Source of the DNA: Clostridium algifaecis
Lineage (GTDB): Bacteria > Bacillota > Clostridia > Clostridiales > Clostridiaceae
DNA: 64,000 bases
Assembly (NCBI RefSeq): GCF_017874415.1
Contig: NZ_JAGGLM010000002.1
Coordinates: forward strand, 124,001-188,000
Reading direction: 5' to 3'
Shown here: positions 1-64,000 of the stretch, one piece after another
Position numbering within the stretch: the stretch's first letter is position 1
How the letters are laid out: each line of letters begins with the position of its first letter
The notes under the pieces: model-generated
The model's input: only the letters and a program-made list of their open reading frames with translations
What the model was told of the DNA's origin: nothing
Database searches by the model: none
Translations under genes and position numbers: made by a program

Positions 1-1293
1 AATGGAATAATAATTTCACCGGATACTAAAAGATATTATGTAAATGGAAGTTTTTTATCTCAGGTTCTAGGCTATACTGATTCTGATGGAAAAGGAGTAA
101 GTGGTGTTGAGCTCAGCTATGATAAGATACTTACAGGTACACCTGGTTTAAATATATCACAGGTGGACAGCAAGAGATCAGATCTTCCTTATCAGCAATC
201 TGTGTATACAAAGCCTGTAGATGGAAAAGATCTGGCTTTAACTATAGATGCAAATTTGCAGCTCTTTGTTGAGAAAGAAGCGGAAAAAGCTCTTAAAAAC
301 AATAATGCTAAATCTGTAACAATTACAGTAATGAATCCCAAAAATGGTGAGATACTTGCCATGACAAATAAATCAGCTAAAAGTTCTAATTCTGCAAATA
401 ATTTGAATGATAAATGGTATAATAAAGCAATACAGGGAACTTTTGAACCTGGATCAATATTTAAGGCGATAACTTCAGAAATAGCGCTTGAAACTAAAAC
501 TTCTGATGAAAATCAATATTTCCTTTGTAATGACAGTATAACAATTAATGGCACAAAAATATATAATTGGGACAAAGCCAGCCATGGAATGCTGAGTTTT
601 GTTGATATTCTCAAGACTTCAAATAATGTGGGATTTGCCCAGCTTGGACTTAAAATTGGGAAAGAAAATCTTTATAGTTATATAAATAAATTTGGATTTG
701 GAAGTAAGACAGGCATAGATCTTCCGGGAGAAGCATCTGGAATAGTTAAAGATGTGAAATCTGTAGGGAATGTAGATCTTTCAAATACTGCTTTTGGACA
801 AGGAATAGCTACCACTCAGATTCAATATATGACAGCCTTTAATGCAATAGCAAATGGAGGTATGTGGATAAGACCGCATATCATGAGTGAAGTTGGTCAT
901 ATGGACAAAGATAACAAATTTATAGAGGATAGTAAATTTAATGACTTTAGTAAAAAAAGGATAATGGATGAGAATATGACAAAAAATTTAAGGGGTTATC
1001 TTGAAAAAGTTGTTTCAGATGGTGTAGGTAAAAATGCTTATATTAAAGGTTATGATATTGCTGGTAAAACAGGTACTGCACAGAAAGCAAATCCAGATGG
1101 TGGCGGATATGAACCCGGCAAGTATGTTTCGTCTTTTGCAGGAATGGCCCCATATGAAGACCCAAAGGTTACACTTATTGTGTCTATAGATGAACCTGAT
1201 TCTTCAAATTATTATGCATCACAAACCTCAGCACCAGTAGCTAAAGAACTTTTTGATGAAATATATAATCACACTGATTTTATGAATAAATGA
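1..1293 (+). CDS. Class B penicillin-binding protein, transpeptidase (5' end outside window)
   Basis: The frame is open from base 1, so the true start lies before the window; an internal GTG at 163 is not the start. The visible part holds the end of the dimerisation domain and a complete penicillin-binding transpeptidase domain, which cross-links peptidoglycan on the outer face of the membrane. Seen directly: the nucleophile motif SxxK (SIFK, in a PGSIFKAIT context), a TSNN match to the SxN motif, and KTGT (AGKTGTAQK). The protein ends soon after the transpeptidase domain, so there is no C-terminal PASTA domain of the kind found in many SpoVD proteins. It belongs to the FtsI/PBP2 group; whether it serves division, elongation or sporulation cannot be told without the N-terminus. 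Confidence 0.92.
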   Translation, partial: NGIIISPDTKRYYVNGSFLSQVLGYTDSDGKGVSGVELSYDKILTGTPGLNISQVDSKRSDLPYQQSVYTKPVDGKDLALTIDANLQLFVEKEAEKALKNNNAKSVTITVMNPKNGEILAMTNKSAKSSNSANNLNDKWYNKAIQGTFEPGSIFKAITSEIALETKTSDENQYFLCNDSITINGTKIYNWDKASHGMLSFVDILKTSNNVGFAQLGLKIGKENLYSYINKFGFGSKTGIDLPGEASGIVKDVKSVGNVDLSNTAFGQGIATTQIQYMTAFNAIANGGMWIRPHIMSEVGHMDKDNKFIEDSKFNDFSKKRIMDENMTKNLRGYLEKVVSDGVGKNAYIKGYDIAGKTGTAQKANPDGGGYEPGKYVSSFAGMAPYEDPKVTLIVSIDEPDSSNYYASQTSAPVAKELFDEIYNHTDFMNK

Positions 1294-1301
1294 CTTTTAC
1301 T

Positions 1302-1336
1302 GCAAGCCGGTGATATTAAAGCTGTCACCGGCTTGT
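1302..1336 (+). terminator. Hairpin after the penicillin-binding protein gene
   Basis: A 12-bp stem, GCAAGCCGGTGA paired with TCACCGGCTTGT, with an 11-nt loop starts 8 bases after the stop codon. The GC-rich stem is strong, but the following T-run is poor (GTTATAATT). Terminator by position and shape. Confidence 0.7.
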
Positions 1337-1382
1337 GTTATAATTAATTAAATACTGTAGTTTAATTTGTGGAGGTAAATAA

Positions 1383-2606
1383 ATGAGAATTTTACACACT
1401 TCTGACTGGCATTTAGGCAAAAATTTGGAAGGCCACAGCCGCATGGACGAGCAAGAAGCTTTCCTCAATGATTTTGTAGATATTGTTTCAAAGAATAATA
1501 TAGATATGACAATTATTGCAGGTGATATATATGATGGAGCTAATCCGCCGGCCAGAGCCGAAAAAATGTTTTATGATACACTTAAAAAATTATCATCAGA
1601 TGGTGATAGAATAACTGTTGTTATAGCAGGAAATCATGACAACCCAGATAGATTGGTAGCAGCAGGACCTCTGGCAATGGAACATGGAATCATAATGGTT
1701 GGTACTCCAAAGTCAATAGTACCTGTAGGCAAATACGGAAAACATAGAGTTATAAATTCGGGAGAGGGTTTCATTGAACTTCAAATAAACGGAGAAAGAG
1801 CAGTAATTATAACAGTTCCATATCCAAGTGAGAAAAGATTGAATGAGGTATTGTATGGAGAAATGGATGAGGATTCAGCTAGAATTAAGTCATATAGTGA
1901 AAGGATAAAGAAGCTATTTGATAATTTGAGTAAAAATTATAGAGATGATACAATAAATATTCTTGTTTCGCATCTATTTACCATGGGAAATGAAGATACA
2001 GGTATCGATAAAAATTCTCAGCTTGGAGGAAGCTTTATAGTTGATAGCAGCTGTTTCCCCAAAAAAGCTCAGTATATAGCTCTTGGACATATACATAAGC
2101 CTCAGATAGTACCAGGAACAGATAAAAGAGCCAGGTATTCAGGATCACCACTTGAATACAACAAAAAAGAGATAAATTTTAAAAAGAAGTGCTTTATTGT
2201 AGATTTAAAAGTGGGAGAAAAATGCAAGGTTCAAGAGGTTGAGTTTAAAACGTATAAGCCAATAGAAGTATGGAGGTGTAAAAGCATTCAGGCTGCTATA
2301 GAAAAATGCATTGAGAACAAGGATAAAGATTGCTGGGTATACTTAGAAATAGAAACTGATACTTATATAGGTGAAGAAGATATAAAGAAAATGAAAGCTG
2401 CCAAAAAAGATATACTGGAAATTATGCCTAAAATTAAAGACAAAAATAATGAGGATATAGATATAAATAATTTTTCAAATAAATCCTTTGATGAAATCTT
2501 TAAAGAATTTTACTTAAAAGAAAGAGGTATGAACCCTGAGAGAGAACTAGTAGACTTGTTATTATCTGTTGTGAATGGAGATGATGGAGAAAATGAAACC
2601 AATTAA
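1383..2606 (+). CDS. sbcD: Exonuclease SbcCD, nuclease subunit SbcD
   Basis: This 407-residue protein is the Mre11-type metallophosphoesterase subunit of the SbcCD complex, which cleaves hairpins and protein-blocked DNA ends during repair. The metal-binding motifs are in the expected order: TSDWHLG (Asp8, His10), AGDIYDG, GNHDNP, SHLFTMG and GHIHKPQ. The ATG lies just behind GGAGG with a good spacing. The length is normal for the family. It overlaps the start region of sbcC and is clearly co-transcribed with it, the usual sbcDC arrangement. Confidence 0.96.
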   Translation: MRILHTSDWHLGKNLEGHSRMDEQEAFLNDFVDIVSKNNIDMTIIAGDIYDGANPPARAEKMFYDTLKKLSSDGDRITVVIAGNHDNPDRLVAAGPLAMEHGIIMVGTPKSIVPVGKYGKHRVINSGEGFIELQINGERAVIITVPYPSEKRLNEVLYGEMDEDSARIKSYSERIKKLFDNLSKNYRDDTINILVSHLFTMGNEDTGIDKNSQLGGSFIVDSSCFPKKAQYIALGHIHKPQIVPGTDKRARYSGSPLEYNKKEINFKKKCFIVDLKVGEKCKVQEVEFKTYKPIEVWRCKSIQAAIEKCIENKDKDCWVYLEIETDTYIGEEDIKKMKAAKKDILEIMPKIKDKNNEDIDINNFSNKSFDEIFKEFYLKERGMNPERELVDLLLSVVNGDDGENETN

Positions 2607-5600
2607 ACTTAAGATAAAAGGACTAAACAGTTTTATAGAGCCACAGCAGATAGATTTTGAACAATTAACTGATAGAGGATTATTTGGTATATTTGGACCT
2701 ACGGGAAGTGGTAAATCCACTATATTGGACGGGATTACTCTATCGCTATATGGAGAAGTGGCAAGGAAAAGTTCAAATTATATGAATACTAACTGCAAAA
2801 CTTTGAATGTGAGTTTTGAGTTTCAGATATCTGGAAAAGAGATAAAAAGGTATAGGGCAGAAAGGGAATTCAAAAGGGATAATAAAACTGGAAGTGTTAG
2901 AAGTAAATCAGCTAAAATAACAGACATTACAAATGATGCTGAAGATATACTTGAAGAAGGCTCAAGGAATGTAACTGAAAAGTGTGAGGAGATAATTGGG
3001 CTTAAACTTGAAGACTTTACAAGAACAGTAGTCCTACCTCAGGGAAAGTTCAGTGAATTTTTAAAGCTCGAGGGAAAAGACAGGAGAACCATGCTTGAGA
3101 GGCTTTTCAATCTTCGAAAGTATGGAGATGAACTTTCTTTTAAGTTAGCAGGAGAAATTAAAAGAGAAAGGGAAAAGTCAAATTTACTTCAAGGTGAGCT
3201 AAAAGGTTATGAAAATATAAGTGAAGAAATTTTAGATGAGAAGAAAAAAGCGCTTGAAGAGATAAATGAAAATTATGATAAATGCAAAAAGAAACTTTCT
3301 GATTTAGAAATTGAGTTTAATAAATGTAGAGAATTAAGGAATCTTCAAAATGACCTGAAAGAACAATTACTTAAACAGGAAGAACTTAAGAAAAATGAAG
3401 ATTCTATAATAAAAATCCAGAAAAAAGTATCTTTAGGAGAAAGTTCACTTAAGCTAAAACCATATATTGAAGGATATGAGAATACACTTTTAAAGATTAA
3501 AGTTGTTGAAAAGGAGCTTTCAAGTTTAAATGATAATATAGAGATTATAAATAAAAATAAGGACAAATTAGACAATTTATTAAATGATGCAAAAAGTAAA
3601 AATGACAGAGAATTACCTGAATTAAAGATAAAAGAACAAAAAGTTTTGGAGGCAATAAAAGAAGAATTAGTATTAAACAAATTAATTGATGATAAGAAAG
3701 TTATTGAGAAAAGTACTGCTGCATTAGAAAAAAGCCTCCAAAATAATAACGAGGATTTTAAAAATATTGAAATAAGTATTGATGAGATAAACAGTAAAAT
3801 AAATGTTAAAGATAAAAAAGTGGAAGCTTTAAAAATATCAGAAGAATATAAGAAAAAAGTTAATAGAGGAATGCTACTTTCAAATAGCTTTGAAAGTCTT
3901 ATGAAGCAGAAAAATGATGCAGACAAGAATATGGAAGCAGTAAAGTCGAGTATTGAAAATTCAGAAGAGAAAAGCGAAGTATTATCAAAAAAAATAGATG
4001 AAAGATCTGGAGTTATAGATGTCAAAAAAGATTCGTTAAGTAAATTAATAGATGAGTGTCCTGGGGATGAAAATTCACTTTTAGATTTACAGCAAAAGCT
4101 TACGGTATTAAAGGACAAATGGAAAAAATATAAGGATTATAGCAGTGCTTTAAATAAAGATAGAACAGAGATAGAGAACTTCAATAGTGAACTTAAAGAT
4201 AGAAAAAATGAAAAATTGATTTTAAATCAGAAAATAGAGGATTTAAATAAAGAGATAAGTAAACTTCAAAAAGAACATTTAGCACAGGTTTTAAGAAATT
4301 CTCTTGTAGATGGAGAACCATGTCCTGTGTGTGGGGCAATTCATCATAATATAGAAAACATAGAAATTATAAGACAGGTGGATTCAGAAAAATTAAAACT
4401 CATTATAGATGATGAAACTCAAAAATATAAAAAACTAAATGATGAAATAATAAGAATAGAAATTAGTGTTAAAAACAGTAAAAGGGATGAGGCTGAAAAT
4501 GTTCAAAAATTAAATGAGTTGGGTGATGATTTTAAAACTAATTCATTAAAGAGTATTGAAGATGAATTTGCAAATTTGAAACTGGATATAAACAAATTCA
4601 ATAGTACAAAATCGGATTTGGAAAATAAGATCAAAGCTTTAACTCAAGATAAGAATGATTTAGAAATTGAATACAGCAAAGCAACTACAAGTAAAGTAGA
4701 AGGAAGCAGGCAGTTAAAAAAGCTTAAGCAGGACTTCGAAAAAATAAAATTTGAATTTGAGAAAACAAATAACGAACTTTTTATATTAAAAGAAGAGCTT
4801 GATATTGAAGATTTTATAAAGAAAAATGAGGAAATCATTGAAAAAGAGAGAGAAAAAGCAGCAATTGAAAGTAGTTTAAAAAAATTAAGATGTCAATTAG
4901 AACTAAAACAAAAAAATAAAGAAAATTTGAACAGCATGGCGTCAGAGTTAAGGGAAAATTTGAGTAAGAATAAAGCTGTTTTAATTGAAAAAAATAAGAA
5001 TATAGAGGAAAAGAAACAAAGCATAAAAAGTAAAGCTTGTAATAGAGAAAACTTAGAGGATTTTAAAAAAGAAATATCGGGCTATATAGAAAAAATTGAA
5101 AAGGAATATGAGACAGCTGAAAATGAAAGCAAGGAAATACAAGACAGATATAATAAATGTAATAGGGATATAATAGCAGCACAGAGTAATTTAGTCAGCC
5201 TAAAGGAAAGATATATAGAAGACAAAGAAAAATTAATTAAAGCATTGTCAGAGGAAAATATTAAGGATATAGATGAAGCCAGAAAAAGTTATATGGATAA
5301 AAATCATATTTATGAATTAAAGCTTAAAGTAGAGGACTACAAAAATACTGTTTTCAAAATAACTGGAGCAATAGAAAATCTGAGCAATAAAATAGGAAAT
5401 AGATATTTGAGTGAAGAAAGATGGCTTAAAATGCAGAGCACTACAGAAGATAATAAAGAATCTCTGGAAAAGTTTAAAAAGGATAAAATAGAGCTAGAAA
5501 AAGAAGTTTTGGATATGAGTAAAAAAATGCTTGAGTTAAAAGAAATTTTAAAACAGAAGGAAAAATCAGATCATAAATTAAGCCTTTTGGATGATCTTGA

Positions 5601-6087
5601 AAAATTATTTAAAGGAAAAAAATTTGTAGAATTTGTAGCTCTAAATCAGCTTAAGTATATATCTATAGAAGCAGATAAAAAACTCAAGGAGATTACCTGT
5701 GGAAATTATGGGTTGGAAGTAGATGAAGATGGAAAATTTATAATTAGGGACTATAAAAATGGAGGAGCTGAAAGAGATGCATCCACTTTATCTGGTGGAG
5801 AAACTTTTATAACATCTCTTGCGCTAGCTTTAGCACTATCAGCTCAGATACAATTGAAGGGGACTGCTCCCCTGGAATTATTTTTCCTGGATGAAGGTTT
5901 TGGTACACTTGACGATAACCTTCTTGAAATTGTAATGGATTCTCTAGAAAAAATTCAAAATAAGAGACTTTCTATAGGTATAATAAGCCATTTAGAGTCT
6001 ATTAAAAACAGAGTACCTGTAAAACTTATAGTAACGCCTGCGGAAGCTGGAGTAGGTGGAAGCCATGTAAATATAGAGAGAAGCTAA
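2593..6087 (+). CDS. sbcC: Exonuclease SbcCD, ATPase subunit SbcC
   Basis: This is the Rad50-like ATPase partner of SbcD, about 1164 residues. Walker A (GPTGSGKS) is near residue 37. Two very long Lys/Glu-rich coiled-coil arms flank a zinc hook CPVC at about residue 577. The ABC signature LSGGE, the Walker B region FFLDEGFGTLD and an H-loop (ISHLE) are near the C-terminus. I chose the ATG at 2593 because SbcC proteins typically begin MKPIKLKIKGLNSF. In-frame ATGs at 2575, 2581 and 2584 are possible, and all overlap the end of sbcD. Dimers tether DNA through the zinc hook while SbcD cuts. Confidence 0.95.
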   Translation: MKPIKLKIKGLNSFIEPQQIDFEQLTDRGLFGIFGPTGSGKSTILDGITLSLYGEVARKSSNYMNTNCKTLNVSFEFQISGKEIKRYRAEREFKRDNKTGSVRSKSAKITDITNDAEDILEEGSRNVTEKCEEIIGLKLEDFTRTVVLPQGKFSEFLKLEGKDRRTMLERLFNLRKYGDELSFKLAGEIKREREKSNLLQGELKGYENISEEILDEKKKALEEINENYDKCKKKLSDLEIEFNKCRELRNLQNDLKEQLLKQEELKKNEDSIIKIQKKVSLGESSLKLKPYIEGYENTLLKIKVVEKELSSLNDNIEIINKNKDKLDNLLNDAKSKNDRELPELKIKEQKVLEAIKEELVLNKLIDDKKVIEKSTAALEKSLQNNNEDFKNIEISIDEINSKINVKDKKVEALKISEEYKKKVNRGMLLSNSFESLMKQKNDADKNMEAVKSSIENSEEKSEVLSKKIDERSGVIDVKKDSLSKLIDECPGDENSLLDLQQKLTVLKDKWKKYKDYSSALNKDRTEIENFNSELKDRKNEKLILNQKIEDLNKEISKLQKEHLAQVLRNSLVDGEPCPVCGAIHHNIENIEIIRQVDSEKLKLIIDDETQKYKKLNDEIIRIEISVKNSKRDEAENVQKLNELGDDFKTNSLKSIEDEFANLKLDINKFNSTKSDLENKIKALTQDKNDLEIEYSKATTSKVEGSRQLKKLKQDFEKIKFEFEKTNNELFILKEELDIEDFIKKNEEIIEKEREKAAIESSLKKLRCQLELKQKNKENLNSMASELRENLSKNKAVLIEKNKNIEEKKQSIKSKACNRENLEDFKKEISGYIEKIEKEYETAENESKEIQDRYNKCNRDIIAAQSNLVSLKERYIEDKEKLIKALSEENIKDIDEARKSYMDKNHIYELKLKVEDYKNTVFKITGAIENLSNKIGNRYLSEERWLKMQSTTEDNKESLEKFKKDKIELEKEVLDMSKKMLELKEILKQKEKSDHKLSLLDDLEKLFKGKKFVEFVALNQLKYISIEADKKLKEITCGNYGLEVDEDGKFIIRDYKNGGAERDASTLSGGETFITSLALALALSAQIQLKGTAPLELFFLDEGFGTLDDNLLEIVMDSLEKIQNKRLSIGIISHLESIKNRVPVKLIVTPAEAGVGGSHVNIERS

Positions 6088-6100
6088 AACGTATTATTTT

Positions 6101-6580
6101 TTAATAGAATTTTCTGAGCTGTTTAACCAATAACACGCCTACAATAGCTGGAATTATCTGTCCTATTGATAGACTAGAGGCAAGTATGATGTATTTAATA
6201 TGGAGAAGGTAGGATAACCATATTGGTACTCCAAATCCAGGTATTAAGATAATTGGAATAACGATAAACCAATCATTTAATTTATATTTACTTATTAAAT
6301 ATACTAAAAATGAAGTTATCATACCTACAAGTGCTCCTCCGACCATATCGGGAATTCCAAGTCCGCCCATTAGAGTATTACTAATGAGATTGCTTATTCC
6401 CATTGGTATAATAAGAAATGGAAAAATAGCGGATAAAGAATATAGGGCTGTTGCTATTCTTATCTGAAATTGCATAAAAGCAAAGCTCTGTGTAAAATAC
6501 ATTATTATAACATACATTGCTATAACAATACCGGAAATAGCAATTTTATTTACATTTGACAAATTTTTTTTAACCATCAT
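6101..6580 (-). CDS. queT: QueT family queuosine-precursor transporter
   Basis: A small, very hydrophobic protein of 159 residues with about five membrane segments. It resembles the QueT family, small membrane proteins linked to uptake of queuosine precursors such as preQ1, sometimes as the substrate-binding component of ECF transporters. Recognised features are the [15 protein letters not shown] start and the central [16 protein letters not shown] segment. Its ATG overlaps the queC stop codon by 4 bp (ATGA), so the two are translationally coupled. It is the last gene of the operon led by a preQ1-like riboswitch, which supports the assignment. It ends 14 bases from the convergent sbcC stop. 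Confidence 0.82.
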
Positions 6581-7260
6581 TTATTTTCTCCTTCATATTT
6601 TAATGGGTCTACATATCCGGCTTCTTTGAATGCTTTTAGCCTTAATTTGCAGCTGTCACAAACTCCGCAAGGAAGTTCTCCACCTTTATAACATGTCCAT
6701 GTTTTGCCATAATCTACATGTAATTTCATACCAAGTTTAATTTCTTCTGATTTTGCCATGTTGATAAATGGTGCATGTATCTTTATTTTCTTTCCATCTT
6801 CTACAGCACATACAGTTCCTAAATTTATTGCTTTTTCCATAGAATCTATAAATTCATGTCTGCAATCCACATATCCTGAGTAATCAACTTCACTTACACC
6901 TATGAATATGTCTTGAGCTCCTATTGCCTCTGCATAGGAAGCTGCGTAAGATAAAAATATCATATTTCTTGCAGGAACATAAGTAACAGGTATTTTTTCA
7001 TAGTTAGTGTTTGATTCAGGTACATTTATATTTTTATCTGTAAGTGCAGAACCACCCCAGGCATCCATATTTGTATTTACAAGGATAAAATTAGCTGCGC
7101 CTGCACTTTTTGCTGCATTTCTGGCACATTCAATTTCTTTTTTATGCCTTTGACCATAGTTAAAGCTCAGAGCATAAACTTCATAACCCTGACTTTTGGC
7201 TAAATACAAAGTCGTGGTGGAGTCAAGTCCACCTGACAATAAAACTACTGCTTTTTTCAT
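6577..7260 (-). CDS. queC: 7-cyano-7-deazaguanine synthase QueC
   Basis: QueC converts 7-carboxy-7-deazaguanine to preQ0 using ATP and ammonia, a core step toward queuosine in tRNA wobble positions. The 227-residue protein has the N-terminal PP-loop SGGLDSTT, the SFNYGQRH motif, and a C-terminal zinc site made by [16 protein letters not shown]. The start codon overlaps the stop of the upstream activator gene by 4 bp, and AAAGGATGG inside that gene serves as ribosome binding site. No queD, queE or queF is present in the window. Being third in a preQ1-controlled operon fits its pathway. Confidence 0.96.
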
Positions 7261-8021
7261 TTTAAATCCATCCTTTCAGCGTAATAACAACATCCTAATG
7301 CTCCATTAAATTGGGCATCCTTTAAAACTATTATTTTTTCGTAATCATCCTTTAAATAATTGTTTATAGCTTCATTTCCAGCAACTCCACCTGATAAAAT
7401 AAGATTTTTCCCGTGAAATCTAGTTAAAAATGGTTTGATTCTTTTGTAAAGTGAATAATTAACACCTGCACATAGCCTTTCAATTTCAATTCCCTCTGCT
7501 ATTTTACCAATCAATTCTGATTCGGAGAAAACTGCACAGGTAGAATTTAATTCTACGGGATTTTTATAAAATGTGAATAATTTATCTAGAGGAACCTCCA
7601 ATATGTTTGCCATATTTTCAAGATATCTTCCACTGGAAGCCGCACATTTTTCGTTAAGTTCAAGATCAACTATTAATCCTTTTTCTACTTTAACTACTTT
7701 AATATCTTGTCCACCTATATCAAGAAGTATAAAATTTTTTAAACCTGTTTGAAAAATTGCTCCATAAACATGTGCTTTTATTTCATTTATGGGTTTAAAT
7801 AATTTTAGATTTATATTATTTCTACCATATCCTGTTGAAACTGATGAATCTATATTTTTAATGTTTAATTTTTTAAGGTTTACTATCATTTTGCCATCAT
7901 AACTACAGAAATCTCTATAAAAACTCATTGTGCTTATTTTATTTTTAAATACAATTTTCCCATTTTCCATTAAAGCTATTTTTACTTCTCTACTGCCTAA
8001 ATCGATGCCAAGTCTTCTCAT
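7257..8021 (-). CDS. HgdC-like ATPase activator of a 2-hydroxyacyl-CoA dehydratase-type enzyme
   Basis: A 254-residue member of the BcrAD/BadFG/HgdC ATPase family (archerases). These homodimers carry a [4Fe-4S] cluster and use ATP hydrolysis to push an electron at very low potential into a partner. Seen: an actin-like fold start [35 protein letters not shown] with cluster Cys126, and TCAVFSESE with Cys162, matching the two cluster cysteines of HgdC. AGGTGA sits ahead of the ATG, which overlaps the upstream stop by 4 bp. The partner is almost certainly the preceding gene. The physiological substrate is unknown; location between that gene and queC points to deazapurine metabolism. Confidence 0.9.
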
Positions 8022-9037
8022 AATGTCACCTGCTTATTCATGATAATTAGATCCTGCAGCATATCAAGAAATGCTTCCAATCTTATTTTTGTTCGGGCAT
8101 CTAAAAAGTTCAACCTATCGCCCTCTATATTTAATACAGGTATATTTAATTCATTTTTTATAACTATATCCTCAATTTGTCTATGACAGAATGCTTGAGT
8201 GTAATGAATCAAAGCATCTATTTTTCTTTCTTTAATCTGCTTTTTTATTTCCTTAAGCCTAAATTTTATGTCATATGGGTAAGTATAGTCATAGTACTGC
8301 TCATAAATGTTTTTTGCCTGTAAAGCTCTTGGAAATGCAAATTCTCTTTGAACTTCATTATAAACGAAACGGGCATTAAATTTTTCAACATAGTCATATA
8401 TATCACAGGGCATTGGAGGCACACCTATAAAACCAAGCCTTAATTGTTGGGTAAAAGGCTCTCTCTTTTTTACTTCTTCAATTTTATTTTTAATATCACT
8501 TTCAAATTTATAAATGTCACCATTAAAATCACTTGAACTTACCTGGTACAGATGGTTTTCAAAGCCAGAAACCTTGTTTTCTTTATAAGTAAGCTCATCT
8601 AAATACTTTACAAGACATCTTATTTTGTTTATTCTTTGTCTAACTTTTTCAACTTTATCAAAAGAGACATTAAAAGTATTCATAAAATTATCAATGGATA
8701 ACTTTATATCTTGAATGTTATGACTCTGAGGGAAACTAAAAGGATATATTTTAATACCCTTCATATCCAGAACTTCTTCCAAAGCTTTAGTATTGGAACA
8801 ATCACCTTCAGTAACACCTACAATTTCTTTGAAATTTTTATCAATACATGCTCCAAAAATCCCCTTTTGCCATGCACAGCAGCTTTTGGGAAATCCTTCT
8901 GTTTCTGCTATGTCAATAAACTTTTTATAATTTTCTGAAGTTACAAAAATATTATTTAAATCAACTACATTATATCCGGCAGCAATTAAAACTTCGCAGG
9001 GGATAGTAGTAGTTATTCCTACAGTTTTATTTTTCAT
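8018..9037 (-). CDS. HgdB/FldB-like iron-sulfur protein, 2-hydroxyacyl-CoA dehydratase D family
   Basis: This 339-residue protein belongs to the 2-hydroxyacyl-CoA dehydratase / benzoyl-CoA reductase subunit family, which also includes the double-cubane-cluster proteins. Cysteines that could bind clusters are Cys14 (TIPCEVLIAAG), Cys53-Cys54, Cys64, Cys80 (EGDCSN), Cys211 (PPMPCD) and Cys284 (QAFCHRQ). The C-terminal half has the typical ALIHYTQAFCHRQ and NIPVLNIEGD stretches. Only one such subunit is encoded, unlike the heterodimeric dehydratases, and no CoA-transferase or acyl-CoA dehydrogenase lies nearby. It is the first gene after the preQ1-like leader and overlaps the activator gene by 4 bp. 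The family call is firm; the substrate is not known. Confidence 0.88.
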   Translation of the reverse strand: MKNKTVGITTTIPCEVLIAAGYNVVDLNNIFVTSENYKKFIDIAETEGFPKSCCAWQKGIFGACIDKNFKEIVGVTEGDCSNTKALEEVLDMKGIKIYPFSFPQSHNIQDIKLSIDNFMNTFNVSFDKVEKVRQRINKIRCLVKYLDELTYKENKVSGFENHLYQVSSSDFNGDIYKFESDIKNKIEEVKKREPFTQQLRLGFIGVPPMPCDIYDYVEKFNARFVYNEVQREFAFPRALQAKNIYEQYYDYTYPYDIKFRLKEIKKQIKERKIDALIHYTQAFCHRQIEDIVIKNELNIPVLNIEGDRLNFLDARTKIRLEAFLDMLQDLIIMNKQVTL

Positions 9038-9083
9038 TATGACCTCACTTTATTTCTAATTAAGTTTTAATATAGAAGCATAT

Positions 9084-9111
9084 AAAAAAGGGCAGAGAAA
9101 CCTCCACCCTT
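9084..9111 (-). terminator. Intrinsic terminator in the preQ1-like leader
   Basis: On the minus strand AAGGGTGGAG pairs with CTCTGCCCTT (10 bp with two G-U pairs) around a GTTT loop, then a run of six T. It lies between the aptamer and the first gene (start 9037), so it is the likely expression platform for ligand-dependent termination. Confidence 0.82.
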
Positions 9112-9143
9112 ATAATTAGCAAACTATATAATCTATAGTTAAT

Positions 9144-9185
9144 CCATAGTTTTGTTTATATAGACAGGATGGTTACGAACTGTCT
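9144..9185 (-). promoter_or_regulatory. PreQ1-I class riboswitch aptamer
   Basis: Minus-strand RNA forms the stem AGACAG/CUGUCU (bases 9180-9185 with 9162-9167) around a loop containing UUCGUAACCAU. An A-rich tail AUAAACAAAACUAUGG follows. The loop CCAU can pair with tail AUGG (9144-9147), giving the H-type pseudoknot of preQ1-I riboswitches. The UAACC loop and AACAAAAC tail resemble the known Thermoanaerobacter tengcongensis aptamer. A terminator follows, and queC and queT lie in the operon, both expected for a preQ1 switch. Not confirmed by a covariance model. Confidence 0.78.
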
Positions 9186-9205
9186 TATGTAGTTTTACAT
9201 GCCTT

Positions 9206-9234
9206 ATTGTATACTATAAAGTGTTTAAAATCAA
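9206..9234 (-). promoter_or_regulatory. Sigma-A promoter of the preQ1-controlled operon
   Basis: On the minus strand TTGATT (9229-9234) and TACAAT (9206-9211) are separated by exactly 17 bp. Transcription would start near 9199, a few bases before the riboswitch stem. Confidence 0.7.
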
Positions 9235-9239
9235 GGACT

Positions 9240-9470
9240 TTAATAAAAAAACAGAGATTTCGCATCTAAAGTATATACTCTAGCATTAAATTCATCTTTA
9301 CCAATATATATTAATCTTCCAATTTGATTTTTTTCAATTTTATCAAAAGTTGGCAAGTTAAGTAGTTCAGATTTACTAGGTATTTTATTAATCGGCAACT
9401 TGTTAATGTGTATATTAGCTGCAACTGCTGTGGAATGGGCTCCTCCCACATCATGGTATATAACTATCAT
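9240..9470 (-). pseudogene. Truncated DUF3189 family gene
   Basis: The 76-residue product begins MIVIYHDVGGAHSTAVAA and contains FDKIEKNQIGRLIYIGKDE, which resembles the first half of DUF3189 proteins, usually about 150 residues. The frame then stops at 9240, right against the promoter of the neighbouring operon, so the C-terminal half is missing. A full AAGGAGG site precedes the ATG, so the remnant may still be translated. The function of DUF3189 is unknown. Read as a 3'-deleted gene. Confidence 0.6.
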
Positions 9471-9560
9471 ATTATTTTAGGCCTCCTTAAACTTTTGTAA
9501 GTACATTCATAGTATGGTCTATATTATAAAAAGTATAATTAAAACTCAAAGTAATAATAT

Positions 9561-10160
9561 TTATACCATTTCGCTTTTTTCATCTAACTTTTGATACATT
9601 TTTTCCTGCTGTTTGGTTGTAAACTGAAAATATATTTCTGTATTTGAGACATCTTTATGTCCTAACCACCATTGGAGTTCTTTTATATCCATATCCGATT
9701 CTGCAAGATGAACGGCAGTTGTATGTTTAATAGTATGAAAATGATGTTTTGATTCATCTTCGATACCTGCAAGTGAACAATATTTTTTCATTAAATAATT
9801 TAAGGTTTGTCTAGAAATAGGGGCATTCTTTTGGCTTTTAAATAATATTTCTGAAGTTGAAGTTATATTATTTTGAGCTATGTATTTGTCTAAAACTGTT
9901 TTTGTTTTATAATCCAATCTTAAAGTATTGTTATTGCTTCCTTTAAGTCTTTTACAATATAGTTCACCTTTTGAAATATTATAATCTTGAAGTTTTATTA
10001 AAGGAATTTCTGAAACTCTTAAACCACATCTATAAGCAATTCTAAAAATCGCCAGATCTCTAAGAGAATGAGAAGTATAAGATTTCTTTATTGCATTAAA
10101 AAGATTTTTCGTTTCGGATTGAGTTAAATATTTAATTCTATTTTCATCGTTTTTTCCCAT
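9561..10160 (-). CDS. Tyrosine recombinase (small site-specific integrase)
   Basis: This 199-residue protein covers little more than the catalytic domain of the phage integrase family. Seen: the first catalytic arginine in CGLRVSEI, a lysine region RLKGSNN, the box HTIKHTTAVHLAE in place of the usual HxLRH, the WWLGHKD histidine, and a likely nucleophile tyrosine in TEIYFQFT. The second arginine is therefore lysine, a variant I recall in some small clostridial and proteobacterial integrases. No N-terminal arm-binding domain is present. It sits beside two related palindromes and several gene remnants, so it is probably a leftover of, or tool for, a mobile element or DNA inversion. Confidence 0.85.
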   Translation of the reverse strand: MGKNDENRIKYLTQSETKNLFNAIKKSYTSHSLRDLAIFRIAYRCGLRVSEIPLIKLQDYNISKGELYCKRLKGSNNNTLRLDYKTKTVLDKYIAQNNITSTSEILFKSQKNAPISRQTLNYLMKKYCSLAGIEDESKHHFHTIKHTTAVHLAESDMDIKELQWWLGHKDVSNTEIYFQFTTKQQEKMYQKLDEKSEMV

Positions 10161-10179
10161 AGTTAATCTCCCTAAATAA

Positions 10180-10213
10180 AAAATTGTACAAAATAAATAT
10201 TTTGTACAATTTT
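10180..10213. repeat. Perfect 16-bp inverted repeat upstream of the integrase
   Basis: The arm AAAATTGTACAAAATA and its exact complement are separated by two bases. It lies about 20 bases before the integrase start codon. It could be an operator, a hairpin in the integrase leader, or a recombination core. Confidence 0.85.
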
Positions 10214-10635
10214 AGTATACTACAAATAGCATAATATGAAAATACTGCATAATAAATTGTAATATAAAGTCGTAATGAAAAATTTTATATATATTATTCT
10301 CCTATATATTATAAAAATTTGTATATTAAATGGAATTATTTATGAATATATTCCTATTTAACTGTACAAAATATTTATTTTGTCTTAACAACTATATAAT
10401 TATCTTTATGTAAAGTCAAAATAACAATTTAAAATTCTTATATTATATAAATAAGTAAGTAAGAGGATGTAAAATCAAGCAATACAAAATTACTGTTAGA
10501 TGGGATAAAAACTAATTAAGACATATTGGTAAGATACATTTATAAAAGATATGAGGTAGGTGTTTAATGGTTTATTTGAAAAACAAAATAGTAAGATAGA
10601 AATTATTATTTTTTAATGCAAAAAGGGAGGGTAAC
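10214..10635. other. AT-rich intergenic stretch without a gene
   Basis: Besides the second palindrome, this stretch holds an AT-only dyad near 10280-10320 (AATTTTATATATA facing TATATATTATAAAAATT). I see no convincing coding frame. A very short frame (ATG at 10567) with a weak GAGGTAGG site makes only ten codons and is not called. Confidence 0.6.
10363..10384. repeat. Second, partial copy of the TGTACAAAATA palindrome
   Basis: The core TGTACAAAATA-TT-TATTTTGT repeats that of the element at 10185-10208, with a different 2-bp centre (TT, not AA) and a broken outer right arm. The two copies are about 178 bp apart. Confidence 0.75.
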
Positions 10636-11094
10636 GTGTATAGAAAAAACAAATATAATTTAAAGAAAATAGAAACTGACAGGATATATAAACGTGTATT
10701 TAGTATGGATAATGTTGGAGTTTGGGAATGGAATATAAATAAAGATCAGATGTTCATTAGTGGTGTAAATATTGCACTAGATGACTTTGGAACGGGATAT
10801 TCTTCTCTAAACTATTTAATTACTTTGCCAGTTAACACATTGAAAATAGATAAATCATTTATTGATAATATTAAAAGTGATAAAAATAAAGCTGTAATTA
10901 ACAGTATAGTGCATTTATCAAAATCTTTAAAATATAAAATAATTACTGAAGGTGTAGAAACAAAAGAACAAATGGATTTACTTACTGGATTGGGATGCAA
11001 TATAATTCAAGGTTATTATTTTAGTAAACCTCTTCCAGAAAACGAAATTGAAAACTTATTAAAAAGTCAAGGCGAAATTTTGAAAATTAGTTAA
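10636..11094 (+). pseudogene. Internally deleted PAS/EAL signalling gene
   Basis: The 152-residue frame starts at a GTG behind GGGAGG. Residues 1 to about 36 look like the start of a PAS domain (SMDNVGVWEWNINKDQMF). The sequence then jumps directly into the middle of an EAL phosphodiesterase domain (NIALDDFGTGYSS, then KIDKSFID, EGVET and IQGYYFSKPLP). The rest of PAS, any GGDEF domain and the first half of EAL, including the EAL motif itself, are gone, while the frame stays open. Cyclic-di-GMP hydrolysis is not expected. An in-frame deletion of a larger sensor is the simplest reading. Confidence 0.8.
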
Positions 11095-11179
11095 GTGTTG
11101 AAGGAATACAAGAAAGGCTTATGGAGTTTTAAAAACAAAAAATTAATTGCTTTTTAAAATATATGAGGGGGAAATTATA

Positions 11180-12892
11180 ATGGGTTTTTTAAAAAACATA
11201 AAAGTTAGGATAAAATTAATTGTATCTTTTATTATTGTGGCTATATTAATTGGTATAGTTGGTGCTATTGGTATACTGTCATTAAAAACTGTAGATACAA
11301 ATTCTGAAGAAATGTACAGCAATAAATTACAGATTATTTATGAGTTGACAGATATGAGACAAAATTTAACAGAAGCTAAAAGTGATCTGCTACAGTTGGC
11401 TTATGTAAGGGATAATTCTAAAAAAGCTGACTTAGAAAAAGATATTCAAGTAAACAAAGATGAAAGTAATAAATATATCATAGATTATGAAAAAATAACT
11501 ATGACAGATACAGAAAAACAAATATGGTCAACATTCAAAAATCAGCTTGAGCAATACAGAACTTTAAGAGATAATGTTATTAAATTTGGTGATGCTGGAA
11601 ACTTTAATGAAGCAGTTAATCAATATCAGAAAATACCTGCTGTAAGAGATGCAACATTTCAAAGTCTTGATAAACTAATTAATTTAAATCTTGATAGTGC
11701 AAAAACATTTAATATAGATAATCATTCAATATATATGGGTTCACATAGGATTATGATAATATTAATAATAGTAGGGTTATTAATTGCAATTGGACTTGGA
11801 TTAATTATATCAAAAGATATAATTGATCCATTATTGAAAATACAATCTTTAGCAGAAAGACTTGAAAAATTTGATTTTTCATTACCAATAACTTTAACAA
11901 GAAAAGATGAATTTGGACGAACAGGAAATGCTTTAAATGCATCACTAAAAAACGTAAATAATTTAGTTAAGTTAATTACTGAAAATTCACAGGATATGAG
12001 TGCATCAAGTGAAGAACTTTCTGCAACTTCTGAAGAACTTACAGCAAAAGTTCAACAAATAGACAGTTCAGTAACAAACATAACATCTGGAATTATGGAA
12101 ACAAGTGCATCATCCGAAGAAATAACTGCGTCTATAGAAGAAGTAGATTCCAGTATTAATGAACTATCCGGAAAAGCTATGGAAGGAAGCAATAATGCAA
12201 ATAAATCTAAAGAAAGAGCCACAGATGTACAAAATAATGGGAAAGTTGCTATAGATAAAACACAAAATTTATATAAGGACAAAAGAGAAAAAATGTTAAA
12301 AGCTATTGAGGATGGAAAAGTAGTAAAAGATATAGGCGTAATGGCAAACACCATTGCAAGTATAGCTGATCAGACAAATCTTCTTGCCCTTAATGCAGCG
12401 ATAGAAGCTGCAAGAGCAGGTGAACATGGAAAAGGATTTGCAGTAGTTGCAGAAGAAGTACGAAAGCTAGCAGAACAATCTGCTCAGGCAGTTACAGGTA
12501 TACAGGACACCATTGATAAAGTAAATAATGCTTTTAAAAACCTTTCTGAAAATGGTAATGATGTATTAAAGTTTATAAATGAAAATGTACACCAACAGTT
12601 TGAGGACTTTGGAAATATGGGAAATCAATACTATAGTGATTCAGACTTTGTAAGCAGTATGTCACAAGAAATAGCATCAATGTCAGAAGAACTTACTGCC
12701 ACAATTGCTCAAGTAAGCGAAGCAGTACAGAATATGTCTGGAGTTTCACAGAAATCTTCAGAACACGCAGAAATAATAAAAACAAGCGTAGATGAAACAA
12801 CAAAAGCAATAGGACAAGTAGCCTTAACTGCACAAAGTCAGTCAGAACTTGCACAAAAGCTTAACGAAATGGTACACAAATTTAAGTTATAA
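11180..12892 (+). CDS. Methyl-accepting chemotaxis protein
   Basis: A 570-residue transmembrane chemoreceptor. The first membrane segment is near residues 12-35. A mainly helical extracellular domain of about 150 residues (four-helix-bundle type) follows, then a second membrane segment ([20 protein letters not shown]), a HAMP domain, and a long signalling coiled coil. The hairpin tip that contacts CheA and CheW is clear: [19 protein letters not shown] start at the ATG at 11180, 8 bases behind AGGGGG; an upstream in-frame start at 11147 has no such site. No ligand can be assigned. It follows the decayed EAL gene by 85 bases and is probably transcribed separately. Confidence 0.93.
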
Positions 12893-12928
12893 TTTAGTAA
12901 TTAAGTAAATCTACATTAAATGCATTAT

Positions 12929-12986
12929 AGGGCTTCAATAGACAGTTAAGAAAATTTACAAAAACAAGAACTGTTGATGAAGCCCT
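12929..12986. repeat. Long imperfect inverted repeat downstream of the chemoreceptor gene
   Basis: AGGGCTTCA...ACAGTT faces AACTGT...TGAAGCCCT across a 21-base loop, with a small internal bulge. No T-run follows, so it is not a standard terminator. It could be a stabilising 3' hairpin or a mobile-element scar. The remaining 12987-13201 stretch holds only the leader of the next gene. Confidence 0.6.
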
Positions 12987-13201
12987 CTGAAGATATCCCA
13001 AATGCCATTCCAAGTGGAATATACCGAACATTATATTTAATATCATTATTTTTTAACATTAATTTCCTTGAAAATATGAATGAACATCTGCAATTCTAAC
13101 AATTGATAAAAATATATTTATAATTTACGTAGAGAGTGGAAACACTAATACAATAATAAAAGTTGTTTTTATTATATTTTTATTATGGAGGAGAGATATA
13201 A

Positions 13202-14854
13202 ATGGAAAATTCAATGTTTTGTTACCAATGTGAACAAACAGCTGGGGGCAAAGGCTGCACAAAAAGTGGGGTTTGTGGAAAGACGCCTGAAATTGCAAAC
13301 TTACAAGATTTATTAATATATCAGCTAAAAGGAATCTCTTGCTATGCAAAGCCTCTTATTGAAAAAGGAAAAATCATTGATAAAGAAATAGTAAAATTTG
13401 TAGAAAATGCTCTGTTTACAACATTAACAAATGTAAATTTTGATGCTCAGGTTCATGTAAGATTATTAAAGGAATCACAAAAAATAAAAGAAATTTTAAG
13501 GGACCAGGCACCTGAAGGAGAATATACAGAAGCAGCTACATATAATCTAAGCGATACTAAAGAAACTATGCTAAAGGATTCAGTAAAAGCAGGTATTATG
13601 TATGATCAAAAGCTTGACGCTGATATTCGTTCTCTAAGATCAACTATATTATATGGATTAAAAGGCATAAGTGCTTATGGTCATCAGGCACGGTTTCTTG
13701 GATATAATAATGAACAAGTAGATAATATTTATTTCTTAGGACTTGAGGCTACCACAGATGACAAATTAACTCTTGAAGATATGATACGTATGACTATGAG
13801 AGTAGGGGATATGGCTGTACAGGTAATGCAAACTTTAGATGAAGCTAATACTACTACTTATAAAAATCCTTCACCTCATAAGGTAAATGTTAATATTAAA
13901 AAAGGTCCATTTATTATAGTATCTGGTCATGATTTGAAGGATTTAGAAATGCTTCTTCAGCAAACAGAAGGTAAAGGAATTAATATTTATACTCATGGAG
14001 AAATGTTGCCGTCGCATGGATATCCAGAATTAAAAAAATACAAACATTTAGTAGGTAACTTTGGTTCTGCATGGCAAAATCAACAAAAAGAATTTGATGG
14101 AATTCCAGGATGTATTTTAATGACTACTAACTGTTTAATGAGACCAAGAGAAACATATAAAGATAGAATATTTTCAACAAGTGTTGTAGGTTGGGACGGA
14201 GTAAAACATATAGATACTTTAGAAGATGGAACTAAGGATTTCAGTGAAATAATAAATAAAGCATTAGAATTAGGCGGCTTTAAAGAAGATGAAGAAGAAA
14301 AAGAAATACTAGTTGGCTTTGGACATAATGCAACGTTATCACATGCTGAAGCTATAGTAAAGGCGGTTAAAGAAGGAAAGATAAGACATTTCTTCTTGAT
14401 AGGAGGTTGTGATGGTGCAAGACCAGGAAGAAGCTACTACACTGATTTTGCTAAAATGGTTCCACAAGATTGTATAATTCTTACTTTAGCTTGTGGTAAG
14501 TACAGATTTAACAAATTAGATTTTGGAACAGTAGCTGGATTGCCAAGGTTATTAGACGTAGGACAATGTAATGATGCCTATTCAGCAGTTAGAATAGCTA
14601 CGGCACTGGCAGATGCATTTGAAACAGATGTTAATTCATTACCACTTACTATTGTACTTTCTTGGTATGAACAGAAGGCTGTTGCTGATTTATTAGCACT
14701 CTTATCACTTGGAATAAAAGGAATATACTTAGGACCAAGTCTGCCAGCTTTTATATCTCCAAATGTATTGCAATATCTAGTAGACACATTTAACATAAGA
14801 CCTATAAGTACACCAGAGGATGATTTAAAGAGCTCACTTAAACAAATGAACTAA
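13202..14854 (+). CDS. hcp: Hybrid cluster protein / hydroxylamine reductase
   Basis: The 550-residue protein carries a [4Fe-4S] cluster near its N-terminus and a hybrid Fe-S-O cluster. Family members reduce hydroxylamine to ammonia in vitro and are linked to nitric oxide and nitrosative stress defence. The N-terminal cysteines are Cys7, Cys10, Cys19 and Cys25 (spacing Cx2C, x8, C, x5, C). Further motifs include SGHDLKDLE, THGEMLPSHGYPELK, GNFGSAWQNQ, GGCDGARPGR, TLACGKYRFN and VGQCNDAYS, which supply hybrid-cluster ligands. GGAGGAGAG precedes the ATG. It appears monocistronic, with no hcr partner nearby. Confidence 0.95.
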   Translation: MENSMFCYQCEQTAGGKGCTKSGVCGKTPEIANLQDLLIYQLKGISCYAKPLIEKGKIIDKEIVKFVENALFTTLTNVNFDAQVHVRLLKESQKIKEILRDQAPEGEYTEAATYNLSDTKETMLKDSVKAGIMYDQKLDADIRSLRSTILYGLKGISAYGHQARFLGYNNEQVDNIYFLGLEATTDDKLTLEDMIRMTMRVGDMAVQVMQTLDEANTTTYKNPSPHKVNVNIKKGPFIIVSGHDLKDLEMLLQQTEGKGINIYTHGEMLPSHGYPELKKYKHLVGNFGSAWQNQQKEFDGIPGCILMTTNCLMRPRETYKDRIFSTSVVGWDGVKHIDTLEDGTKDFSEIINKALELGGFKEDEEEKEILVGFGHNATLSHAEAIVKAVKEGKIRHFFLIGGCDGARPGRSYYTDFAKMVPQDCIILTLACGKYRFNKLDFGTVAGLPRLLDVGQCNDAYSAVRIATALADAFETDVNSLPLTIVLSWYEQKAVADLLALLSLGIKGIYLGPSLPAFISPNVLQYLVDTFNIRPISTPEDDLKSSLKQMN

Positions 14855-14885
14855 TGAATATAAAGATCATTTGGTGTCTTATATC

Positions 14886-15369
14886 TTAAGCTTCAATGGA
14901 TTCTTCTGGTGTTATATTGTTAAATTGATGATTAGAATAATGGAACACATAAAGAGAACAAATCAATGCTAAAATTGCCAGTATACTATAAGAAAATGCA
15001 GCAACAATTATACAAGTATTTCCAAAGAGAATAGGTTTCTTAGCACCTAGGATATTTAATATACGTCCGCTTACAGGTGCTAGAAAAGCCCCGATTAAGC
15101 AACCGGGTAGTAACAAGCAGCCTGCAATAAGCGGACTTTTACCTGATACCAATTGAGAATAATTTGGAATTAAAAAACCAAAACCTAAACATATAAATTG
15201 AATCAGGCTTATGACGAAAACACTAAAAGTGAATGGCTTAAATTTAAAAATAGACAAATGAATTATTCATTGACGTTTCAATGACAACTCCAGTAAAGGA
15301 CATAAGTCCTGTTGCAATAATTGATAAAATTAGTTTTAAATCTATATTCCTTTCAAAATTATCTGTCAT
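14886..15369 (-). pseudogene. Remnant of a DHA2-type MFS drug transporter
   Basis: Two pieces of one transporter survive. The first (start 15369) reads NIDLKLILSIIATGLMSFTG, typical of the first membrane helix of EmrB/QacA-like transporters, and stops at a TAA after about 41 codons. The second (14886-15257) reads QFICLGFGFLIPNYSQLV and APVSGRILNILGAKKP, which belong to the middle of such proteins and normally lie far from the first piece. A large internal deletion plus a frame break explains this. The usual 14 helices are reduced to about four. It is next to an XRE-cupin regulator that may once have controlled it. Confidence 0.82.
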
Positions 15370-15508
15370 TTAATAGAACCCACCTATTCTTAATAAAATA
15401 TAATTATTTAAATGTTTTTGTTATCTCAATTGGATGTGATTTCATAATCATATACATTTACTATATTGTTTGATGTGCAATGGTAAATTACTGTGTAGTT
15501 ACTGATCA

Positions 15509-16063
15509 TTATGCATGACGATAAACTATTAGATCTATTTCAGCAAGAGTACAGCCTGTATTACGATAACTATGTGGTTTGTCAGCTTTAAATCTAATAG
15601 AATCGCCATCTTTTATTATATACTTTTCGTCGTTTACTTTTATTGTAATTTCACCTCGGAATATAGTTAAAAACTCTTCAGTATTATCTATATGAGGATC
15701 AGCTTTTAAGTAACCACCTTTTTCAATTTCTAATGTGTAAAGTTCAAAACATCTACCGTCTTCATATGGAAAAAAAGGATAAAGCTTATATTTACCATCA
15801 TCTTCTGTAAGAGGTTTAATATTAACTTTATGCATAACAGTAGTATTTGCCTTTTGTGTTGTAATAAGTTTAGCAACTTGAATTTTTAACCCGTATGCAA
15901 TTTTACTTACTGTTGTAACTGTAGGATTTGATTTTCCTCTTTCAATTTGTCCAAGCAAGCTTTTGCTTATTCCTGTCAATTCTGATACTTTGTCAAGACT
16001 TAATTTTCTATCTTCACGAATTTTTTTAAAATTAGTGGCAATTAATGAATTTAAATCTTCCAT
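15509..16063 (-). CDS. XRE-family transcriptional regulator with C-terminal cupin domain
   Basis: The 184-residue protein has an N-terminal helix-turn-helix (LSLDKVSELTGISKSLLGQIERG, residues about 20-42) and a C-terminal cupin (residues about 110-184, with PHIDNTEEF and PHSYRNTG supplying likely metal-binding His/Glu). Such regulators usually sense small molecules through the cupin and control adjacent transport or catabolic genes. I start at the ATG at 16063, which has AAGGAG 8 bases upstream. It diverges from an AEC transporter gene, and the shared intergenic region carries three direct repeats spaced 28 bp, so autoregulation and control of the transporter are likely. Confidence 0.9.
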   Translation of the reverse strand: MEDLNSLIATNFKKIREDRKLSLDKVSELTGISKSLLGQIERGKSNPTVTTVSKIAYGLKIQVAKLITTQKANTTVMHKVNIKPLTEDDGKYKLYPFFPYEDGRCFELYTLEIEKGGYLKADPHIDNTEEFLTIFRGEITIKVNDEKYIIKDGDSIRFKADKPHSYRNTGCTLAEIDLIVYRHA

Positions 16064-16086
16064 AAAAATTCTCCTTTTCATTAAAT

Positions 16087-16170
16087 ACTATAATGTACAT
16101 TTTGTGCAATATATATTATAATGTATAAGATGTACACTATATACTATAATATACCTGCATGCATTATAAC
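16087..16170. promoter_or_regulatory. Three direct repeats at exact 28-bp spacing in a divergent promoter region
   Basis: ACTATAATGTAC at 16087, ATTATAATGTAT at 16115 and ACTATAATATAC at 16143 start exactly 28 bp apart. The first two repeats also agree in their second half, 21 of 28 positions in all. The block lies between the divergent XRE-cupin and AEC genes. The repeats contain TATAAT, so they may overlap -10 elements. An operator array for the adjacent regulator is inferred. Confidence 0.55.
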
Positions 16171-16234
16171 ATATTAGTAATTAATGTCAATATTATAAAT
16201 TTAAATAAGGAATTTAATAAAAGGAGGTAATATT

Positions 16235-17161
16235 TTGAATATTACTATTATAAATCAGATCGTTATATTAACACTCATGATTATGGTAGGGGTTGTTTTA
16301 AGAAAAACAAAAATAGTTACAGATGAAGTTAATAAGGGGCTTTCAAATATATTGATGAATGTAACATTACCCTTTATGATTCTATATTCTTTTAATTTTA
16401 AGTTTTCAATGGATATGTTAAAAGAAGGCATTACAATATTTTTATATTCTGTTGGAATACATATTTTTTTAATAATTTTAAGTAAATTATTATATTTTAA
16501 ATTTGAAAATTCTAAGAAAAGTGTATTTAAATTTGCAACAGTATTTTCAAATTGTGGTTTTGTAGGATTTCCTTTAGTCCAAGGTATGTTTGGAAATATA
16601 GGAGTATTTTATACGGCAATTTTTACAATTCCTTTTAATATTTTTATGTTTTCTTATGGAGTTATACTTTTTACAGGTAAAAGTGACATAAAAAGTATAA
16701 AGAAAAATCTTATAAACATGCCTCTTATGTGTACTGCTTTAGGTATCATAATATTTATTTTCTCTATAAAACTCCCATCACCATTACTTAAAACTATAGA
16801 AAGTATAGGAAATATGACAACTCCAATTTCAATGTTTATAATAGGAGTTATGCTTGCAGATGTTAAATTAAAAGATGTGTTTAAGGGTATTGATATTTAC
16901 TATTTAAATTTTGTAAAACTTATAGTCGCTCCACTTCTAGTTTCTTTTATATTAAAGAGTTTAGGCAGTAATAAAACTCTTCTGTATATATGCGCAATTT
17001 TAGTAGCAATGCCAACTGCAAGTTTAATAGGGGTATTTGCCGAGAAATATAATGGGGATAAAATCAATGCTTCAAAATGTGCTTTTTTAACTACAGTTTT
17101 ATCTATAATTACTATACCTTTTATTATGTCAATAATACAGCTAATAGTTTTTTATAAATGA
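16235..17161 (+). CDS. AEC family transporter
   Basis: The 308-residue protein has about ten hydrophobic helices and belongs to the auxin efflux carrier family, bacterial members of which move organic acids such as malate, malonate or lactate. Typical features are the conserved LSNILMNVTLPFMILYSF region in the second helix, NCGFVGFPLVQGMFG in the middle, and AMPTASLIGVFAEKY near the end. The start is TTG at 16235, set by AAGGAGG 7 bases upstream. It is transcribed divergently from the XRE-cupin regulator. A second AEC gene lies at 22015-22956 in a different cluster. Confidence 0.9.
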   Translation: MNITIINQIVILTLMIMVGVVLRKTKIVTDEVNKGLSNILMNVTLPFMILYSFNFKFSMDMLKEGITIFLYSVGIHIFLIILSKLLYFKFENSKKSVFKFATVFSNCGFVGFPLVQGMFGNIGVFYTAIFTIPFNIFMFSYGVILFTGKSDIKSIKKNLINMPLMCTALGIIIFIFSIKLPSPLLKTIESIGNMTTPISMFIIGVMLADVKLKDVFKGIDIYYLNFVKLIVAPLLVSFILKSLGSNKTLLYICAILVAMPTASLIGVFAEKYNGDKINASKCAFLTTVLSIITIPFIMSIIQLIVFYK

Positions 17162-17249
17162 TATTTACAACTTTCATGTTTAATTTAACAATTTTGGATC
17201 TAAGTCAATAAAAATGTACTAAATTTATATTAGAGTGATGGTGGTACAA

Positions 17250-17780
17250 ATGAGGAATATTGCAAACTTAATTACAATAACAAGAATATTAGGAACAACG
17301 GTTTTGGTGTTTATAAAACCATTTTCGGAACCATTCTTTATCATATATTCTATATGTGGTATCAGTGATATTTTAGATGGAATGATTGCACGAAAGATGA
17401 ATTTAGCAAGTAAAAATGGGCAGATTCTTGATAGTATTGCAGACTTTTTTATGGTTATAGTTTTGGTGTTCATATTTATGCTTAATTTTAAATTCCCTTT
17501 ATTTGGTACGCATTGGGTAATCATTATTTTAATTATTCGCTTGACATCGTTGAGTGTTGGCTTTATACGTTATAAACAGCTTACATTTTTACACACTTAT
17601 GCTAATAAGTTAACGGGGATAGTTTTGTTTTGCTTCCCATTTATGTATATTGGATTAGGATTATACACAACAACTATTTTAGTTTGCTTTATTGCAAGCA
17701 TTTCGGCGATGGAAGAATTAATTATTAATACTGTTTCTAAAAAGTTATGTAGAGATATTAAGTCCATATTTTCATTATGA
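17250..17780 (+). CDS. CDP-alcohol phosphatidyltransferase family protein
   Basis: A membrane enzyme that transfers a phosphatidyl group from a CDP-activated lipid to an alcohol, as in phosphatidylglycerophosphate or phosphatidylserine synthesis. The full family motif DxxDGxxARx8GxxxDxxxD is visible from SDILDGMIARKMN through GQILDSIAD. About 176 residues with roughly five membrane helices, as usual. I choose the ATG at 17250 (MRNIANLITITRI, a typical start, with GGTGG just ahead); GTG 17235 and ATG 17238 are in frame. The acceptor alcohol cannot be predicted. It follows the AEC gene by 88 bases. Confidence 0.88.
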   Translation: MRNIANLITITRILGTTVLVFIKPFSEPFFIIYSICGISDILDGMIARKMNLASKNGQILDSIADFFMVIVLVFIFMLNFKFPLFGTHWVIIILIIRLTSLSVGFIRYKQLTFLHTYANKLTGIVLFCFPFMYIGLGLYTTTILVCFIASISAMEELIINTVSKKLCRDIKSIFSL

Positions 17781-17922
17781 AAATGCACGTAATTTACAAA
17801 TTCCAATTTGTTGAATATATTAGGAAAGCAATCTCTTACATAACTTTCTTATGTTGTGAATTAGCCAGAAAAAAATGTTCTTTGAAAATTGAATAATATG
17901 ATATATCATATAAATAAAAAGT

Positions 17923-18108
17923 GTAATTGTATTTGGAACTGTGGTTGAAGTTTTTGATGATGAAAAAAATACAGTTCTTTTAGAAATATTAAATAAATAT
18001 TCGACAGATTATATTGAAAAAGGAAAGGAATATATTAAAAATGCAAGTAAAGCAACTAAAGTAATAAAAATTAATATTGAGCACATTTCCGGCAAAGCGA
18101 GGAAATAG
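17923..18108 (+). pseudogene. C-terminal remnant of a pyridoxamine-phosphate-oxidase-like (PPOX) protein
   Basis: An open stretch of 61 codons without a start codon reads VIVFGTVVEVFDDEKNT and ends VIKINIEHISGKARK before a TAG. This is the end of a flavin-binding split-barrel protein of the nitroimidazole-resistance (NimA-like) group. The N-terminal half is absent; a stop lies in frame immediately upstream. No function is expected. The flanking 17781-17922 and 18109-18288 stretches hold no gene that I can see. Confidence 0.7.
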
Positions 18109-18288
18109 TTAATACTAAAAAATAATTCATCAGATTTGCTGACACCTAGGTTAAGTCATATAAAGTGCTTTGCTATAACGTTATTCTATAGCTGGTGATT
18201 AATAAAATCAATTTTACTGTTTGTATTAGTAGTTTTTAATATAATATATAGAAAAACAAATTTATTGTAATTGTAAAAGGAGTAAAAA

Positions 18289-18801
18289 ATGATAAGAGAA
18301 GCAAGTGAAAAAGATTTAAAGGGCATTTTAGAAATTTATAACGATGCTATATTGAGCACAACAGCGATCTATGCTTATAAAATTCAGACTCTTGAGGAGA
18401 AAAAACAATGGTATAAAGAAAAGAAACGAGATGGATATCCATTGTTAGTATTTGAAAAAAATAATACAGTTGTTGGATTTGCTACATTTGGACCTTTTAG
18501 GAACTGGCCAGCATATAAATATACAATAGAACATTCCATATATGTTCATAAGGATTATAGAAATCAAGGGATTGCAACAAAATTAATGAAAGAGATAATA
18601 AAAATTGCTAATGAAAGAGAATATGCAACGATTGTTGCTGGAATTGACGCATCAAATGAAATTAGTATAAAAATGCATGAGAAAATAGGATTTAAGTATT
18701 CAGGTACAGTAACAAAAGCAGGATTTAAATTTGGTAAATGGCTAGACCTTGCTTTTTATCAATTGAATTTAGCAGGACCTAAAATGCCTTTAGAAGGATA
18801 A
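18289..18801 (+). CDS. GNAT family N-acetyltransferase, phosphinothricin-acetyltransferase type
   Basis: The 170-residue protein transfers acetyl from acetyl-CoA to an amine. It resembles the Pat/Bar and MnaT/YncA subgroup, which acts on phosphinothricin, methionine sulfone or similar amino-acid analogues. Seen: the start IREASEKDLKGILEIYNDAI, the ATFGPFRNWPAYKYTIEHSIYV core (in two parts), the acetyl-CoA loop HKDYRNQGIATKLM (Q/RxxGxG/A), and DASNEISIKMHEKIGFKYSG. AAAAGGAG precedes the ATG. It is monocistronic, with a hairpin about 100 bases downstream. Confidence 0.9.
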   Translation: MIREASEKDLKGILEIYNDAILSTTAIYAYKIQTLEEKKQWYKEKKRDGYPLLVFEKNNTVVGFATFGPFRNWPAYKYTIEHSIYVHKDYRNQGIATKLMKEIIKIANEREYATIVAGIDASNEISIKMHEKIGFKYSGTVTKAGFKFGKWLDLAFYQLNLAGPKMPLEG

Positions 18802-18900
18802 CTCAATAAATGAAGTATACTTTTTTAGTATCAGCATTATAAGATTTTGAGATTAGATTAATGTAATCAATGTTGTTGATATAAATTTTTGTTACTATTC

Positions 18901-18923
18901 AGGCATTCCTAAAAGGAATGCCT
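18901..18923. terminator. Hairpin between the GNAT gene and the convergent collagen-like gene
   Basis: The 9-bp stem AGGCATTCC/GGAATGCCT has a 5-base loop and is followed by ATATTATTAATT. A weak bidirectional terminator is likely; the T-run is poor. Confidence 0.6.
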
Positions 18924-18999
18924 ATATTATTAATTGAATATAGTTATATTTATTATAAAAATCTAATAACCAGGCCTCTAGCTTCACAATAACAGTGGC

Positions 19000-19650
19000 T
19001 TACTGACCCAGGTGGTTCTCCTTTAGCTCTATTTCATCCTGAATCTGCTTTATTTTCTTTAGGTCTAAGACGGCCAAAATCTCCTTTATCTTCTTTAATT
19101 CCATTTCATCCAATCCAGGGTCTCCTTTTGGACCTCTAGGTCCAGGACAACCAGGGTCTCCTTTTGGACCTCTAGGTCCAGGACAGCCTGTATCTCCATG
19201 GTGTCCTCTAGGTCCAGGACAACCAGAATCTCCTTTTGGACCTCTATCTCCAGTGCAACCGGGATCTCCCTTATCTCCTTTAAGTCCAGTGCAACCGGGA
19301 TCTCCTTTATCTCCTTTAGGTCCAGTGCAACCGGGATCTCCCTTATCTCCTTTAAGTCCAGTGCAACCGGGATCTCCTTTATCTCCTTTAGGTCCAGTGC
19401 ACCCAGGATCTCCTTTATCTCCTTTAGGTCCAGTGCAGCCAGGATCGCCTTTTGGACCTTCCTTACCACAAACTGTTATACACTTATGATAACAACCATC
19501 TTTTGATTTATCAGGGCATTCAGAACTCTCCATATTGTTTTTATTTGTCTCATCAAATTTCATTTCCTGTATCTCAACATCTTCACTTCCATTTTTATCA
19601 ATAAATTCACGGCTACTTTTTGAGTGCCCCAATCTTCTATGCTTTGCCAT
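19000..19650 (-). CDS. Cysteine-rich collagen-like protein
   Basis: This 216-residue protein has a non-repetitive head of about 66 residues ([16 protein letters not shown]) ending in a Cys-containing segment, then about 35 Gly-X-Y triplets that should form a collagen-type triple helix. A tail of about 37 residues follows. The core unit is twelve residues, [12 protein letters not shown], so a cysteine returns every fourth triplet, with later [12 protein letters not shown] variants. No signal peptide or LPXTG anchor is seen. Collagen-like proteins in spore formers are often exosporium or spore-surface components (BclA-like), which fits but is unproven. AAGGAGG precedes the ATG. The tail looks like repeat DNA read in another frame. 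Confidence 0.85.
19250..19465 (-). repeat. Six tandem 36-bp repeats encoding collagen triplets
   Basis: The block beginning CCAGTGCAACC on the plus strand recurs at 19250, 19286, 19322, 19358, 19394 and 19430, exactly 36 bp apart. Units 1 to 4 are nearly identical, alternating between two versions (CCCTTATCTCC/CCTTTATCTCC and AAGT/AGGT). Repeat number is likely to vary between strains. Confidence 0.9.
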
Positions 19651-19882
19651 ATATTTATTTCCTCCTTTTTATAATAATTTAGATAACATATCTAAAGTCA
19701 TATCAAATTAAAAATTAGTAGAAATAAGGATTACTTAATTTAAGGATTTCCTCCTTAATACATAATATGCTGATTTATTAATATTGCGACAAAATTCTAG
19801 AAAAATAAGAATCAGGCACATTTATTTGTATCAGTTCTGATATGTTTATATAAAAAGTGGACATTATAAATTATTTATAAAA

Positions 19883-21206
19883 TTATATTGTAGGAAGAGA
19901 CTTATTTGTAGGGCTTTGTATCCAATTCCCTTTATAATCATACCGTGAACCGTGGCAAGGACAATCTCAAGTTAATTCATCCTCGCCATGGCCTTTTTGA
20001 ATATATTCAAGATTTTCGTCTGGAATATCAATCCTTTGTGCAATAAAGTTGTTTGCTGTTATTATAAGATCATTAGCAGCATTTTGATAGCTGTGGATAT
20101 ATTAAATCTTCCAGGTGAAAATATTTCTGAAAATTCATTTTCATTTTCAAGAATCATATCACTTATTATCATTGCAGCTGCCATTGAACTTGTCATTCTC
20201 CATTTTTTAAATCCTGTCTCAACATAAATATTAGGAGTTTTTGATGAGTAATGACCTATGTAAGGTATACTATCTAAAGTCATACAATCTTGTGCTGACC
20301 AATGATATTTTTCTACGGAATTTGGATAAAACTCTTTGGCTACTTTTCTTAATTTATTATAAGCTCCACCTTCTTCGTTTTCACCAGTTCTTTGAGCTAT
20401 GCCTCCAAGTAATAATAAATTTTTATAATTTCTAAATGAATAGGAGTTTTTATCAACGCCTATATACATTCCATTTACATCTTGAGCATTTTCTAAAGCT
20501 ATAACGTAAGATCTTTCTTGATGCATTTTCATAAAGTAATAGCCTGGAGTATTTAAAAATGGATAATGTTTTGCTACTACTATTTTATTTGCTTTAATTT
20601 CTATCCCATCTTTTGTAACTACAGAATTTTCTTCAGTAATATCAAGTGCTGTTGTATTTTCATAAATAGTCAATTTTTCTGAAATTGCTCTTAAAAATTT
20701 AAGTGGATTAAACTGTGCTTGATTTTTAAACTTTAACGCTTTTTTAATCTTAAAGGGAAAATTTACTTTATCTGCTAATTCTGCATCGATTCCTAATTTC
20801 TTAGCTGCATTATATTCATTTTCAAGACTTTGAGTATTATCTAAAGAATACACATATGCATCTTTGTATTCAAAATTACAATCAATGTTTTCTTTATTAA
20901 TTATTTCCTTATATTTTTGTATTGCAAGTCCATTAGCCTTAGCATATTGCCTTGCTCCTTCTTCACCAAATTCTTTTATTAAATTAAGTCATGTTGGCAT
21001 GTTATCTTTGCAGTTGTGTTTTTGTAACTCCGCCCGCAATACTTTTGGAATCAATAACAACAACGTCTCTTCCGACCTTATTAAGCATATATGCTGTTAG
21101 AAGACCAGCCATTCCAGCTCCTAGTTATAATAATATCACATTGTATATCCTTATTTAAGGATTCTCTTCTTCTAAAATTAGCCTCAGAATTCCATACACT
21201 TTCCAT
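19883..21206 (-). pseudogene. Broken FAD-dependent oxidoreductase with C-terminal Rieske domain
   Basis: The gene starts at 21206 (MESVWN...) and is interrupted at least three times. After CDIIIT a one-base shift is needed to read GAGMAGLLTAYML (the FAD GxGxxG region). Another is needed to read NTTAKITCQHDLI, and another to enter LIKEFGEEGARQYAKANG. From there 20062-20853 is a clean frame of 260 codons covering most of the DAO domain. A further break and in-frame stop precede DCPCHGSRYDYKGNW, the Rieske cluster half-site. The intact protein would be a glycine/D-amino-acid oxidase-like enzyme with a Rieske [2Fe-2S] tail. No longer functional. The 19651-19882 stretch before it holds only the collagen gene leader. 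Confidence 0.88.
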
Positions 21207-21301
21207 GTAAATCACCTCATGCTTAGTATTCCACTTTTTTTGTAATATACACGGATTTTTAGTATAAAATAGACTAATTTGGATTATAAATATTACTATT
21301 T

Positions 21302-21320
21302 ATTTGTATACTATACAAAT
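21302..21320. repeat. 19-bp palindrome downstream of the LUD gene
   Basis: ATTTGTATA-C-TATACAAAT is a perfect 9-bp inverted repeat around one base. It lies 18 bases beyond the LUD stop codon. It may act as a terminator stem or protein-binding site. Confidence 0.5.
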
Positions 21321-21337
21321 AATTTTTACTTAAAATT

Positions 21338-21982
21338 TTAATATCCCAATTCTTCTCCAACAAGAATTACCTTGATTCGCCCTGGAAACCTTCCAATACG
21401 CGTAATAACTGTATATGTACATATACAGTTAGTTCCTACACAGTCAGCACATTTTCCCGTAATAGAGCACGGAGTTTTGTAATTAAATCTGATGGTATTT
21501 TGTGGACACGCTATTAACTTAATTCTCTTATAAGCACTTTCTATATCAGAGCATACTTTGTTCATTCCTACAACTACAACGACATGTTTGGGTCCGTACA
21601 TCATTGCAGCTAAACGGTTACCACTACCATCAATATTTACAAGTTCACCATTTATTGTGATAGCATTAGAACTTAAAAAATAGTAGTCACTTGTTACTAT
21701 TTTACTATAGGTTTCATCTCCTTTATCTAATAGTTTTTCATTAAATAAATCTTCTACATCAGTGTATGAATATTTATCCGACTTTACTGCATCAAAAAAA
21801 CCAATTTCTCTTAAAGTCTGAGAATCTCCCCAAGCTATTTTATCTTTATGAGATAAAAATGATATGGCTTTTTCTAAAGCTTCTTCTTTTGTACTGGTCC
21901 AAAAACCTTCCATCCCTCTATGTGAAAGATTGTTGATAATTGTATTTGCGAGTTTTTTATAATATTCTTTTTTGTTTGACAT
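21338..21982 (-). CDS. LUD domain protein (lactate utilisation LutC/YkgG-like)
   Basis: The 214-residue protein belongs to the DUF162/LUD family, members of which occur in lactate and other hydroxyacid oxidation systems. Recognised: KEEALEKAISFLSHKDKIAWG (within the N-terminal half), the GDSQTLREIG segment, SSNAITINGELVNIDGSGNR, and GPKHVVVVVGMNKVC. A cluster of cysteines follows near the C-terminus (CSITGKCADCVGTNCIC) and could bind an Fe-S cluster. I start at the ATG at 21982 (MSNKKEYY), which has AGAGG ahead of it, rather than at 22030 inside the transporter gene. It is the third gene of a hydroxyacid operon controlled from a divergent LysR gene. Confidence 0.88.
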   Translation of the reverse strand: MSNKKEYYKKLANTIINNLSHRGMEGFWTSTKEEALEKAISFLSHKDKIAWGDSQTLREIGFFDAVKSDKYSYTDVEDLFNEKLLDKGDETYSKIVTSDYYFLSSNAITINGELVNIDGSGNRLAAMMYGPKHVVVVVGMNKVCSDIESAYKRIKLIACPQNTIRFNYKTPCSITGKCADCVGTNCICTYTVITRIGRFPGRIKVILVGEELGY

Positions 21983-22014
21983 ATAATATACCTCTTTTCT
22001 ATAATAATTTATTA

Positions 22015-22956
22015 TTAAAATAATGCACATAAAATTGGTACGGTAACAATGGAAAATATAGTGGATATAAATATAATGGCTGAAGCAAAAGCAGCATCAC
22101 ATTCATATTTATCAGCAAGTATTGCAGTTGTAGTACCTGCGGGCATTCCAGTCAATAAAGTTGAGATTCCTATAATAAGAGGGTCTATCTTTAATAATTT
22201 TAATAAAACAAAAACAAGTAAAGGAAAAGCAATCAAGCGAATAAATGTAAAATAAAATGTTGCTTTGTCAAAAATCTGACTTATTTTACATGCTGATAAA
22301 ATACAACCTATTATTATCATTGATATTGGAATTGTGCACTGACTCATGAAAGTAATACTGCGATTTATAGAATCAGGTAGTTTTATACTAAAAGCCATAA
22401 TGAGAAGGCCCAGAAATACCGCAATAATACACGGGTGAAAAATTAAATTTTTAATTGTCTGTTTTGTAAAAGCAAGTTGTTCTTTGCCATTTTCGTCCAC
22501 TTTTCTACCTGTAAATTGAGTTAATCCAGATGTCCACATTGTAATTCTGATAGGTATTTGAAAAATGGAGGCATAAAGTACACCAGTAGAATTAAAAATA
22601 TTATTTACAACAGGTAATCCAATAAAACTGGAATTGGAACATATAAGTCCATAATTCATAACAGGCTGCATCTTGTCTGAAAAACGTCTAAAAAGTAACT
22701 TTCCTAAAAATATAGAAATAATCTGAACAACGATGGAAATACAAAAAGCTGTAAGTGAATTTTTAATTAAATCAGGTGTTAGTTTTCCTTGAAATGAAAC
22801 AATTATATTACATGGCAATATCAAATAAATTAATAAATTGGATAGACCTTTTTGAGCACTTACATTTATGACTCTATGCCTTCTTGAAATAATTCCAATA
22901 ATAATCAAAATCAACATGGAAAGTTGTAAATTCAACATCTGTAAAAATAATTTCAT
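22015..22956 (-). CDS. AEC family transporter (2-hydroxyacid cluster)
   Basis: The 313-residue carrier of the auxin efflux/malate permease family has about ten membrane helices. It shows QKGLSNLLIYLILPCNIIVS in the second helix, NSSFIGLPVVNNIF in the centre, and LLTGMPAGTTTAILADKYECD near the end. It lies 21 bases after the dehydrogenase gene and 32 bases before the LUD gene. Bacterial AEC proteins move carboxylates, and this context suggests uptake or efflux of the 2-hydroxyacid or oxoacid handled by the dehydrogenase. The exact substrate is not predictable. Confidence 0.9.
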   Translation of the reverse strand: MKLFLQMLNLQLSMLILIIIGIISRRHRVINVSAQKGLSNLLIYLILPCNIIVSFQGKLTPDLIKNSLTAFCISIVVQIISIFLGKLLFRRFSDKMQPVMNYGLICSNSSFIGLPVVNNIFNSTGVLYASIFQIPIRITMWTSGLTQFTGRKVDENGKEQLAFTKQTIKNLIFHPCIIAVFLGLLIMAFSIKLPDSINRSITFMSQCTIPISMIIIGCILSACKISQIFDKATFYFTFIRLIAFPLLVFVLLKLLKIDPLIIGISTLLTGMPAGTTTAILADKYECDAAFASAIIFISTIFSIVTVPILCALF

Positions 22957-22977
22957 TATAGTAAAGCTCCTTACAAC

Positions 22978-23883
22978 TTATTTTTCTGCATCAATTACAG
23001 TAAAAAGATTATCTACGGCAGTGTTGCCAACTCGTTCCAGGCATTCTTTAGTATTGCCACCTATATGTGGTGTAGCAACAAAATTTTCAAGTAATACGAG
23101 GGGGTTGTCTTTTTTCGGTGGTTCAGATAAGAAAACATCTGAAGCAGCAGCCTTTATTTTACCATTGATTAAAGCATCATATAGAGCTTTTTCATCTACA
23201 ATTCCGCCTCTTGAGGTATTAACCAGTATAAGGTTAGGGTTTGCTGCATCTAATGCATTTTTACCAATTAAATTTTTAGTTGAATCCGTCAGTGGAACAC
23301 TGATATTTACATAATCTGAATTTGAAAATAATTTCTGAATGGTATTAATTTTTTTAATTCCAAGAGAAGATGCTTCATCCTTTGATACAAATGGATCATA
23401 ACCTGTTAAATTTACATGGAATGCAGCACCCATCATTTCAGCAATACGCAAAGATATTTTTCCAATGCCAACCATTCCCAATGTTTTCCCATATATATCA
23501 TTTCCAATTAGCTCTATTGGGCCATGAGAATTATAGCGATTTTGACATATTCCAATATTTGCTTTTTTTATGTTTCGGCTTAGAATCATTATCTGTGCAA
23601 CAGCCAGTTCTGCAACAGATTCCATACTTTGATTTGGCACATTTGGTACTGGTATTCCATGTTCTCTTGCAGCTTCAACGTCGATGGTATCACGACCAAT
23701 ACCGTGCATGGAAATTACTTTTAGATTTACTGCTTTTTCAATGATTTCTCTTGTAACATGTACACGTCTTACCATTATTGCATCCAATTTCTCAGGATGT
23801 TTAAAATTCGTAACAATTTCTGCTCTTTCAGCTAATCTGTTGTAGGCAGATTTTGCGATATTTTCACTTAAGTATACTTTCAT
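22978..23883 (-). CDS. NAD-dependent D-isomer-specific 2-hydroxyacid dehydrogenase
   Basis: The 301-residue enzyme interconverts 2-oxoacids and D-2-hydroxyacids. The nucleotide-binding loop is TLGMVGIGKISLRIAE, where the last Gly of the usual GxGxxG is Ser. The catalytic residues are visible: Arg in VNTSRGGIVDE, Glu in FLSEPP and His in TPHIGGNTKE. The sequence is nearer to phosphoglycerate-dehydrogenase-like members than to fermentative D-lactate dehydrogenase. It is the first gene of the operon with an AEC transporter and a LUD protein, and divergent to a LysR gene 125 bases away. Substrate unknown. Confidence 0.92.
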   Translation of the reverse strand: MKVYLSENIAKSAYNRLAERAEIVTNFKHPEKLDAIMVRRVHVTREIIEKAVNLKVISMHGIGRDTIDVEAAREHGIPVPNVPNQSMESVAELAVAQIMILSRNIKKANIGICQNRYNSHGPIELIGNDIYGKTLGMVGIGKISLRIAEMMGAAFHVNLTGYDPFVSKDEASSLGIKKINTIQKLFSNSDYVNISVPLTDSTKNLIGKNALDAANPNLILVNTSRGGIVDEKALYDALINGKIKAAASDVFLSEPPKKDNPLVLLENFVATPHIGGNTKECLERVGNTAVDNLFTVIDAEK

Positions 23884-24008
23884 AAAAATCTTCCTCTTTA
23901 AATTATATTTTAATATAGTGCTATTTTATCTCACATAAAAATACTTGTAAAATGCTTTTAATTCATCTAATATATAAACTATAATGCATATTTATAGGAG
24001 ATGAATAT

Positions 24009-24896
24009 ATGACGATTTTGGAAATAGATGCATTTCTTATGGTTGTAAAGATTGGAAGTATTACTGCTGCAGCTGAACAACTATATGTTACACAGCCTGC
24101 ATTAAGTAGACGGATTGCAGCACTTGAAAAAGAACTTGGATACAGTCTTATGGAACGTGGAAAGGGAATCCGATCAATAAAACTTACAGAGAAAGGAAAA
24201 GCTTTTGTTGCCGTTGCACATAAATGGAAAATGCTGTGGGGCGAGACAGGTAGGATTTCAAAACTGGATGGTAATCTGAATCTGAACATATCTGCTATAG
24301 GAAGCCTGCTCACTTATATTTTCCCAGAAGTATTTCAAAAATTTTTAAATAAAAGCCAGGATTTAAGTCTATCTATCCAAAATCATCATTCTTATGAAGC
24401 ATATAGCTTCATTGAAAGTGGGCTGGCAGATATTGCTTTTATTTCCGATGCCATGTATTCCAAAAATGTTGAAACAATTCCTGCATTTCGTGAACCCATG
24501 GTTTTTGTTGCGGGAAAGAATGTGTCAATTTCAGCTAAAATACATCCATCCAGACTGGATGTAGCTCATGAAATCAAGATACCCTGGAGTCCACAATTTG
24601 ATATATGGCATGATTATTGGTTTAATACTTTTGCAAAACCGAGAGTAACACTTGATCAAATGTCCATGATGGAATATTTTTTAGATATTGAGAAAAACTG
24701 GGCAGTAGTACCTGTATCAGTAGCATTAAAAATTGCAAAGACAGTTGACATTGAAGTTTGCAAAATAGAAGATGGACCTCCAGATAGAATTATTTATTAT
24801 ATTTTAGGGAAACAACCAAAGAAATTAATAAAATTTTTGTTGCAATTACTTGATAAAAAAGTAAAAAACATAGAGGGTGTTAATTCTTACCTTTAA
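24009..24896 (+). CDS. LysR-family transcriptional regulator
   Basis: The 295-residue regulator has an N-terminal winged helix-turn-helix (SITAAAEQLYVTQPALSRRI, residues about 16-36) followed by ALEKELGYSLMERGKG, then an effector-binding domain. It is transcribed divergently from the 2-hydroxyacid dehydrogenase operon. LysR proteins typically bind the shared intergenic region and activate the divergent operon when a pathway metabolite is present, so a hydroxyacid or oxoacid is the expected inducer. The 125-bp intergenic region (23884-24008) contains the dyad ATAGTGCTAT, a possible site. Confidence 0.93.
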   Translation: MTILEIDAFLMVVKIGSITAAAEQLYVTQPALSRRIAALEKELGYSLMERGKGIRSIKLTEKGKAFVAVAHKWKMLWGETGRISKLDGNLNLNISAIGSLLTYIFPEVFQKFLNKSQDLSLSIQNHHSYEAYSFIESGLADIAFISDAMYSKNVETIPAFREPMVFVAGKNVSISAKIHPSRLDVAHEIKIPWSPQFDIWHDYWFNTFAKPRVTLDQMSMMEYFLDIEKNWAVVPVSVALKIAKTVDIEVCKIEDGPPDRIIYYILGKQPKKLIKFLLQLLDKKVKNIEGVNSYL

Positions 24897-25079
24897 CTAT
24901 AGCAATACCTGAGAAATATATGATGAAGATTTATAAGAAAACATCACGGTGTTGTTTTAAAACATTCAAATTAATAAATAGAAAGATAAAATTTAAGTTT
25001 TAAAGGCAACAATTATTATCATTAAATTAAAAAGCAGTAAAAATTGCTAATACTAATGATATAATAATAGTAAAATAAA

Positions 25080-25175
25080 TAAGCTTTGAGATAAAAACAC
25101 TATTCGGTTGGTAGTCCGGATGCGTTTTATACGTAAGTAACCTACCCTCCTGGGGTTGTCCATTCTCTATATAAG
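25080..25175 (+). promoter_or_regulatory. Probable yjdF riboswitch
   Basis: The untranslated leader of the yjdF gene contains a dense set of GC-containing conserved-looking blocks in otherwise AT-rich DNA: TTCGGTTGGTAGTCCGGATG, GTAAGTAACCTACCCTCC and TGGGGTTGTCC. GGTAG can pair with CTACC. This fits my memory of the yjdF motif RNA, which binds azaaromatic compounds and regulates yjdF translation. The other part of the 24897-25201 gap is AT-rich and holds no gene that I can see. Identification rests on position and partial motif recall. Confidence 0.65.
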
Positions 25176-25201
25176 CTTTGTGTATAAACAGGAGGAGAAA
25201 A

Positions 25202-25609
25202 ATGATTAAATTGACGGTTTTTTTTGAAGATCCATTTTGGAAGGGAGTTTTCGAAAAAATTTGTAATGGCAAGCTTGAAATATGCAAAGTGGTTTTTGGG
25301 AAAGAACCCAAGGATTATGAAATATATGAGTTCGTTTTAAAAAATTATTATAAACTTGAATTCAGTAAACCATTATTGGTTGATGAAAAGCTTGAATTGA
25401 AATTAAACCCTAAGAAAATGCAGAGAAAAATTCGAAGAACGCTACAGAAAAAAGGAATTGGTACAAAATCTCAGCAAGCAATGAAACTTGATTATGAAAA
25501 TAGAAAGATTGAAAGAAGGGTAATATATAAAGAAAAACGGGAAGAAATAGAAAAATTGGAATATCAAAAAAGACAGGAAAAGAAAAAACAGAAGAAAAGA
25601 GGACATTAA
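25202..25609 (+). CDS. yjdF: YjdF family protein (DUF2992)
   Basis: The 135-residue protein begins MIKLTVFFEDPFWKGVFE and includes KVVFGKEPKDYEIYEFVL, both typical of YjdF. The C-terminal half is strongly basic and helical (KKMQRKIRRTLQKKGIGTKS, then many Lys, Arg and Glu), suggestive of nucleic-acid binding. Its function is not established; it is the usual gene behind the azaaromatic-sensing yjdF riboswitch, so a role in coping with toxic aromatics has been proposed. I start at the ATG at 25202, 6 bases after AGGAGG. A TTG at 25178 would fall in the leader RNA and is rejected. Confidence 0.9.
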   Translation: MIKLTVFFEDPFWKGVFEKICNGKLEICKVVFGKEPKDYEIYEFVLKNYYKLEFSKPLLVDEKLELKLNPKKMQRKIRRTLQKKGIGTKSQQAMKLDYENRKIERRVIYKEKREEIEKLEYQKRQEKKKQKKRGH

Positions 25610-25615
25610 TAAATA

Positions 25616-25650
25616 AAAAGTACTTAGTGGAGGAATCCTTAAGTACTTTT
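25616..25650 (+). terminator. Terminator after yjdF
   Basis: AAAAGTACTTA pairs exactly with TAAGTACTTTT (11 bp); an inner GGA/TCC adds to the loop. The stem ends in TTTT. It starts 6 bases after the stop codon. The following 25651-25909 stretch is AT-rich and holds no gene that I can see. Confidence 0.8.
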
Positions 25651-25909
25651 CGTATATTAACAAAAATATAAAGTAAATAAATAAATTTAATGAAAATTAA
25701 GTAAATTATAGGAAACTTATGGTATAATAATTTTATATTTAAGTATAAATTGAATTTATAAGTAAGCCTTTTAAATATATAGAATTAAATATTAAAATTT
25801 CCATATAGCATATAAAAAAGGACTCACTCGATTGAGATAATTAGATATAAGCCAAATTAATTTTAAATCCAGTATTAAGCTTTGTAAATGTGTAAAGGGG
25901 TGGGTATTC

Positions 25910-27256
25910 TTGGCTGGCAAAATAAAAAAAATTATCGATGATATTATTAAACGTAGGTCTAAGGGCAATCCGGCTATTGCAGAAATGACTAAAGCTAAAT
26001 TTATTTTAAAAGGTATTAATCCAAATAAATTTGATAGTTACTCTGAGGATGACCCTGTAATTATAGAAAAACTTTTTAAAATTTCTAAACAAATGGATTC
26101 AAAAAATTCAAAATATGATGGAATCAATATAAAATATGCATTTTCAACTGAATTTTCAGAAAAAGAAGTTGCAGCAGATATTAAAAGTAAGTTAAATGTT
26201 TATAACGCTAAGATAATAATATATTTTGCTTCTTCTAATTTTGACCAATATAACCTTAGTAATTTAATGAAAGAAGCTTTTAAGGATTGTATAGTAGTTG
26301 GATGTTCTACTTCTGGTGAAATAGTAAGTGGTAAATTATTAAAAAACTCTGTTGTAGCAATGGCCTTAAATTCAAATATTGTTTCTGATGTAAAAGTGGA
26401 AGTAATTGAAAATATGAAAAAAAATTTAAACGTGGAGGCAGCATTTACTTCTTTTGAAGAATACTTTAACGAGAGTTCATATATGATGAATACAACAAAA
26501 TTTGTAGGTATAATTCTAATAGATGGTGTGAGCAAGAAAGAAGAAAAAATTATGGACTTAATTGGCAATAGAACTAATGTTTTCTTTGTTGGCGGCTCTG
26601 CTGGAGATGATTGTAGATTTTTAAAGACATATGTTTGTGCAAATGGAAAAGCATATACTGATTCAGCAGTTCTTATAATGCTTAAGATAAATGATAATAC
26701 TGAATTCAGCATTATTAAGACTCAAAGTTTTAAGTGCTTAGATACTGTATTGACTGCAAATGAGGTAAATGAAGAAAATAGAGAAGTTATTGAATTTAAT
26801 AACAGACCAGCTATTTTGGCATATGCAGATGCTGTAGGAGCAGACTCAATTGAAGATGCAAAAAGACATTTTATGACCAATCCTGTAGGTTTATTAATAG
26901 GAAAAAATAATATATTTGTAAGGAGCCCACAGCAAGTAAAGGGTACAAGCATACTATTTTATTGCAATATACTAAAGGGGATGGAAGTTAGATTGCTTCA
27001 ATCTACCAATATTATTGAGGATACTAAAAAAGCAATTAAAGATGAAGTTGATGAATTTGGAAAAATTGATGGAATTATAAATTTTAATTGTATAGAGCGT
27101 ACACTTCAATTGGAGAAAAAAAATCTTGAAAAAGAATATGGCGAACTGTTTAGTGATATTCCTACCATTGGTTTTTCTTGTTATGGTGAAGAATTTATAG
27201 GTCATGTAAGTCAAACAGCTACTATGCTGGCCTTTAGATCAAAAACAAACATATAA
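25910..27256 (+). CDS. FIST domain sensory protein (FIST N and FIST C)
   Basis: A soluble protein of 448 residues. FIST domains are predicted to bind small ligands, perhaps amino acids, and occur fused or next to signal-transduction modules. The N-terminal FIST region shows IIIYFASSNFDQY, CIVVGCSTSGEIVSG and FFVGGSAGDDCRF. The C-terminal domain shows HFMTNPVGLLIG and FNCIERTLQLEKKN. About 85 residues precede the domain, longer than in the second FIST gene of this window. The start is TTG at 25910 behind AAAGGGG. The next gene, 79 bases downstream, is a histidine kinase, and the two probably form one signalling unit. Confidence 0.88.
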   Translation: MAGKIKKIIDDIIKRRSKGNPAIAEMTKAKFILKGINPNKFDSYSEDDPVIIEKLFKISKQMDSKNSKYDGINIKYAFSTEFSEKEVAADIKSKLNVYNAKIIIYFASSNFDQYNLSNLMKEAFKDCIVVGCSTSGEIVSGKLLKNSVVAMALNSNIVSDVKVEVIENMKKNLNVEAAFTSFEEYFNESSYMMNTTKFVGIILIDGVSKKEEKIMDLIGNRTNVFFVGGSAGDDCRFLKTYVCANGKAYTDSAVLIMLKINDNTEFSIIKTQSFKCLDTVLTANEVNEENREVIEFNNRPAILAYADAVGADSIEDAKRHFMTNPVGLLIGKNNIFVRSPQQVKGTSILFYCNILKGMEVRLLQSTNIIEDTKKAIKDEVDEFGKIDGIINFNCIERTLQLEKKNLEKEYGELFSDIPTIGFSCYGEEFIGHVSQTATMLAFRSKTNI

Positions 27257-27335
27257 AAGAAAATATTTACATAATTATTAAAAGAAAGTATAGATGAAAT
27301 CTTGAATAAAATCTTGTGAAATGGGGAAATAAATC

Positions 27336-29093
27336 ATGGATAGTGTACTTATTACTGATGATTCTTATTATAATACGGAAACGTTGATTAGTATCCTTAA
27401 ACCAAATGGATATAAGGTAAGAAGTTCTCTAAGTTATGAAGCAGGGCTGAAATCTGCATTGGAAAATCCACCTGATATAATCTTACTTAAAACTAATATA
27501 TGCAATATGGATGGATATAAAGCTTGTGAAATTTTAAAAGATTATGAGAATCTAAGGGAAATTCCAATTATTTTTATTATCAGTGAAAATGAAACTATTG
27601 ACAAGAATAAGGTATTTACTTCTAAAGCTGTGGATTATATAACTATGCCATTTAATTGTAAAGAAGTTTTAGCTCGTATTAAAACTCATCTACAATTACG
27701 ATTTATGAGTCTTAAAATGGAAAAATTGATGAAAATGAATAATGATATGCAAAAACAGGTTGAGGAAAGAAATAAGCAGCTGGAAGAAATAACTCAAGAA
27801 CTTAGGGAATTTAATGTTGTATTAGATAAAGAAATTACTGAACGTACAAAAACTGAAGAAGCTCTGAGGGAAAGTGAGAAAAAATTCCGCTATTCTGTAC
27901 AGGAAGCACCAGTACCTATAATGTTATATGCTGATGATGGTGAAGTGATAAAGGTCAATAGTGCATGGGCTGATATCACAGGATATACGATTAAAGATAT
28001 TCCAACAACATCTGAGTGGGCGAAGGTATCTGATATATTTAAAGAGAATTTACAAAATGTTGAATTTAGTACATTTAGTTTGGATGAAAAGCAAAATAAC
28101 GGGGAATATTCTGTGAAAACGAAAAATGAAGGTATAAGAATTTGGAACTTTTATTCAGCATGTATTGGAAGATTAGATGATGGACGTAATATGCTAGTTA
28201 AAGTGGCTATGGACATAACTGAAAAAAAGCGTATTGATGAATTAAAAAAGCGTATTGAAGAAGAAAAGGTTAAATTAAATGAGATTAAAGAGTATGATAG
28301 AATTAGAACGGATTTTTTTGCTAACATTTCTCATGAATTAAGAACTCCAATTAATGTTATTTTTTCTGCTATACAGGTGCATAATATCAAACTAAAAGAT
28401 TGTATTTGGAAGGATGCTTCTATAGACAAATATAAATATACGAATATAATGAAGCAAAATTGTTATCGCCTTTTGAGGTTGGTTAATAATTTGATTGATA
28501 TAACAAAGATAGATTCTGGATATTTTTCCATAAATGAAACTAATAATAATATAGTAAGTCTCATAGAGGATATAACTCTTTCTGTAGCTGATTATATAGA
28601 AAACAAAGGCTTATCTGTAGTATTTGATACAGATGTGGAGGAAAAAATTATTGCTTGTGATCCAGGAAAAATAGAACGAATTATTTTGAATTTATTATCA
28701 AATGCAATAAAGTTTACTCCTTGTGGAGGCAATATTATGGTTAATGTGGAAGATGGCGTTGAAAATATTTGTATAAAGGTAAAAGATACTGGAAAAGGCA
28801 TTCCTAAAGAAAAATTGAATTTTATATTTGAACGCTTTATGCAGGTTGATAAATCTCTTACAAGAGAGCATGAAGGGAGTGGAATAGGACTTTCACTGGT
28901 AAAGGCATTAGTAGAACTACATGGTGGAGATATATCAGTAAAAAGCAAAGAAGGTTATGGAACTGAATTTATTGTACATATTCCATGTAAACTAGTAGAT
29001 AGTGAAACTTCTAATGATAAATCATGTGATAATACAATAGATGAAAACCGTATTGAAAAAATTAAATTGGAATTCTCCGATATATACAATTAA
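27336..29093 (+). CDS. Sensor histidine kinase with N-terminal degenerate receiver and PAS domain
   Basis: The 585-residue cytoplasmic protein has, in order, a receiver-like domain (1-125), a coiled coil (about 130-180), a PAS domain (about 185-295), a second short coil, a DHp domain with phospho-acceptor His in NISHELRTP, and an HATPase domain (LNLLSNAIKFT, VKDTGKGIP, GSGIGLSLVK). The receiver keeps the acidic pair (ITDDS) but the phospho-accepting Asp is Lys52 (ILLKTNICNMDG) and the conserved Lys before Pro is Met104 (YITMPF). It therefore should not accept phosphate. No membrane segment is seen. It lies just after a FIST gene; its response regulator is not in the window. Confidence 0.92.
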   Translation: MDSVLITDDSYYNTETLISILKPNGYKVRSSLSYEAGLKSALENPPDIILLKTNICNMDGYKACEILKDYENLREIPIIFIISENETIDKNKVFTSKAVDYITMPFNCKEVLARIKTHLQLRFMSLKMEKLMKMNNDMQKQVEERNKQLEEITQELREFNVVLDKEITERTKTEEALRESEKKFRYSVQEAPVPIMLYADDGEVIKVNSAWADITGYTIKDIPTTSEWAKVSDIFKENLQNVEFSTFSLDEKQNNGEYSVKTKNEGIRIWNFYSACIGRLDDGRNMLVKVAMDITEKKRIDELKKRIEEEKVKLNEIKEYDRIRTDFFANISHELRTPINVIFSAIQVHNIKLKDCIWKDASIDKYKYTNIMKQNCYRLLRLVNNLIDITKIDSGYFSINETNNNIVSLIEDITLSVADYIENKGLSVVFDTDVEEKIIACDPGKIERIILNLLSNAIKFTPCGGNIMVNVEDGVENICIKVKDTGKGIPKEKLNFIFERFMQVDKSLTREHEGSGIGLSLVKALVELHGGDISVKSKEGYGTEFIVHIPCKLVDSETSNDKSCDNTIDENRIEKIKLEFSDIYN

Positions 29094-29100
29094 AAATAAT

Positions 29101-29145
29101 GGACTGATAATAGATTTATATAAAATAATAATCTATCATCAATCC
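29101..29145. terminator. Bidirectional hairpin between the kinase and enoate reductase genes
   Basis: GGACTGATAATAGATT pairs with AATCTATCATCAATCC (16 positions, two mismatches) around a 13-base AT loop, in the 84-bp gap of two convergent genes. No long T-run. Confidence 0.6.
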
Positions 29146-29177
29146 AGTTATATTTGAAATTACTAAACTTTTATTAT

Positions 29178-31181
29178 CTAACAGTTAAGGCCAATTTCGT
29201 TAGCACTCCAGATGGCATCCATTATATTAGCAGCTTGATATGCATCACCAATTATATATAAATCGGCAATTTTACCATGAAGTTTGTTGTACAATTCTCT
29301 ATCAGATTTAAAACCAACAGCTATTGCAACTGTATCAGCGGACATACTTTGTTTTTTAAATTTATTGCTAATAAGTATGGCACCATCATCAGTTACTTCA
29401 AGTAAAGAGTTATTTGTAATAGTTTTTACATTATATTTCTTAAGGAGATCTATAAGCATGATCTTATTCATATGTGGAATTGGTTTTCCAGCACTCAATA
29501 TGCTGTCCTTTGATTCAACAATTGTAACTTTTTTACCTTGTTTTGCAAGGTAAAGAGCTGTTTCACATCCGACAAGTCCGCCGCCTATCATGAGTATATT
29601 TTCGCCAGCTTTCTTTTTGCCATTTAAAATTTCAACTGCTGTTGCCACTTTATCTTTTTCTATACCTGGTAAGTTTAGCCTAATTTCTTTTGCACCTGTT
29701 GCAATAATAACAATATCGGGCTTTTCTTTTTCTACAAGTTCCTCTGTTACTTTTGTATTTAAAACCACTTCAATTTGAAGTTCTTTAATTTCATTTTTGT
29801 ACCAGGCGATTAATCTTCTGTCATCTACTTTAAAATCAGGTACTGAACCCGGAATAACTTCGCCGCCAAGTTCATTTGTACTTTCATAAATTGTAACTTT
29901 ATGTCCTCTCATTGAAGAAGTTATTGCAGCTTCCATTCCTGCAACTCCGCCACCTACTATCAATACTTTTTTTGATTTAAGAGCAGGTTTTATTTCATAA
30001 TATCTTTCTCTTCCAGCAGCAGGGTTTACTGCGCAACTCAAAGGTTTTCCTTCAAATCCTCTTCCAAGGCACCCAGCATGGCAGGCAATACAAGGACGAA
30101 TTCTTTCAGGATGATTTGTAAGAACTTTTTTAGGCCAGTATGGATCTGAAAGGAGCGGTCTTCCAAGTCCAATCATATCAGCAGCTTCATCATCAAGAGC
30201 TCTTTCAGCATCTTCAGGTATGCCTAGTTTTCCTGCAACTATAACAGGTATGTTTACAACTTTTTTCAATTCTTTAGTGTACGGAAGATATAACCCATTT
30301 TTTTGATAAACAGGTGGATGAGACCAGTACCATGCATCATATGTTCCTATATCTGTATTAAGTTCATCATATCCTGCTGCCTCAAGAATTTTTGCAGCTT
30401 CAAGTCCTTCCTTTAAATCACGACCTTTATCAATATAATCTTCGCCTGGAAGTCCGCCTTGTCTCCAATCCTTTATGCAACTTTTAACACTATATCTCAA
30501 GCCAACAGGAAAATCTTCTCCTACGGCGGCTTTAATTCCTTGTACTATTTCTATAGGAAGTTCAAGTCTTCCTCTTAAATCTCCGCCATATTTATCTGTT
30601 CTTCTATTGAATATTGAAAGTGTAAATTGGTCAAGTAAGTATCCCTCATGTACTGCATGTATTTCAACACCATCAAATCCAGCCTTTTTTGCAATAATGG
30701 CACTTTCGATAAATTTTGTAACTACCCATTCTACTTCTGAAGTTGTAAGTGCTCTACAGGTAACAGTTGGATCCCAATAATTTGGAATATCTGAAGCAGA
30801 AACAGGCTGAGACGTTAAAAGTGCTCCAGGTGCACCGCTTCGCCCAAAACCCATTGTTAACTGTAAAAATATTTTTGAACCGTAAGCATGAACCCGTTCT
30901 GTCATTTCTGAGGAGGTCATTAAAAATCTTCCTGGATTTATTGAGACAATTGGAATTATACCAGGTACAACTTTGTCTAGCTCGTTCTCAACTTTTGTAA
31001 TACTCGTTATAATAAGTCCTGTACCACCTTTAGCTCTTTCCACGTAATAGTCAATAGCCCTTTGATTATAACATCCTTCATTATCGACAAGTCCAAAAGC
31101 TCCCATAGGTGCCATTGATATTTTGTTTTTTACTTCTACATTACCTATTTTGATAGGTTTAAACAAAGAATTATTTTTCAT
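29178..31181 (-). CDS. enr: 2-enoate reductase
   Basis: The 667-residue protein has the length and sequence of the clostridial enoate reductases, oxygen-sensitive enzymes that reduce the C=C bond of 2-enoates such as cinnamate or crotonate with NADH. Residues 1-370 form an old-yellow-enzyme TIM barrel (IKIGNVEVKNKISMAPMGAF, GVEIHAVHEGYLLDQFTL). A [4Fe-4S] site follows (CIACHAGC with a fourth Cys in LSCAVNP), then FAD and NAD(H) Rossmann regions (VLIVGGGVAGMEAA, LMIGGGLVGCETALYL). I start at the ATG at 31181, behind GGGAGGT; an upstream in-frame start at 31199 gives six extra residues. Transcribed alone. Confidence 0.93.
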   Translation of the reverse strand: MKNNSLFKPIKIGNVEVKNKISMAPMGAFGLVDNEGCYNQRAIDYYVERAKGGTGLIITSITKVENELDKVVPGIIPIVSINPGRFLMTSSEMTERVHAYGSKIFLQLTMGFGRSGAPGALLTSQPVSASDIPNYWDPTVTCRALTTSEVEWVVTKFIESAIIAKKAGFDGVEIHAVHEGYLLDQFTLSIFNRRTDKYGGDLRGRLELPIEIVQGIKAAVGEDFPVGLRYSVKSCIKDWRQGGLPGEDYIDKGRDLKEGLEAAKILEAAGYDELNTDIGTYDAWYWSHPPVYQKNGLYLPYTKELKKVVNIPVIVAGKLGIPEDAERALDDEAADMIGLGRPLLSDPYWPKKVLTNHPERIRPCIACHAGCLGRGFEGKPLSCAVNPAAGRERYYEIKPALKSKKVLIVGGGVAGMEAAITSSMRGHKVTIYESTNELGGEVIPGSVPDFKVDDRRLIAWYKNEIKELQIEVVLNTKVTEELVEKEKPDIVIIATGAKEIRLNLPGIEKDKVATAVEILNGKKKAGENILMIGGGLVGCETALYLAKQGKKVTIVESKDSILSAGKPIPHMNKIMLIDLLKKYNVKTITNNSLLEVTDDGAILISNKFKKQSMSADTVAIAVGFKSDRELYNKLHGKIADLYIIGDAYQAANIMDAIWSANEIGLNC

Positions 31182-31634
31182 ACTACTTACCTCCCTCATA
31201 CATTTTTAAATTTAAACATTAGTATTTTTATATTTTACTTTACTGTTACATAAACGATTACATTACATAGAATAAAAATGTATCAGCAAAGTTAATAACA
31301 TATTTTAAATAAACATAAATTACAGGGAAATAAAAATTTTGAAATTATGAAAGTAAAAAAGAAGTATTTACTATTTAAATTATACTACTTAAGATAAGGT
31401 AATGTTAATAGCATATAAATATCATATTTCAACAAATTTTACTATTTAAAAGCAAATAATAATAAATTCTAAGTAAATACCATAAAGTAAACGATTTTTC
31501 TAATGCTTATTTACCTATACTATATTTTAAAAACTAATATGAATTTTAGCATATATTATGGTAACATATGCTGTATAAACTTGAAAATAATTAAAAACAT
31601 AATAAATAGTTAAAGTTGAGGAGGAAATAATGTA
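31182..31634. other. AT-rich divergent intergenic region
   Basis: This region separates the divergent enoate reductase and pentapeptide-repeat genes. I see no coding frame of note. One short dyad, AGCATAT/ATATGCT (31548-31572), lies about 65 bases before the plus-strand gene and could be an operator. Confidence 0.5.
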
Positions 31635-32288
31635 ATGATGAGTAAAAACAATACAAAAATATTAAGCCCAATAATTCCAAAAGAATTATCTGTGCTCAAA
31701 TTTCAAGAAGAAAATATATTAGATGAGATGTCATTTTCAGAAGTAATTTTAAATGATTGTCATATTGAAAATTGCAAAGCAGATAGAGTTTCTTTTGATA
31801 AAACAGTATTTAAGAATGTGAAATTTTCAAATACTTTACTTGAACACAGTGAGTTTATAAATGTAAGATTTGAAAATTGTGATTTATCAAATACAGATTT
31901 TATGGAGTCATCTATACATAGAGCAGAATTTATAAATTGTAAGCTTGTTGGTATTAATTTAAGTGAGTCTACACTTAGGAATGTTGTTTTTAATGGGTGT
32001 AGTGGCAGGTATGGTTCTTTTAGATTTACAGATTGTAGACAAGTGTTATTTAATAATTGTGATTTTGGTTTTTCTGATTTTCAGGATAGCAAATTTTTAA
32101 AAGTTGAGTTTAAAAATACAGATATGACCCAGTGTCAATTTTTTGGTATAGGTCTTGAAGGAATAGATTTTAGAAGCTGTAAAATTGATGGAATGTCAGC
32201 TAGAATTGAAGATGTAAAAGGAATCGTAGTAACACCTATACAGGCTATTTCAATTTCAAAGCTGCTTGGTATTATAATTAAAGAATAG
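31635..32288 (+). CDS. Pentapeptide-repeat protein
   Basis: The 217-residue protein is built mostly of pentapeptide repeats, which stack into a right-handed square beta-helix. Runs such as ADRVSFDKTVFKNVKFSNT and FENCDLSNTDFMESS show the central Leu/Phe every five residues. A short helical C-terminus (IQAISISKLLGIIIKE) could mediate dimerisation. Some pentapeptide proteins mimic DNA and protect gyrase (Qnr, MfpA), but the family is functionally diverse and no specific role can be given. GAGGAGG precedes the start; ATGs at 31635 and 31638 are both usable. Confidence 0.87.
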   Translation: MMSKNNTKILSPIIPKELSVLKFQEENILDEMSFSEVILNDCHIENCKADRVSFDKTVFKNVKFSNTLLEHSEFINVRFENCDLSNTDFMESSIHRAEFINCKLVGINLSESTLRNVVFNGCSGRYGSFRFTDCRQVLFNNCDFGFSDFQDSKFLKVEFKNTDMTQCQFFGIGLEGIDFRSCKIDGMSARIEDVKGIVVTPIQAISISKLLGIIIKE

Positions 32289-32394
32289 CAGGAGGGTATA
32301 TTGAATCAAGAAATGAGCTTGTACTTTTTAAGATGAGATAATATAATAATGATATATTTTAAATATATGAAATAAAGGAAAGGTATGTGATATT

Positions 32395-32682
32395 ATGGTT
32401 AAAGTTGTAGCGAAGGCTCATGTTAAGACTGGACAAACAGAAAAATTTAAAGAATTATCTTCTGAAATGATTAAAAAGAGTAGAAAAGAAGAGGCAAATA
32501 TAGCTTATGGTCTTTATCAAGATATTGAAGATAATCAAATACTAACTTTCATGGAAGAATGGAAGGACAAAGCTGGACTTGACAAGCACATGAAGACAGA
32601 TCATTTTGTAAATACTATGGCAAAACTTGTAGATCTACAAGAAAACGATATGGAAATAAATATATATACTATCTGTTTATAG
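32395..32682 (+). CDS. Antibiotic-biosynthesis-monooxygenase (ABM) fold protein
   Basis: A 95-residue dimeric alpha/beta-barrel protein like YgiN. The pattern VVAKAHVKTGQTEKFKELSS, YGLYQDIEDNQILTFMEEW and HMKTDHFVNTMAKL is typical, including the conserved ExW and H-x3-H-F segments. Family members act as quinol or haem-related monooxygenases or have unknown roles; in an anaerobe the substrate is unclear. AAAGGTATG lies upstream of the ATG. It stands alone, 106 bases after the pentapeptide gene, and is followed by a good terminator. Confidence 0.82.
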   Translation: MVKVVAKAHVKTGQTEKFKELSSEMIKKSRKEEANIAYGLYQDIEDNQILTFMEEWKDKAGLDKHMKTDHFVNTMAKLVDLQENDMEINIYTICL

Positions 32683-32709
32683 TATATTTAGTTACAAATG
32701 GTTTCTTAG

Positions 32710-32744
32710 AGAGATTGTTCTAAAAAAATTATAGGACAATCTCT
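32710..32744 (+). terminator. Terminator after the ABM gene
   Basis: AGAGATTGTTCT pairs with AGGACAATCTCT (12 bp, one G-U) around an 11-base loop and is followed by TTTC. It lies 28 bases after the stop codon. Confidence 0.8.
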
Positions 32745-32819
32745 TTTCTATTGTAGAATATTTTTTTATTTTTAAGAGACACTAATCTCAAGATTATATA
32801 ACCTTGAGGTGATGCAATA

Positions 32820-34256
32820 ATGAAAAACAAACGTAAAGGACTCTCAGCATGGCAAATTACAATGATGGCATTAGGAACCGTTATTGGAGGTTCTTTTTTT
32901 CTAGGATCATCTATAGCAATTCATGCTGCAGGACCTTCTGTAATAATTTCTTATATATTGGGTGGAATTTTAGTATATTTTATACTTCGTGCACTTTCAG
33001 AAATGACAGTATCTGATCCGTCACAGGATTCCTTTCGATCTTTTTCTGAAAAAGCTTTTGGACATAGAACAGGATTTGTTGTTGGATGGGTTTACTGGAC
33101 TGGAATGACTTTGGCTATGTCAAGTGAAGCTGTAGCAGTATCAATTTTGATGCGCAAATGGTTTCCAGGCATATCTACAGCAGTGTTTGGAAGTATAACC
33201 ATTATTAGTATTACTTTGCTTAATCTCCTGGGTGCCAGAAAATTAAGCAATCTGGAAAGTATTCTTGCAGCTTTTAAGCTTATGGCAATAATATTTTTTA
33301 TAATTACTGGAGTACTTCTAGTTACAGGAGTTATAGGTAAAGTTCCGGTAATTACTTTTAGCAAAATAACACATCAGCCTTTATTTCCTTCAGGAATAAA
33401 AGGTATTGCAGGAAGTATGCTCATAGTTATGTTTGCATATGCTGGATTTGAAATAATTGGTCTAGCTTCTTCAGAGGCAGATGATCCGCAAAACACAATT
33501 CCGAAAGCTATTAGATATACCACATTTAGTCTTGTTGGACTTTATATAATTTCCACTATTGTACTTATACTTTTAATTCCTACTGCAGCTGTTAGTGAAA
33601 ATGTCAGTCCAATGGTAATGGCTCTTAATAGTTGGGGAATAACTTGGGCAGGCAATGCTATGAATTTTGTTATGGTTACAGCCATACTTTCAACTATGCT
33701 TGCGGCCATGTTTGGACTTGGCAGAATGATTCGTTCCCTTGCAAATGAGAACTATGCTCCTGCTTGGTTAAAGGATAAAAAAGATGTACCTTATAGGGGA
33801 ATGCTATTTTCAGGTTTTACAATGCTTTTAGGGCTTGTAATTAGCTTTTTATTTCCAAGAGCTTATGTATTCCTTGTAAGCTCTGGCGGTTTTGCAGTGA
33901 TTTTTACATATATAATGATTGTTGCATCTGAAATTAAACTACGAAAGAATAATTTAAACATATATATTATTTCATGGATAACTTTAATAAGTCTGATTGT
34001 TATTCTTTTTAGTATGCCGTTTATTTCGGGACAGACATCAGGACTTATAGTAGGACTTATGATTATTGGCATATATTTACTGATATATACGATAATGAAA
34101 CCATATAAAAAGATTAGTAAAACAGCCGTTGATTACAACAGATTAAACAGGATAAGGCATCAATTAGGCTTAAATACAGAGTTTTCCAAAGAGTTATCAC
34201 ATGGCAAGAAAAAATTGTATAAACGCAGAAATAAAAAACATCATGATAAAAATTAA
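32820..34256 (+). CDS. Amino acid permease (APC superfamily)
   Basis: The 478-residue transporter has about twelve membrane helices. The family start GLSAWQITMMALGTVIGGSF forms the substrate-binding first helix, and helix 6 carries FAYAGFEIIGLASSEADDP with the usual acidic residues. The sequence is closest in style to the GABA/lysine/aromatic amino acid transporter group. The last 45 residues are cytoplasmic and strongly basic (KKKLYKRRNKKHHDKN), longer than common. GAGGTGAT precedes the ATG. Substrate not predictable. It converges with the DUF434 gene only 7 bases away. Confidence 0.88.
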   Translation: MKNKRKGLSAWQITMMALGTVIGGSFFLGSSIAIHAAGPSVIISYILGGILVYFILRALSEMTVSDPSQDSFRSFSEKAFGHRTGFVVGWVYWTGMTLAMSSEAVAVSILMRKWFPGISTAVFGSITIISITLLNLLGARKLSNLESILAAFKLMAIIFFIITGVLLVTGVIGKVPVITFSKITHQPLFPSGIKGIAGSMLIVMFAYAGFEIIGLASSEADDPQNTIPKAIRYTTFSLVGLYIISTIVLILLIPTAAVSENVSPMVMALNSWGITWAGNAMNFVMVTAILSTMLAAMFGLGRMIRSLANENYAPAWLKDKKDVPYRGMLFSGFTMLLGLVISFLFPRAYVFLVSSGGFAVIFTYIMIVASEIKLRKNNLNIYIISWITLISLIVILFSMPFISGQTSGLIVGLMIIGIYLLIYTIMKPYKKISKTAVDYNRLNRIRHQLGLNTEFSKELSHGKKKLYKRRNKKHHDKN

Positions 34257-34263
34257 AATTATA

Positions 34264-34989
34264 TTAATAACTAGTTAAATTTATTATGTGAGCTGAAGGA
34301 ATGTAATCATCTATTATTTTTTTAGCTATATTAAACCAACTTGTGCAGCTATCAAGTATAATAGAATCGCTTGTTACAATTCTTGGCATTTTAGAAAGAA
34401 TGGAATCAACCTTAGAGGAGAGTTCAACTTCTACCGGGATATTCCATTCTTTCGAATGTTCCAGAATAAAGGCTCCAAGCCTGCCTGAATTTGAAACTGC
34501 AGAATCTAGAAAAAAATTAGCTTTAGGTACAGATAAATTACTAAATTCTTTTCCTATTATATTTAGAACTGCATCTGTCTTATCTATAATCTTATAAGTA
34601 CCCCTAAGTCCTGCTATATCACGTATAGTGCCGTCATTACATAATAAAATTATTCCCCTGGAAATGGCAACTTCTAATGTTATGATTAGGTTAAAACCAT
34701 CTATGTATAAGCAGTCTTTAGAAGCAGATACTGGGTGAAGGCATTTTAATAGTCTATTTCTGCACTTTGTTTTTGGTGAGGTAGCTCTCTGTAGTGCATT
34801 CCGTTGCCTTGTTGAAAATTGATAATGATTGCCAACAAGTTCTATAACTGAATGTATATTATAATCTCTGTTTAAAAGCCAGAGCAGCTCTTTTTGTGCT
34901 TTTTGAAGTTTTAAAACAGCTTCACTTGAAAACCATATATTATCCTTGGGGCTGCTTCCACGATTAACTGATTTTAAATTGTATTTCAT
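34264..34989 (-). CDS. DUF434/DUF5616 family protein of unknown function
   Basis: The 241-residue protein resembles the conserved family COG2454. The N-terminal DUF434 part shows LLWLLNRDYNIHSVIELVGN followed by HYQFSTRQRNALQRATS. The C-terminal half begins LYIDGFNLIITLEVAISRG, with acidic residues in DGTIRDIAGLRGTY and FFLDSAVSNSGRLG, which resembles a PIN-like or other metal-dependent nuclease arrangement, but no activity is established. Such genes are common in archaea and scattered in clostridia. It is monocistronic and convergent with the permease gene. Confidence 0.75.
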   Translation of the reverse strand: MKYNLKSVNRGSSPKDNIWFSSEAVLKLQKAQKELLWLLNRDYNIHSVIELVGNHYQFSTRQRNALQRATSPKTKCRNRLLKCLHPVSASKDCLYIDGFNLIITLEVAISRGIILLCNDGTIRDIAGLRGTYKIIDKTDAVLNIIGKEFSNLSVPKANFFLDSAVSNSGRLGAFILEHSKEWNIPVEVELSSKVDSILSKMPRIVTSDSIILDSCTSWFNIAKKIIDDYIPSAHIINLTSY

Positions 34990-35177
34990 TTCAAAACACT
35001 TCCATTTCTCTCAGTTCATTATTTACGCTATGTTTTTAATAACAATATCGTACTATTATGTCTTATTAATGTATAGGGGAACGATTAAAAAAATTAGGTG
35101 CTTTTTTATTTCGAAATAAAATGAGAATAATATTATAGAATTTTTGGCAAAATATTTTTGAAGGGAGAGATAGAACA

Positions 35178-36443
35178 ATGGAGAAAATACAAAAAATTCT
35201 TTTTAGTAGATTATTGGTTGTATTTTTTACAATTACAATTTGTATGAATTGTGTGTTTGGCGTTAAAGCTTATGAGGCATCTTCAAGTAATAAAATGCTG
35301 CAGAATAAGTATAGTATGAAAAGTACATATAAACGTCAAGCTAAAGAAAATGAAACTGAAAATTCTACAGGAATGAATGTGGATGCTAGGTCAGCTTTGC
35401 TTATGGAGCCTGTATCAGGAAAAATAATATTCGAAAAAAATGCTCATGAAAAATTGGAACCGGCATCTGTTACTAAGATAATGACAATGCTTTTAACTAT
35501 GGAAGCTGTAGATTCCGGGAAAATAAGCTTGAAAGATAAAGTAACTGTAAGTGAAAACGCAAAAAAGATGGGCGGAAGTTCAATGCTTTTGGATACAGGT
35601 GAGGTAAGAACGGTAGAAGAACTTATAAAGGGTATAGGAATAGCTTCAGGAAATGATGCGGCAGTTACCATGGCAGAATATTTAGGAGGCAGCGAATCTG
35701 CATTTGTAAGTTTAATGAATAAAAGAGCACAAGAACTCGGAATGAAGGATACAACTTTTAAAAACTGTACAGGACTTACAGCTCCAGGTCATGTTACATC
35801 TGCGTATGATATATCCATAATGTCAAGAGAACTGCTAAAGCATCCTAAAATACTGAAATATACAGGTACTTATATGGAGACAATATCAGAAGGCAGAAAA
35901 TCACCTATAGAGCTTGTAAATCACAACAAGCTTGTTAGATTTTTCAAAGGTTGTGATGGACTTAAAACTGGATTTACAAATGCAGCTAAATATTGTATAT
36001 CAGCTACTTCAACTAGAGACAATGTAAGGATGCTGGCGGTTATAATGGGATCTCCAAGTTATAAAATTAGAAATAAAGACGCAAGCACGATGATGAATTA
36101 TGGCTTTTCTAAATATAAATCCTTAAAGGTACTTACTAAGGGAAAAGAAGTCAAGAAAATAAATATAAACAAAAAAGGAGATAAATTTTTCTATGCAGTA
36201 GCTAAAGATGATTTGAATGCTGTAGTTGAAAAAAGTAATAAAGATAGGGTTGTTTATGAATGTGTCTTGAATAAGAATAAGAAAAAATATAAAAAAGGTG
36301 ATACAATAGGTTACTGTAATGTATATATAAATGGCAAAATAGTTGGTAAATCTCAGTTGTGCAGTGATAGAGATGTAAAATTGCCTGGAATTATGGAAAA
36401 CTTAAAAAACAATTTTACAAGCATATTAAATAAAGGTGTTTGA
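35178..36443 (+). CDS. dacF: D-alanyl-D-alanine carboxypeptidase (DacF/PBP5 family)
   Basis: The 421-residue low-molecular-weight penicillin-binding protein trims the terminal D-Ala of peptidoglycan stem peptides outside the cell. A signal peptide is seen at residues 1-32 (LLVVFFTITICMNCVFGVKA). The active-site motifs are SxxK in EPASVTKIMT, SGN in GIASGNDAAV and KTG in DGLKTGFTNAA. A C-terminal beta-rich domain of about 120 residues follows (typical PBP5 C-domain). It resembles DacF of spore formers, although no spoIIA operon follows here. GGGAGAG precedes the ATG. Confidence 0.92.
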   Translation: MEKIQKILFSRLLVVFFTITICMNCVFGVKAYEASSSNKMLQNKYSMKSTYKRQAKENETENSTGMNVDARSALLMEPVSGKIIFEKNAHEKLEPASVTKIMTMLLTMEAVDSGKISLKDKVTVSENAKKMGGSSMLLDTGEVRTVEELIKGIGIASGNDAAVTMAEYLGGSESAFVSLMNKRAQELGMKDTTFKNCTGLTAPGHVTSAYDISIMSRELLKHPKILKYTGTYMETISEGRKSPIELVNHNKLVRFFKGCDGLKTGFTNAAKYCISATSTRDNVRMLAVIMGSPSYKIRNKDASTMMNYGFSKYKSLKVLTKGKEVKKININKKGDKFFYAVAKDDLNAVVEKSNKDRVVYECVLNKNKKKYKKGDTIGYCNVYINGKIVGKSQLCSDRDVKLPGIMENLKNNFTSILNKGV

Positions 36444-36465
36444 TATAAATTTATAATGGTATAAT

Positions 36466-36489
36466 AAAGGCAGAAAAATTTCTGCCTTT
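36466..36489 (+). terminator. Terminator after the carboxypeptidase gene
   Basis: AAAGGCAGAAA pairs exactly with TTTCTGCCTTT (11 bp) across two bases, so the real loop is slightly larger. The T-run is partly within the stem. The next gene starts only 23 bases later, so partial read-through is possible. Confidence 0.7.
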
Positions 36490-36511
36490 AATTATGGCAT
36501 GGAGAGATAAA

Positions 36512-37693
36512 ATGAATATATTGAGTGGACTTAGTTATGAACAGATATATGTTATAAATTCTATAAAGAAAATTTGCATATTAAAAAATATAGATGCATA
36601 TATAGTTGGGGGTGCGGTTAGAGATGCACTCCTTAATGCAAAAGTAAGAGATATAGATATATGTGTAACTAAAGATCCAAAATTAATTGTTGAAAGTTTG
36701 GAGGAGATTAAAGAATTCAAATATTATAGTGAATTTCAAACTGCTTCAGTAGAATTTAAAAGAGGCGTTAGTATAGACATTATAAGATGCAGAAGAGAAT
36801 TTTATCCAGAGTATGGAACACTGCCTAAAATTATACCTTCTGATATAAATCACGATTTGTTTAGAAGGGATTTTACAATAAATGCGCTTGCATATGATTT
36901 GAAATACTATAAGTTAATAGATTTATATGGTGGAATAGGAGATATAAAAAATAAATTAATTAGGAAAATACATAGTAATAGTTATGAAGAAGATCCCACT
37001 AGAGTATTTAGAGCAATCAAATACAGCATACGGTATAAGTTTTTATTGTATGACAGAGATGAAATAATAAGCTGTGCAAGTAAAGGAATATTTAAAACCA
37101 TAAGTAATGATAGGATTGCAAAAGAAATAAGTCTGCTTTGCACTGAAAAAAATTGGAAAGATGCTTTTTTATTATTTGCAAGGTTAAATATATTTGATTT
37201 AAACTGTAATCTTATAGGTAAATCTAATCCAGTAGTAAATTATGACCATGTAAATATAAGACTTTTAAATTTATTTTACTCATTTAAAGATAAAAGGGAT
37301 GCAGATATTTTAGTGGATAATTCTATTATGGATAGTGACTTGAAAAAATCCATGATGCAATTAAAGAATATCGATGTGGAAAATTTCTTGAAAGAGACCA
37401 TTGACAATTATGAAATTTTTAGACAGCTTAAAAATATGAGCAGATATGAGTTAGCTTATTTAAGCTGGAATTTTAAATTAACATATAAAATATACAATTA
37501 CATATACAATTTGAAAGATTGTATATTATGTATAAATGGTAATAAGGTAAAAGATTTTGGTATAAAGGATGGAAAATCTGTTGGAAGTATATTAAGATAT
37601 ATTAAGAAATTAAAACTAAATACAGGTATAGAGAAAGATTTGAACAGGAGAGATATACAAAATGCCCTTGAATATAAAGATAGAAAATTTTGA
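36512..37693 (+). CDS. CCA tRNA nucleotidyltransferase / poly(A) polymerase family protein
   Basis: The 393-residue class II nucleotidyltransferase adds CCA or A residues to RNA 3' ends. The catalytic head shows YIVGGAVRDALLNAKVRDID (GGxVRD plus the DxD pair), then RRDFTINALAYDL and DPTRVFRAIKYSIRYKF, the standard motifs. The C-terminal part is divergent and lacks an obvious HD domain. I start at the ATG at 36512, behind GGAGAG; the upstream ATG at 36494 is likely untranslated. It overlaps scpA by 32 bp and probably forms an operon with scpAB. CCA-adding versus poly(A) activity cannot be decided by eye. Confidence 0.88.
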   Translation: MNILSGLSYEQIYVINSIKKICILKNIDAYIVGGAVRDALLNAKVRDIDICVTKDPKLIVESLEEIKEFKYYSEFQTASVEFKRGVSIDIIRCRREFYPEYGTLPKIIPSDINHDLFRRDFTINALAYDLKYYKLIDLYGGIGDIKNKLIRKIHSNSYEEDPTRVFRAIKYSIRYKFLLYDRDEIISCASKGIFKTISNDRIAKEISLLCTEKNWKDAFLLFARLNIFDLNCNLIGKSNPVVNYDHVNIRLLNLFYSFKDKRDADILVDNSIMDSDLKKSMMQLKNIDVENFLKETIDNYEIFRQLKNMSRYELAYLSWNFKLTYKIYNYIYNLKDCILCINGNKVKDFGIKDGKSVGSILRYIKKLKLNTGIEKDLNRRDIQNALEYKDRKF

Positions 37694-38414
37694 AGGACCA
37701 TTTGATTTGCTCCTCCATCTTATAAGAAAAAATAAAATGGACATATATGATGTAAAAATTCATGAAATTACATATCAATATTTGGAATATATACATAGAA
37801 TAAGGGAAATGGATCTTGAAGTAACTTCTGAATTTATAGTAATGGCAGCATCACTTTTAGAAATAAAATCTAAAATGCTTTTACCAAAACAGCAGGTTCA
37901 GGACGAAGATGATGGTGAAGATCCAAGAAAAGAATTGATAGAAAAATTAGTAGAATATAATAAGTTTAAATCAGTTGCAGAACTTTTGAAAAACAAGGAG
38001 ATTAAAACTGGAAAATGTTTTGGCAAAAAACCGGAAATAATAGTTAAAAAGATGGAAAACCTAAAGCCCAAGGATTTTTTAAAAGGTATGACAATGCTTA
38101 AACTTTATAATATTTATTCTAAACTTATAAATACATATATGGAAAAGATAAATGTTGAAAATAGAATTAATAGGGAAATACCAAAAGATAAATTTAAAAT
38201 AGAAGATAAGATGGAGTATATTAAAAGCAGTGTAGATTTTGGACAAACATTTAAGTTTTCAAATATTTTAAATAAATGTTCATTTAAAATTGAAAAGATA
38301 GTTACTTTTATTGCACTTTTAGAACTTACAAGACTTGGTGTAGTTAGTGTAATTCAAAGTGGAAGCTTTAATGAAATTTATGTAGAAAGGTTAATTTTAA
38401 ATGAAGCAGATTAG
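37662..38414 (+). CDS. scpA: Segregation and condensation protein A
   Basis: ScpA is the kleisin that bridges the two SMC heads in the bacterial condensin complex and drives chromosome compaction and segregation. The 250-residue protein opens with the typical IKIENFEGPFDLLLHLIRKN and continues YLEYIHRIREMDLEVTSEF and MAASLLEIKSKMLLP. The C-terminal winged-helix region includes FIALLELTRLGVVSVIQ. The ATG follows AGGAGAG inside the end of the previous gene, with a 32-bp overlap. It overlaps scpB by 14 bp. Confidence 0.96.
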   Translation: MPLNIKIENFEGPFDLLLHLIRKNKMDIYDVKIHEITYQYLEYIHRIREMDLEVTSEFIVMAASLLEIKSKMLLPKQQVQDEDDGEDPRKELIEKLVEYNKFKSVAELLKNKEIKTGKCFGKKPEIIVKKMENLKPKDFLKGMTMLKLYNIYSKLINTYMEKINVENRINREIPKDKFKIEDKMEYIKSSVDFGQTFKFSNILNKCSFKIEKIVTFIALLELTRLGVVSVIQSGSFNEIYVERLILNEAD

Positions 38415-38970
38415 TATGAAATTAGGAGATAATAGCAAGTATTTTTCAGTAATTGAATCACTACTTTTTGCAGCTGGAGAACCGATAAAAATTAGTCAGA
38501 TAGCTAAAATAATAGAATGCAGTTTTAATTTTACAAAAAGCATAATGGATGAAATGATAGAGATGTATGAAAATTCAGATAGAGGGATAAAAGTTATAAA
38601 TATAGAAGACAAATATACTTTAGTGACTAAATCAGAAAACAGTGAGTACATTGAGAAACTTCTTGGGATAAACGCCCATCAGTCATTATCACAGGCATCT
38701 CTTGAAGCACTTTCTATAATTGCGTATAAACAGCCTATAACTAGAATAGATATAGATGAAATAAGAGGGGTAAAAAGTGACAGGGCAGTGTATAATTTAT
38801 TGGAAAAAAATTTAATAAAAGAAAGTGGACGATTAAATGTACCTGGCAGACCAATACTTTACAGCACTACTGATGAATTCTTAAAGTATTTTGGACTTGA
38901 AAGTATGGAGGAACTACCTAGTTTAAATGAGATAGCATGTGACAATGAAGAGTTGAAAAAAGAAATTTAA
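38401..38970 (+). CDS. scpB: Segregation and condensation protein B
   Basis: ScpB is the dimeric winged-helix partner of ScpA in SMC-ScpAB. The 189-residue product shows FSVIESLLFAAGEPIKISQI, the second winged helix SLEALSIIAYKQPITRIDID, and EIRGVKSDRAVYNLLEKNLI, all diagnostic. It overlaps the end of scpA by 14 bp, and AAAGG lies upstream of the ATG; a second in-frame ATG at 38416 is possible. A bidirectional hairpin follows. Confidence 0.95.
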   Translation: MKQISMKLGDNSKYFSVIESLLFAAGEPIKISQIAKIIECSFNFTKSIMDEMIEMYENSDRGIKVINIEDKYTLVTKSENSEYIEKLLGINAHQSLSQASLEALSIIAYKQPITRIDIDEIRGVKSDRAVYNLLEKNLIKESGRLNVPGRPILYSTTDEFLKYFGLESMEELPSLNEIACDNEELKKEI

Positions 38971-39014
38971 TTATTTATACTATAATTAATGGATAGAATA
39001 CAATATATTATTTA

Positions 39015-39040
39015 ATGGTTGGCATTTTTACGCCAACCAT
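39015..39040. terminator. Bidirectional terminator between scpB and the convergent DUF4397 gene
   Basis: ATGGTTGGC pairs exactly with GCCAACCAT (9 bp) around an 8-base T-rich loop, and is flanked by A/T-rich sequence on both sides. Confidence 0.72.
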
Positions 39041-39058
39041 AATAAAATAAAAATATAC

Positions 39059-39712
39059 TTACATTGGCAAATAACTATTTCCGTCAAGAGGAATAAGAAC
39101 CTGCATTTTAGGAGGTTTTGTTTTATTGCCGACAGTATATATACTGTAAAATCTATTAGGTATAAGTCTTATATTTGGAATATTAAGCAGTTTTTTACCA
39201 GTTGCGCTTTCTGTAATGTACATTGTATATGTGCCTGGGTCTAATGGCCTATATGGAGATTGACCTTTATAAGGCATATTTTTAAATAAGGCATTTCCAT
39301 TTTGAAGATATAAATTAAGTCTGTTTGAATCAGGTGATAAATTTATAAATCTAATTAAAGCTTTATGTGGAATTTTAGGCATTATGGTATCTTCTATAGG
39401 TAATATATTTATATTTGGATAATTGTCTATAATGGCTGTAGTCCATATTTTTTCTGGTGCTATAAATATATTGCTATTAAAAAGAGGTACGCTAGTAGTT
39501 CTTGCAGGAAATATCTTAATATTGTAAGTTCCGGCTGGGATTGATACATAGTCGGAAAATTTTTTGTAAGGCAAATTCCTAAATACTAGATTATTATTTA
39601 AGTACACATCCAATGGCTTTGAATTTGGACTTGAATTTAAAATTCTCATATAGGAAATTGGATTAGGCATCCTATAAAAATTGTTATAAGATAAACACGG
39701 ATAAGTAAACAT
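39059..39712 (-). CDS. DUF4397 domain protein, two repeats
   Basis: The 217-residue protein contains two copies of a beta-rich domain of the DUF4397 type, starting ISYMRILNSSPNSKPLDVYL and ALIRFINLSPDSNRLNLYLQ. Each has the SPxSxxLxxYLN pattern and a GTY(N/T)-x-I/M-x-I segment (PAGTYNIKI, DPGTYTMYI). Such domains are found in secreted or envelope proteins; no classical signal peptide is visible here, although the first residues include FTYPCLSYNNFY. I start at the ATG at 39712, just after GGTGGAG; the upstream GTG at 39742 lacks a site. Function unknown. Confidence 0.78.
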   Translation of the reverse strand: MFTYPCLSYNNFYRMPNPISYMRILNSSPNSKPLDVYLNNNLVFRNLPYKKFSDYVSIPAGTYNIKIFPARTTSVPLFNSNIFIAPEKIWTTAIIDNYPNINILPIEDTIMPKIPHKALIRFINLSPDSNRLNLYLQNGNALFKNMPYKGQSPYRPLDPGTYTMYITESATGKKLLNIPNIRLIPNRFYSIYTVGNKTKPPKMQVLIPLDGNSYLPM

Positions 39713-39796
39713 TAAGCTCCACCTTTTATTATATTTGTTCACATTATAATGTATGTTTACTAATGCAACTATGATACAATTATATATAGGATTAAT

Positions 39797-40261
39797 TTAA
39801 TGTTTGAAAATATAATTTCCAAGGTTATACAAATTCAATGATATTGGTATTTTACTTACGGATATGTAATCCATATTATAATCTCCATCCCATGGATATA
39901 CAGATATATACTTTTCATTGTATATGTTAATAAGCAGTTTTTGATCATGGAATGAAAAAATTATTTTATATGTTGGTTTAGCAGGTAGATCTTTAGGAAT
40001 ATTTATAAAATTTGTATCGTCTAAAGATTTTAACATTTTTGTTATATCTGAAATATTGGTACTATCAAGCTGTTTTTCTTTATGAAAATTAGTTTCAATT
40101 ATAGTGCATTTTTCAGGTTTTTTAGAAGTTAAATTTTTCAATAGAACTTCTGTGTAGTAAAAGTTGTTGGGCTTTTTTGAATTAAGCGGGATTATATTTA
40201 AATAATCAGTACATCCTGTAAATAAAAATATTATTATAAATATGATTGATAGTTTTTTCAT
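39797..40261 (-). CDS. Small putative lipoprotein
   Basis: The 154-residue protein begins with a lipoprotein signal peptide: a KK start, a hydrophobic run IIFIIIFLFTG and the lipobox TGC with Cys17 as the lipid-bearing residue. The mature part shows no catalytic motif that I recognise; it includes YYTEVLLKNL and a C-terminal ISVYPWDGDYNMDYI. It may belong to the small clostridial family DUF4883, but I am not certain. It is transcribed with the DUF4397 gene (84 bases downstream), which supports a joint envelope location. Confidence 0.72.
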   Translation of the reverse strand: MKKLSIIFIIIFLFTGCTDYLNIIPLNSKKPNNFYYTEVLLKNLTSKKPEKCTIIETNFHKEKQLDSTNISDITKMLKSLDDTNFINIPKDLPAKPTYKIIFSFHDQKLLINIYNEKYISVYPWDGDYNMDYISVSKIPISLNLYNLGNYIFKH

Positions 40262-40359
40262 TTTAACACCCTAATACATATTATTATAAATAAACATATG
40301 ATTGGATGATGTATATTATTACATATATTAAACAAAGCAATTTTGTAGGAGGTATTTTA

Positions 40360-41187
40360 GTGAAATATAAACTTGTAGCTGTTGATTTAGACGGAACACT
40401 TTTAGATGATGAAAAAGCTATATGCGAATATAACATAGATAGGATAAGAAAAGCTATTTCCTTGGGAGTTAAATTTGTGCTGGCTTCAGGGAGGGTACCA
40501 ACTGGAGTTAAAATTTACTCTGAGACAGTAGCTAAAAATCAGCCTGTAATTTGCTGCAATGGCTCTATACTTTTAGATAATAAAAGAAAGATAATATATT
40601 CAAGTCCTATAAATAAAAACAGTATATTTAAAGTTATAGATATACTTAGAGAAAATAAGGATACATATTATCATTTCTATGATGAAGATATAATGTACAC
40701 TGAAAAATTTGCTATGTCTACTGAAAAATTCTATGAATTCAATAAAAAAATAGATAGAAATTATAGGATGGAAATAAGAATTATACCTGATTCCAAAGAA
40801 TTTATAGAAAAATCATTGAAGTCCATAAATAAAATAGTAGTAGTAGATGATGACATAGACTATCTAAATGAGTTAAGAAAGAGCATAGAGAAGATAGAAG
40901 ATTTAGAAGTTACTAGTTCAGATATAAGAAATATTGAAATAATGAATAAGGGAATATCTAAAGGAAGAGGATTAACTCTTCTTTCGAGGTATTATAATAT
41001 ACGAATGGAAGAATGTATAGCTGTTGGAAATGATGAAAATGATATAAGCATGATTAAAACTGCAGGACTCGGAGCTGCAGTAGCTAATGCTACGCAGAAA
41101 GTAAAGGAATATGCAGATTATATTACTTTAAAAGACAATAATGATGGAGCTATAGGTGAAATTATAGACAAATTTATATTAAATTAA
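40360..41187 (+). CDS. HAD-superfamily phosphatase, Cof/YidA type
   Basis: The 275-residue cytosolic hydrolase acts on small phosphate esters such as sugar phosphates or flavin nucleotides. Motif I is VAVDLDGTLLDDE (both catalytic Asp), motif II is FVLASGR, motif III is KGISKGRGL, and motif IV is AVGNDENDISMI. The alpha/beta cap of type C2 lies between motifs II and III. The start is GTG at 40360, set by TAGGAGG 6 bases upstream; a longer frame opening at 40306 is not supported. It lies 21 bases ahead of the CsoR-type gene, probably in one transcript. Confidence 0.9.
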   Translation: MKYKLVAVDLDGTLLDDEKAICEYNIDRIRKAISLGVKFVLASGRVPTGVKIYSETVAKNQPVICCNGSILLDNKRKIIYSSPINKNSIFKVIDILRENKDTYYHFYDEDIMYTEKFAMSTEKFYEFNKKIDRNYRMEIRIIPDSKEFIEKSLKSINKIVVVDDDIDYLNELRKSIEKIEDLEVTSSDIRNIEIMNKGISKGRGLTLLSRYYNIRMEECIAVGNDENDISMIKTAGLGAAVANATQKVKEYADYITLKDNNDGAIGEIIDKFILN

Positions 41188-41208
41188 CAAAATGGGAAGT
41201 GGATATAT

Positions 41209-41481
41209 TTGGATGGAAAAGTAGTAACAAAAAAAGATATTCAGGTTAGGCTGAGAAGGATAGAGGGGCAGATAAAAGGAATTGAAAAGATGATTGATTG
41301 CGAAACATGTTGTAAGGATGTACTTATACAAATTGCAGCAGTTAGAGCAGCTATAAATAAAGTGGGGGGATTAATGCTTCAAAATTATGCCAAATCATGT
41401 TTTATTAGTGAATGTGATAAAAGTTCTGAAGAAAAGAAAATAGAGGAACTGGTTTCGACCTTGACTATGTTCTTAAAATAG
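41209..41481 (+). CDS. CsoR/RcnR-family metal- or sulfur-sensing repressor
   Basis: The 90-residue all-helical repressor belongs to the DUF156 family, tetramers that lose DNA affinity when they bind Cu(I), Ni(II) or, in CstR, react with persulfide. Seen: VRLRRIEGQIKGIEKMI, the first ligand region CETCCKDVLIQIAAVRAA, and NYAKSCFISEC. The last Cys of CETCC aligns with CsoR Cys36 and the Cys of KSC with Cys65. The position of the copper-ligand His, four residues before it, is Tyr. Two extra Cys precede and one follows the usual set. The start is TTG at 41209 behind GGGAAGTGGA. No copper ATPase is adjacent. Confidence 0.87.
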   Translation: MDGKVVTKKDIQVRLRRIEGQIKGIEKMIDCETCCKDVLIQIAAVRAAINKVGGLMLQNYAKSCFISECDKSSEEKKIEELVSTLTMFLK

Positions 41482-41492
41482 AAAATATATCT

Positions 41493-41537
41493 ATAAAAGT
41501 GGATTTTGATAAAATAATTTTACAAATCCACTTTTAT
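41493..41537. terminator. Bidirectional terminator between csoR-like and thrE-like genes
   Basis: ATAAAAGTGGATTT pairs perfectly with AAATCCACTTTTAT (14 bp), loop of 17 bases. A-rich and T-rich flanks serve both strands. It overlaps the last bases of the convergent gene. Confidence 0.8.
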
Positions 41538-41980
41538 TTAATTTTCTTGATTTTTTGTTTAAAAAGCACTATAGACTTTGATATTGAGGATACGCTAAAT
41601 ATACCTACAGCAATAGTAGCAGCTATGATTATAGTATTGATTCCTGTATTTATGGATTTATCTATATTGCCTTGTACTGTTTCAAGCATAGTATTGTACA
41701 TACCACTTCCGGGGACTAATGGTATTAGAACACCTATTATGAAAGTAGTTACAGGAGTCTTAAGCACCCTGGCCATAATTTCAGAATATATGGCACCGAA
41801 CATGGAGGACAAAAAATAAGATAATATCATGGATATATGAATATAAGAAAAACAAAATAAGTATAAAAACCAGGTTAGACCGCCGCCTATAGAATAAAAT
41901 ATTAATTTTTTACCTCTTGTATTTAATAGTACACCAAAGCATAAAGTTGCTATAAGTGCATATATTGAATTAAGTATCAT
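41534..41980 (-). CDS. Threonine/serine exporter, small subunit (ThrE C-terminal type)
   Basis: A 148-residue hydrophobic protein with about five membrane segments, matching the ThrE_2 (DUF3815) half of threonine/serine exporters. Typical is the segment PVTTFIIGVLIPLVPGSGMYNT, with the conserved PLVPGS. In many Firmicutes the exporter is split into this piece and a larger DUF1212 piece, which is the gene immediately upstream (12-base gap). I start at the ATG at 41980 because AGGAGG lies 7 bases upstream. Confidence 0.87.
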   Translation of the reverse strand: MILNSIYALIATLCFGVLLNTRGKKLIFYSIGGGLTWFLYLFCFSYIHISMILSYFLSSMFGAIYSEIMARVLKTPVTTFIIGVLIPLVPGSGMYNTMLETVQGNIDKSINTGINTIIIAATIAVGIFSVSSISKSIVLFKQKIKKIK

Positions 41981-41991
41981 TTTTATGCCTC

Positions 41992-42747
41992 CTATAAAAC
42001 AATCCATAATTTCATCACTACTCCGGTTCCTACTGCAATAGCGGATGCTACTAAAATAGCATCAACTGCACCTAGAATTCCTGACAATAAATCACCTGCT
42101 ATAGTATCTCTTATAGAGTTTGTTATTGAAAGTCCAGGTACTAGTACCATAAGAGAACCTATTATTATAGTGCCCGAATGTACAGCTAGATTTAAACTTG
42201 TACTTAAAAGAGCTATAAATGCAACAAGAGCACCACAAATAGTATTTATAAAAAATTCATTAGACTGAAGATATTTGAGTAATATTGAAGTTAGGTTTAC
42301 TAAACAACCTATTAAAAATGAAATAATGAAATCTCTTATATTTCCTCCAAATACCAGACAGAAAAAAGCGGAAGCACCGCCTGAAGAAAATATATTAGCT
42401 TTATAACTGTATGGTTTTAATTTTTCTACTTCTTTTAATTTGTTTTCCACATCTTCAAGTGTATACTTACAATCTAATATATGTCTTGATATATTGTTTA
42501 CTTGAGATATTTTCTCAAGATTTTGAGTTCTGCCCTTTACTCTTTTTGTGATAGATGCAGATTCCCCGGACCCATTTTCGACACATATAATTATTACATT
42601 TATAGTTACAAAAGCATCTACTTTTGTAAAACCAAAAGAGTTACATATTCTGGTTATAGTTTCTTCTACCCTGTATATTTCAGCACCACTTTGTAAAATT
42701 ATTTTTCCTGCGTAGGCAGCTACTTTTAATACACGATTGGCATCCAT
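41992..42747 (-). CDS. Threonine/serine exporter, large subunit (ThrE N-terminal type, DUF1212)
   Basis: The 251-residue protein has a soluble N-terminal part (VLKVAAYAGKIILQSGAEIY and RVEETITRICNSFG, the DUF1212 hallmark) followed by about five membrane helices with MVLVPGLSITNSIRD. Together with the downstream small subunit it should reproduce the fused ThrE of Corynebacterium, which exports threonine and serine. It is divergent from glyA (147-bp gap), which links serine and glycine metabolism to export of serine or threonine. Confidence 0.88.
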   Translation of the reverse strand: MDANRVLKVAAYAGKIILQSGAEIYRVEETITRICNSFGFTKVDAFVTINVIIICVENGSGESASITKRVKGRTQNLEKISQVNNISRHILDCKYTLEDVENKLKEVEKLKPYSYKANIFSSGGASAFFCLVFGGNIRDFIISFLIGCLVNLTSILLKYLQSNEFFINTICGALVAFIALLSTSLNLAVHSGTIIIGSLMVLVPGLSITNSIRDTIAGDLLSGILGAVDAILVASAIAVGTGVVMKLWIVL

Positions 42748-42894
42748 ATTTTCTCCTCGAACAAATGCATATTTATAAATTATTATAATATAAGTTTAAT
42801 ATATTTACTATAATAAATTTAATAATTGCTTATGTTTAGTATAAGCTGTATAATAAATATTATAATTTTTATTGTATTCTAAGGAGGAATAATC

Positions 42895-44130
42895 ATGGAT
42901 TTTGATAATTTAAAAAACACTGATGAAAAAATTTATAATATTATCAATGATGAGGAAAACAGGCAGGAAGACGGAATAGAATTAATTGCTTCTGAAAATT
43001 TTACAAGTAAGGCAGTAATGGAAGCTATGGGATCTTTTTTAACTAATAAATATGCAGAGGGCTATCCTGGAAAAAGATATTATGGTGGATGTTATATTGT
43101 AGATAAAGCTGAAGATCTGGCAAGAGATAGAATGAAAAAGTTATTTGGAGCAGAACATGTAAATGTACAACCTCATTCAGGTTCCCAGGCAAATATGGCA
43201 GTTTATATGTCAGTACTTAAACTTGGAGATACAGTTATGGGAATGAGCTTAAGCCATGGAGGACATTTGACACATGGAAGTAAAGTAAGTTTCTCAGGAA
43301 AATTATATAATTTTGTTTCCTATGGAGTAAATGAAAAAACTGAAACAATTGACTATGATGAAATGAGAAAAATTGCTCTTGAATGCAAACCTAAGATGAT
43401 AGTATCTGGAGCAAGTGCTTATCCAAGAGAAATAGATTTTAAAAAGATAAGAGAAATTTGTGACGAAGTAGGAGCATATATGATGGTAGATATGGCACAT
43501 ATTGCAGGACTAGTTGCAACAGGAGCACATATGTCACCAGTACCTTATGCTGATTTTGTAACTACTACCACCCACAAGACACTTAGAGGACCAAGAGGCG
43601 GAGCAATAATATGCAAAGAAAAATATGCAAAAGCATTAGATAAAACTGTATTTCCTGGAGTTCAGGGTGGACCTCTTATGCATATACTTGCTGCTAAAGC
43701 TGTATGTTTTGGTGAGGCACTTACAGATGAATACAAAGAGTACATAGACCAGATAGTAAAAAATGCCAAAGTATTGGCAGATGAGCTTAAAAATTATGGC
43801 TTTAGACTAGTAAGCGGTGGAACAGATAACCATCTGATTTTAATTGATTTAACAAATAAGAATATTACAGGAAAAGATGCAGAAAAATTATTAGAAGATG
43901 CAGGAATCACAGTAAATAAGAATACAATACCTTTTGATAAATTAGGTGCAAATACTGCAAGTGGAATTAGAATAGGAACTCCTGCAGTAACTACAAGAGG
44001 TTTTAAAGAAAATGAAATGAAAAAAATTGCATATTTCATAAATTATGTAGTTGAAAATAGGGACAAAGATTTATCAGGTTTAAGAGAAGAAGTAAAAAAA
44101 CTTTGCAGCAAATTCCCTATTTACAAGTAA
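42895..44130 (+). CDS. glyA: Serine hydroxymethyltransferase
   Basis: The 411-residue PLP enzyme converts serine and tetrahydrofolate to glycine and methylene-tetrahydrofolate. Diagnostic stretches are [51 protein letters not shown], the PLP lysine in [14 protein letters not shown], and [21 protein letters not shown] precedes the ATG. It is monocistronic, divergent from the split threonine/serine exporter, and followed by a very strong terminator. Its product glycine is also the ligand of the riboswitch near 61.7 kb. Confidence 0.97.
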
Positions 44131-44137
44131 TACGAAT

Positions 44138-44182
44138 TAATTAAAAGTGATAGCATATGGATTATGCTATCACTTTTAATTA
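44138..44182. terminator. Strong bidirectional terminator after glyA
   Basis: TAATTAAAAGTGATAGCAT and ATGCTATCACTTTTAATTA form a perfect 19-bp stem around 7 bases, with T-rich flank on each strand. It serves glyA and the convergent reductase gene. Confidence 0.88.
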
Positions 44183-44190
44183 AATATAAT

Positions 44191-46644
44191 TTATATAAAC
44201 AGATTTACATTTGAATCTTCTGCCTCACCTAAATAGTACCCGACTCCGCCTATTTTTACGCCATCTATAAGCTCCTCTTTTTTGATTCCCATAACATCCA
44301 TGGACATCTGGCAGGCAACTATTTGTATGCCGCTGTCTATAGCTGATTTAATTAAATCTTCAAGAGAGGTTACATTTTTGTTTTTCATAACCTTCCTCAT
44401 CATTTTTGTACCCATTCCAAGCATATTCATCTTTGAAAGCTTTAATTTCTTGCTGCCCCTTGGCATCATAAAACCAAACATTGAGTCCATGAATCCTTTT
44501 TTTACAGATACTTTTTCGTGTTTTCTTAAAATGTTCAATCCCCAAAATGTAAAGAACATAGTAACTTTTTTACCCATTGAGGCAGCTCCATTTGCTATAA
44601 TGAAGGAAGCTATAGCTTTATCCAAATCACCACTAAATACTACAATTGTTTTATTGTCTTTAGGCTCTACAACTGTATTTTTAACTGAGTTTTCTAATAT
44701 TGAGGATTTACTATTTTTTTTTATAAAAGCTATTATATCCGCGCCATTTTTATTTAAATCAACAAGTTCATTATTTGTCCTTGTGCACCATGCTTTTACA
44801 TCTTCATAAAATCCGGGATCTGATGCTGTTACTTTAAGGACTTTTCCTGTATCCAATTCATCAATGGATTTTTTAACTTGCATGAGTGGTCCTGGACAGC
44901 AAAGCCCACAGGCATCTAAGGATTCATCATAGGGAATATTAGCAGTATCTAATGCTGCCTCTGGCTGTGAAATAGGTGCTTTATGAGTAAATTTACCAGG
45001 CTTGAAATTTAAAATTGAGGCACTTTTATATCCTCCAGTTATGTTTTTAACTTTATATCCATTTTGTGAAAGTATTCTTGATGCAATGTATCCCCTTAAA
45101 CCAACCTGGCAGTATTCAATAATTTCTTTGTTTTTATCCAATTCACCTATTCTTTCACGTAGAGCGTCTACAGGAATGTTTATAGCACCATCAATGTGAC
45201 CATTGTTGTATTCTATAGGTGAACGTACATCCAAAAGTACAGTATTCTCTTTATCATAGTTCGTAAAAGCTTCAGGAGTAATAACTTCCATTTTTCCTGA
45301 AAGAACATTTTCAGCTACAAAACCAGCCATATTTACAGGATCTTTTGCAGATGAAAATGGAGGAGCATAGGAAAGCTCAAGTTCCGTTAAGTCATATACT
45401 GTACCGCCAAGTCTCATAGTTACTGCAATGACATCTATTCTTTTATCAACTCCATCATATCCTGTTGCCTGTGCGCCTAAAATTTTACCACTATCATCGA
45501 ATATTAATTTTAAAGATAGAGGAGAGGATGATGGATAATAGGAAGCATGGGAAGAAGGATGAACATAAATAACTTTATATGGTATATTAAGCCTTTTTAA
45601 AGTCCTCTCGTTATTTCCCGTACTTGCAGCAGTTAATCCAAATACTTTGATTATTGCAGTACCCTGAGTGCCTTTGTATGTTGAATTCAATCCAGCAATA
45701 TTATCAGCAGCTATTCTTCCTTGTTTATTTGCAGGTCCGGCCAGGGCAATTGCAGTAGTTTGATTGTTTACAAAATCAGTTACAGAAATAGCATCTCCTA
45801 CAGCATATATATTTTGAGCACTTGTCTGAAGTCTGTCATTTACAATGATATGTCCTTTAACTCCGAGTTTTATTCCGCTGTTTTTTAAAAAATTAGTATC
45901 AGGAGACACTCCTATTGAAAGTATAACTAAGTCAGTAGTAATTTTTGTGCCACTGTTTAGAGTTATTTCAACATTATTTTTGTTATCATTGAAAAATTTT
46001 ACACCATCATTTAAAATTAAATCTACGCTATTTTGTTCAAGTTCTTTTTCTACTGAAGCTACCATATCCGAATCAAAAGGTGCCAGAATATGAGGTGCAG
46101 CTTCAACCAGTGTAACATTAAGCCCTTTTTTCTTCAGGTTTTCAACCATTTCAATTCCAACATAACCGCCGCCTATAACTACAGCACTATTTACATCTTC
46201 TTTGTCAATAAATGTTTTTATACGATCTGTATCTGGAATATTTCTTAAAGTTAAAATTCTACTGCTTTCTATACCTGCAATACCTGGTCTTATGGCTTTT
46301 GCACCGGGTGATAGAATTAAATAATCATAGCTTTCCTCATAAGCACCTCTGTCACTGCTTTTTACCTGTATTGTTTTTTTGATTGAATTAACTGATATAA
46401 CATCACTGTTAATTCTTACATCTATATTAAACCTTTTTTTCATAGCTTCTGGAGTTTGGACTAATAATTTATTTCTATCTTTAATTGTTTCACCTATATA
46501 ATACGGAAGCCCGCAGTTCGCAAAAGATATGTAATTTCCTCTTTCAAACATTATTATCTCTGCATTTTCATCTAATCTTCTAAGTCTTGCAGCAGCAGAT
46601 GCACCTCCTGCAACTCCTCCGACTATTAATACCTTTTTACCCAT
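44191..46644 (-). CDS. CoA-disulfide/persulfide reductase fused to rhodanese, TusA and DsrE domains
   Basis: The 817-residue protein has four modules. Residues 1 to about 450 are an FAD/NAD(P)H CoA-disulfide reductase with single redox Cys44 (FANCGLPYYIG) and VVIGGGYVGIEMVE. Residues about 455-550 are a rhodanese with active-site Cys in EYCQVGLRG. About 575-645 is a TusA/SirA sulfur carrier with LDACGLCCPGPLMQVKKSI. The last 150 residues are a DsrE-like domain with Cys in IVACQMSMDVMG. Each module can carry or transfer persulfide sulfur, so a role in detoxifying or relaying reactive sulfur species is likely. AGGAGG precedes the ATG. It follows an ArsR-type gene by 23 bases. Confidence 0.93.
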   Translation of the reverse strand: MGKKVLIVGGVAGGASAAARLRRLDENAEIIMFERGNYISFANCGLPYYIGETIKDRNKLLVQTPEAMKKRFNIDVRINSDVISVNSIKKTIQVKSSDRGAYEESYDYLILSPGAKAIRPGIAGIESSRILTLRNIPDTDRIKTFIDKEDVNSAVVIGGGYVGIEMVENLKKKGLNVTLVEAAPHILAPFDSDMVASVEKELEQNSVDLILNDGVKFFNDNKNNVEITLNSGTKITTDLVILSIGVSPDTNFLKNSGIKLGVKGHIIVNDRLQTSAQNIYAVGDAISVTDFVNNQTTAIALAGPANKQGRIAADNIAGLNSTYKGTQGTAIIKVFGLTAASTGNNERTLKRLNIPYKVIYVHPSSHASYYPSSSPLSLKLIFDDSGKILGAQATGYDGVDKRIDVIAVTMRLGGTVYDLTELELSYAPPFSSAKDPVNMAGFVAENVLSGKMEVITPEAFTNYDKENTVLLDVRSPIEYNNGHIDGAINIPVDALRERIGELDKNKEIIEYCQVGLRGYIASRILSQNGYKVKNITGGYKSASILNFKPGKFTHKAPISQPEAALDTANIPYDESLDACGLCCPGPLMQVKKSIDELDTGKVLKVTASDPGFYEDVKAWCTRTNNELVDLNKNGADIIAFIKKNSKSSILENSVKNTVVEPKDNKTIVVFSGDLDKAIASFIIANGAASMGKKVTMFFTFWGLNILRKHEKVSVKKGFMDSMFGFMMPRGSKKLKLSKMNMLGMGTKMMRKVMKNKNVTSLEDLIKSAIDSGIQIVACQMSMDVMGIKKEELIDGVKIGGVGYYLGEAEDSNVNLFI

Positions 46645-46667
46645 AAGAACGCCTCCTTAGTATTTTT

Positions 46668-46961
46668 TTATTCAAATAAAACATTAATTAATTTTATAAC
46701 TGTTTCATTGCAGACAGTATAGTTAATTTCAAGACCATTTCTATTGCCTTGTATAATTCCTGTCATTCTCAGCTTTTGTAAATGCTGGGACAAGGTAGAC
46801 TGTGGAATTTCAAGACAATTTTGCATATATGATACATTGCATTTGCCTTTATCTATAAGACCACGAACTATACATAGCCTTATAGGGTGTGAAAGAACTT
46901 TTAAAAGTTCAGCTGTATCGTTGTATTTTGTGTAATTTTTATCAATAAAATCCTTATTCAT
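46668..46961 (-). CDS. ArsR-family transcriptional regulator, cysteine-containing
   Basis: The 97-residue winged-helix repressor shows LLKVLSHPIRLCIVRGLI and the recognition helix LEIPQSTLSQHLQKLRMTGI. It lacks the ELCVCDL metal site of ArsR/SmtB. Cysteines lie at about residues 29, 40, 47 and 86. In SqrR/BigR/YgaV-type members, two cysteines form a polysulfide bridge in response to reactive sulfur. Its position just ahead of the CoA-disulfide reductase/rhodanese/TusA/DsrE gene supports that type of sensing here, but which cysteines act is a guess. AAGAGG precedes the ATG. Confidence 0.88.
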   Translation of the reverse strand: MNKDFIDKNYTKYNDTAELLKVLSHPIRLCIVRGLIDKGKCNVSYMQNCLEIPQSTLSQHLQKLRMTGIIQGNRNGLEINYTVCNETVIKLINVLFE

Positions 46962-47125
46962 TAGCTTACCTCTTTTAATATTATTTAATACATCTCTATA
47001 TCCATATATTACGATATAAAAATATAAAAGTCAATAACTTATTTAGATTTGCTTAAAACTAAATAAATCAGTTTTAAATACGAATATAATAATGTTAATA
47101 TAAAATAAGGAAGAAGTGGATATTT

Positions 47126-48217
47126 ATGAGCGTATTTTGCGGTTTTAGTAGATCAGATATTCCAGAAACTGCAATACATGAGACTACTAAGAATATAAGA
47201 GAAGCAGAACTAATAATTTATTTTAGCAAAGTGGGTTATTTTAAAGAAATAACTAAACTTTTAAGCTCTAAATTTAAAAATTCAGTTGTTATTGGATGTA
47301 GTTCTTCAGGAGAAATATCAAAAGGTGGAATAGATTATGGATTATCAATTATTGCATTTTCAAATCATGTCGAAGTAAAGACGCTTGTTATTGAAAATGT
47401 AAAAGAAGCACCTATAATTTATTTAAAAGAATTGAGGGAAATGTCAAAAAATTTTAATAAAACCAATACTGTAGCATTAGAAATGACAGATGGACTATCT
47501 AATGCAGAAGAGAAGGTTTTATCTGTACTAAGTGCTGTTTTTGAAAAGCAAAATATTCCTGTAGTTGGAGCTAGTGCAGCAGATGATTTAACTTTTACGA
47601 AAACTTATGTAGCTTGTAATGGAGAAGTATATACTAATGCTTCACTTGTAGCGTTAATACATAATAAAAATGGAAAAATAAATATATATAAGGAAAACAT
47701 ATACAAACCAACAAAAAGTGGATTTGTAGTAACCAAATCTGACTTTAAGGAGAGAAAGGTTTTTGAACTTGATAATAAACCAATAGCTAAAGTATATGCA
47801 CAAGCACTTAATGTGCCGGAATCAGATATATCAGATTATTTTATGAGTAATCCAATAGGCAGGGTTATAGGTGATGATATATCTATATCATCTTTTAGAA
47901 GGGTTGAAAAGGACAACTCTATATCTTTTTATTGCAGGGTATATATAAATTCTTATGTAAATATATTGGAGCCTGAAGATCCTATGGTTGTTTTAAGTAA
48001 TACTATAAGTAAAGTTAAGAATGAAATGCCATCTATATCAGGTACGATTGTAATTAATTGCATATTCAGAACTCTTTTATTCAAAAATAAAAAGTTGAAT
48101 TCTAGCTTTGTATCAAAATTGTCAAACTTAGGGCAATTTGTAGGTTTAACGAGTTATGGTGAGCAATTTAATAATAGGCATTTTAATCAAACGATGCTTC
48201 TAATTTGTTTTGAATAG
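47126..48217 (+). CDS. FIST domain sensory protein, paired with a soluble MCP
   Basis: The 363-residue soluble protein consists of FIST N (AELIIYFSKVGYFKE, VVIGCSSSGEISKG, VVGASAADDLTF) and FIST C (SDYFMSNPIGRVIGDD, INCIFRTLLFKNKK, LTSYGEQF). It lacks the N-terminal extension of the FIST gene at 25910. FIST proteins are thought to sense small ligands and pass the signal to partner modules. The next gene begins within 15 bases and encodes an MCP signalling domain without membrane segments, so the two probably form one cytosolic receptor. Divergent from the ArsR-type gene. Confidence 0.88.
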   Translation: MSVFCGFSRSDIPETAIHETTKNIREAELIIYFSKVGYFKEITKLLSSKFKNSVVIGCSSSGEISKGGIDYGLSIIAFSNHVEVKTLVIENVKEAPIIYLKELREMSKNFNKTNTVALEMTDGLSNAEEKVLSVLSAVFEKQNIPVVGASAADDLTFTKTYVACNGEVYTNASLVALIHNKNGKINIYKENIYKPTKSGFVVTKSDFKERKVFELDNKPIAKVYAQALNVPESDISDYFMSNPIGRVIGDDISISSFRRVEKDNSISFYCRVYINSYVNILEPEDPMVVLSNTISKVKNEMPSISGTIVINCIFRTLLFKNKKLNSSFVSKLSNLGQFVGLTSYGEQFNNRHFNQTMLLICFE

Positions 48218-48229
48218 AGGGTGAAGGAT

Positions 48230-49204
48230 ATGATATTTTTTAAGAATAGTAAGAAAGAAAAAAATATACTTCGTGATGATTTTAAACAGGTGGATATTAA
48301 AGAAAAAAATTCAAATATTGAAGTTATTAACGAAGGCAATAAATTAGCAGAAGAGAAAGTTGACAAATTGATGGATAACGAAAGTGGATTTATAGAAAAT
48401 ATTAATAGAATTGAATTGTCGGTTCAATATATGAACAATAAATTGAATAATATATCTTCTGCTGTTCAGAAATTCAACAAAAATATATCCTGCACTGCAG
48501 AAAATTCTGAAGATATATTTAATAATTTAAATATGGGAAGTAAGATTATAAATGAAGGTGAGAAAAGTATAGGATCTGTTCAGCAGCAAATGGGCTTTAT
48601 ATCTGAGTCAGTAAAAGCATTCAAATCAAATTTTTCTGATTTGAAGAAAAGACTGGACATGATTAAGTCATTTTCTGGAGAGATAATTGATATATCTGAT
48701 GAAACCAATATTCTTTCATTAAATGCAGGTATAGAAGCTTCACGTGCTGGAGAAGCGGGAAAAGGATTTTCTGTTGTAGCAAGTGAGGTAAAAAAGTTAG
48801 CAGATGAAACTAGAAAGTTATCACAGTCAATAGAAGATAGCTTGAGCAGTGTTGAGAAATCAGCAGATGAATTGAACGGAAGTGTGAATAGCATTTTTAA
48901 AAAATTGGAGGCTGGTATAGAAGAAACTAATAGATCTTTAGAATTATTTTCAAATATAAAAGAATCTAATGAAAATATTGATGAAAAAGTTAAAAATGTT
49001 AATGGTTCCATTAGTGAATCATCAGGATCTATGAATGAAATAACGGAAGCAGTTGAGTCTATTTCTGATAAAAGTTCTGAAAGTTTCAACTTGATAAAGG
49101 CTCTCCAAAAAAGAGAAAGTATGAAGATTGATTACTTTTCAGATATAATTAGTTTTCTGGAACAAATTGATTTATTAACAAATACAAAAAATGATAAAGA
49201 ATAA
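48230..49204 (+). CDS. Soluble methyl-accepting chemotaxis-type signalling protein
   Basis: A 324-residue coiled-coil protein with no hydrophobic segment. The tip region reads [20 protein letters not shown] followed by [20 protein letters not shown], a slightly divergent CheA/CheW-binding hairpin ([11 protein letters not shown] against the usual [11 protein letters not shown]). The first 70 residues are charged and lack a recognised sensor domain, so input probably comes from the FIST protein encoded just upstream. I start at the ATG at 48230, 8 bases behind GAGGG; a GTG at 48221 is in frame but poorly placed. Confidence 0.88.
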
Positions 49205-49257
49205 ATTAAATTAACTTTCAACAATATGGGACAATCTAAAAATAAGTTGCCCCATAA

Positions 49258-49575
49258 TTAGTATTCTAATCCATAGCTCCAGTTAGCTAATTTTCCAAAA
49301 TTATAAATCCTTTTAAAACCCCGGTTTTTTAATATATTATAAGCAATTAAAGAACTTTGACCGCTTGTACAATATAATATTATGAGAGAATCAAATTTTA
49401 AATTTAGTTTTTTTATATCATTCTCAAAGGTTTCAATAGGTATATTTTGACTATTAGGAATATGACCTTTTTGAAATTCTTCTTCAGGTCTAACATCTAT
49501 TAAAAATAGAGGTACTTTAGCTTCAATTAAATTTTTTAATGTTTCATTAGAAATTGTTCTAAAAAATGCATTCAT
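49258..49575 (-). CDS. Single-domain rhodanese-like sulfurtransferase
   Basis: A 105-residue cytosolic protein of the GlpE/PspE type. Seen: FLIDVRPEEEFQKGHIPNSQ and the catalytic loop LYCTSGQSS with the persulfide-bearing Cys. It should transfer sulfane sulfur to cyanide or a thiol acceptor; the natural acceptor is unknown. It converges with the soluble MCP gene and diverges from an MBL-fold gene, with a 15-bp dyad in the shared upstream region. A weak AAGGTAA site precedes the ATG. Confidence 0.88.
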   Translation of the reverse strand: MNAFFRTISNETLKNLIEAKVPLFLIDVRPEEEFQKGHIPNSQNIPIETFENDIKKLNLKFDSLIILYCTSGQSSLIAYNILKNRGFKRIYNFGKLANWSYGLEY

Positions 49576-49646
49576 TGAAATTACCTTCTTTATAATTTCT
49601 TAACTTAATAAGTAAGAAAACATTAGATGAATGGTTTAAATATTCT

Positions 49647-49682
49647 ATATATTGATTTAAATATATGTTTAAGTCAATATAT
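49647..49682. repeat. 15-bp dyad in the rhodanese/MBL divergent region
   Basis: ATATATTGATTTAAA faces TTTAAGTCAATATAT (one G-U type mismatch) across 6 bases, between two divergent genes. A regulator binding site is a possible role; it could equally be a hairpin in the rhodanese leader. Confidence 0.5.
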
Positions 49683-49789
49683 TTCATTTAAGTTCAATAC
49701 TATAATATAGTATATAAATAAACTATAATTTAGGACACAAAAGTAAAATATTATGGAGATTGTGTATGACAAATGGAGGGAGTAAAAAG

Positions 49790-50596
49790 ATGAAACTAAA
49801 AGTTTTAGTAGATAACAACACATATATTGACCAGTATTATTATGGTGAACCTGCTGTTTCATATTATATTAAAGATGAAAATATTCAGCTGCTATTGGAT
49901 GTAGGATATTCTGACCTATTTATTAAAAATTCAAATGCATTAGGCATAGATTTAAAAAATATAAATACTATTGTTATTTCACATGGACATGATGACCACA
50001 CAGGAGGGTTAAAATATTATTTTAGACAAAATCATAAAAGTCACATTTCTATTATTGCGCATCCTGATGCATTTAAAGAAAAAGCAATAGGTAATTTAAA
50101 AATTTGCTCTCCTATCTTACAAGAAGATCTAAAAGAAAAATGCAATCTAATTCTTTCAAGAGAACCTATTAATATTAGTAAACATATAATTTTTTTAGGA
50201 GAAATACCACAAACAAATCATTTTGAGAGTAGAAAACCTATCGGAAAACAAATTGTTGGTAAAACTTCATTTGATGATTACGTAATAGATGATTCTGCAC
50301 TTGCGTATAAAAGTGAAAAAGGTATTTATATCATTACAGGATGTTCTCACAGTGGGATATGCAATATAATAGAATATGCAAAAGAAGTATGTAAAGATAA
50401 TAGAGTATTAGGAGTTATAGGGGGATTTCATTTATTTGAAGTAAATGAACAAGTTAAGAAAACTATTGATTATCTAAAACAGAATGACATAAAGGAGTTG
50501 TATCCCTGTCATTGTACTTCATTTGCTGTTAAAGCAGAAATACATAAAGTTTTACCTGTAAAAGAAGTTGGAGTAGGATTAGAAATAAACTGGTAA
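49790..50596 (+). CDS. Metallo-beta-lactamase fold hydrolase (COG1237 type)
   Basis: The 268-residue protein has the MBL metal motif VISHGHDDHTGGL (HxHxDH), a later His in TGCSHSGICNIIE, and a C-terminal GGFHLFEV and YPCHCTSF. This pattern belongs to the group annotated as dihydropterin-phosphate synthase-like (tetrahydromethanopterin-related) hydrolases, whose true substrates in clostridia are unknown. I start at the ATG at 49790, directly behind GGAGGGAG; a TTG at 49760 is in frame but lacks a site. It is not of the persulfide dioxygenase (ETHE1) type despite the rhodanese neighbour. Confidence 0.88.
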   Translation: MKLKVLVDNNTYIDQYYYGEPAVSYYIKDENIQLLLDVGYSDLFIKNSNALGIDLKNINTIVISHGHDDHTGGLKYYFRQNHKSHISIIAHPDAFKEKAIGNLKICSPILQEDLKEKCNLILSREPINISKHIIFLGEIPQTNHFESRKPIGKQIVGKTSFDDYVIDDSALAYKSEKGIYIITGCSHSGICNIIEYAKEVCKDNRVLGVIGGFHLFEVNEQVKKTIDYLKQNDIKELYPCHCTSFAVKAEIHKVLPVKEVGVGLEINW

Positions 50597-50745
50597 ATGT
50601 ATGAAAAGATAATTTTAATTAATTCATAAACTTTTTATATTGTTTATTAACTAAGGACAAATCATGGATATTAATTACAACATATGTTCTATTTTTATGC
50701 TTATGTAGTAGGATGTACCAGTATTATTCAAAAGAAATGACTTTT

Positions 50746-50754
50746 TGGTATAAT
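50746..50754 (+). promoter_or_regulatory. Extended -10 promoter for the PH-domain operon
   Basis: TGGTATAAT is a perfect extended -10 element. Transcription would start near 50761, after the in-frame ATG at 50758, which supports translation from the ATG at 50785. Confidence 0.6.
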
Positions 50755-50784
50755 TAAATGGTAGATTTAAAAAAGGAGAAAAAT

Positions 50785-51270
50785 ATGAATTATAATAAAA
50801 TTGATGAAAATGCTATAAAATCGTGGATTATGGGAAGAACAATAGCCAGCATTATATTTGTAGCTATATATGTAGTAGGAGTTTATCTATTTTTAATGCC
50901 CAAAATTCAAGATATGGAATTATTAGAAAATATACTAAATATTTTAACTGCAATAATAATAATTGCCTCAACTTTAGATAGTTTTGTATGTCCATTTTTA
51001 GAATACAAACAGTGGAGATATGGTATATTTGAAGATAAAATTGAACTCATAAATGGCATAATCATAAGAAAGAAAACAATAATTCCAATTTCGAGAATTC
51101 AAAATTTGAAAATAGAACAGGGACCAATAGAGAGAATGAGTAATATAGCATCTGTGAATATCATAACAGCAGGGGGTAGACACAAGATACCTGCCATAAC
51201 TATGGAAGATGCAGAAAAAATTACGGATAATCTTAAAAGAATTATAGAGTTCGGTGATAAAATTGGATAA
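50785..51270 (+). CDS. Bacterial PH-domain membrane protein, YdbS-like
   Basis: A 161-residue protein with two membrane segments (ASIIFVAIYVVGVYLFLMP and ILNILTAIIIIASTL) followed by a bacterial PH (bPH2) domain containing YGIFEDKIELINGIIIRKKT and IPISRIQNLKIEQGPIER. It matches YdbS, which works with YdbT. The B. subtilis homologues have been linked to resistance to certain bacteriocins. AAAAGGAG sits ahead of the ATG at 50785. It overlaps the next gene by 8 bp. Confidence 0.85.
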   Translation: MNYNKIDENAIKSWIMGRTIASIIFVAIYVVGVYLFLMPKIQDMELLENILNILTAIIIIASTLDSFVCPFLEYKQWRYGIFEDKIELINGIIIRKKTIIPISRIQNLKIEQGPIERMSNIASVNIITAGGRHKIPAITMEDAEKITDNLKRIIEFGDKIG

Positions 51271-52681
51271 AATAGAAAGAAATCATTTGTTTAAATTATT
51301 TTATAGCGTAGGTAAAACATTTAAAGAAATGATAGGGGTTGTTTTGGCATCAGGAGTTTTAGTTAAGTGGATTGGAATTAGACTGGGTGTATTAATTTCA
51401 GGAACTTTAATAATAATGCTTTTGATATATAGTATCTTAGAGTGGAAAAAAAATATTTTTATAGTAAGAGAAAATTCTATTTATCATAAAGAAGGAGTTT
51501 TTAATATAAAGAGGACTGAAATTCCACTAGAAAAAGTTAATACAGTAGATATTTCAGAAAGTTTTTTTGAACGAATTTTTAATGTAGCAACTATAAAGAT
51601 TGATACAGGGGATGCAAAAGAAGATGGTAGTGACTTAAAATTTACTTTAAATAGAGAAAGAGCAGAAGAGCTTAGAGATACTTTAGTTAAAGGGAATGCT
51701 GATAATTATATTAAAATAGATACTTTAAAAAATGAACAAGCATATTATAAAATAGGATTAAAAGAGTTATTTATATATTCTATTATATCTAATTCAATAT
51801 TTAAAGGACTAGCTATATTACTTGCCATGGAGCAATTTATTCAGGAAAAAATTAATAAAATTCTTAAATTTAATGTAAATACATCTAAATATATTGGAGA
51901 AATTAATCATATAACTTTTTATAGAAAAATTTATATGATTGTAACTATAGTATTTATTATACTATTTATAAGTGTATGTTTATCTATTATATATAATTTT
52001 ATAAAGTACTACAATTTTAAGCTTTCGGCTGATAATAATAAAATTTGTATAGATTACGGAGCTTTAAATAAGAAACATTATAGTTTTGATAGAAAGAAGA
52101 TTAAGGGAATACATCTTAAACAGAGTGTTTTAATGCAATTGTTTGATTATTTTACTATAGAAATAGAGAGTATTGGATATGGAGACGAGCATGGAGAAAA
52201 AGCTATGCTGTATCCTATTTGCAATAATCAATTGAAAGATAAAATACTGAAAAACTTGATTAATGAATTTGTATATGAAGGCAATTTTAGTAAACCCTTA
52301 AGCAGCGCATATCCTAGTTTTTTTTATAAGAAAATTATATTTTGGATAATTATAGTTTTTACAATTGAATTTATCAAACCAAAAATTATTTTAGTTAGTG
52401 CAGCGTTACTTATATTTTTATTTATTATAGGACATATGGAATTCAAAAATACAGCTTTGGGAATAAATAAAAATTTGGTTTATGTGTGTCATAATAGTTT
52501 TAACAAGACTCAATCTATTTTAAAGATGCAAGCTGTACAATCTGTGACTTTATCATATAATTATTTTCAACATATCAAAAGGTTTTGCAACTATAAAATT
52601 ATCTTGTATAGTTCAGATTATGGAAAGGAATTGAAGGTTAAAAATTTAAAAGATAATATTATGGATGAGTTTTTTAGGTAA
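51263..52681 (+). CDS. Bacterial PH-domain membrane protein, YdbT-like
   Basis: The 472-residue membrane protein contains repeated bPH2 modules, the first around IYHKEGVFNIKRTEIPLEKV, the second around KHYSFDRKKIKGIHLKQSVL, and the third near the C-terminus (LKMQAVQSVTLSYNYFQHIK). About six membrane segments lie between them. I favour a TTG start at 51263 because GGTGAT, fully complementary to the 16S rRNA tail, lies 4 bases upstream; a GTG at 51254 is in frame. It is translationally coupled to the YdbS-like gene and probably forms a complex with it. Confidence 0.85.
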   Translation: MDKIERNHLFKLFYSVGKTFKEMIGVVLASGVLVKWIGIRLGVLISGTLIIMLLIYSILEWKKNIFIVRENSIYHKEGVFNIKRTEIPLEKVNTVDISESFFERIFNVATIKIDTGDAKEDGSDLKFTLNRERAEELRDTLVKGNADNYIKIDTLKNEQAYYKIGLKELFIYSIISNSIFKGLAILLAMEQFIQEKINKILKFNVNTSKYIGEINHITFYRKIYMIVTIVFIILFISVCLSIIYNFIKYYNFKLSADNNKICIDYGALNKKHYSFDRKKIKGIHLKQSVLMQLFDYFTIEIESIGYGDEHGEKAMLYPICNNQLKDKILKNLINEFVYEGNFSKPLSSAYPSFFYKKIIFWIIIVFTIEFIKPKIILVSAALLIFLFIIGHMEFKNTALGINKNLVYVCHNSFNKTQSILKMQAVQSVTLSYNYFQHIKRFCNYKIILYSSDYGKELKVKNLKDNIMDEFFR

Positions 52682-52750
52682 TATTAAGATTGATGTATAG
52701 TTATATAAAAAAAGAAAAATACTAACTATATATAAAGGAGAAAATTAAAA

Positions 52751-53623
52751 ATGGAGGAAGAGTATAAGAATCTTAAAATTGCAGAGAGAGGTGCACATAT
52801 CAGCATCATAGCTTATATAATTTTGTCAATATTTAAGCTTAGTGTAGGATACTTTTATAATTCTAAGGCTCTTCTGGCAGATGGAATTAATAATTCTACA
52901 GATATAATTGCGTCTCTTGCTATTATTATAGGTCTTAAGATATCAAGAAAACCTGCGGATGAAGATCATGCTTATGGACATTTAAGAGCCCAGACAATAT
53001 CTTCTCTTGTTGCATCTTTAATAATGATAGCTGTTGGAATAGATGTACTCTATAATGCAATATATTCTATTATTTTTTTAAAAGGTAAAAAACCAGATAT
53101 TATATCAGCAGTAGTTGCTGTTATCTGTGCTGTATTAATATACATAGTATATAGATATAATAAAAAGATTGCGCTTAAAATTAATAGTTCAGCATTAATG
53201 GCTGCAGCTAAAGATAATCTTTCTGATGCATGGGTGAGCGTTGGAACTGCTGTAGGAGTTACAGCTTCTCAATTTGGTCTTAACTGGATAGATCCACTGG
53301 CAGCAGGTATAGTAGGAATTTTAATATGTAAAACTGGATTTGAAATTTTTAAAGAATCTGCGCATAGTTTAACAGATGGTTTTGACAGTAAAGAACTTTA
53401 TGATATATGTAAAAAAATAAGACAAATAGATATGGTAAAAAGCATTATAGATATAAAAGCTAGAGTTCATGGTAGTACTATTTTACTTGATATTGTGATA
53501 GGAGTTAATCCTAAACTAACTGTAATGGAAAGCCATAAGATTACTAAAGAAATAGAAAATACGTTGTATGAATGTTTTAATATAAAGTATGTAATTATAC
53601 ATGTAGAACCGGATATAAAGTAA
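52751..53623 (+). CDS. Cation diffusion facilitator (CDF) transporter
   Basis: The 290-residue protein exports a divalent metal in exchange for protons. Six membrane helices are followed by a cytosolic ferredoxin-like domain. Transport-site motifs are LLADGINNSTDIIASL in helix 2 (an Asn/Asp pair rather than the His of zinc exporters) and AAKDNLSDAWVS in helix 5. The Asn-Asp arrangement is typical of manganese-type members, so Mn(II) or Fe(II) is a reasonable guess. The C-terminal IDIKARVHGSTILLDIVIGV and YVIIHVEPD are standard. AAAGGAG precedes the ATG. Confidence 0.9.
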   Translation: MEEEYKNLKIAERGAHISIIAYIILSIFKLSVGYFYNSKALLADGINNSTDIIASLAIIIGLKISRKPADEDHAYGHLRAQTISSLVASLIMIAVGIDVLYNAIYSIIFLKGKKPDIISAVVAVICAVLIYIVYRYNKKIALKINSSALMAAAKDNLSDAWVSVGTAVGVTASQFGLNWIDPLAAGIVGILICKTGFEIFKESAHSLTDGFDSKELYDICKKIRQIDMVKSIIDIKARVHGSTILLDIVIGVNPKLTVMESHKITKEIENTLYECFNIKYVIIHVEPDIK

Positions 53624-53698
53624 AGGTTATCCAATTTGTAAAGGGATATCACCTAATTAACTTTTGAATGTATAAAAGATAAAGCTAAATAAACATGT

Positions 53699-54919
53699 TT
53701 ATTTAGCTTTATCAAGCGCGTTCTGTACTGCCTGAATAAGACCATTGCTGCTGTAAGTGGCTCCTGAGACGGTATCAACTGAAGTCGATTGATTTGATAT
53801 TATTTCATTAGGTATTGTATTTTGGGCCTGCTGATAAAATTGTGGAGTATCTTCTGAAGATATTGTTTTAATGTCAGTAATTTTCCCACTTTTTATAGTA
53901 ACAGAAACTGTTGTAGTACCTCCTCGGAAGCCTGTACCACTTCCTGAATAGGTTCCATCCTTGTATTTAGTCTGATTTTGATTATTTGAGCTTGAACTTG
54001 CAGCTGTACTAGAAGTTTTAGTGTTAAGTTCAATATTGTTTGATGTTGAAGCATTTTTGGAAGCTAAATTGCTTTGATTTAAAAATGAGCTTTCCAAATT
54101 ACCAAGACTATAAATACACAGGAATAATACTATACCAAGTGAACTTATAAGTGCAGGATTGATATTTTTACCAAAAATATTTACATGTATATTTTTTCTA
54201 GGGCATACCTCTACACATTTTAGACAATTTATACATTCTGAATTATGGACACTATTTACTTTATAAAGTTGTAAGCCCATTGAACAATTATTTGTACAAA
54301 CTCTGCATTTGCCGCATTTATCATTAGGTTTATTTATCTTAAATATATTTGTTTTAGAGAATATAGTAAATATGGCACCTAAAGGACACAAGTATCTACA
54401 GAAAAATCTTTCAATAAAAATATTGCCGATGGCTATTAAAATTAAAAGTATAAGACCTATAGTCAAATTTGATAGTACACTATAGAAATCTGTTATTTGT
54501 GCAAAAGCATCCCAGGGACTCTTATTTTCCAAAACATTAATCTTTTTATAGGTAAAAAATAAGATTAAAAGTAAAATTATATATTTTGTATATTTTAAAA
54601 TTGAATCAATTTTTGGACTTACTTTAAAATTAATGTTTAAAAATTTCTTTGATGCAATGTGAATCCAGTCGTTGAATGCACCAAAAGCGCAAAACCATCC
54701 GCAAAAAAATCTTCCTGCAATAATAGTAAAAGCAAGTACTACTGCAAAGTCTACCAATCCTGAAAAAGCCTGAATAAAATTAAAATTACCACTAGTAATC
54801 ATTTGAAAAATTGTCTTTACTCCATTAAATGCCATTATATATAAACCTGGCAATAAAAAGAACATGATTAATTGTACAATATGTCTAAAGATTTGTACCT
54901 TTTTTACTTTATTTGTCAT
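53699..54919 (-). CDS. NapH-like membrane ferredoxin with C-terminal FMN-binding (flavinylation) domain
   Basis: The 406-residue protein has about five membrane helices. Two CxxxCP-like motifs lie at helix ends (FFCGWFCAFGAF, FFCRYLCPLGAI), as in NapH/NosR/CcoG proteins. Two ferredoxin-type sites follow (CGKCRVCTNNC and CINCLKCVEVCP), then one further helix. A Ser/Thr/Asn-rich linker leads to an FMN_bind domain with the flavinylation site SGATYSS, where ApbE would attach FMN to Thr. This builds an electron path from the cytosolic or membrane side to an extracytosolic flavin. The electron acceptor is unknown and no ApbE gene is in the window. No gene partner is adjacent. Confidence 0.88.
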   Translation of the reverse strand: MTNKVKKVQIFRHIVQLIMFFLLPGLYIMAFNGVKTIFQMITSGNFNFIQAFSGLVDFAVVLAFTIIAGRFFCGWFCAFGAFNDWIHIASKKFLNINFKVSPKIDSILKYTKYIILLLILFFTYKKINVLENKSPWDAFAQITDFYSVLSNLTIGLILLILIAIGNIFIERFFCRYLCPLGAIFTIFSKTNIFKINKPNDKCGKCRVCTNNCSMGLQLYKVNSVHNSECINCLKCVEVCPRKNIHVNIFGKNINPALISSLGIVLFLCIYSLGNLESSFLNQSNLASKNASTSNNIELNTKTSSTAASSSSNNQNQTKYKDGTYSGSGTGFRGGTTTVSVTIKSGKITDIKTISSEDTPQFYQQAQNTIPNEIISNQSTSVDTVSGATYSSNGLIQAVQNALDKAK

Positions 54920-55043
54920 CTTCTATATCTCCTTTATAATTGGAATCAATTCCTTATTAGTATAGATTCACTATAAAGGATAAACCTTAAAATTAGATTA
55001 AGATTATTGCCAAAAATATTAATAATATTTGAACAAAATTCGG

Positions 55044-55526
55044 TTAAACACGTTTTTCCAAAGTTATAAAGCTGTATTCCAAATCATTATCTTTTAGAGA
55101 TTTCTCTTCAATTATATCGTAATCATTTATATCAAATTTAGGAAAGTAAGTATCTCCTTCTTGATTTGAGTGTATTTTAGTAAGATATAATCTTTTGCAA
55201 TATGGAAGAAATTCGTTGTATATTTGTCCTCCGCCAATTATAAAAATTTCCTCTTTAGTATCTTTATACTTTAAAATATCATTCATATCATGTACTATAT
55301 GTACATTTTCATCTTTTACTGTATAATTTTTATCTCTACTTAAAATTATATGTTTTCTATTTGGCAGTACACCAGGAAGAGATTCAAAAGTTTTTCTTCC
55401 CATAACTATAGTTTTGCCTGATGTTATTTTTTTAAATCTCTTTAAATCATCTGATATATGCCATATAAGATTGTTGTTTTTGCCTATTATATTATTTTCT
55501 CCAATAGCTACAATTATACTTAACAT
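55044..55526 (-). CDS. folA: Dihydrofolate reductase
   Basis: DHFR regenerates tetrahydrofolate after thymidylate synthesis, using NADPH. The 160-residue protein shows IIVAIGENNIIGKNNNLIWH, the catalytic Asp in WHISDDLKRFKKIT, the NADPH motif GKTIVMGRKTFESLP, and EIFIIGGGQIYNEFLP. The start overlaps the thyA stop by one base (TAATG), so translation is coupled. Confidence 0.96.
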   Translation of the reverse strand: MLSIIVAIGENNIIGKNNNLIWHISDDLKRFKKITSGKTIVMGRKTFESLPGVLPNRKHIILSRDKNYTVKDENVHIVHDMNDILKYKDTKEEIFIIGGGQIYNEFLPYCKRLYLTKIHSNQEGDTYFPKFDINDYDIIEEKSLKDNDLEYSFITLEKRV

Positions 55527-56317
55527 TAAACAGCTACCTCCATAGTAATTTTATCGTGATGTTTATAATCTATAAGTTTAATGTCATCTGGTGAAAAATT
55601 ATAGAAACTTTCAATTTCAGGATTTATCCAGAGTTTTGGAGCAGTATAGTCTTTATCTTTTCTTGTAAGCTGCAGCTTCATACCTTCAACTTCATTTTCA
55701 TATATATGTGCATTATTTATGATATGAGTAAATAATCCTGGTTTAAAACCCGTTACCTGTGCAATTAGATGAACTAGAACTGCATACTGGCACATATTAA
55801 ATGGAACTCCAAGAGGGAAATCACCACTTCTTTGAACAAGCATACAGTTTAACCTATTACCTTGGACATCCCATAAAGTTTCATAACAACATGGTTGAAG
55901 GGCCATATCTGGCAGGTCTTCCATATTCCACATGGACATAATCATTCTTCTATTTTGTGGATCAGTTTTGATAGTATTTATTAATTTATCAATCTGCTTA
56001 AACTTTGCAATCTGATATCCATAAGCTTTTCCTATAGTACCATCTTTCATCATCCATTCATCCCATATGTGTACACTTTGTTCTTGAAGTTTTTTTACAT
56101 CATTTGACTGATCTTTATATATCCATAGAAGTTCTTTAACAGCTGTTTTAAAAGCTACGAATTTTGTAGTAAGTATAGGAAATTCTTTTGATAAATCAAA
56201 TTGCATAATTTGATGTGGAAGTTTAAATGTAGATATTCCAGTCCTATTTTGATCGTGATATCCATTTTTCAGGATATTTTCTATAATATTTAAATATTGT
56301 TTATCTGCGTTACTCAA
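55526..56317 (-). CDS. thyA: Thymidylate synthase (ThyA)
   Basis: ThyA methylates dUMP to dTMP with methylene-tetrahydrofolate. The 263-residue protein has [20 protein letters not shown] near the start, the catalytic Cys in [15 protein letters not shown], the [18 protein letters not shown] region, and [19 protein letters not shown]. It forms a two-gene operon with folA downstream, the common arrangement. The methylene-folate it uses is supplied by GlyA (42.9 kb). Confidence 0.97.
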
Positions 56318-56390
56318 TTTTTATTCCTCCAGTTTTAATGTAATATTAGCTGTTTGTATTATATCATAATTATAATAACATATATATAGA

Positions 56391-56969
56391 TTACCTATTA
56401 TCGAAGATGGTGCATATAGGGAGCTGTGGATAGATGAAAAACCATCAAGGACTTTAAAATCAATGGATAAAAATGGCGATGTACTTTATATTGGTACAAT
56501 GTCTAAAGTGTTTGCACCTGGTATCAGGATAGGATGGATCATAGGTCCAGAGACTGTAATTGAACGACTAGGAGACGTAAAAATGCAGACAGATTATGGA
56601 GCAAGTTCAATCTCTCAATTGATTACGGCTGAGTGGATTTCTAGTGGATTATATGATGAATATATGAAAAAACTTAGACATGATCTCAAAATAAGAAGAG
56701 ATATAGCGTTAGATATGCTTGAAAAAAATTTTTGTGATATAGGAGCTTGGAATAAACCCAAAGGAGGGTTTTATATATGGCTCAGGATAATGAACAATAT
56801 GTCAATTGAAAAATTGTTTCCTATGGCATATAAAGAAGGAATATTGATAAATCCAGGAAGTATATATGATTTTGAAAAAAATGAATATATAAGGTTATCT
56901 TATTCATATGCATCTATAGATGATCTTAAATATGGAATTAAAAAACTGGCTGATATAATAAAACAATAG
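56391..56969 (+). pseudogene. 5'-truncated MocR/PLP-aminotransferase gene
   Basis: The coding signal begins abruptly near 56391 with PIIEDGAYRELWIDEKPS, which is the middle of a fold-type I aminotransferase, and runs to a normal stop. It contains the PLP lysine in GTMSKVFAPGIRIGW and ends LKYGIKKLADIIKQ. About the first 200 residues of the catalytic domain are missing, as is any GntR DNA-binding domain. An internal ATG at 56463 could yield 168 residues, but these lack the substrate-binding half. The intact gene was probably a MocR-type regulator or aminotransferase. Confidence 0.83.
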
Positions 56970-57068
56970 TTACTTTTGGTTGGTATAAATTAAAAGATTA
57001 TGGTTGAAGACAATGGCAGTCATATCAAATATAATTAAAGAAAATTAATTTACAGGAGATAATTTGAT

Positions 57069-57713
57069 ATGATGATAAGATATTTTATACAAGGTTTAAT
57101 TCTAGGATTTGCTTATGTAGCCCCAATTGGTATGCAAAACATATACGTAATTAATTCAGCCATAAACAATAAGAAAATTAGAGTATATGAGACAACTGCT
57201 ATAACTATATTATTTGATATTTCTTTAGGACTTGCTTGTTTTTTAGGTATTGGCTCTGTAATAAATAAATATATAATTTTTAAATATATTGTATTATTAT
57301 TTGGATCTATTGCAGTAATATATATAGGAATCAAGCTTATAATTAGTGTTCCAGATGATTTTAAGAAAATAGATGTAAATAGAAGTTTAATAGATGTAGT
57401 TATTACGTGTTTTACAGTTACATGGATAAATCCACAGGCTATTATTGATGGTACATTGTTTCTTGGAGGCTTTAAGGCATCACTTTCATATGAAGCATCA
57501 CATTTTTTTATATCAGGATTTTGCACTGCTTCATTTCTATGGTTTAATGGATTAACTATAATTGTACGTTTATTTAGAGATAATTTTAATAATAAAATGA
57601 CAAGAAAAATTAATATAGTATGTGGCACAATCATAATATATTATGGACTAAAACTGGGATTTAATTTTATTTCAGGTAATGGGGGAGTAATTCAATTACA
57701 GATATTTAAATAA
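57069..57713 (+). CDS. LysE/ArgO-family amino acid exporter
   Basis: The 214-residue membrane protein with about six helices resembles LysE/ArgO/RhtB exporters. The diagnostic start is GLILGFAYVAPIGMQNIYVI (P-x-G-M-Q), followed by DISLGLACFLGIGSVI and TWINPQAIIDGTLFLGG. Basic amino acids such as lysine or arginine are likely cargo. GGAGAT precedes the ATG. It lies 99 bases after a truncated MocR-type gene that may once have regulated it. Its end overlaps the convergent ABC permease by 8 bp. Confidence 0.9.
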   Translation: MMIRYFIQGLILGFAYVAPIGMQNIYVINSAINNKKIRVYETTAITILFDISLGLACFLGIGSVINKYIIFKYIVLLFGSIAVIYIGIKLIISVPDDFKKIDVNRSLIDVVITCFTVTWINPQAIIDGTLFLGGFKASLSYEASHFFISGFCTASFLWFNGLTIIVRLFRDNFNNKMTRKINIVCGTIIIYYGLKLGFNFISGNGGVIQLQIFK

Positions 57714-58500
57714 GTTTCTCAGGAATAAACTTAGAGGAAATCCTCTTTATCAATAAGTAATCAAGTATCAAAAAAACACCACCTGCTATAAGCATTACAA
57801 GTTTGCTGAGCAAAAGTACACCTGTCATTTGAGCAACTAATATAAGAATCACTGGAATGACAAGAAGGCCACTTACTTGTTGTGCTTCTTGGAATGTCTC
57901 TGACTTTGCTGACACCATCACAGTAAATATTAGTGATAATAAATTGATTGCAGGTGAAATCCAAAGTATGATTATAAGCGATTTTATATCTGGAAAAATA
58001 AGTCTTCCAAAATATATAAAACCACCTACATTACATATTATACCAAAGATTATAAATGAAACCAAAGTTATAATATAAGATGGTATGAAAACACCTAAAA
58101 TCTTAGCTCTAAGGAGCTGCTCCATGGATATTGGTGTATAAAGCAAAGATTCTAGAGTTTTATGCTCCTTTTCTCCAACAAAACTACTGGCTCCAATAAC
58201 TCCTGAACACATTATTGGAATTATGAGAAAGTATGATGGAAACATAAATTCTATTGATACTTTTATTAAAAGTTGGGCTGGAGTATATGTTTTATATTCA
58301 GAAGGTAGTTTTTTTAGAAGAGGAGCTATCTTTGCAAACATACTTGAATCATTCCCAATAAAGTTTGCAATTATTAATATTGCTATTGGGATAATTACAA
58401 TCAAAATAATTGGTACAATAGTCATTGGCATGATAACCTGTTTTGAACTTGTTATTTCATTTATATCTTTATATATCAATGCTTTTTCATTTTTATTCAT
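57706..58500 (-). CDS. ABC transporter permease (ABC-2 type)
   Basis: The 264-residue protein has about six membrane helices. After an N-terminal helix there is a loop of some 55 residues, then VIGASSFVGEKEHKTLESLL and YTPISMEQLLRAKIL, the coupling-helix region typical of ABC-2 exporters. It follows the ATPase gene by 18 bases and would form the transporter with it. The operon also encodes an XRE regulator. Substrate unknown; drugs, peptides or sodium are common for this class. Confidence 0.88.
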   Translation of the reverse strand: MNKNEKALIYKDINEITSSKQVIMPMTIVPIILIVIIPIAILIIANFIGNDSSMFAKIAPLLKKLPSEYKTYTPAQLLIKVSIEFMFPSYFLIIPIMCSGVIGASSFVGEKEHKTLESLLYTPISMEQLLRAKILGVFIPSYIITLVSFIIFGIICNVGGFIYFGRLIFPDIKSLIIILWISPAINLLSLIFTVMVSAKSETFQEAQQVSGLLVIPVILILVAQMTGVLLLSKLVMLIAGGVFLILDYLLIKRISSKFIPEKLI

Positions 58501-58518
58501 GTTCTAATCACTCCAGAC

Positions 58519-59436
58519 TCATAATGTTACATCGCAAGATGTACCTTTTATATATTTAAAATAAAGCTCTTCCAAAGACCATTTTTGCTGTACCAACTCA
58601 TAAATTTCGCCGCCATTTGCAAGTATACCGTGTACTAGAGTATTTACATCTTTATCTCCTAAAATGGATTTGCTATATATATCATTACTTTCGTGGACAA
58701 ATCCAAGTTTCTTCGAAATATTTTTGCCTCTGATTTTTAATCTAAGAGTTGCATTTTTCCTTGAAGCAAGCTCATCAAATGTACCTAAACCAAGGATGCT
58801 GCCATTATTTATAAAACTATACAGTGTACAAATATCTTCAGCATATTTTAATTGATGTGTACAAAGAAAAATTGTAACCTCGTTTTCATCTGCAAGTTCT
58901 TTTATAAGTTTTGTAACATTCAATGCATTTTCTGGGTCTAAACCAGAAGTAGGCTCATCAAGGAATAAAATCTGAGGATTGTGAATTAATGCTACAGATA
59001 ATGAAACTCTCTTTCTCATTCCTGTACTAAAAGATTTTACTTTCTTATCCTTTACATCTTGTAACTCCAACCTTTTCAATATAAAATCAGCACGTTCATT
59101 AAGTAATTTATCATCCATTTCATGCATTTTACCAAAGAATATTAGATTCTGCTTTGCAGTAAGATTTTCATAACAGGAAGAACTTTCGGTCATAACTCCA
59201 CATAATTTATGAATTTCAAGATTATTTTCACCGACGATCATTCCTAAAATTTCAGCATTGCCTGATGTTTTTGAAAGAATTCCATTAAGAATTCTAACTG
59301 TAGTGGTTTTCCCTGAACCATTAGGTCCAAGAAAGCCAAATATCTCACCTTTTGGTATACTTAGACTTATATTGTTCAAAGCATTAGTCTGCCCATCATA
59401 GGATTTTTTTAGATTTTCTATATTTATAGCATTCAC
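58519..59436 (-). CDS. ABC transporter ATP-binding protein
   Basis: The 305-residue ATPase shows Walker A GPNGSGKTTTVRI, signature SFSTGMRKRVSLSVAL, Walker B ILFLDEPTSGLDPE and the switch His in LCTHQLKYAED. The C-terminal 80 residues form the extension usual for drug-export type ATPases. The Gln of the Q-loop appears as VMTESSSCYENLT, the DrrA-like pattern. It overlaps the XRE regulator gene by 4 bp (ATGA) and precedes the permease. Confidence 0.93.
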   Translation of the reverse strand: MNAINIENLKKSYDGQTNALNNISLSIPKGEIFGFLGPNGSGKTTTVRILNGILSKTSGNAEILGMIVGENNLEIHKLCGVMTESSSCYENLTAKQNLIFFGKMHEMDDKLLNERADFILKRLELQDVKDKKVKSFSTGMRKRVSLSVALIHNPQILFLDEPTSGLDPENALNVTKLIKELADENEVTIFLCTHQLKYAEDICTLYSFINNGSILGLGTFDELASRKNATLRLKIRGKNISKKLGFVHESNDIYSKSILGDKDVNTLVHGILANGGEIYELVQQKWSLEELYFKYIKGTSCDVTL

Positions 59437-60554
59437 TTTTTTTCACCTAACTTTTCTTTCAGTCTTTTAACAAGCAACTTATACCGTTTATTTTCTCTTA
59501 ATGGTGCAAATGCAGTATTCTCGGTAACTGTATTAATAAAATTTTTCTTGACTGTTGTCTCATCCATTGGAGTATTTGTTCCAATACAATTATTATCTTC
59601 AAACCATTTATCTACCTTATTAAAATATTGATTTCCCTTAAGACTAAGTGGAAATGAAATACTGCAAACAGTATCCACATATTGGTCTAATGCAACTATT
59701 GCTTTTTCTTTTTTTTGCTCCATTAAATATCCTTGTGCAGCGACGATGTGAATTCCAAAAATATCATTTGTCAAAAGCCCTTTGAGTTTAAAAGCATCAA
59801 TGAGTTGAGTGCCCTGATAATAAATCTTTTCGAACAAAACTGGTTCCATCATGTTTAAAGAAAGATAATTATTTAAAAGTGTTAATGTGTTTATTACTCT
59901 GTTGTAAAGTAATATCTGATTTACTTCATTTGCCTTATCAGTTTTATCAAGCATCTTATATGCATTAATAAGTATGACATCGTCTCCACTATATGGAATT
60001 AATTTATTATCTAATAAACGAATGACTTTTTTGCTATTTCCAAGTGCCATTTCTGCCAATGCCTCCATAGTATTTGCATTTTTTATGTCAGAAATGCTTT
60101 CAGATTCTTCTTTTATTCTTTTACTTAGAAGTATACACTGCTTAAACATTTTTTCCCTTATTGTCTGAGTTTTTGCCAAGGTTGAATAGTTTAATAATAA
60201 TTGAATCACAGAAAGTAAAAAAGGAAAACATGAATAGTATTTTTTTATTAGCTGCTTGCACTCTTCCATCACTTGATCGAATGGATCTGCAGTAAATTCA
60301 TATGAAAGTTTATTGTAAATTTTTTTAATTTCTTCCTTTGTAAGTTGAGGAGAATATCCAATTAATTCATCGACTGAAATATTAAAGTAAGTTGCAAGTT
60401 CAGGAAGAAGTAAAATATCAGGATAGCTTAACCCAGATTCCCATTTGGAAACAGATGCTTTGGAAATTCCAATGTAATCTGCTAGTTGCTCCTGTGTTAT
60501 TCCTTTTTCTTTTCTCTTATTGATAATACATTTACCTATATTTAATTTCTTCAT
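59433..60554 (-). CDS. XRE-family regulator with long C-terminal domain, operon with an ABC exporter
   Basis: The 373-residue protein has an N-terminal helix-turn-helix (KGITQEQLADYIGISKASVS, WESGLSYPDI) and about 290 residues of helical sequence resembling tetratricopeptide-like repeats. Such proteins often sense peptides or antibiotics. I start at the ATG at 60554, 5 bases behind GAGGTGG; a GTG at 60563 overlaps that site. It is first in a three-gene operon with ATPase and permease, so self-regulated inducible export is likely. Confidence 0.88.
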   Translation of the reverse strand: MKKLNIGKCIINKRKEKGITQEQLADYIGISKASVSKWESGLSYPDILLLPELATYFNISVDELIGYSPQLTKEEIKKIYNKLSYEFTADPFDQVMEECKQLIKKYYSCFPFLLSVIQLLLNYSTLAKTQTIREKMFKQCILLSKRIKEESESISDIKNANTMEALAEMALGNSKKVIRLLDNKLIPYSGDDVILINAYKMLDKTDKANEVNQILLYNRVINTLTLLNNYLSLNMMEPVLFEKIYYQGTQLIDAFKLKGLLTNDIFGIHIVAAQGYLMEQKKEKAIVALDQYVDTVCSISFPLSLKGNQYFNKVDKWFEDNNCIGTNTPMDETTVKKNFINTVTENTAFAPLRENKRYKLLVKRLKEKLGEKK

Positions 60555-60737
60555 ATCTGCCACCTCTAATAATATTTTATGTGATTGACTATTCAGTGTA
60601 AATGGACTTGTAGTTGATCTTAGTTGAAAAAGTTAACCTACAGGAAACAAACAATAAAATATTTAACAAATTTATATTTTAAGGAAATTTTAATAATATG
60701 GATATAATATAATAAATATCCTAAGAAAATAAAAATT

Positions 60738-60768
60738 AAGTACTAATTATTTAGAGTGCTTATTTTTT
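60738..60768. repeat. Hairpin with T-run, sharing an 18-bp block with a site downstream
   Basis: AAGTACT and AGTGCTT pair (7 bp, one G-U), followed by ATTTTTTAT. The block ATTTAGAGTGCTTATTTT (60749) recurs with one change at 61316. In the 60564-60852 stretch I see no other structure; it holds promoters for the flanking divergent genes. Confidence 0.5.
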
Positions 60769-60852
60769 ATATTAGTAATTAAATATTTACTTTATTAATA
60801 TAATATCTAATTGTAACATAATTTTTATAGAATAATATGAAAAAGGTGGATG

Positions 60853-61023
60853 ATGAATATGAAATATGAGCATTTAGCTAGCAGAAATATTACAAAACCT
60901 CTTCAATATAATCTTAGATTTATAGATAAAATCAATATTAAAAAACAGTGCAATATATCCAAACAGAATTTATTAGTTAATGAAAAGCTTGAGAATGGAG
61001 GCCAGGATAAGTATGGAAAATAG
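60853..61023 (+). CDS. Small hypothetical protein (56 residues)
   Basis: An ATG at 60853 follows AAAAGGTGG at a good distance and opens 56 codons: MNMKYEHLASRNITKPLQYN at the start, then a Lys/Asn-rich, single-Cys sequence ending QDKYGK. It has no membrane segment and no family that I recognise. The last 11 bases overlap the next small gene, whose ribosome binding site lies inside this frame. The pair is flanked by similar hairpin-like elements. A real small gene is more likely than not because of the strong site and the overlap. Confidence 0.55.
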   Translation: MNMKYEHLASRNITKPLQYNLRFIDKINIKKQCNISKQNLLVNEKLENGGQDKYGK

Positions 61024-61282
61024 ATGCGTTCAAAATGTAGTTGTATCTGATGATTTAGGTGCTTTATTATATGAATTGGAAACTGAAATAAATAGAGCGG
61101 AAAATATATCATTTAATTGGGAAGAAAATCAAAATAGACTAAATAGATTGAAGATAATAACTGAAAAATTAAACAAATTTAGTGTAAATAAAATTTCGTT
61201 AAAAACTAAGATACAAAATTTAATGGATGAAGCATTAAAAATTCAAGTAATTTTGAGAAGAGATTTGGGATTGTTAGAATAA
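61013..61282 (+). CDS. Small hypothetical helical protein (89 residues)
   Basis: The 89-residue product begins MENRCVQNVVVSDDLGALLY and is predicted by eye to be mostly helical, with a Leu/Ile-Asn-Lys pattern (RLNRLKIITEKLNKF) and a basic end (IQVILRRDLGLLE). One Cys near the start. No known family comes to mind. GGAGG lies 11 bases before the ATG at 61013; an upstream in-frame ATG at 60980 is less suited. Translation is probably coupled to the overlapping 56-residue frame. A terminator-like hairpin follows. Confidence 0.6.
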   Translation: MENRCVQNVVVSDDLGALLYELETEINRAENISFNWEENQNRLNRLKIITEKLNKFSVNKISLKTKIQNLMDEALKIQVILRRDLGLLE

Positions 61283-61304
61283 AAAAATATGTATGAATTG
61301 AGAT

Positions 61305-61333
61305 AGGCATCCGTCATTTAGGGTGCTTATTTT
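61305..61333 (+). terminator. Terminator-like hairpin after the small gene pair
   Basis: AGGCATCC pairs with GGGTGCTT (8 positions, two G-U) around 8 bases, followed by ATTTT. It lies 22 bases after the stop codon. Confidence 0.6.
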
Positions 61334-61597
61334 GATATCAATAGCAATTATATTGATAGTATTCATTAATTCTAATTATATATTATATATGGAGACGTAC
61401 ATATTCTGAATAGTTTCCATCATCTGGCTTTAAAGAAGTAGAAGGACTATGCATTGAAAAAATTTTGGAATGATAAAAAATATGTTTTAACTTGAGTATT
61501 ATTATTTTTTATAAATGTTTTTAACAATTATGACCAAATAACATTTTATTTTAATTAGAAATGAAAAAAATGTTGCAAATTTGTTAAATATATATTA
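61334..61597. other. AT-rich intergenic stretch without a gene
   Basis: No coding frame, repeat or RNA structure stands out before the riboswitch promoter. Confidence 0.5.
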
Positions 61598-61606
61598 TGA
61601 TATAAT
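61598..61606 (+). promoter_or_regulatory. Extended -10 promoter for the glycine riboswitch
   Basis: TGATATAAT fits the extended -10 consensus. A TTGTTA upstream is only 14 bases away, too close for an ideal -35. Predicted start near 61613, shortly before the riboswitch. Confidence 0.5.
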
Positions 61607-61633
61607 GGTTAAACTTAATAATTCAGATGAAGA

Positions 61634-61806
61634 TAGTGGGAGAGTTATGGCTATTGCCATTCACCGAAGAAGTAAATCTTTCAGGTACCTATTTAATTAG
61701 AGATGACCGCTATTGGATGAATCCTTGGAGAGATTCTTAATGGACACCGAAGGAGCAAGCCATATGTATGGCAAAAACTCTCAGGTAAAAGGACAGGGGA
61801 CGGGTA
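61634..61806 (+). promoter_or_regulatory. Tandem glycine riboswitch
   Basis: Two glycine aptamers are arranged head to tail. The first shows GGGAGAGTT, CACCGAAGAAGTAAA and CTTTCAGGTA, the second GGAGAGATTC, ACACCGAAGGAGCAAG, ACTCTCAGGTAAAAGGACAG and a closing GGGGACGG. These are the signature blocks of the gcvT-type element, which senses glycine and usually switches expression on. Downstream lie a possible symporter remnant and a cycA-like permease. I see no clear terminator between, so the expression platform is not identified. Confidence 0.93.
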
Positions 61807-61962
61807 ACATATCTTACAAAAGTAATATACATTTTATAAAGTAATATATTATTAATTACTTCATTCAGATTTTATCTATTCCCATTTGTATCTCCAATTA
61901 AAAATAATTATATAGGAAAAAGCATTTTTAGTACATGCTTTTGACTAAGATGGAGGGATAAA

Positions 61963-62100
61963 ATGGATCAATTAACAAAAATACTTATTCAAACCGATTC
62001 TACAGCATGGAAGAGGCCAATTTTCAGCCCTACTAATGTGACCTGGAATCTATCTTATCGTATTTCTGAAATTACTTCAATTATTCAAATTGCCTCTTGA
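61963..62100 (+). pseudogene. Possible N-terminal remnant of a sodium:alanine/glycine symporter
   Basis: Behind a good GGAGGG site an ATG opens only 45 codons: MDQLTKILIQTDSTAWKRPI at the start, TWNLSYRISEITSIIQIAS at the end. The start resembles the first residues of AGCS-family (AlsT/GlyP) symporters, which are classic targets of glycine riboswitches, but the match is weak and the rest is absent. It may be a scar of a deleted symporter or an unrelated leader peptide. The 62101-62281 stretch after it shows no further gene. Confidence 0.4.
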
Positions 62101-62281
62101 TATAAAATTTATTTTTGAGAAAAAATGAAGAAGAGGATAAACGATAGCAATTATATTAATAATACTTTTTTGGACATCATTGAGATAGAAAAATCTATTT
62201 TAGTGACAAAATAATTTTAGAAAATTATGATCGTAGAAATACAGATTTAGAAACAGTAACATTTAGAAAGGCGGAATATAT

Positions 62282-63670
62282 ATGTCGGAAAATCAAAATT
62301 TATCAAGAGGATTAAAAAATCGTCATATTCAATTACTTGCAATTGGAGGTGCAATTGGCACTGGATTATTCCTTGGTTCAGGCAGGTCCATTCACTTGGC
62401 AGGTCCATCTATTTTATTTGCATATGCAATAACAGGAATAATGTTATTTTTTGTAATGCGTGCACTTGGGGAATTATTGCTTTCTAATTTAAACTACCAT
62501 TCCTTTGTAGACTTTGTATATGATTATCTAGGAGAGGGAGCAGCATTTATTACTGGATGGACCTACTGGTTCTGCTGGATTTCACTTGCTATGGCTGACG
62601 TAGCTGCTACTGGACTTTATATACAATACTGGTTCCCAAATGTAGCAAGATGGGTTCCAAGCCTTATAGTTCTTGTAATTTTACTGATTATGAATCTTAC
62701 TGCAGTAAAGTTATTCGGTGAAATGGAATTTTGGTTTGCATTAATTAAGGTTATTGCAATTTTAGCACTTATTGTAGTTGGTACAGTTATGATTATAAAG
62801 GGATTTTCTACAAATGCAGGTTCATCTAGCTTTGCAAACCTTTGGAACTATGGCGGTTGGTTGCCAAATGGAGTAAGTGGCTTTATACTTTCCTTCCAAA
62901 TGGTTGTATTTGCTTTTACAGGAATCGAATTAGTTGGTATAACAGCTGGTGAAACTGAAAATCCAGAACATGTTATTCCAAGAGCTATTAACAATATTCC
63001 AATTAGAATTATTATTTTTTATATTGGAGCACTTGGTATTATTATGAGCATATACCCATGGAATTCAGTTAATCCAGGTAAAAGCCCATTTGTACAGGTA
63101 TTTACTTCAATGGGAATCACAGCAGCAGCGAGTATTGTAAATTTTGTTGTATTAACATCAGCTGCATCTGCTTGTAACAGCGGTATTTTTAGTACAAGCC
63201 GTATGGTTTATTCGCTTGCTAAAGAAGATAATGCACCTAATTCAATGAAAAAATTAACTTCTAATCATATACCTTGTAATGCTGCAATATTTTCTGCAGC
63301 TGTTATCTTGATTGCAGTTATTTTGAACTACATTATGCCGGAAGGGGTATTTGTACTTATTACAAGTATATCAACATTTTGCTATATATACATTTGGGCA
63401 ATTATAGTTATCTGTCATATAAAATATCACAGAACTAAGCCTGAACTTGCTGCTAAGAACAAATTCAAAATGCCGCTTTATCCAATTATAAACTATTTAA
63501 TTTTAGCATTCTTTGCTTTTGTTATAGTTACATTGGCATTTAATAATGAAACTCGTGTAGCTCTATTTGTAACACCTGTATGGTTTATAATGCTCGGAGT
63601 TATTTACAATATACGTAAATCAAAAATAAAAAATGAAAATAAAGAAGATGTCAAAAGAGATTTAATATAG
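62282..63670 (+). CDS. cycA: CycA-like D-serine/D-alanine/glycine permease
   Basis: The 462-residue APC permease closely follows E. coli CycA as I recall it: LKNRHIQLLAIGGAIGTGLF, FVMRALGELLLSNL, TGWTYWFCWISLAMADV, VKLFGEMEFWFALIKVIAIL, FAFTGIELVGITAGETENPE, NFVVLTSAASACNSGIFSTS. About twelve membrane helices. The transporter takes up glycine, D-alanine and D-serine by proton symport. AAAGGCGG precedes the ATG. It lies some 475 bases behind a tandem glycine riboswitch, so glycine itself is expected to control it, in agreement with the assigned substrate. A terminator follows. Confidence 0.92.
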   Translation: MSENQNLSRGLKNRHIQLLAIGGAIGTGLFLGSGRSIHLAGPSILFAYAITGIMLFFVMRALGELLLSNLNYHSFVDFVYDYLGEGAAFITGWTYWFCWISLAMADVAATGLYIQYWFPNVARWVPSLIVLVILLIMNLTAVKLFGEMEFWFALIKVIAILALIVVGTVMIIKGFSTNAGSSSFANLWNYGGWLPNGVSGFILSFQMVVFAFTGIELVGITAGETENPEHVIPRAINNIPIRIIIFYIGALGIIMSIYPWNSVNPGKSPFVQVFTSMGITAAASIVNFVVLTSAASACNSGIFSTSRMVYSLAKEDNAPNSMKKLTSNHIPCNAAIFSAAVILIAVILNYIMPEGVFVLITSISTFCYIYIWAIIVICHIKYHRTKPELAAKNKFKMPLYPIINYLILAFFAFVIVTLAFNNETRVALFVTPVWFIMLGVIYNIRKSKIKNENKEDVKRDLI

Positions 63671-63714
63671 GTTAATAGCTAATATTAGAAAATTTATTTA
63701 ACCACTGAAGAAAT

Positions 63715-63745
63715 ACAAGACTGCCTGCTCAATGGGCGGTCTTGT
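63715..63745 (+). terminator. Terminator after cycA
   Basis: ACAAGACTGCC pairs with GGCGGTCTTGT (11 bp, one G-U) around 9 bases, followed by CTTATATTATTATT. Confidence 0.8.
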
Positions 63746-63864
63746 CTTATATTATTATTAAATGAACTAATTTTTTAGAAATTTAATTGATAATAAGTTC
63801 ACTTTATAGATAAAAAGCTGTAAAATATAAATAGATTTATACTAATATTTGGAGGTAATCGATA

Positions 63865-64000
63865 ATGGAAAAGATTGCAAGCTTTACAGTTAATCATTTA
63901 AAACTAAAACCAGGAGTATATGTGTCAAGGAAAGATAAATTTGGAGATGTAGTTTTAACTACTTTTGATATAAGAATGACAAGTCCTAATGATGAACCTG
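63865..64000 (+). CDS. luxS: S-ribosylhomocysteine lyase LuxS (3' end outside window)
   Basis: The 45 visible codons read MEKIASFTVNHLKLKPGVYV and DVVLTTFDIRMTSPNDEP, the N-terminus of clostridial LuxS. The enzyme splits S-ribosylhomocysteine into homocysteine and the autoinducer-2 precursor in the activated methyl cycle. Of the metal site (HxxEH plus Cys) nothing is visible yet. GGAGG lies 9 bases ahead of the ATG. The gene runs off the window. Confidence 0.88.
   Translation, partial: MEKIASFTVNHLKLKPGVYVSRKDKFGDVVLTTFDIRMTSPNDEP

Follow-up and report, generated by a model that had tools for sequence, protein, structure and literature searches.

A predicted oxygen-sensitive, ATP-dependent preQ0 reductase of the HgdB/HgdC type in place of QueF

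Results

A queuosine operon with an HgdB/HgdC pair

The window analyzed here, a stretch of 64,000 nucleotides from Clostridium algifaecis, carries on its minus strand the four genes and two leader elements listed in Table 1. A preliminary description had the genes joined by three overlaps, and both the coordinates and the letters at the junctions agree, with ATGA read at all three (hgdB/hgdC/queC/queT). All four products exceed the curated Pfam cut-offs of their families (HGD-D, BcrAD_BadFG, QueC, and QueT), QueC reaching 271.1 bits in Pfam and 228.8 bits against TIGR00364 (cut-off 150.3). The terminator placed ahead of the genes is recovered by a terminator scan (one found, 0.2 expected in shuffles) and also forms in the RNA fold. 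The promoter proposed ahead of the operon (TTGATT-17-TACAAT, 9234-9206) could not be upheld, as its motif occurs at chance level, with 4 such matches in the region against 3.8 expected.

Table 1. Genes and leader elements of the operon, in window coordinates
Feature	Position	Strand	Assignment
hgdB, HgdB-like catalytic subunit, 339 aa	8018..9037	-	Pfam PF06050; proposed preQ0 reductase
hgdC, HgdC-like ATPase activase, 254 aa	7257..8021	-	TIGR00241; proposed ATP-driven electron donor
queC, 7-cyano-7-deazaguanine (preQ0) synthase	6577..7260	-	TIGR00364 equivalog
queT, ECF-transporter S component, queuosine precursors	6101..6580	-	PF06177, 94 bits
Predicted preQ1-I (type I-like) aptamer	9139..9189	-	P1 GACAG/CTGTC, loop TTCGTAACCATC, tail AAACAAAACTATGG
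Intrinsic terminator, between aptamer and hgdB	9088..9111	-	10-pair stem, 4-base loop, T tail

Family, cysteines, and fold of the two proteins

The HgdC family comprises homodimeric ATPases in which a single [4Fe-4S] cluster is common to the two subunits. The HgdC of the window scores 99.6 bits against Pfam BcrAD_BadFG and 166.2 bits against TIGR00241 (cut-off 125.4), and its profile search matched 1hux at an E-value of 3.9e-44. Both cluster cysteines claimed for it, C126 and C162, are there, and they are invariant in all 56 aligned HgdC rows. HgdB belongs to PF06050 (HGD-D; 125.5 bits, cut-off 28.4), and its only invariant cysteines across 55/55 aligned rows are Cys54, Cys80, and Cys284, which correspond to the three cysteines that carry the catalytic [4Fe-4S] cluster in BzdO and HadB and so point to a predicted cluster of this kind. 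Its predicted fold, two-domain alpha/beta, matches BzdNO, HAD, and DCCP in a structure comparison with VIA-align. Members of the PF06050 superfamily are described as carrying out ATP-driven one-electron reductions, with a DCCP member that reduces acetylene, hydrazine, and azide (PMC11971306), and on these family grounds the pair is probably an ATP-driven low-potential reductase, as had been suggested.

With the window HgdB as query, no second HgdB-type protein was found in the host genome at E ≤ 0.001, in agreement with the single subunit noted earlier. The (R)-2-hydroxyisocaproyl-CoA dehydratase (3O3M) and BzdNO (8S02) have two HgdB-type genes and a catalytic heterodimer of the two subunits, whereas the pair has one such gene, 13-19% identity to these enzymes, and no CoA context at most loci. 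HgdB is thus a member of the PF06050 superfamily and not of HAD or benzoyl-CoA reductase proper; its group is currently annotated simply as "2-hydroxyacyl-CoA dehydratase". A tree of 17 HgdB rows has 7 of its 14 inner branches well supported, and no claim here rests on it.

Two other identities were considered for HgdB and ruled out. One is a double-cubane enzyme such as DCCP/DCCP-R (6ENO, 7YYL): HgdB lies far under the NF040772 cut-off (45.6 vs 350 bits), and its invariant cysteines number three, whereas the [8Fe-9S] double cubane is held by six, those named for BzdN (PMC11971306). The other is QueF itself (PF14489), from which HgdB differs in fold, Pfam giving HGD-D only. In its genomic context the pair appears to act like QueF, yet it is not QueF.

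Gene neighborhoods of the pair

The pair stands ahead of queD-queE-folE-queC, queC-queD-queE, queC-queT, or queT, and two different QueC lineages occur among its operons. A que gene adjoins it in 9/10 loci of named species and in 14 of 20 further loci. At the remaining six of the 20 the pair has no que neighbor, and in family f23 this holds for all three homologs seen (L080, L082, and L083). The distant homolog L082 lies downstream of acyl-CoA dehydrogenase, ETF, and CoA-transferase genes, and the Pfam and NCBIfam family names likewise refer to CoA substrates. One could therefore suppose that the pair has the usual activity of its families, as a 2-hydroxyacyl-CoA dehydratase or an acyl-CoA reductase, and that its que neighborhood is incidental. 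We regard the chance of this as negligible given the adjoining que genes, the aptamer held in common, and the one HgdB-type subunit found in the host genome; conservation mainly beside acyl-CoA genes was not observed, with L082 the one distant exception. No phage-borne homolog was matched among 50,697 phage records, and a plasmid search gave one match, on a 0.96 Mb replicon of Ilyobacter polytropus with a queD-queE-folE-queC operon.

The pair and QueF across genomes

The preliminary description favored epoxyqueuosine reduction in place of QueG/QueH, which would make the pair a third epoxyqueuosine reductase on tRNA. Its position in a queuosine operon and its plausibility as a reductase fit such a role. 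However, the host has QueG (250.8 bits, cut-off 200), and in the family sample none of the 53 pair genomes is without one of the two enzymes, QueG being present in 41 and QueH in 12. The pair is therefore not a replacement for these enzymes and could at most be redundant with them, the expected anticorrelation is not seen, and the other known late-pathway reductase is covered. The distribution of the pair instead follows QueC presence and QueF absence, and we consider an epoxyqueuosine reductase highly improbable. The step missing in pair genomes is that from preQ0 to preQ1 (QueF), which suits the fallback offered at the time, namely that another deazapurine is reduced or salvaged; the earlier interpretation is thus partly supported.

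Among the 91 QueC genomes of the family sample, 52 have the pair only, 38 QueF only, none both, and 1 neither; the 32 of the class sample divide into 17 with the pair and 15 with QueF, again with none showing both and here none neither. The two samples overlap, six of the 32 class genomes being common to both, and the Fisher value within QueC genomes (6.4e-25) overstates independence because the genomes are related. The two states are mixed inside genera (pair/QueF: g1 4/1, g2 5/1, g4 4/1, g17 3/23, and g25 2/2), the single QueF genome of g1 being without QueC. QueF above cut-off was found in none of the ten pair genomes of named species, three Fusobacteriota included, and the host genome gave no QueF match. 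Some genomes do not fit this pattern: G045 (88% complete) has QueC and neither the pair nor QueF, G229 has the pair and no QueC or QueD, and in G152, which also lacks QueC, the pair is incomplete and lies where a contig ends.

These counts depend on how matches were scored. In the family sample, QueC was accepted from about 200 bits up, for which reason a short match in G112 (42 bits) was left out; in the class sample, thresholds were E ≤ 1e-15 for QueF and E ≤ 1e-30 for QueC. Class-sample tallies were counted by hand and family-sample lists transcribed from match listings. Full-length QueF (>110 bits) was present in 44 family-sample genomes, and 36 had weak matches only (21-33 bits, up to position 59). 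These 36 were set aside as FolE because the two inspected (L091 and L092, which coincide in coordinates with the weak QueF matches in G012 and G107, both pair genomes) are FolE; eight of them exceed Pfam's own cut-off, counting G075, which stands exactly at it (27.3). Such weak matches (21-28 bits, up to position 59) occur in 8/53 pair genomes, G075 included.

Since a substrate cannot be named from co-occurrence and gene order, and since queD and queE directly adjoin the pair at many loci, the pair might act at another preQ0/preQ1 step, for example as a source of electrons for QueE or on another deazapurine, with the QueF step carried out by another protein. Against this, the pair is found without QueD in the host and in G091, G114, G128, and G106 (in a QueD survey of 33 genomes, hand-picked rather than drawn); it occupies the place of QueF in operons otherwise alike; and the additional enzyme would have to share its distribution. 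We therefore judge this alternative unlikely, though less so than the two above.

A preQ1-type aptamer common to pair and QueF operons

A 401-base search of all 4227 Rfam families matched PreQ1 (RF00522) at 9188-9140 on the minus strand with 25.1 bits (E 0.0047). This is under the gathering score of 39, which explains why the aptamer is absent from the whole-window Rfam scan, and no PreQ1 was listed either when 20 pair loci and 9 QueF loci were scanned at gathering level. The preQ1-I-like aptamer described earlier is thus rejected by covariance search solely in the narrow sense that it misses this score; what speaks for it is its conservation across pair loci. A model (R1) was built from 26 copies, the window copy among them, so that the 65.7 bits of the latter come from within the training set. 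The type I signature with its A-rich tail, GACAG-UU...UC-CUGUC...AAAACUA, is found in 26/26 aligned copies, in line with the marks given for preQ1 type I, a UU after the 5' P1 strand and a UC before the 3' strand (PMC11625349). P1 is identical in 46/46 rows, leaving no variation in which compensatory changes could show, and the search pattern and the model favor this same P1.

Of the 55 distinct pair loci, 48 carry the motif; 11 of these 48 had no part in building the model, and 3 of the 11 are from Fusobacteriota. In seven distant pair loci (L077-L083) the modeled aptamer was not found, the leader of L080 being cut by a contig end. At QueF loci examined over 6-12 kb it occurs in 8/9, preceding queT-queF, queT-queF-queC, or queD-queE-folE-queC-queF. 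The short QueF loci L042-L045 showed no motif within their stretch, and L042 is the short form of L118, which does carry it. The motif was present in 8 of 20 QueD loci searched with flanks of about 1.5 kb and missing from the other 12, and a separate queD/queE/queC operon of pair genomes can bear the same aptamer (L100, L103, L105, L107, and L110). Eight loci of QueH, QueG, and Tgt served as negative controls (L046-L051, L054, and L055), and none of them matched the model at E ≤ 1. The placement of the pair in deazapurine/queuosine metabolism, as had been proposed, is supported, under what we predict to be a preQ1-type riboswitch, whose ligand would be preQ1.

Discussion

QueF (PF14489) is an NADPH-dependent preQ0 nitrile reductase with a T-fold and a thioimide Cys. 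Gene content, co-occurrence, the operon slot, the common aptamer, the predicted fold, and the conserved cysteines together make it very likely that HgdB/HgdC is an oxygen-sensitive, ATP-dependent reductase of preQ0 (7-cyano-7-deazaguanine) that replaces QueF. The two share an operon slot and an aptamer, would share a reaction, and are mutually exclusive in the sampled genomes; in contrast, the pair is of an unrelated fold and would use a predicted Fe-S cluster and ATP through two genes, where QueF uses its thioimide Cys and NADPH through one.

In the mechanism we propose, HgdC, with its predicted cluster on C126/C162, would spend ATP to pass low-potential electrons, singly, into the HgdB-type subunit, which is probably a homodimer because no second gene of this type was found in the host genome. 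HgdB would hold a [4Fe-4S] cluster on Cys54, Cys80, and Cys284 with one iron open, where the nitrile of preQ0 could be reduced to the aminomethyl group of preQ1 in four one-electron steps. The product would go onward to Tgt, QueA, and QueG, and preQ1 bound to the leader aptamer may halt transcription at the terminator as feedback. ATP-driven reduction of preQ0 looks costly, given that QueF needs only NADPH.

The QueF reaction was called the only known biological nitrile reduction in a 2017 paper (PMC5372742). We think it probable that the pair is a second such reductase, belonging to the BCR/HAD superfamily and working as a radical enzyme with a [4Fe-4S] cluster and ATP as its driving force. 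It would turn preQ0 into preQ1 in anaerobes, with a free deazapurine instead of a CoA ester as substrate and a nitrogenase-like four-electron reduction of a C-N triple bond at a simple three-cysteine cluster. In the open-access literature, queuosine was not found tied to 2-hydroxyglutaryl- or 2-hydroxyacyl-CoA dehydratase, CoA-substrate-specific enzyme activase, benzoyl-CoA reductase, or double-cubane proteins, and earlier print elsewhere is possible; titles and abstract openings of open-access papers (subscription papers being outside this scope) gave no QueF substitute in queuosine synthesis. A paper on "QueF-Like" concerns archaeosine synthase (PMC5485725). If our reading is true, nitrile reduction has a second, non-orthologous solution that differs in fold, cofactor, and energy source, and anaerobes making preQ0 without QueF would be explained. 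It would also assign a defined substrate to proteins known by a generic dehydratase label, open metal-based nitrile reduction to study in a small system, and could mend pathway reconstructions that would score pair genomes as unable to make preQ1.

QueD was not found in the host genome within the 33-genome survey, and it is therefore most likely, if less certain, that QueT, QueC, and the pair turn an imported precursor (7-carboxy-7-deazaguanine or preQ0) into preQ1. Among the genes looked for, the host has QueC, Tgt, QueG, and QueT and no QueD, which resembles the salvage variant "Ac" of queuosine synthesis, described with QueC, QueF, Tgt, QueA, and QueG/QueH (PMC6593275), except that the host has the pair where "Ac" has QueF.

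Distribution of the pair and QueF

The pair of an HgdB-like Fe-S protein (hgdB) and an HgdC-like ATPase activase (hgdC) is proposed here to be a preQ0 reductase standing in for QueF, the nitrile reductase that converts preQ0 to preQ1. A search of 175 genomes of the host's family for the pair (profile A1), QueF, QueH, QueG, QueC and Tgt found the pair in 53 and QueF, as full-length matches, in 44, with no genome holding both. QueC occurs in 91 genomes, of which 52 hold the pair alone and 38 QueF alone; no genome holds both, and a single one holds neither. This last genome, which counts against a replacement of QueF, is 88% complete. The 84 genomes without QueC include one with the pair and six with QueF, and Tgt was matched in 174 of the 175 genomes (172 above the cut-off). 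Fisher tests gave 7.7e-9 for all 175 genomes and 6.4e-25 for the QueC genomes, although the genomes are not independent. In a class-wide sample of 226 genomes, the 32 with QueC (six of them also in the family set) divide into 17 with the pair and 15 with QueF, none having both or neither; across the sample the pair occurs in 18 genomes and QueF in 23, so QueC is lacking from one of the former and eight of the latter. Both states occur inside five genera (g1, g2, g4, g17 and g25), and the pattern is therefore not one old split. None of the ten named pair genomes has QueF above the cut-off. Weaker matches to its profile occur in eight pair genomes; the two that were checked are FolE, and we read all eight as such.

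The preliminary description had favored reduction of epoxyqueuosine, the QueG/QueH reaction, and had proposed a genome-wide search for these enzymes. That role is not borne out: QueG is present in the host genome (contig 34), and all 53 pair genomes of the family sample encode QueG (41) or QueH (12), so that epoxyqueuosine reduction is already served.

Some observations fit a replacement of QueF less well. The pair is present in one genome (G229) that lacks both QueC and QueD, a second genome (G152) has only part of the pair and again no QueC, and the three homologues from family f23 have neither adjoining que genes nor an aptamer match. One of these, L082, is preceded by genes for acyl-CoA dehydrogenase, ETF and CoA-transferase; the outermost members may thus have a different function. 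The expense of ATP is also hard to account for, as NADPH suffices for QueF. Both the reaction and the fold superfamily are already known; their combination was not found in the open-access literature searched.

Genome G112 of genus g24 (locus L102) lacks the pair and keeps aptamer-queD-folE, with a 42-bit queC match in a 51-codon open frame; here, the pathway may be decaying along with loss of the pair.

Gene neighborhoods of the pair and of QueF

A scan of named genomes yielded ten pair loci, with genes identified by NCBIfam for L002, L007 and partly L010, and by likeness in the remaining loci. In eight, queD follows the pair, then queE, folE (missing in L007) and queC where the contig extends; three of the eight are from Fusobacteriota, with two contigs ending after queD. 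Clostridium akagii has queT after the pair, and in Ruminiclostridium papyrosolvens the pair stands alone. A que gene adjoins the pair in 14 of 20 further loci and none does in the other six (L072, L073, L080, L082, L083 and L087). The sequence examined on either side of the pair showed no queF. Because the neighboring genes belong to two QueC lineages and to different QueD/QueE lineages, the link to que genes probably arose more than once. The annotated order in Ilyobacter polytropus DSM 2926 is "2-hydroxyacyl-CoA dehydratase, activase, queD, queE, folE, queC", with the aptamer upstream. In family f53 (L077-L079, L081), two small genes lie downstream of queE; the first in L077 encodes a uracil-DNA-glycosylase-family protein, and the second is similar by eye.

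Of nine QueF loci, none in the training set of the aptamer covariance model, eight carry the motif, arranged as aptamer-queT-queF (L119, L120, L122, L125), aptamer-queT-queF-queC (L124) or aptamer-queD-queE-folE-queC-queF (L118, L123, L126). The motif was not found at L121, where queF is present, nor within the stretches of the shorter QueF loci L042-L045. Pair operons include the orders pair-queC-queT, pair-queT and pair-queD-queE-folE-queC, and from these matching orders and the common aptamer we conclude that the pair occupies QueF's place in otherwise matching operons. Where pair genomes have queC, queD or queE elsewhere, the motif also stands at those operons in L100, L103, L105, L107 and L110. 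It was found in eight of 20 QueD loci searched and not in 12, the leader of some lying outside the stretch.

The aptamer

The window aptamer scores 25.1 bits with the Rfam PreQ1 model, below the gathering score of 39, and support was therefore drawn from relatives. Many genomes have, upstream of the pair, a motif of about 49 bases that closely resembles it. The covariance model, trained on 26 copies, detects this motif in 48 of the 55 distinct pair loci (60 less five duplicates), 11 of the 48 being outside the training set, and gives no match in the seven most distant, L077-L083. The P1 stem, GACAG/CTGTC, is unvaried in all 46 aligned copies (A5), from Clostridia to Fusobacteriota, and the model consequently relies on sequence. 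P1 is flanked by UU and UC, in agreement with the type I subgroup as described in passages of PMC11625349. At the gathering score, Rfam reports no PreQ1 in 20 pair loci and nine QueF loci, and its model seems under-sensitive for this subgroup.

Role in the window genome

The tightly joined minus-strand operon of four genes with three ATGA overlaps stands as first described.

Features of the window operon, its flanks and other riboswitches
Feature	Position	Strand	Remark
queT	6101-6580	minus	Pfam QueT, over cut-off
queC	6577-7260	minus	Pfam QueC, over cut-off
hgdC	7257-8021	minus	Pfam BcrAD_BadFG, over cut-off
hgdB	8018-9037	minus	Pfam HGD-D, over cut-off
Intrinsic terminator	9088-9111	minus	upstream of hgdB
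preQ1-I-like aptamer	9139-9189	minus	upstream of hgdB
DUF3189 protein, 76 aa	9240-9470	minus	profile positions 2-70 of 147 only
Phage-integrase-family gene	9561-10160	minus	adjoins operon
EAL-domain remnant	10636-11094	plus	adjoins operon; profile positions 145-236 of 236 only
Azaaromatic (yjdF) riboswitch	25081-25179	plus	80.8 bits
Short basic open frame	from 25202
Glycine riboswitch aptamer	61715-61806	plus	53.6 bits
Amino-acid permease gene	62282-63670

QueT, QueC and the pair share this operon, with Tgt and QueG elsewhere, which makes salvage the likeliest role: a precursor would be imported and finished to preQ0, which the pair would reduce to preQ1. A search of 33 genomes found QueD in 20, and not in the host genome, the same-genus pair genomes G091, G114 and G128, or G106. 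The arrangement agrees with the partial pathway "Ac" that passages of PMC6593275 describe for gut bacteria, but has the pair where "Ac" has QueF.

The DUF3189 protein may be truncated. In C. akagii, too, a relative, there of 162 aa (L004, 6358-6846), lies upstream of the pair. Elsewhere in the window, the open frame directly after the yjdF riboswitch resembles yjdF by eye, and the glycine aptamer lies upstream of the permease gene.
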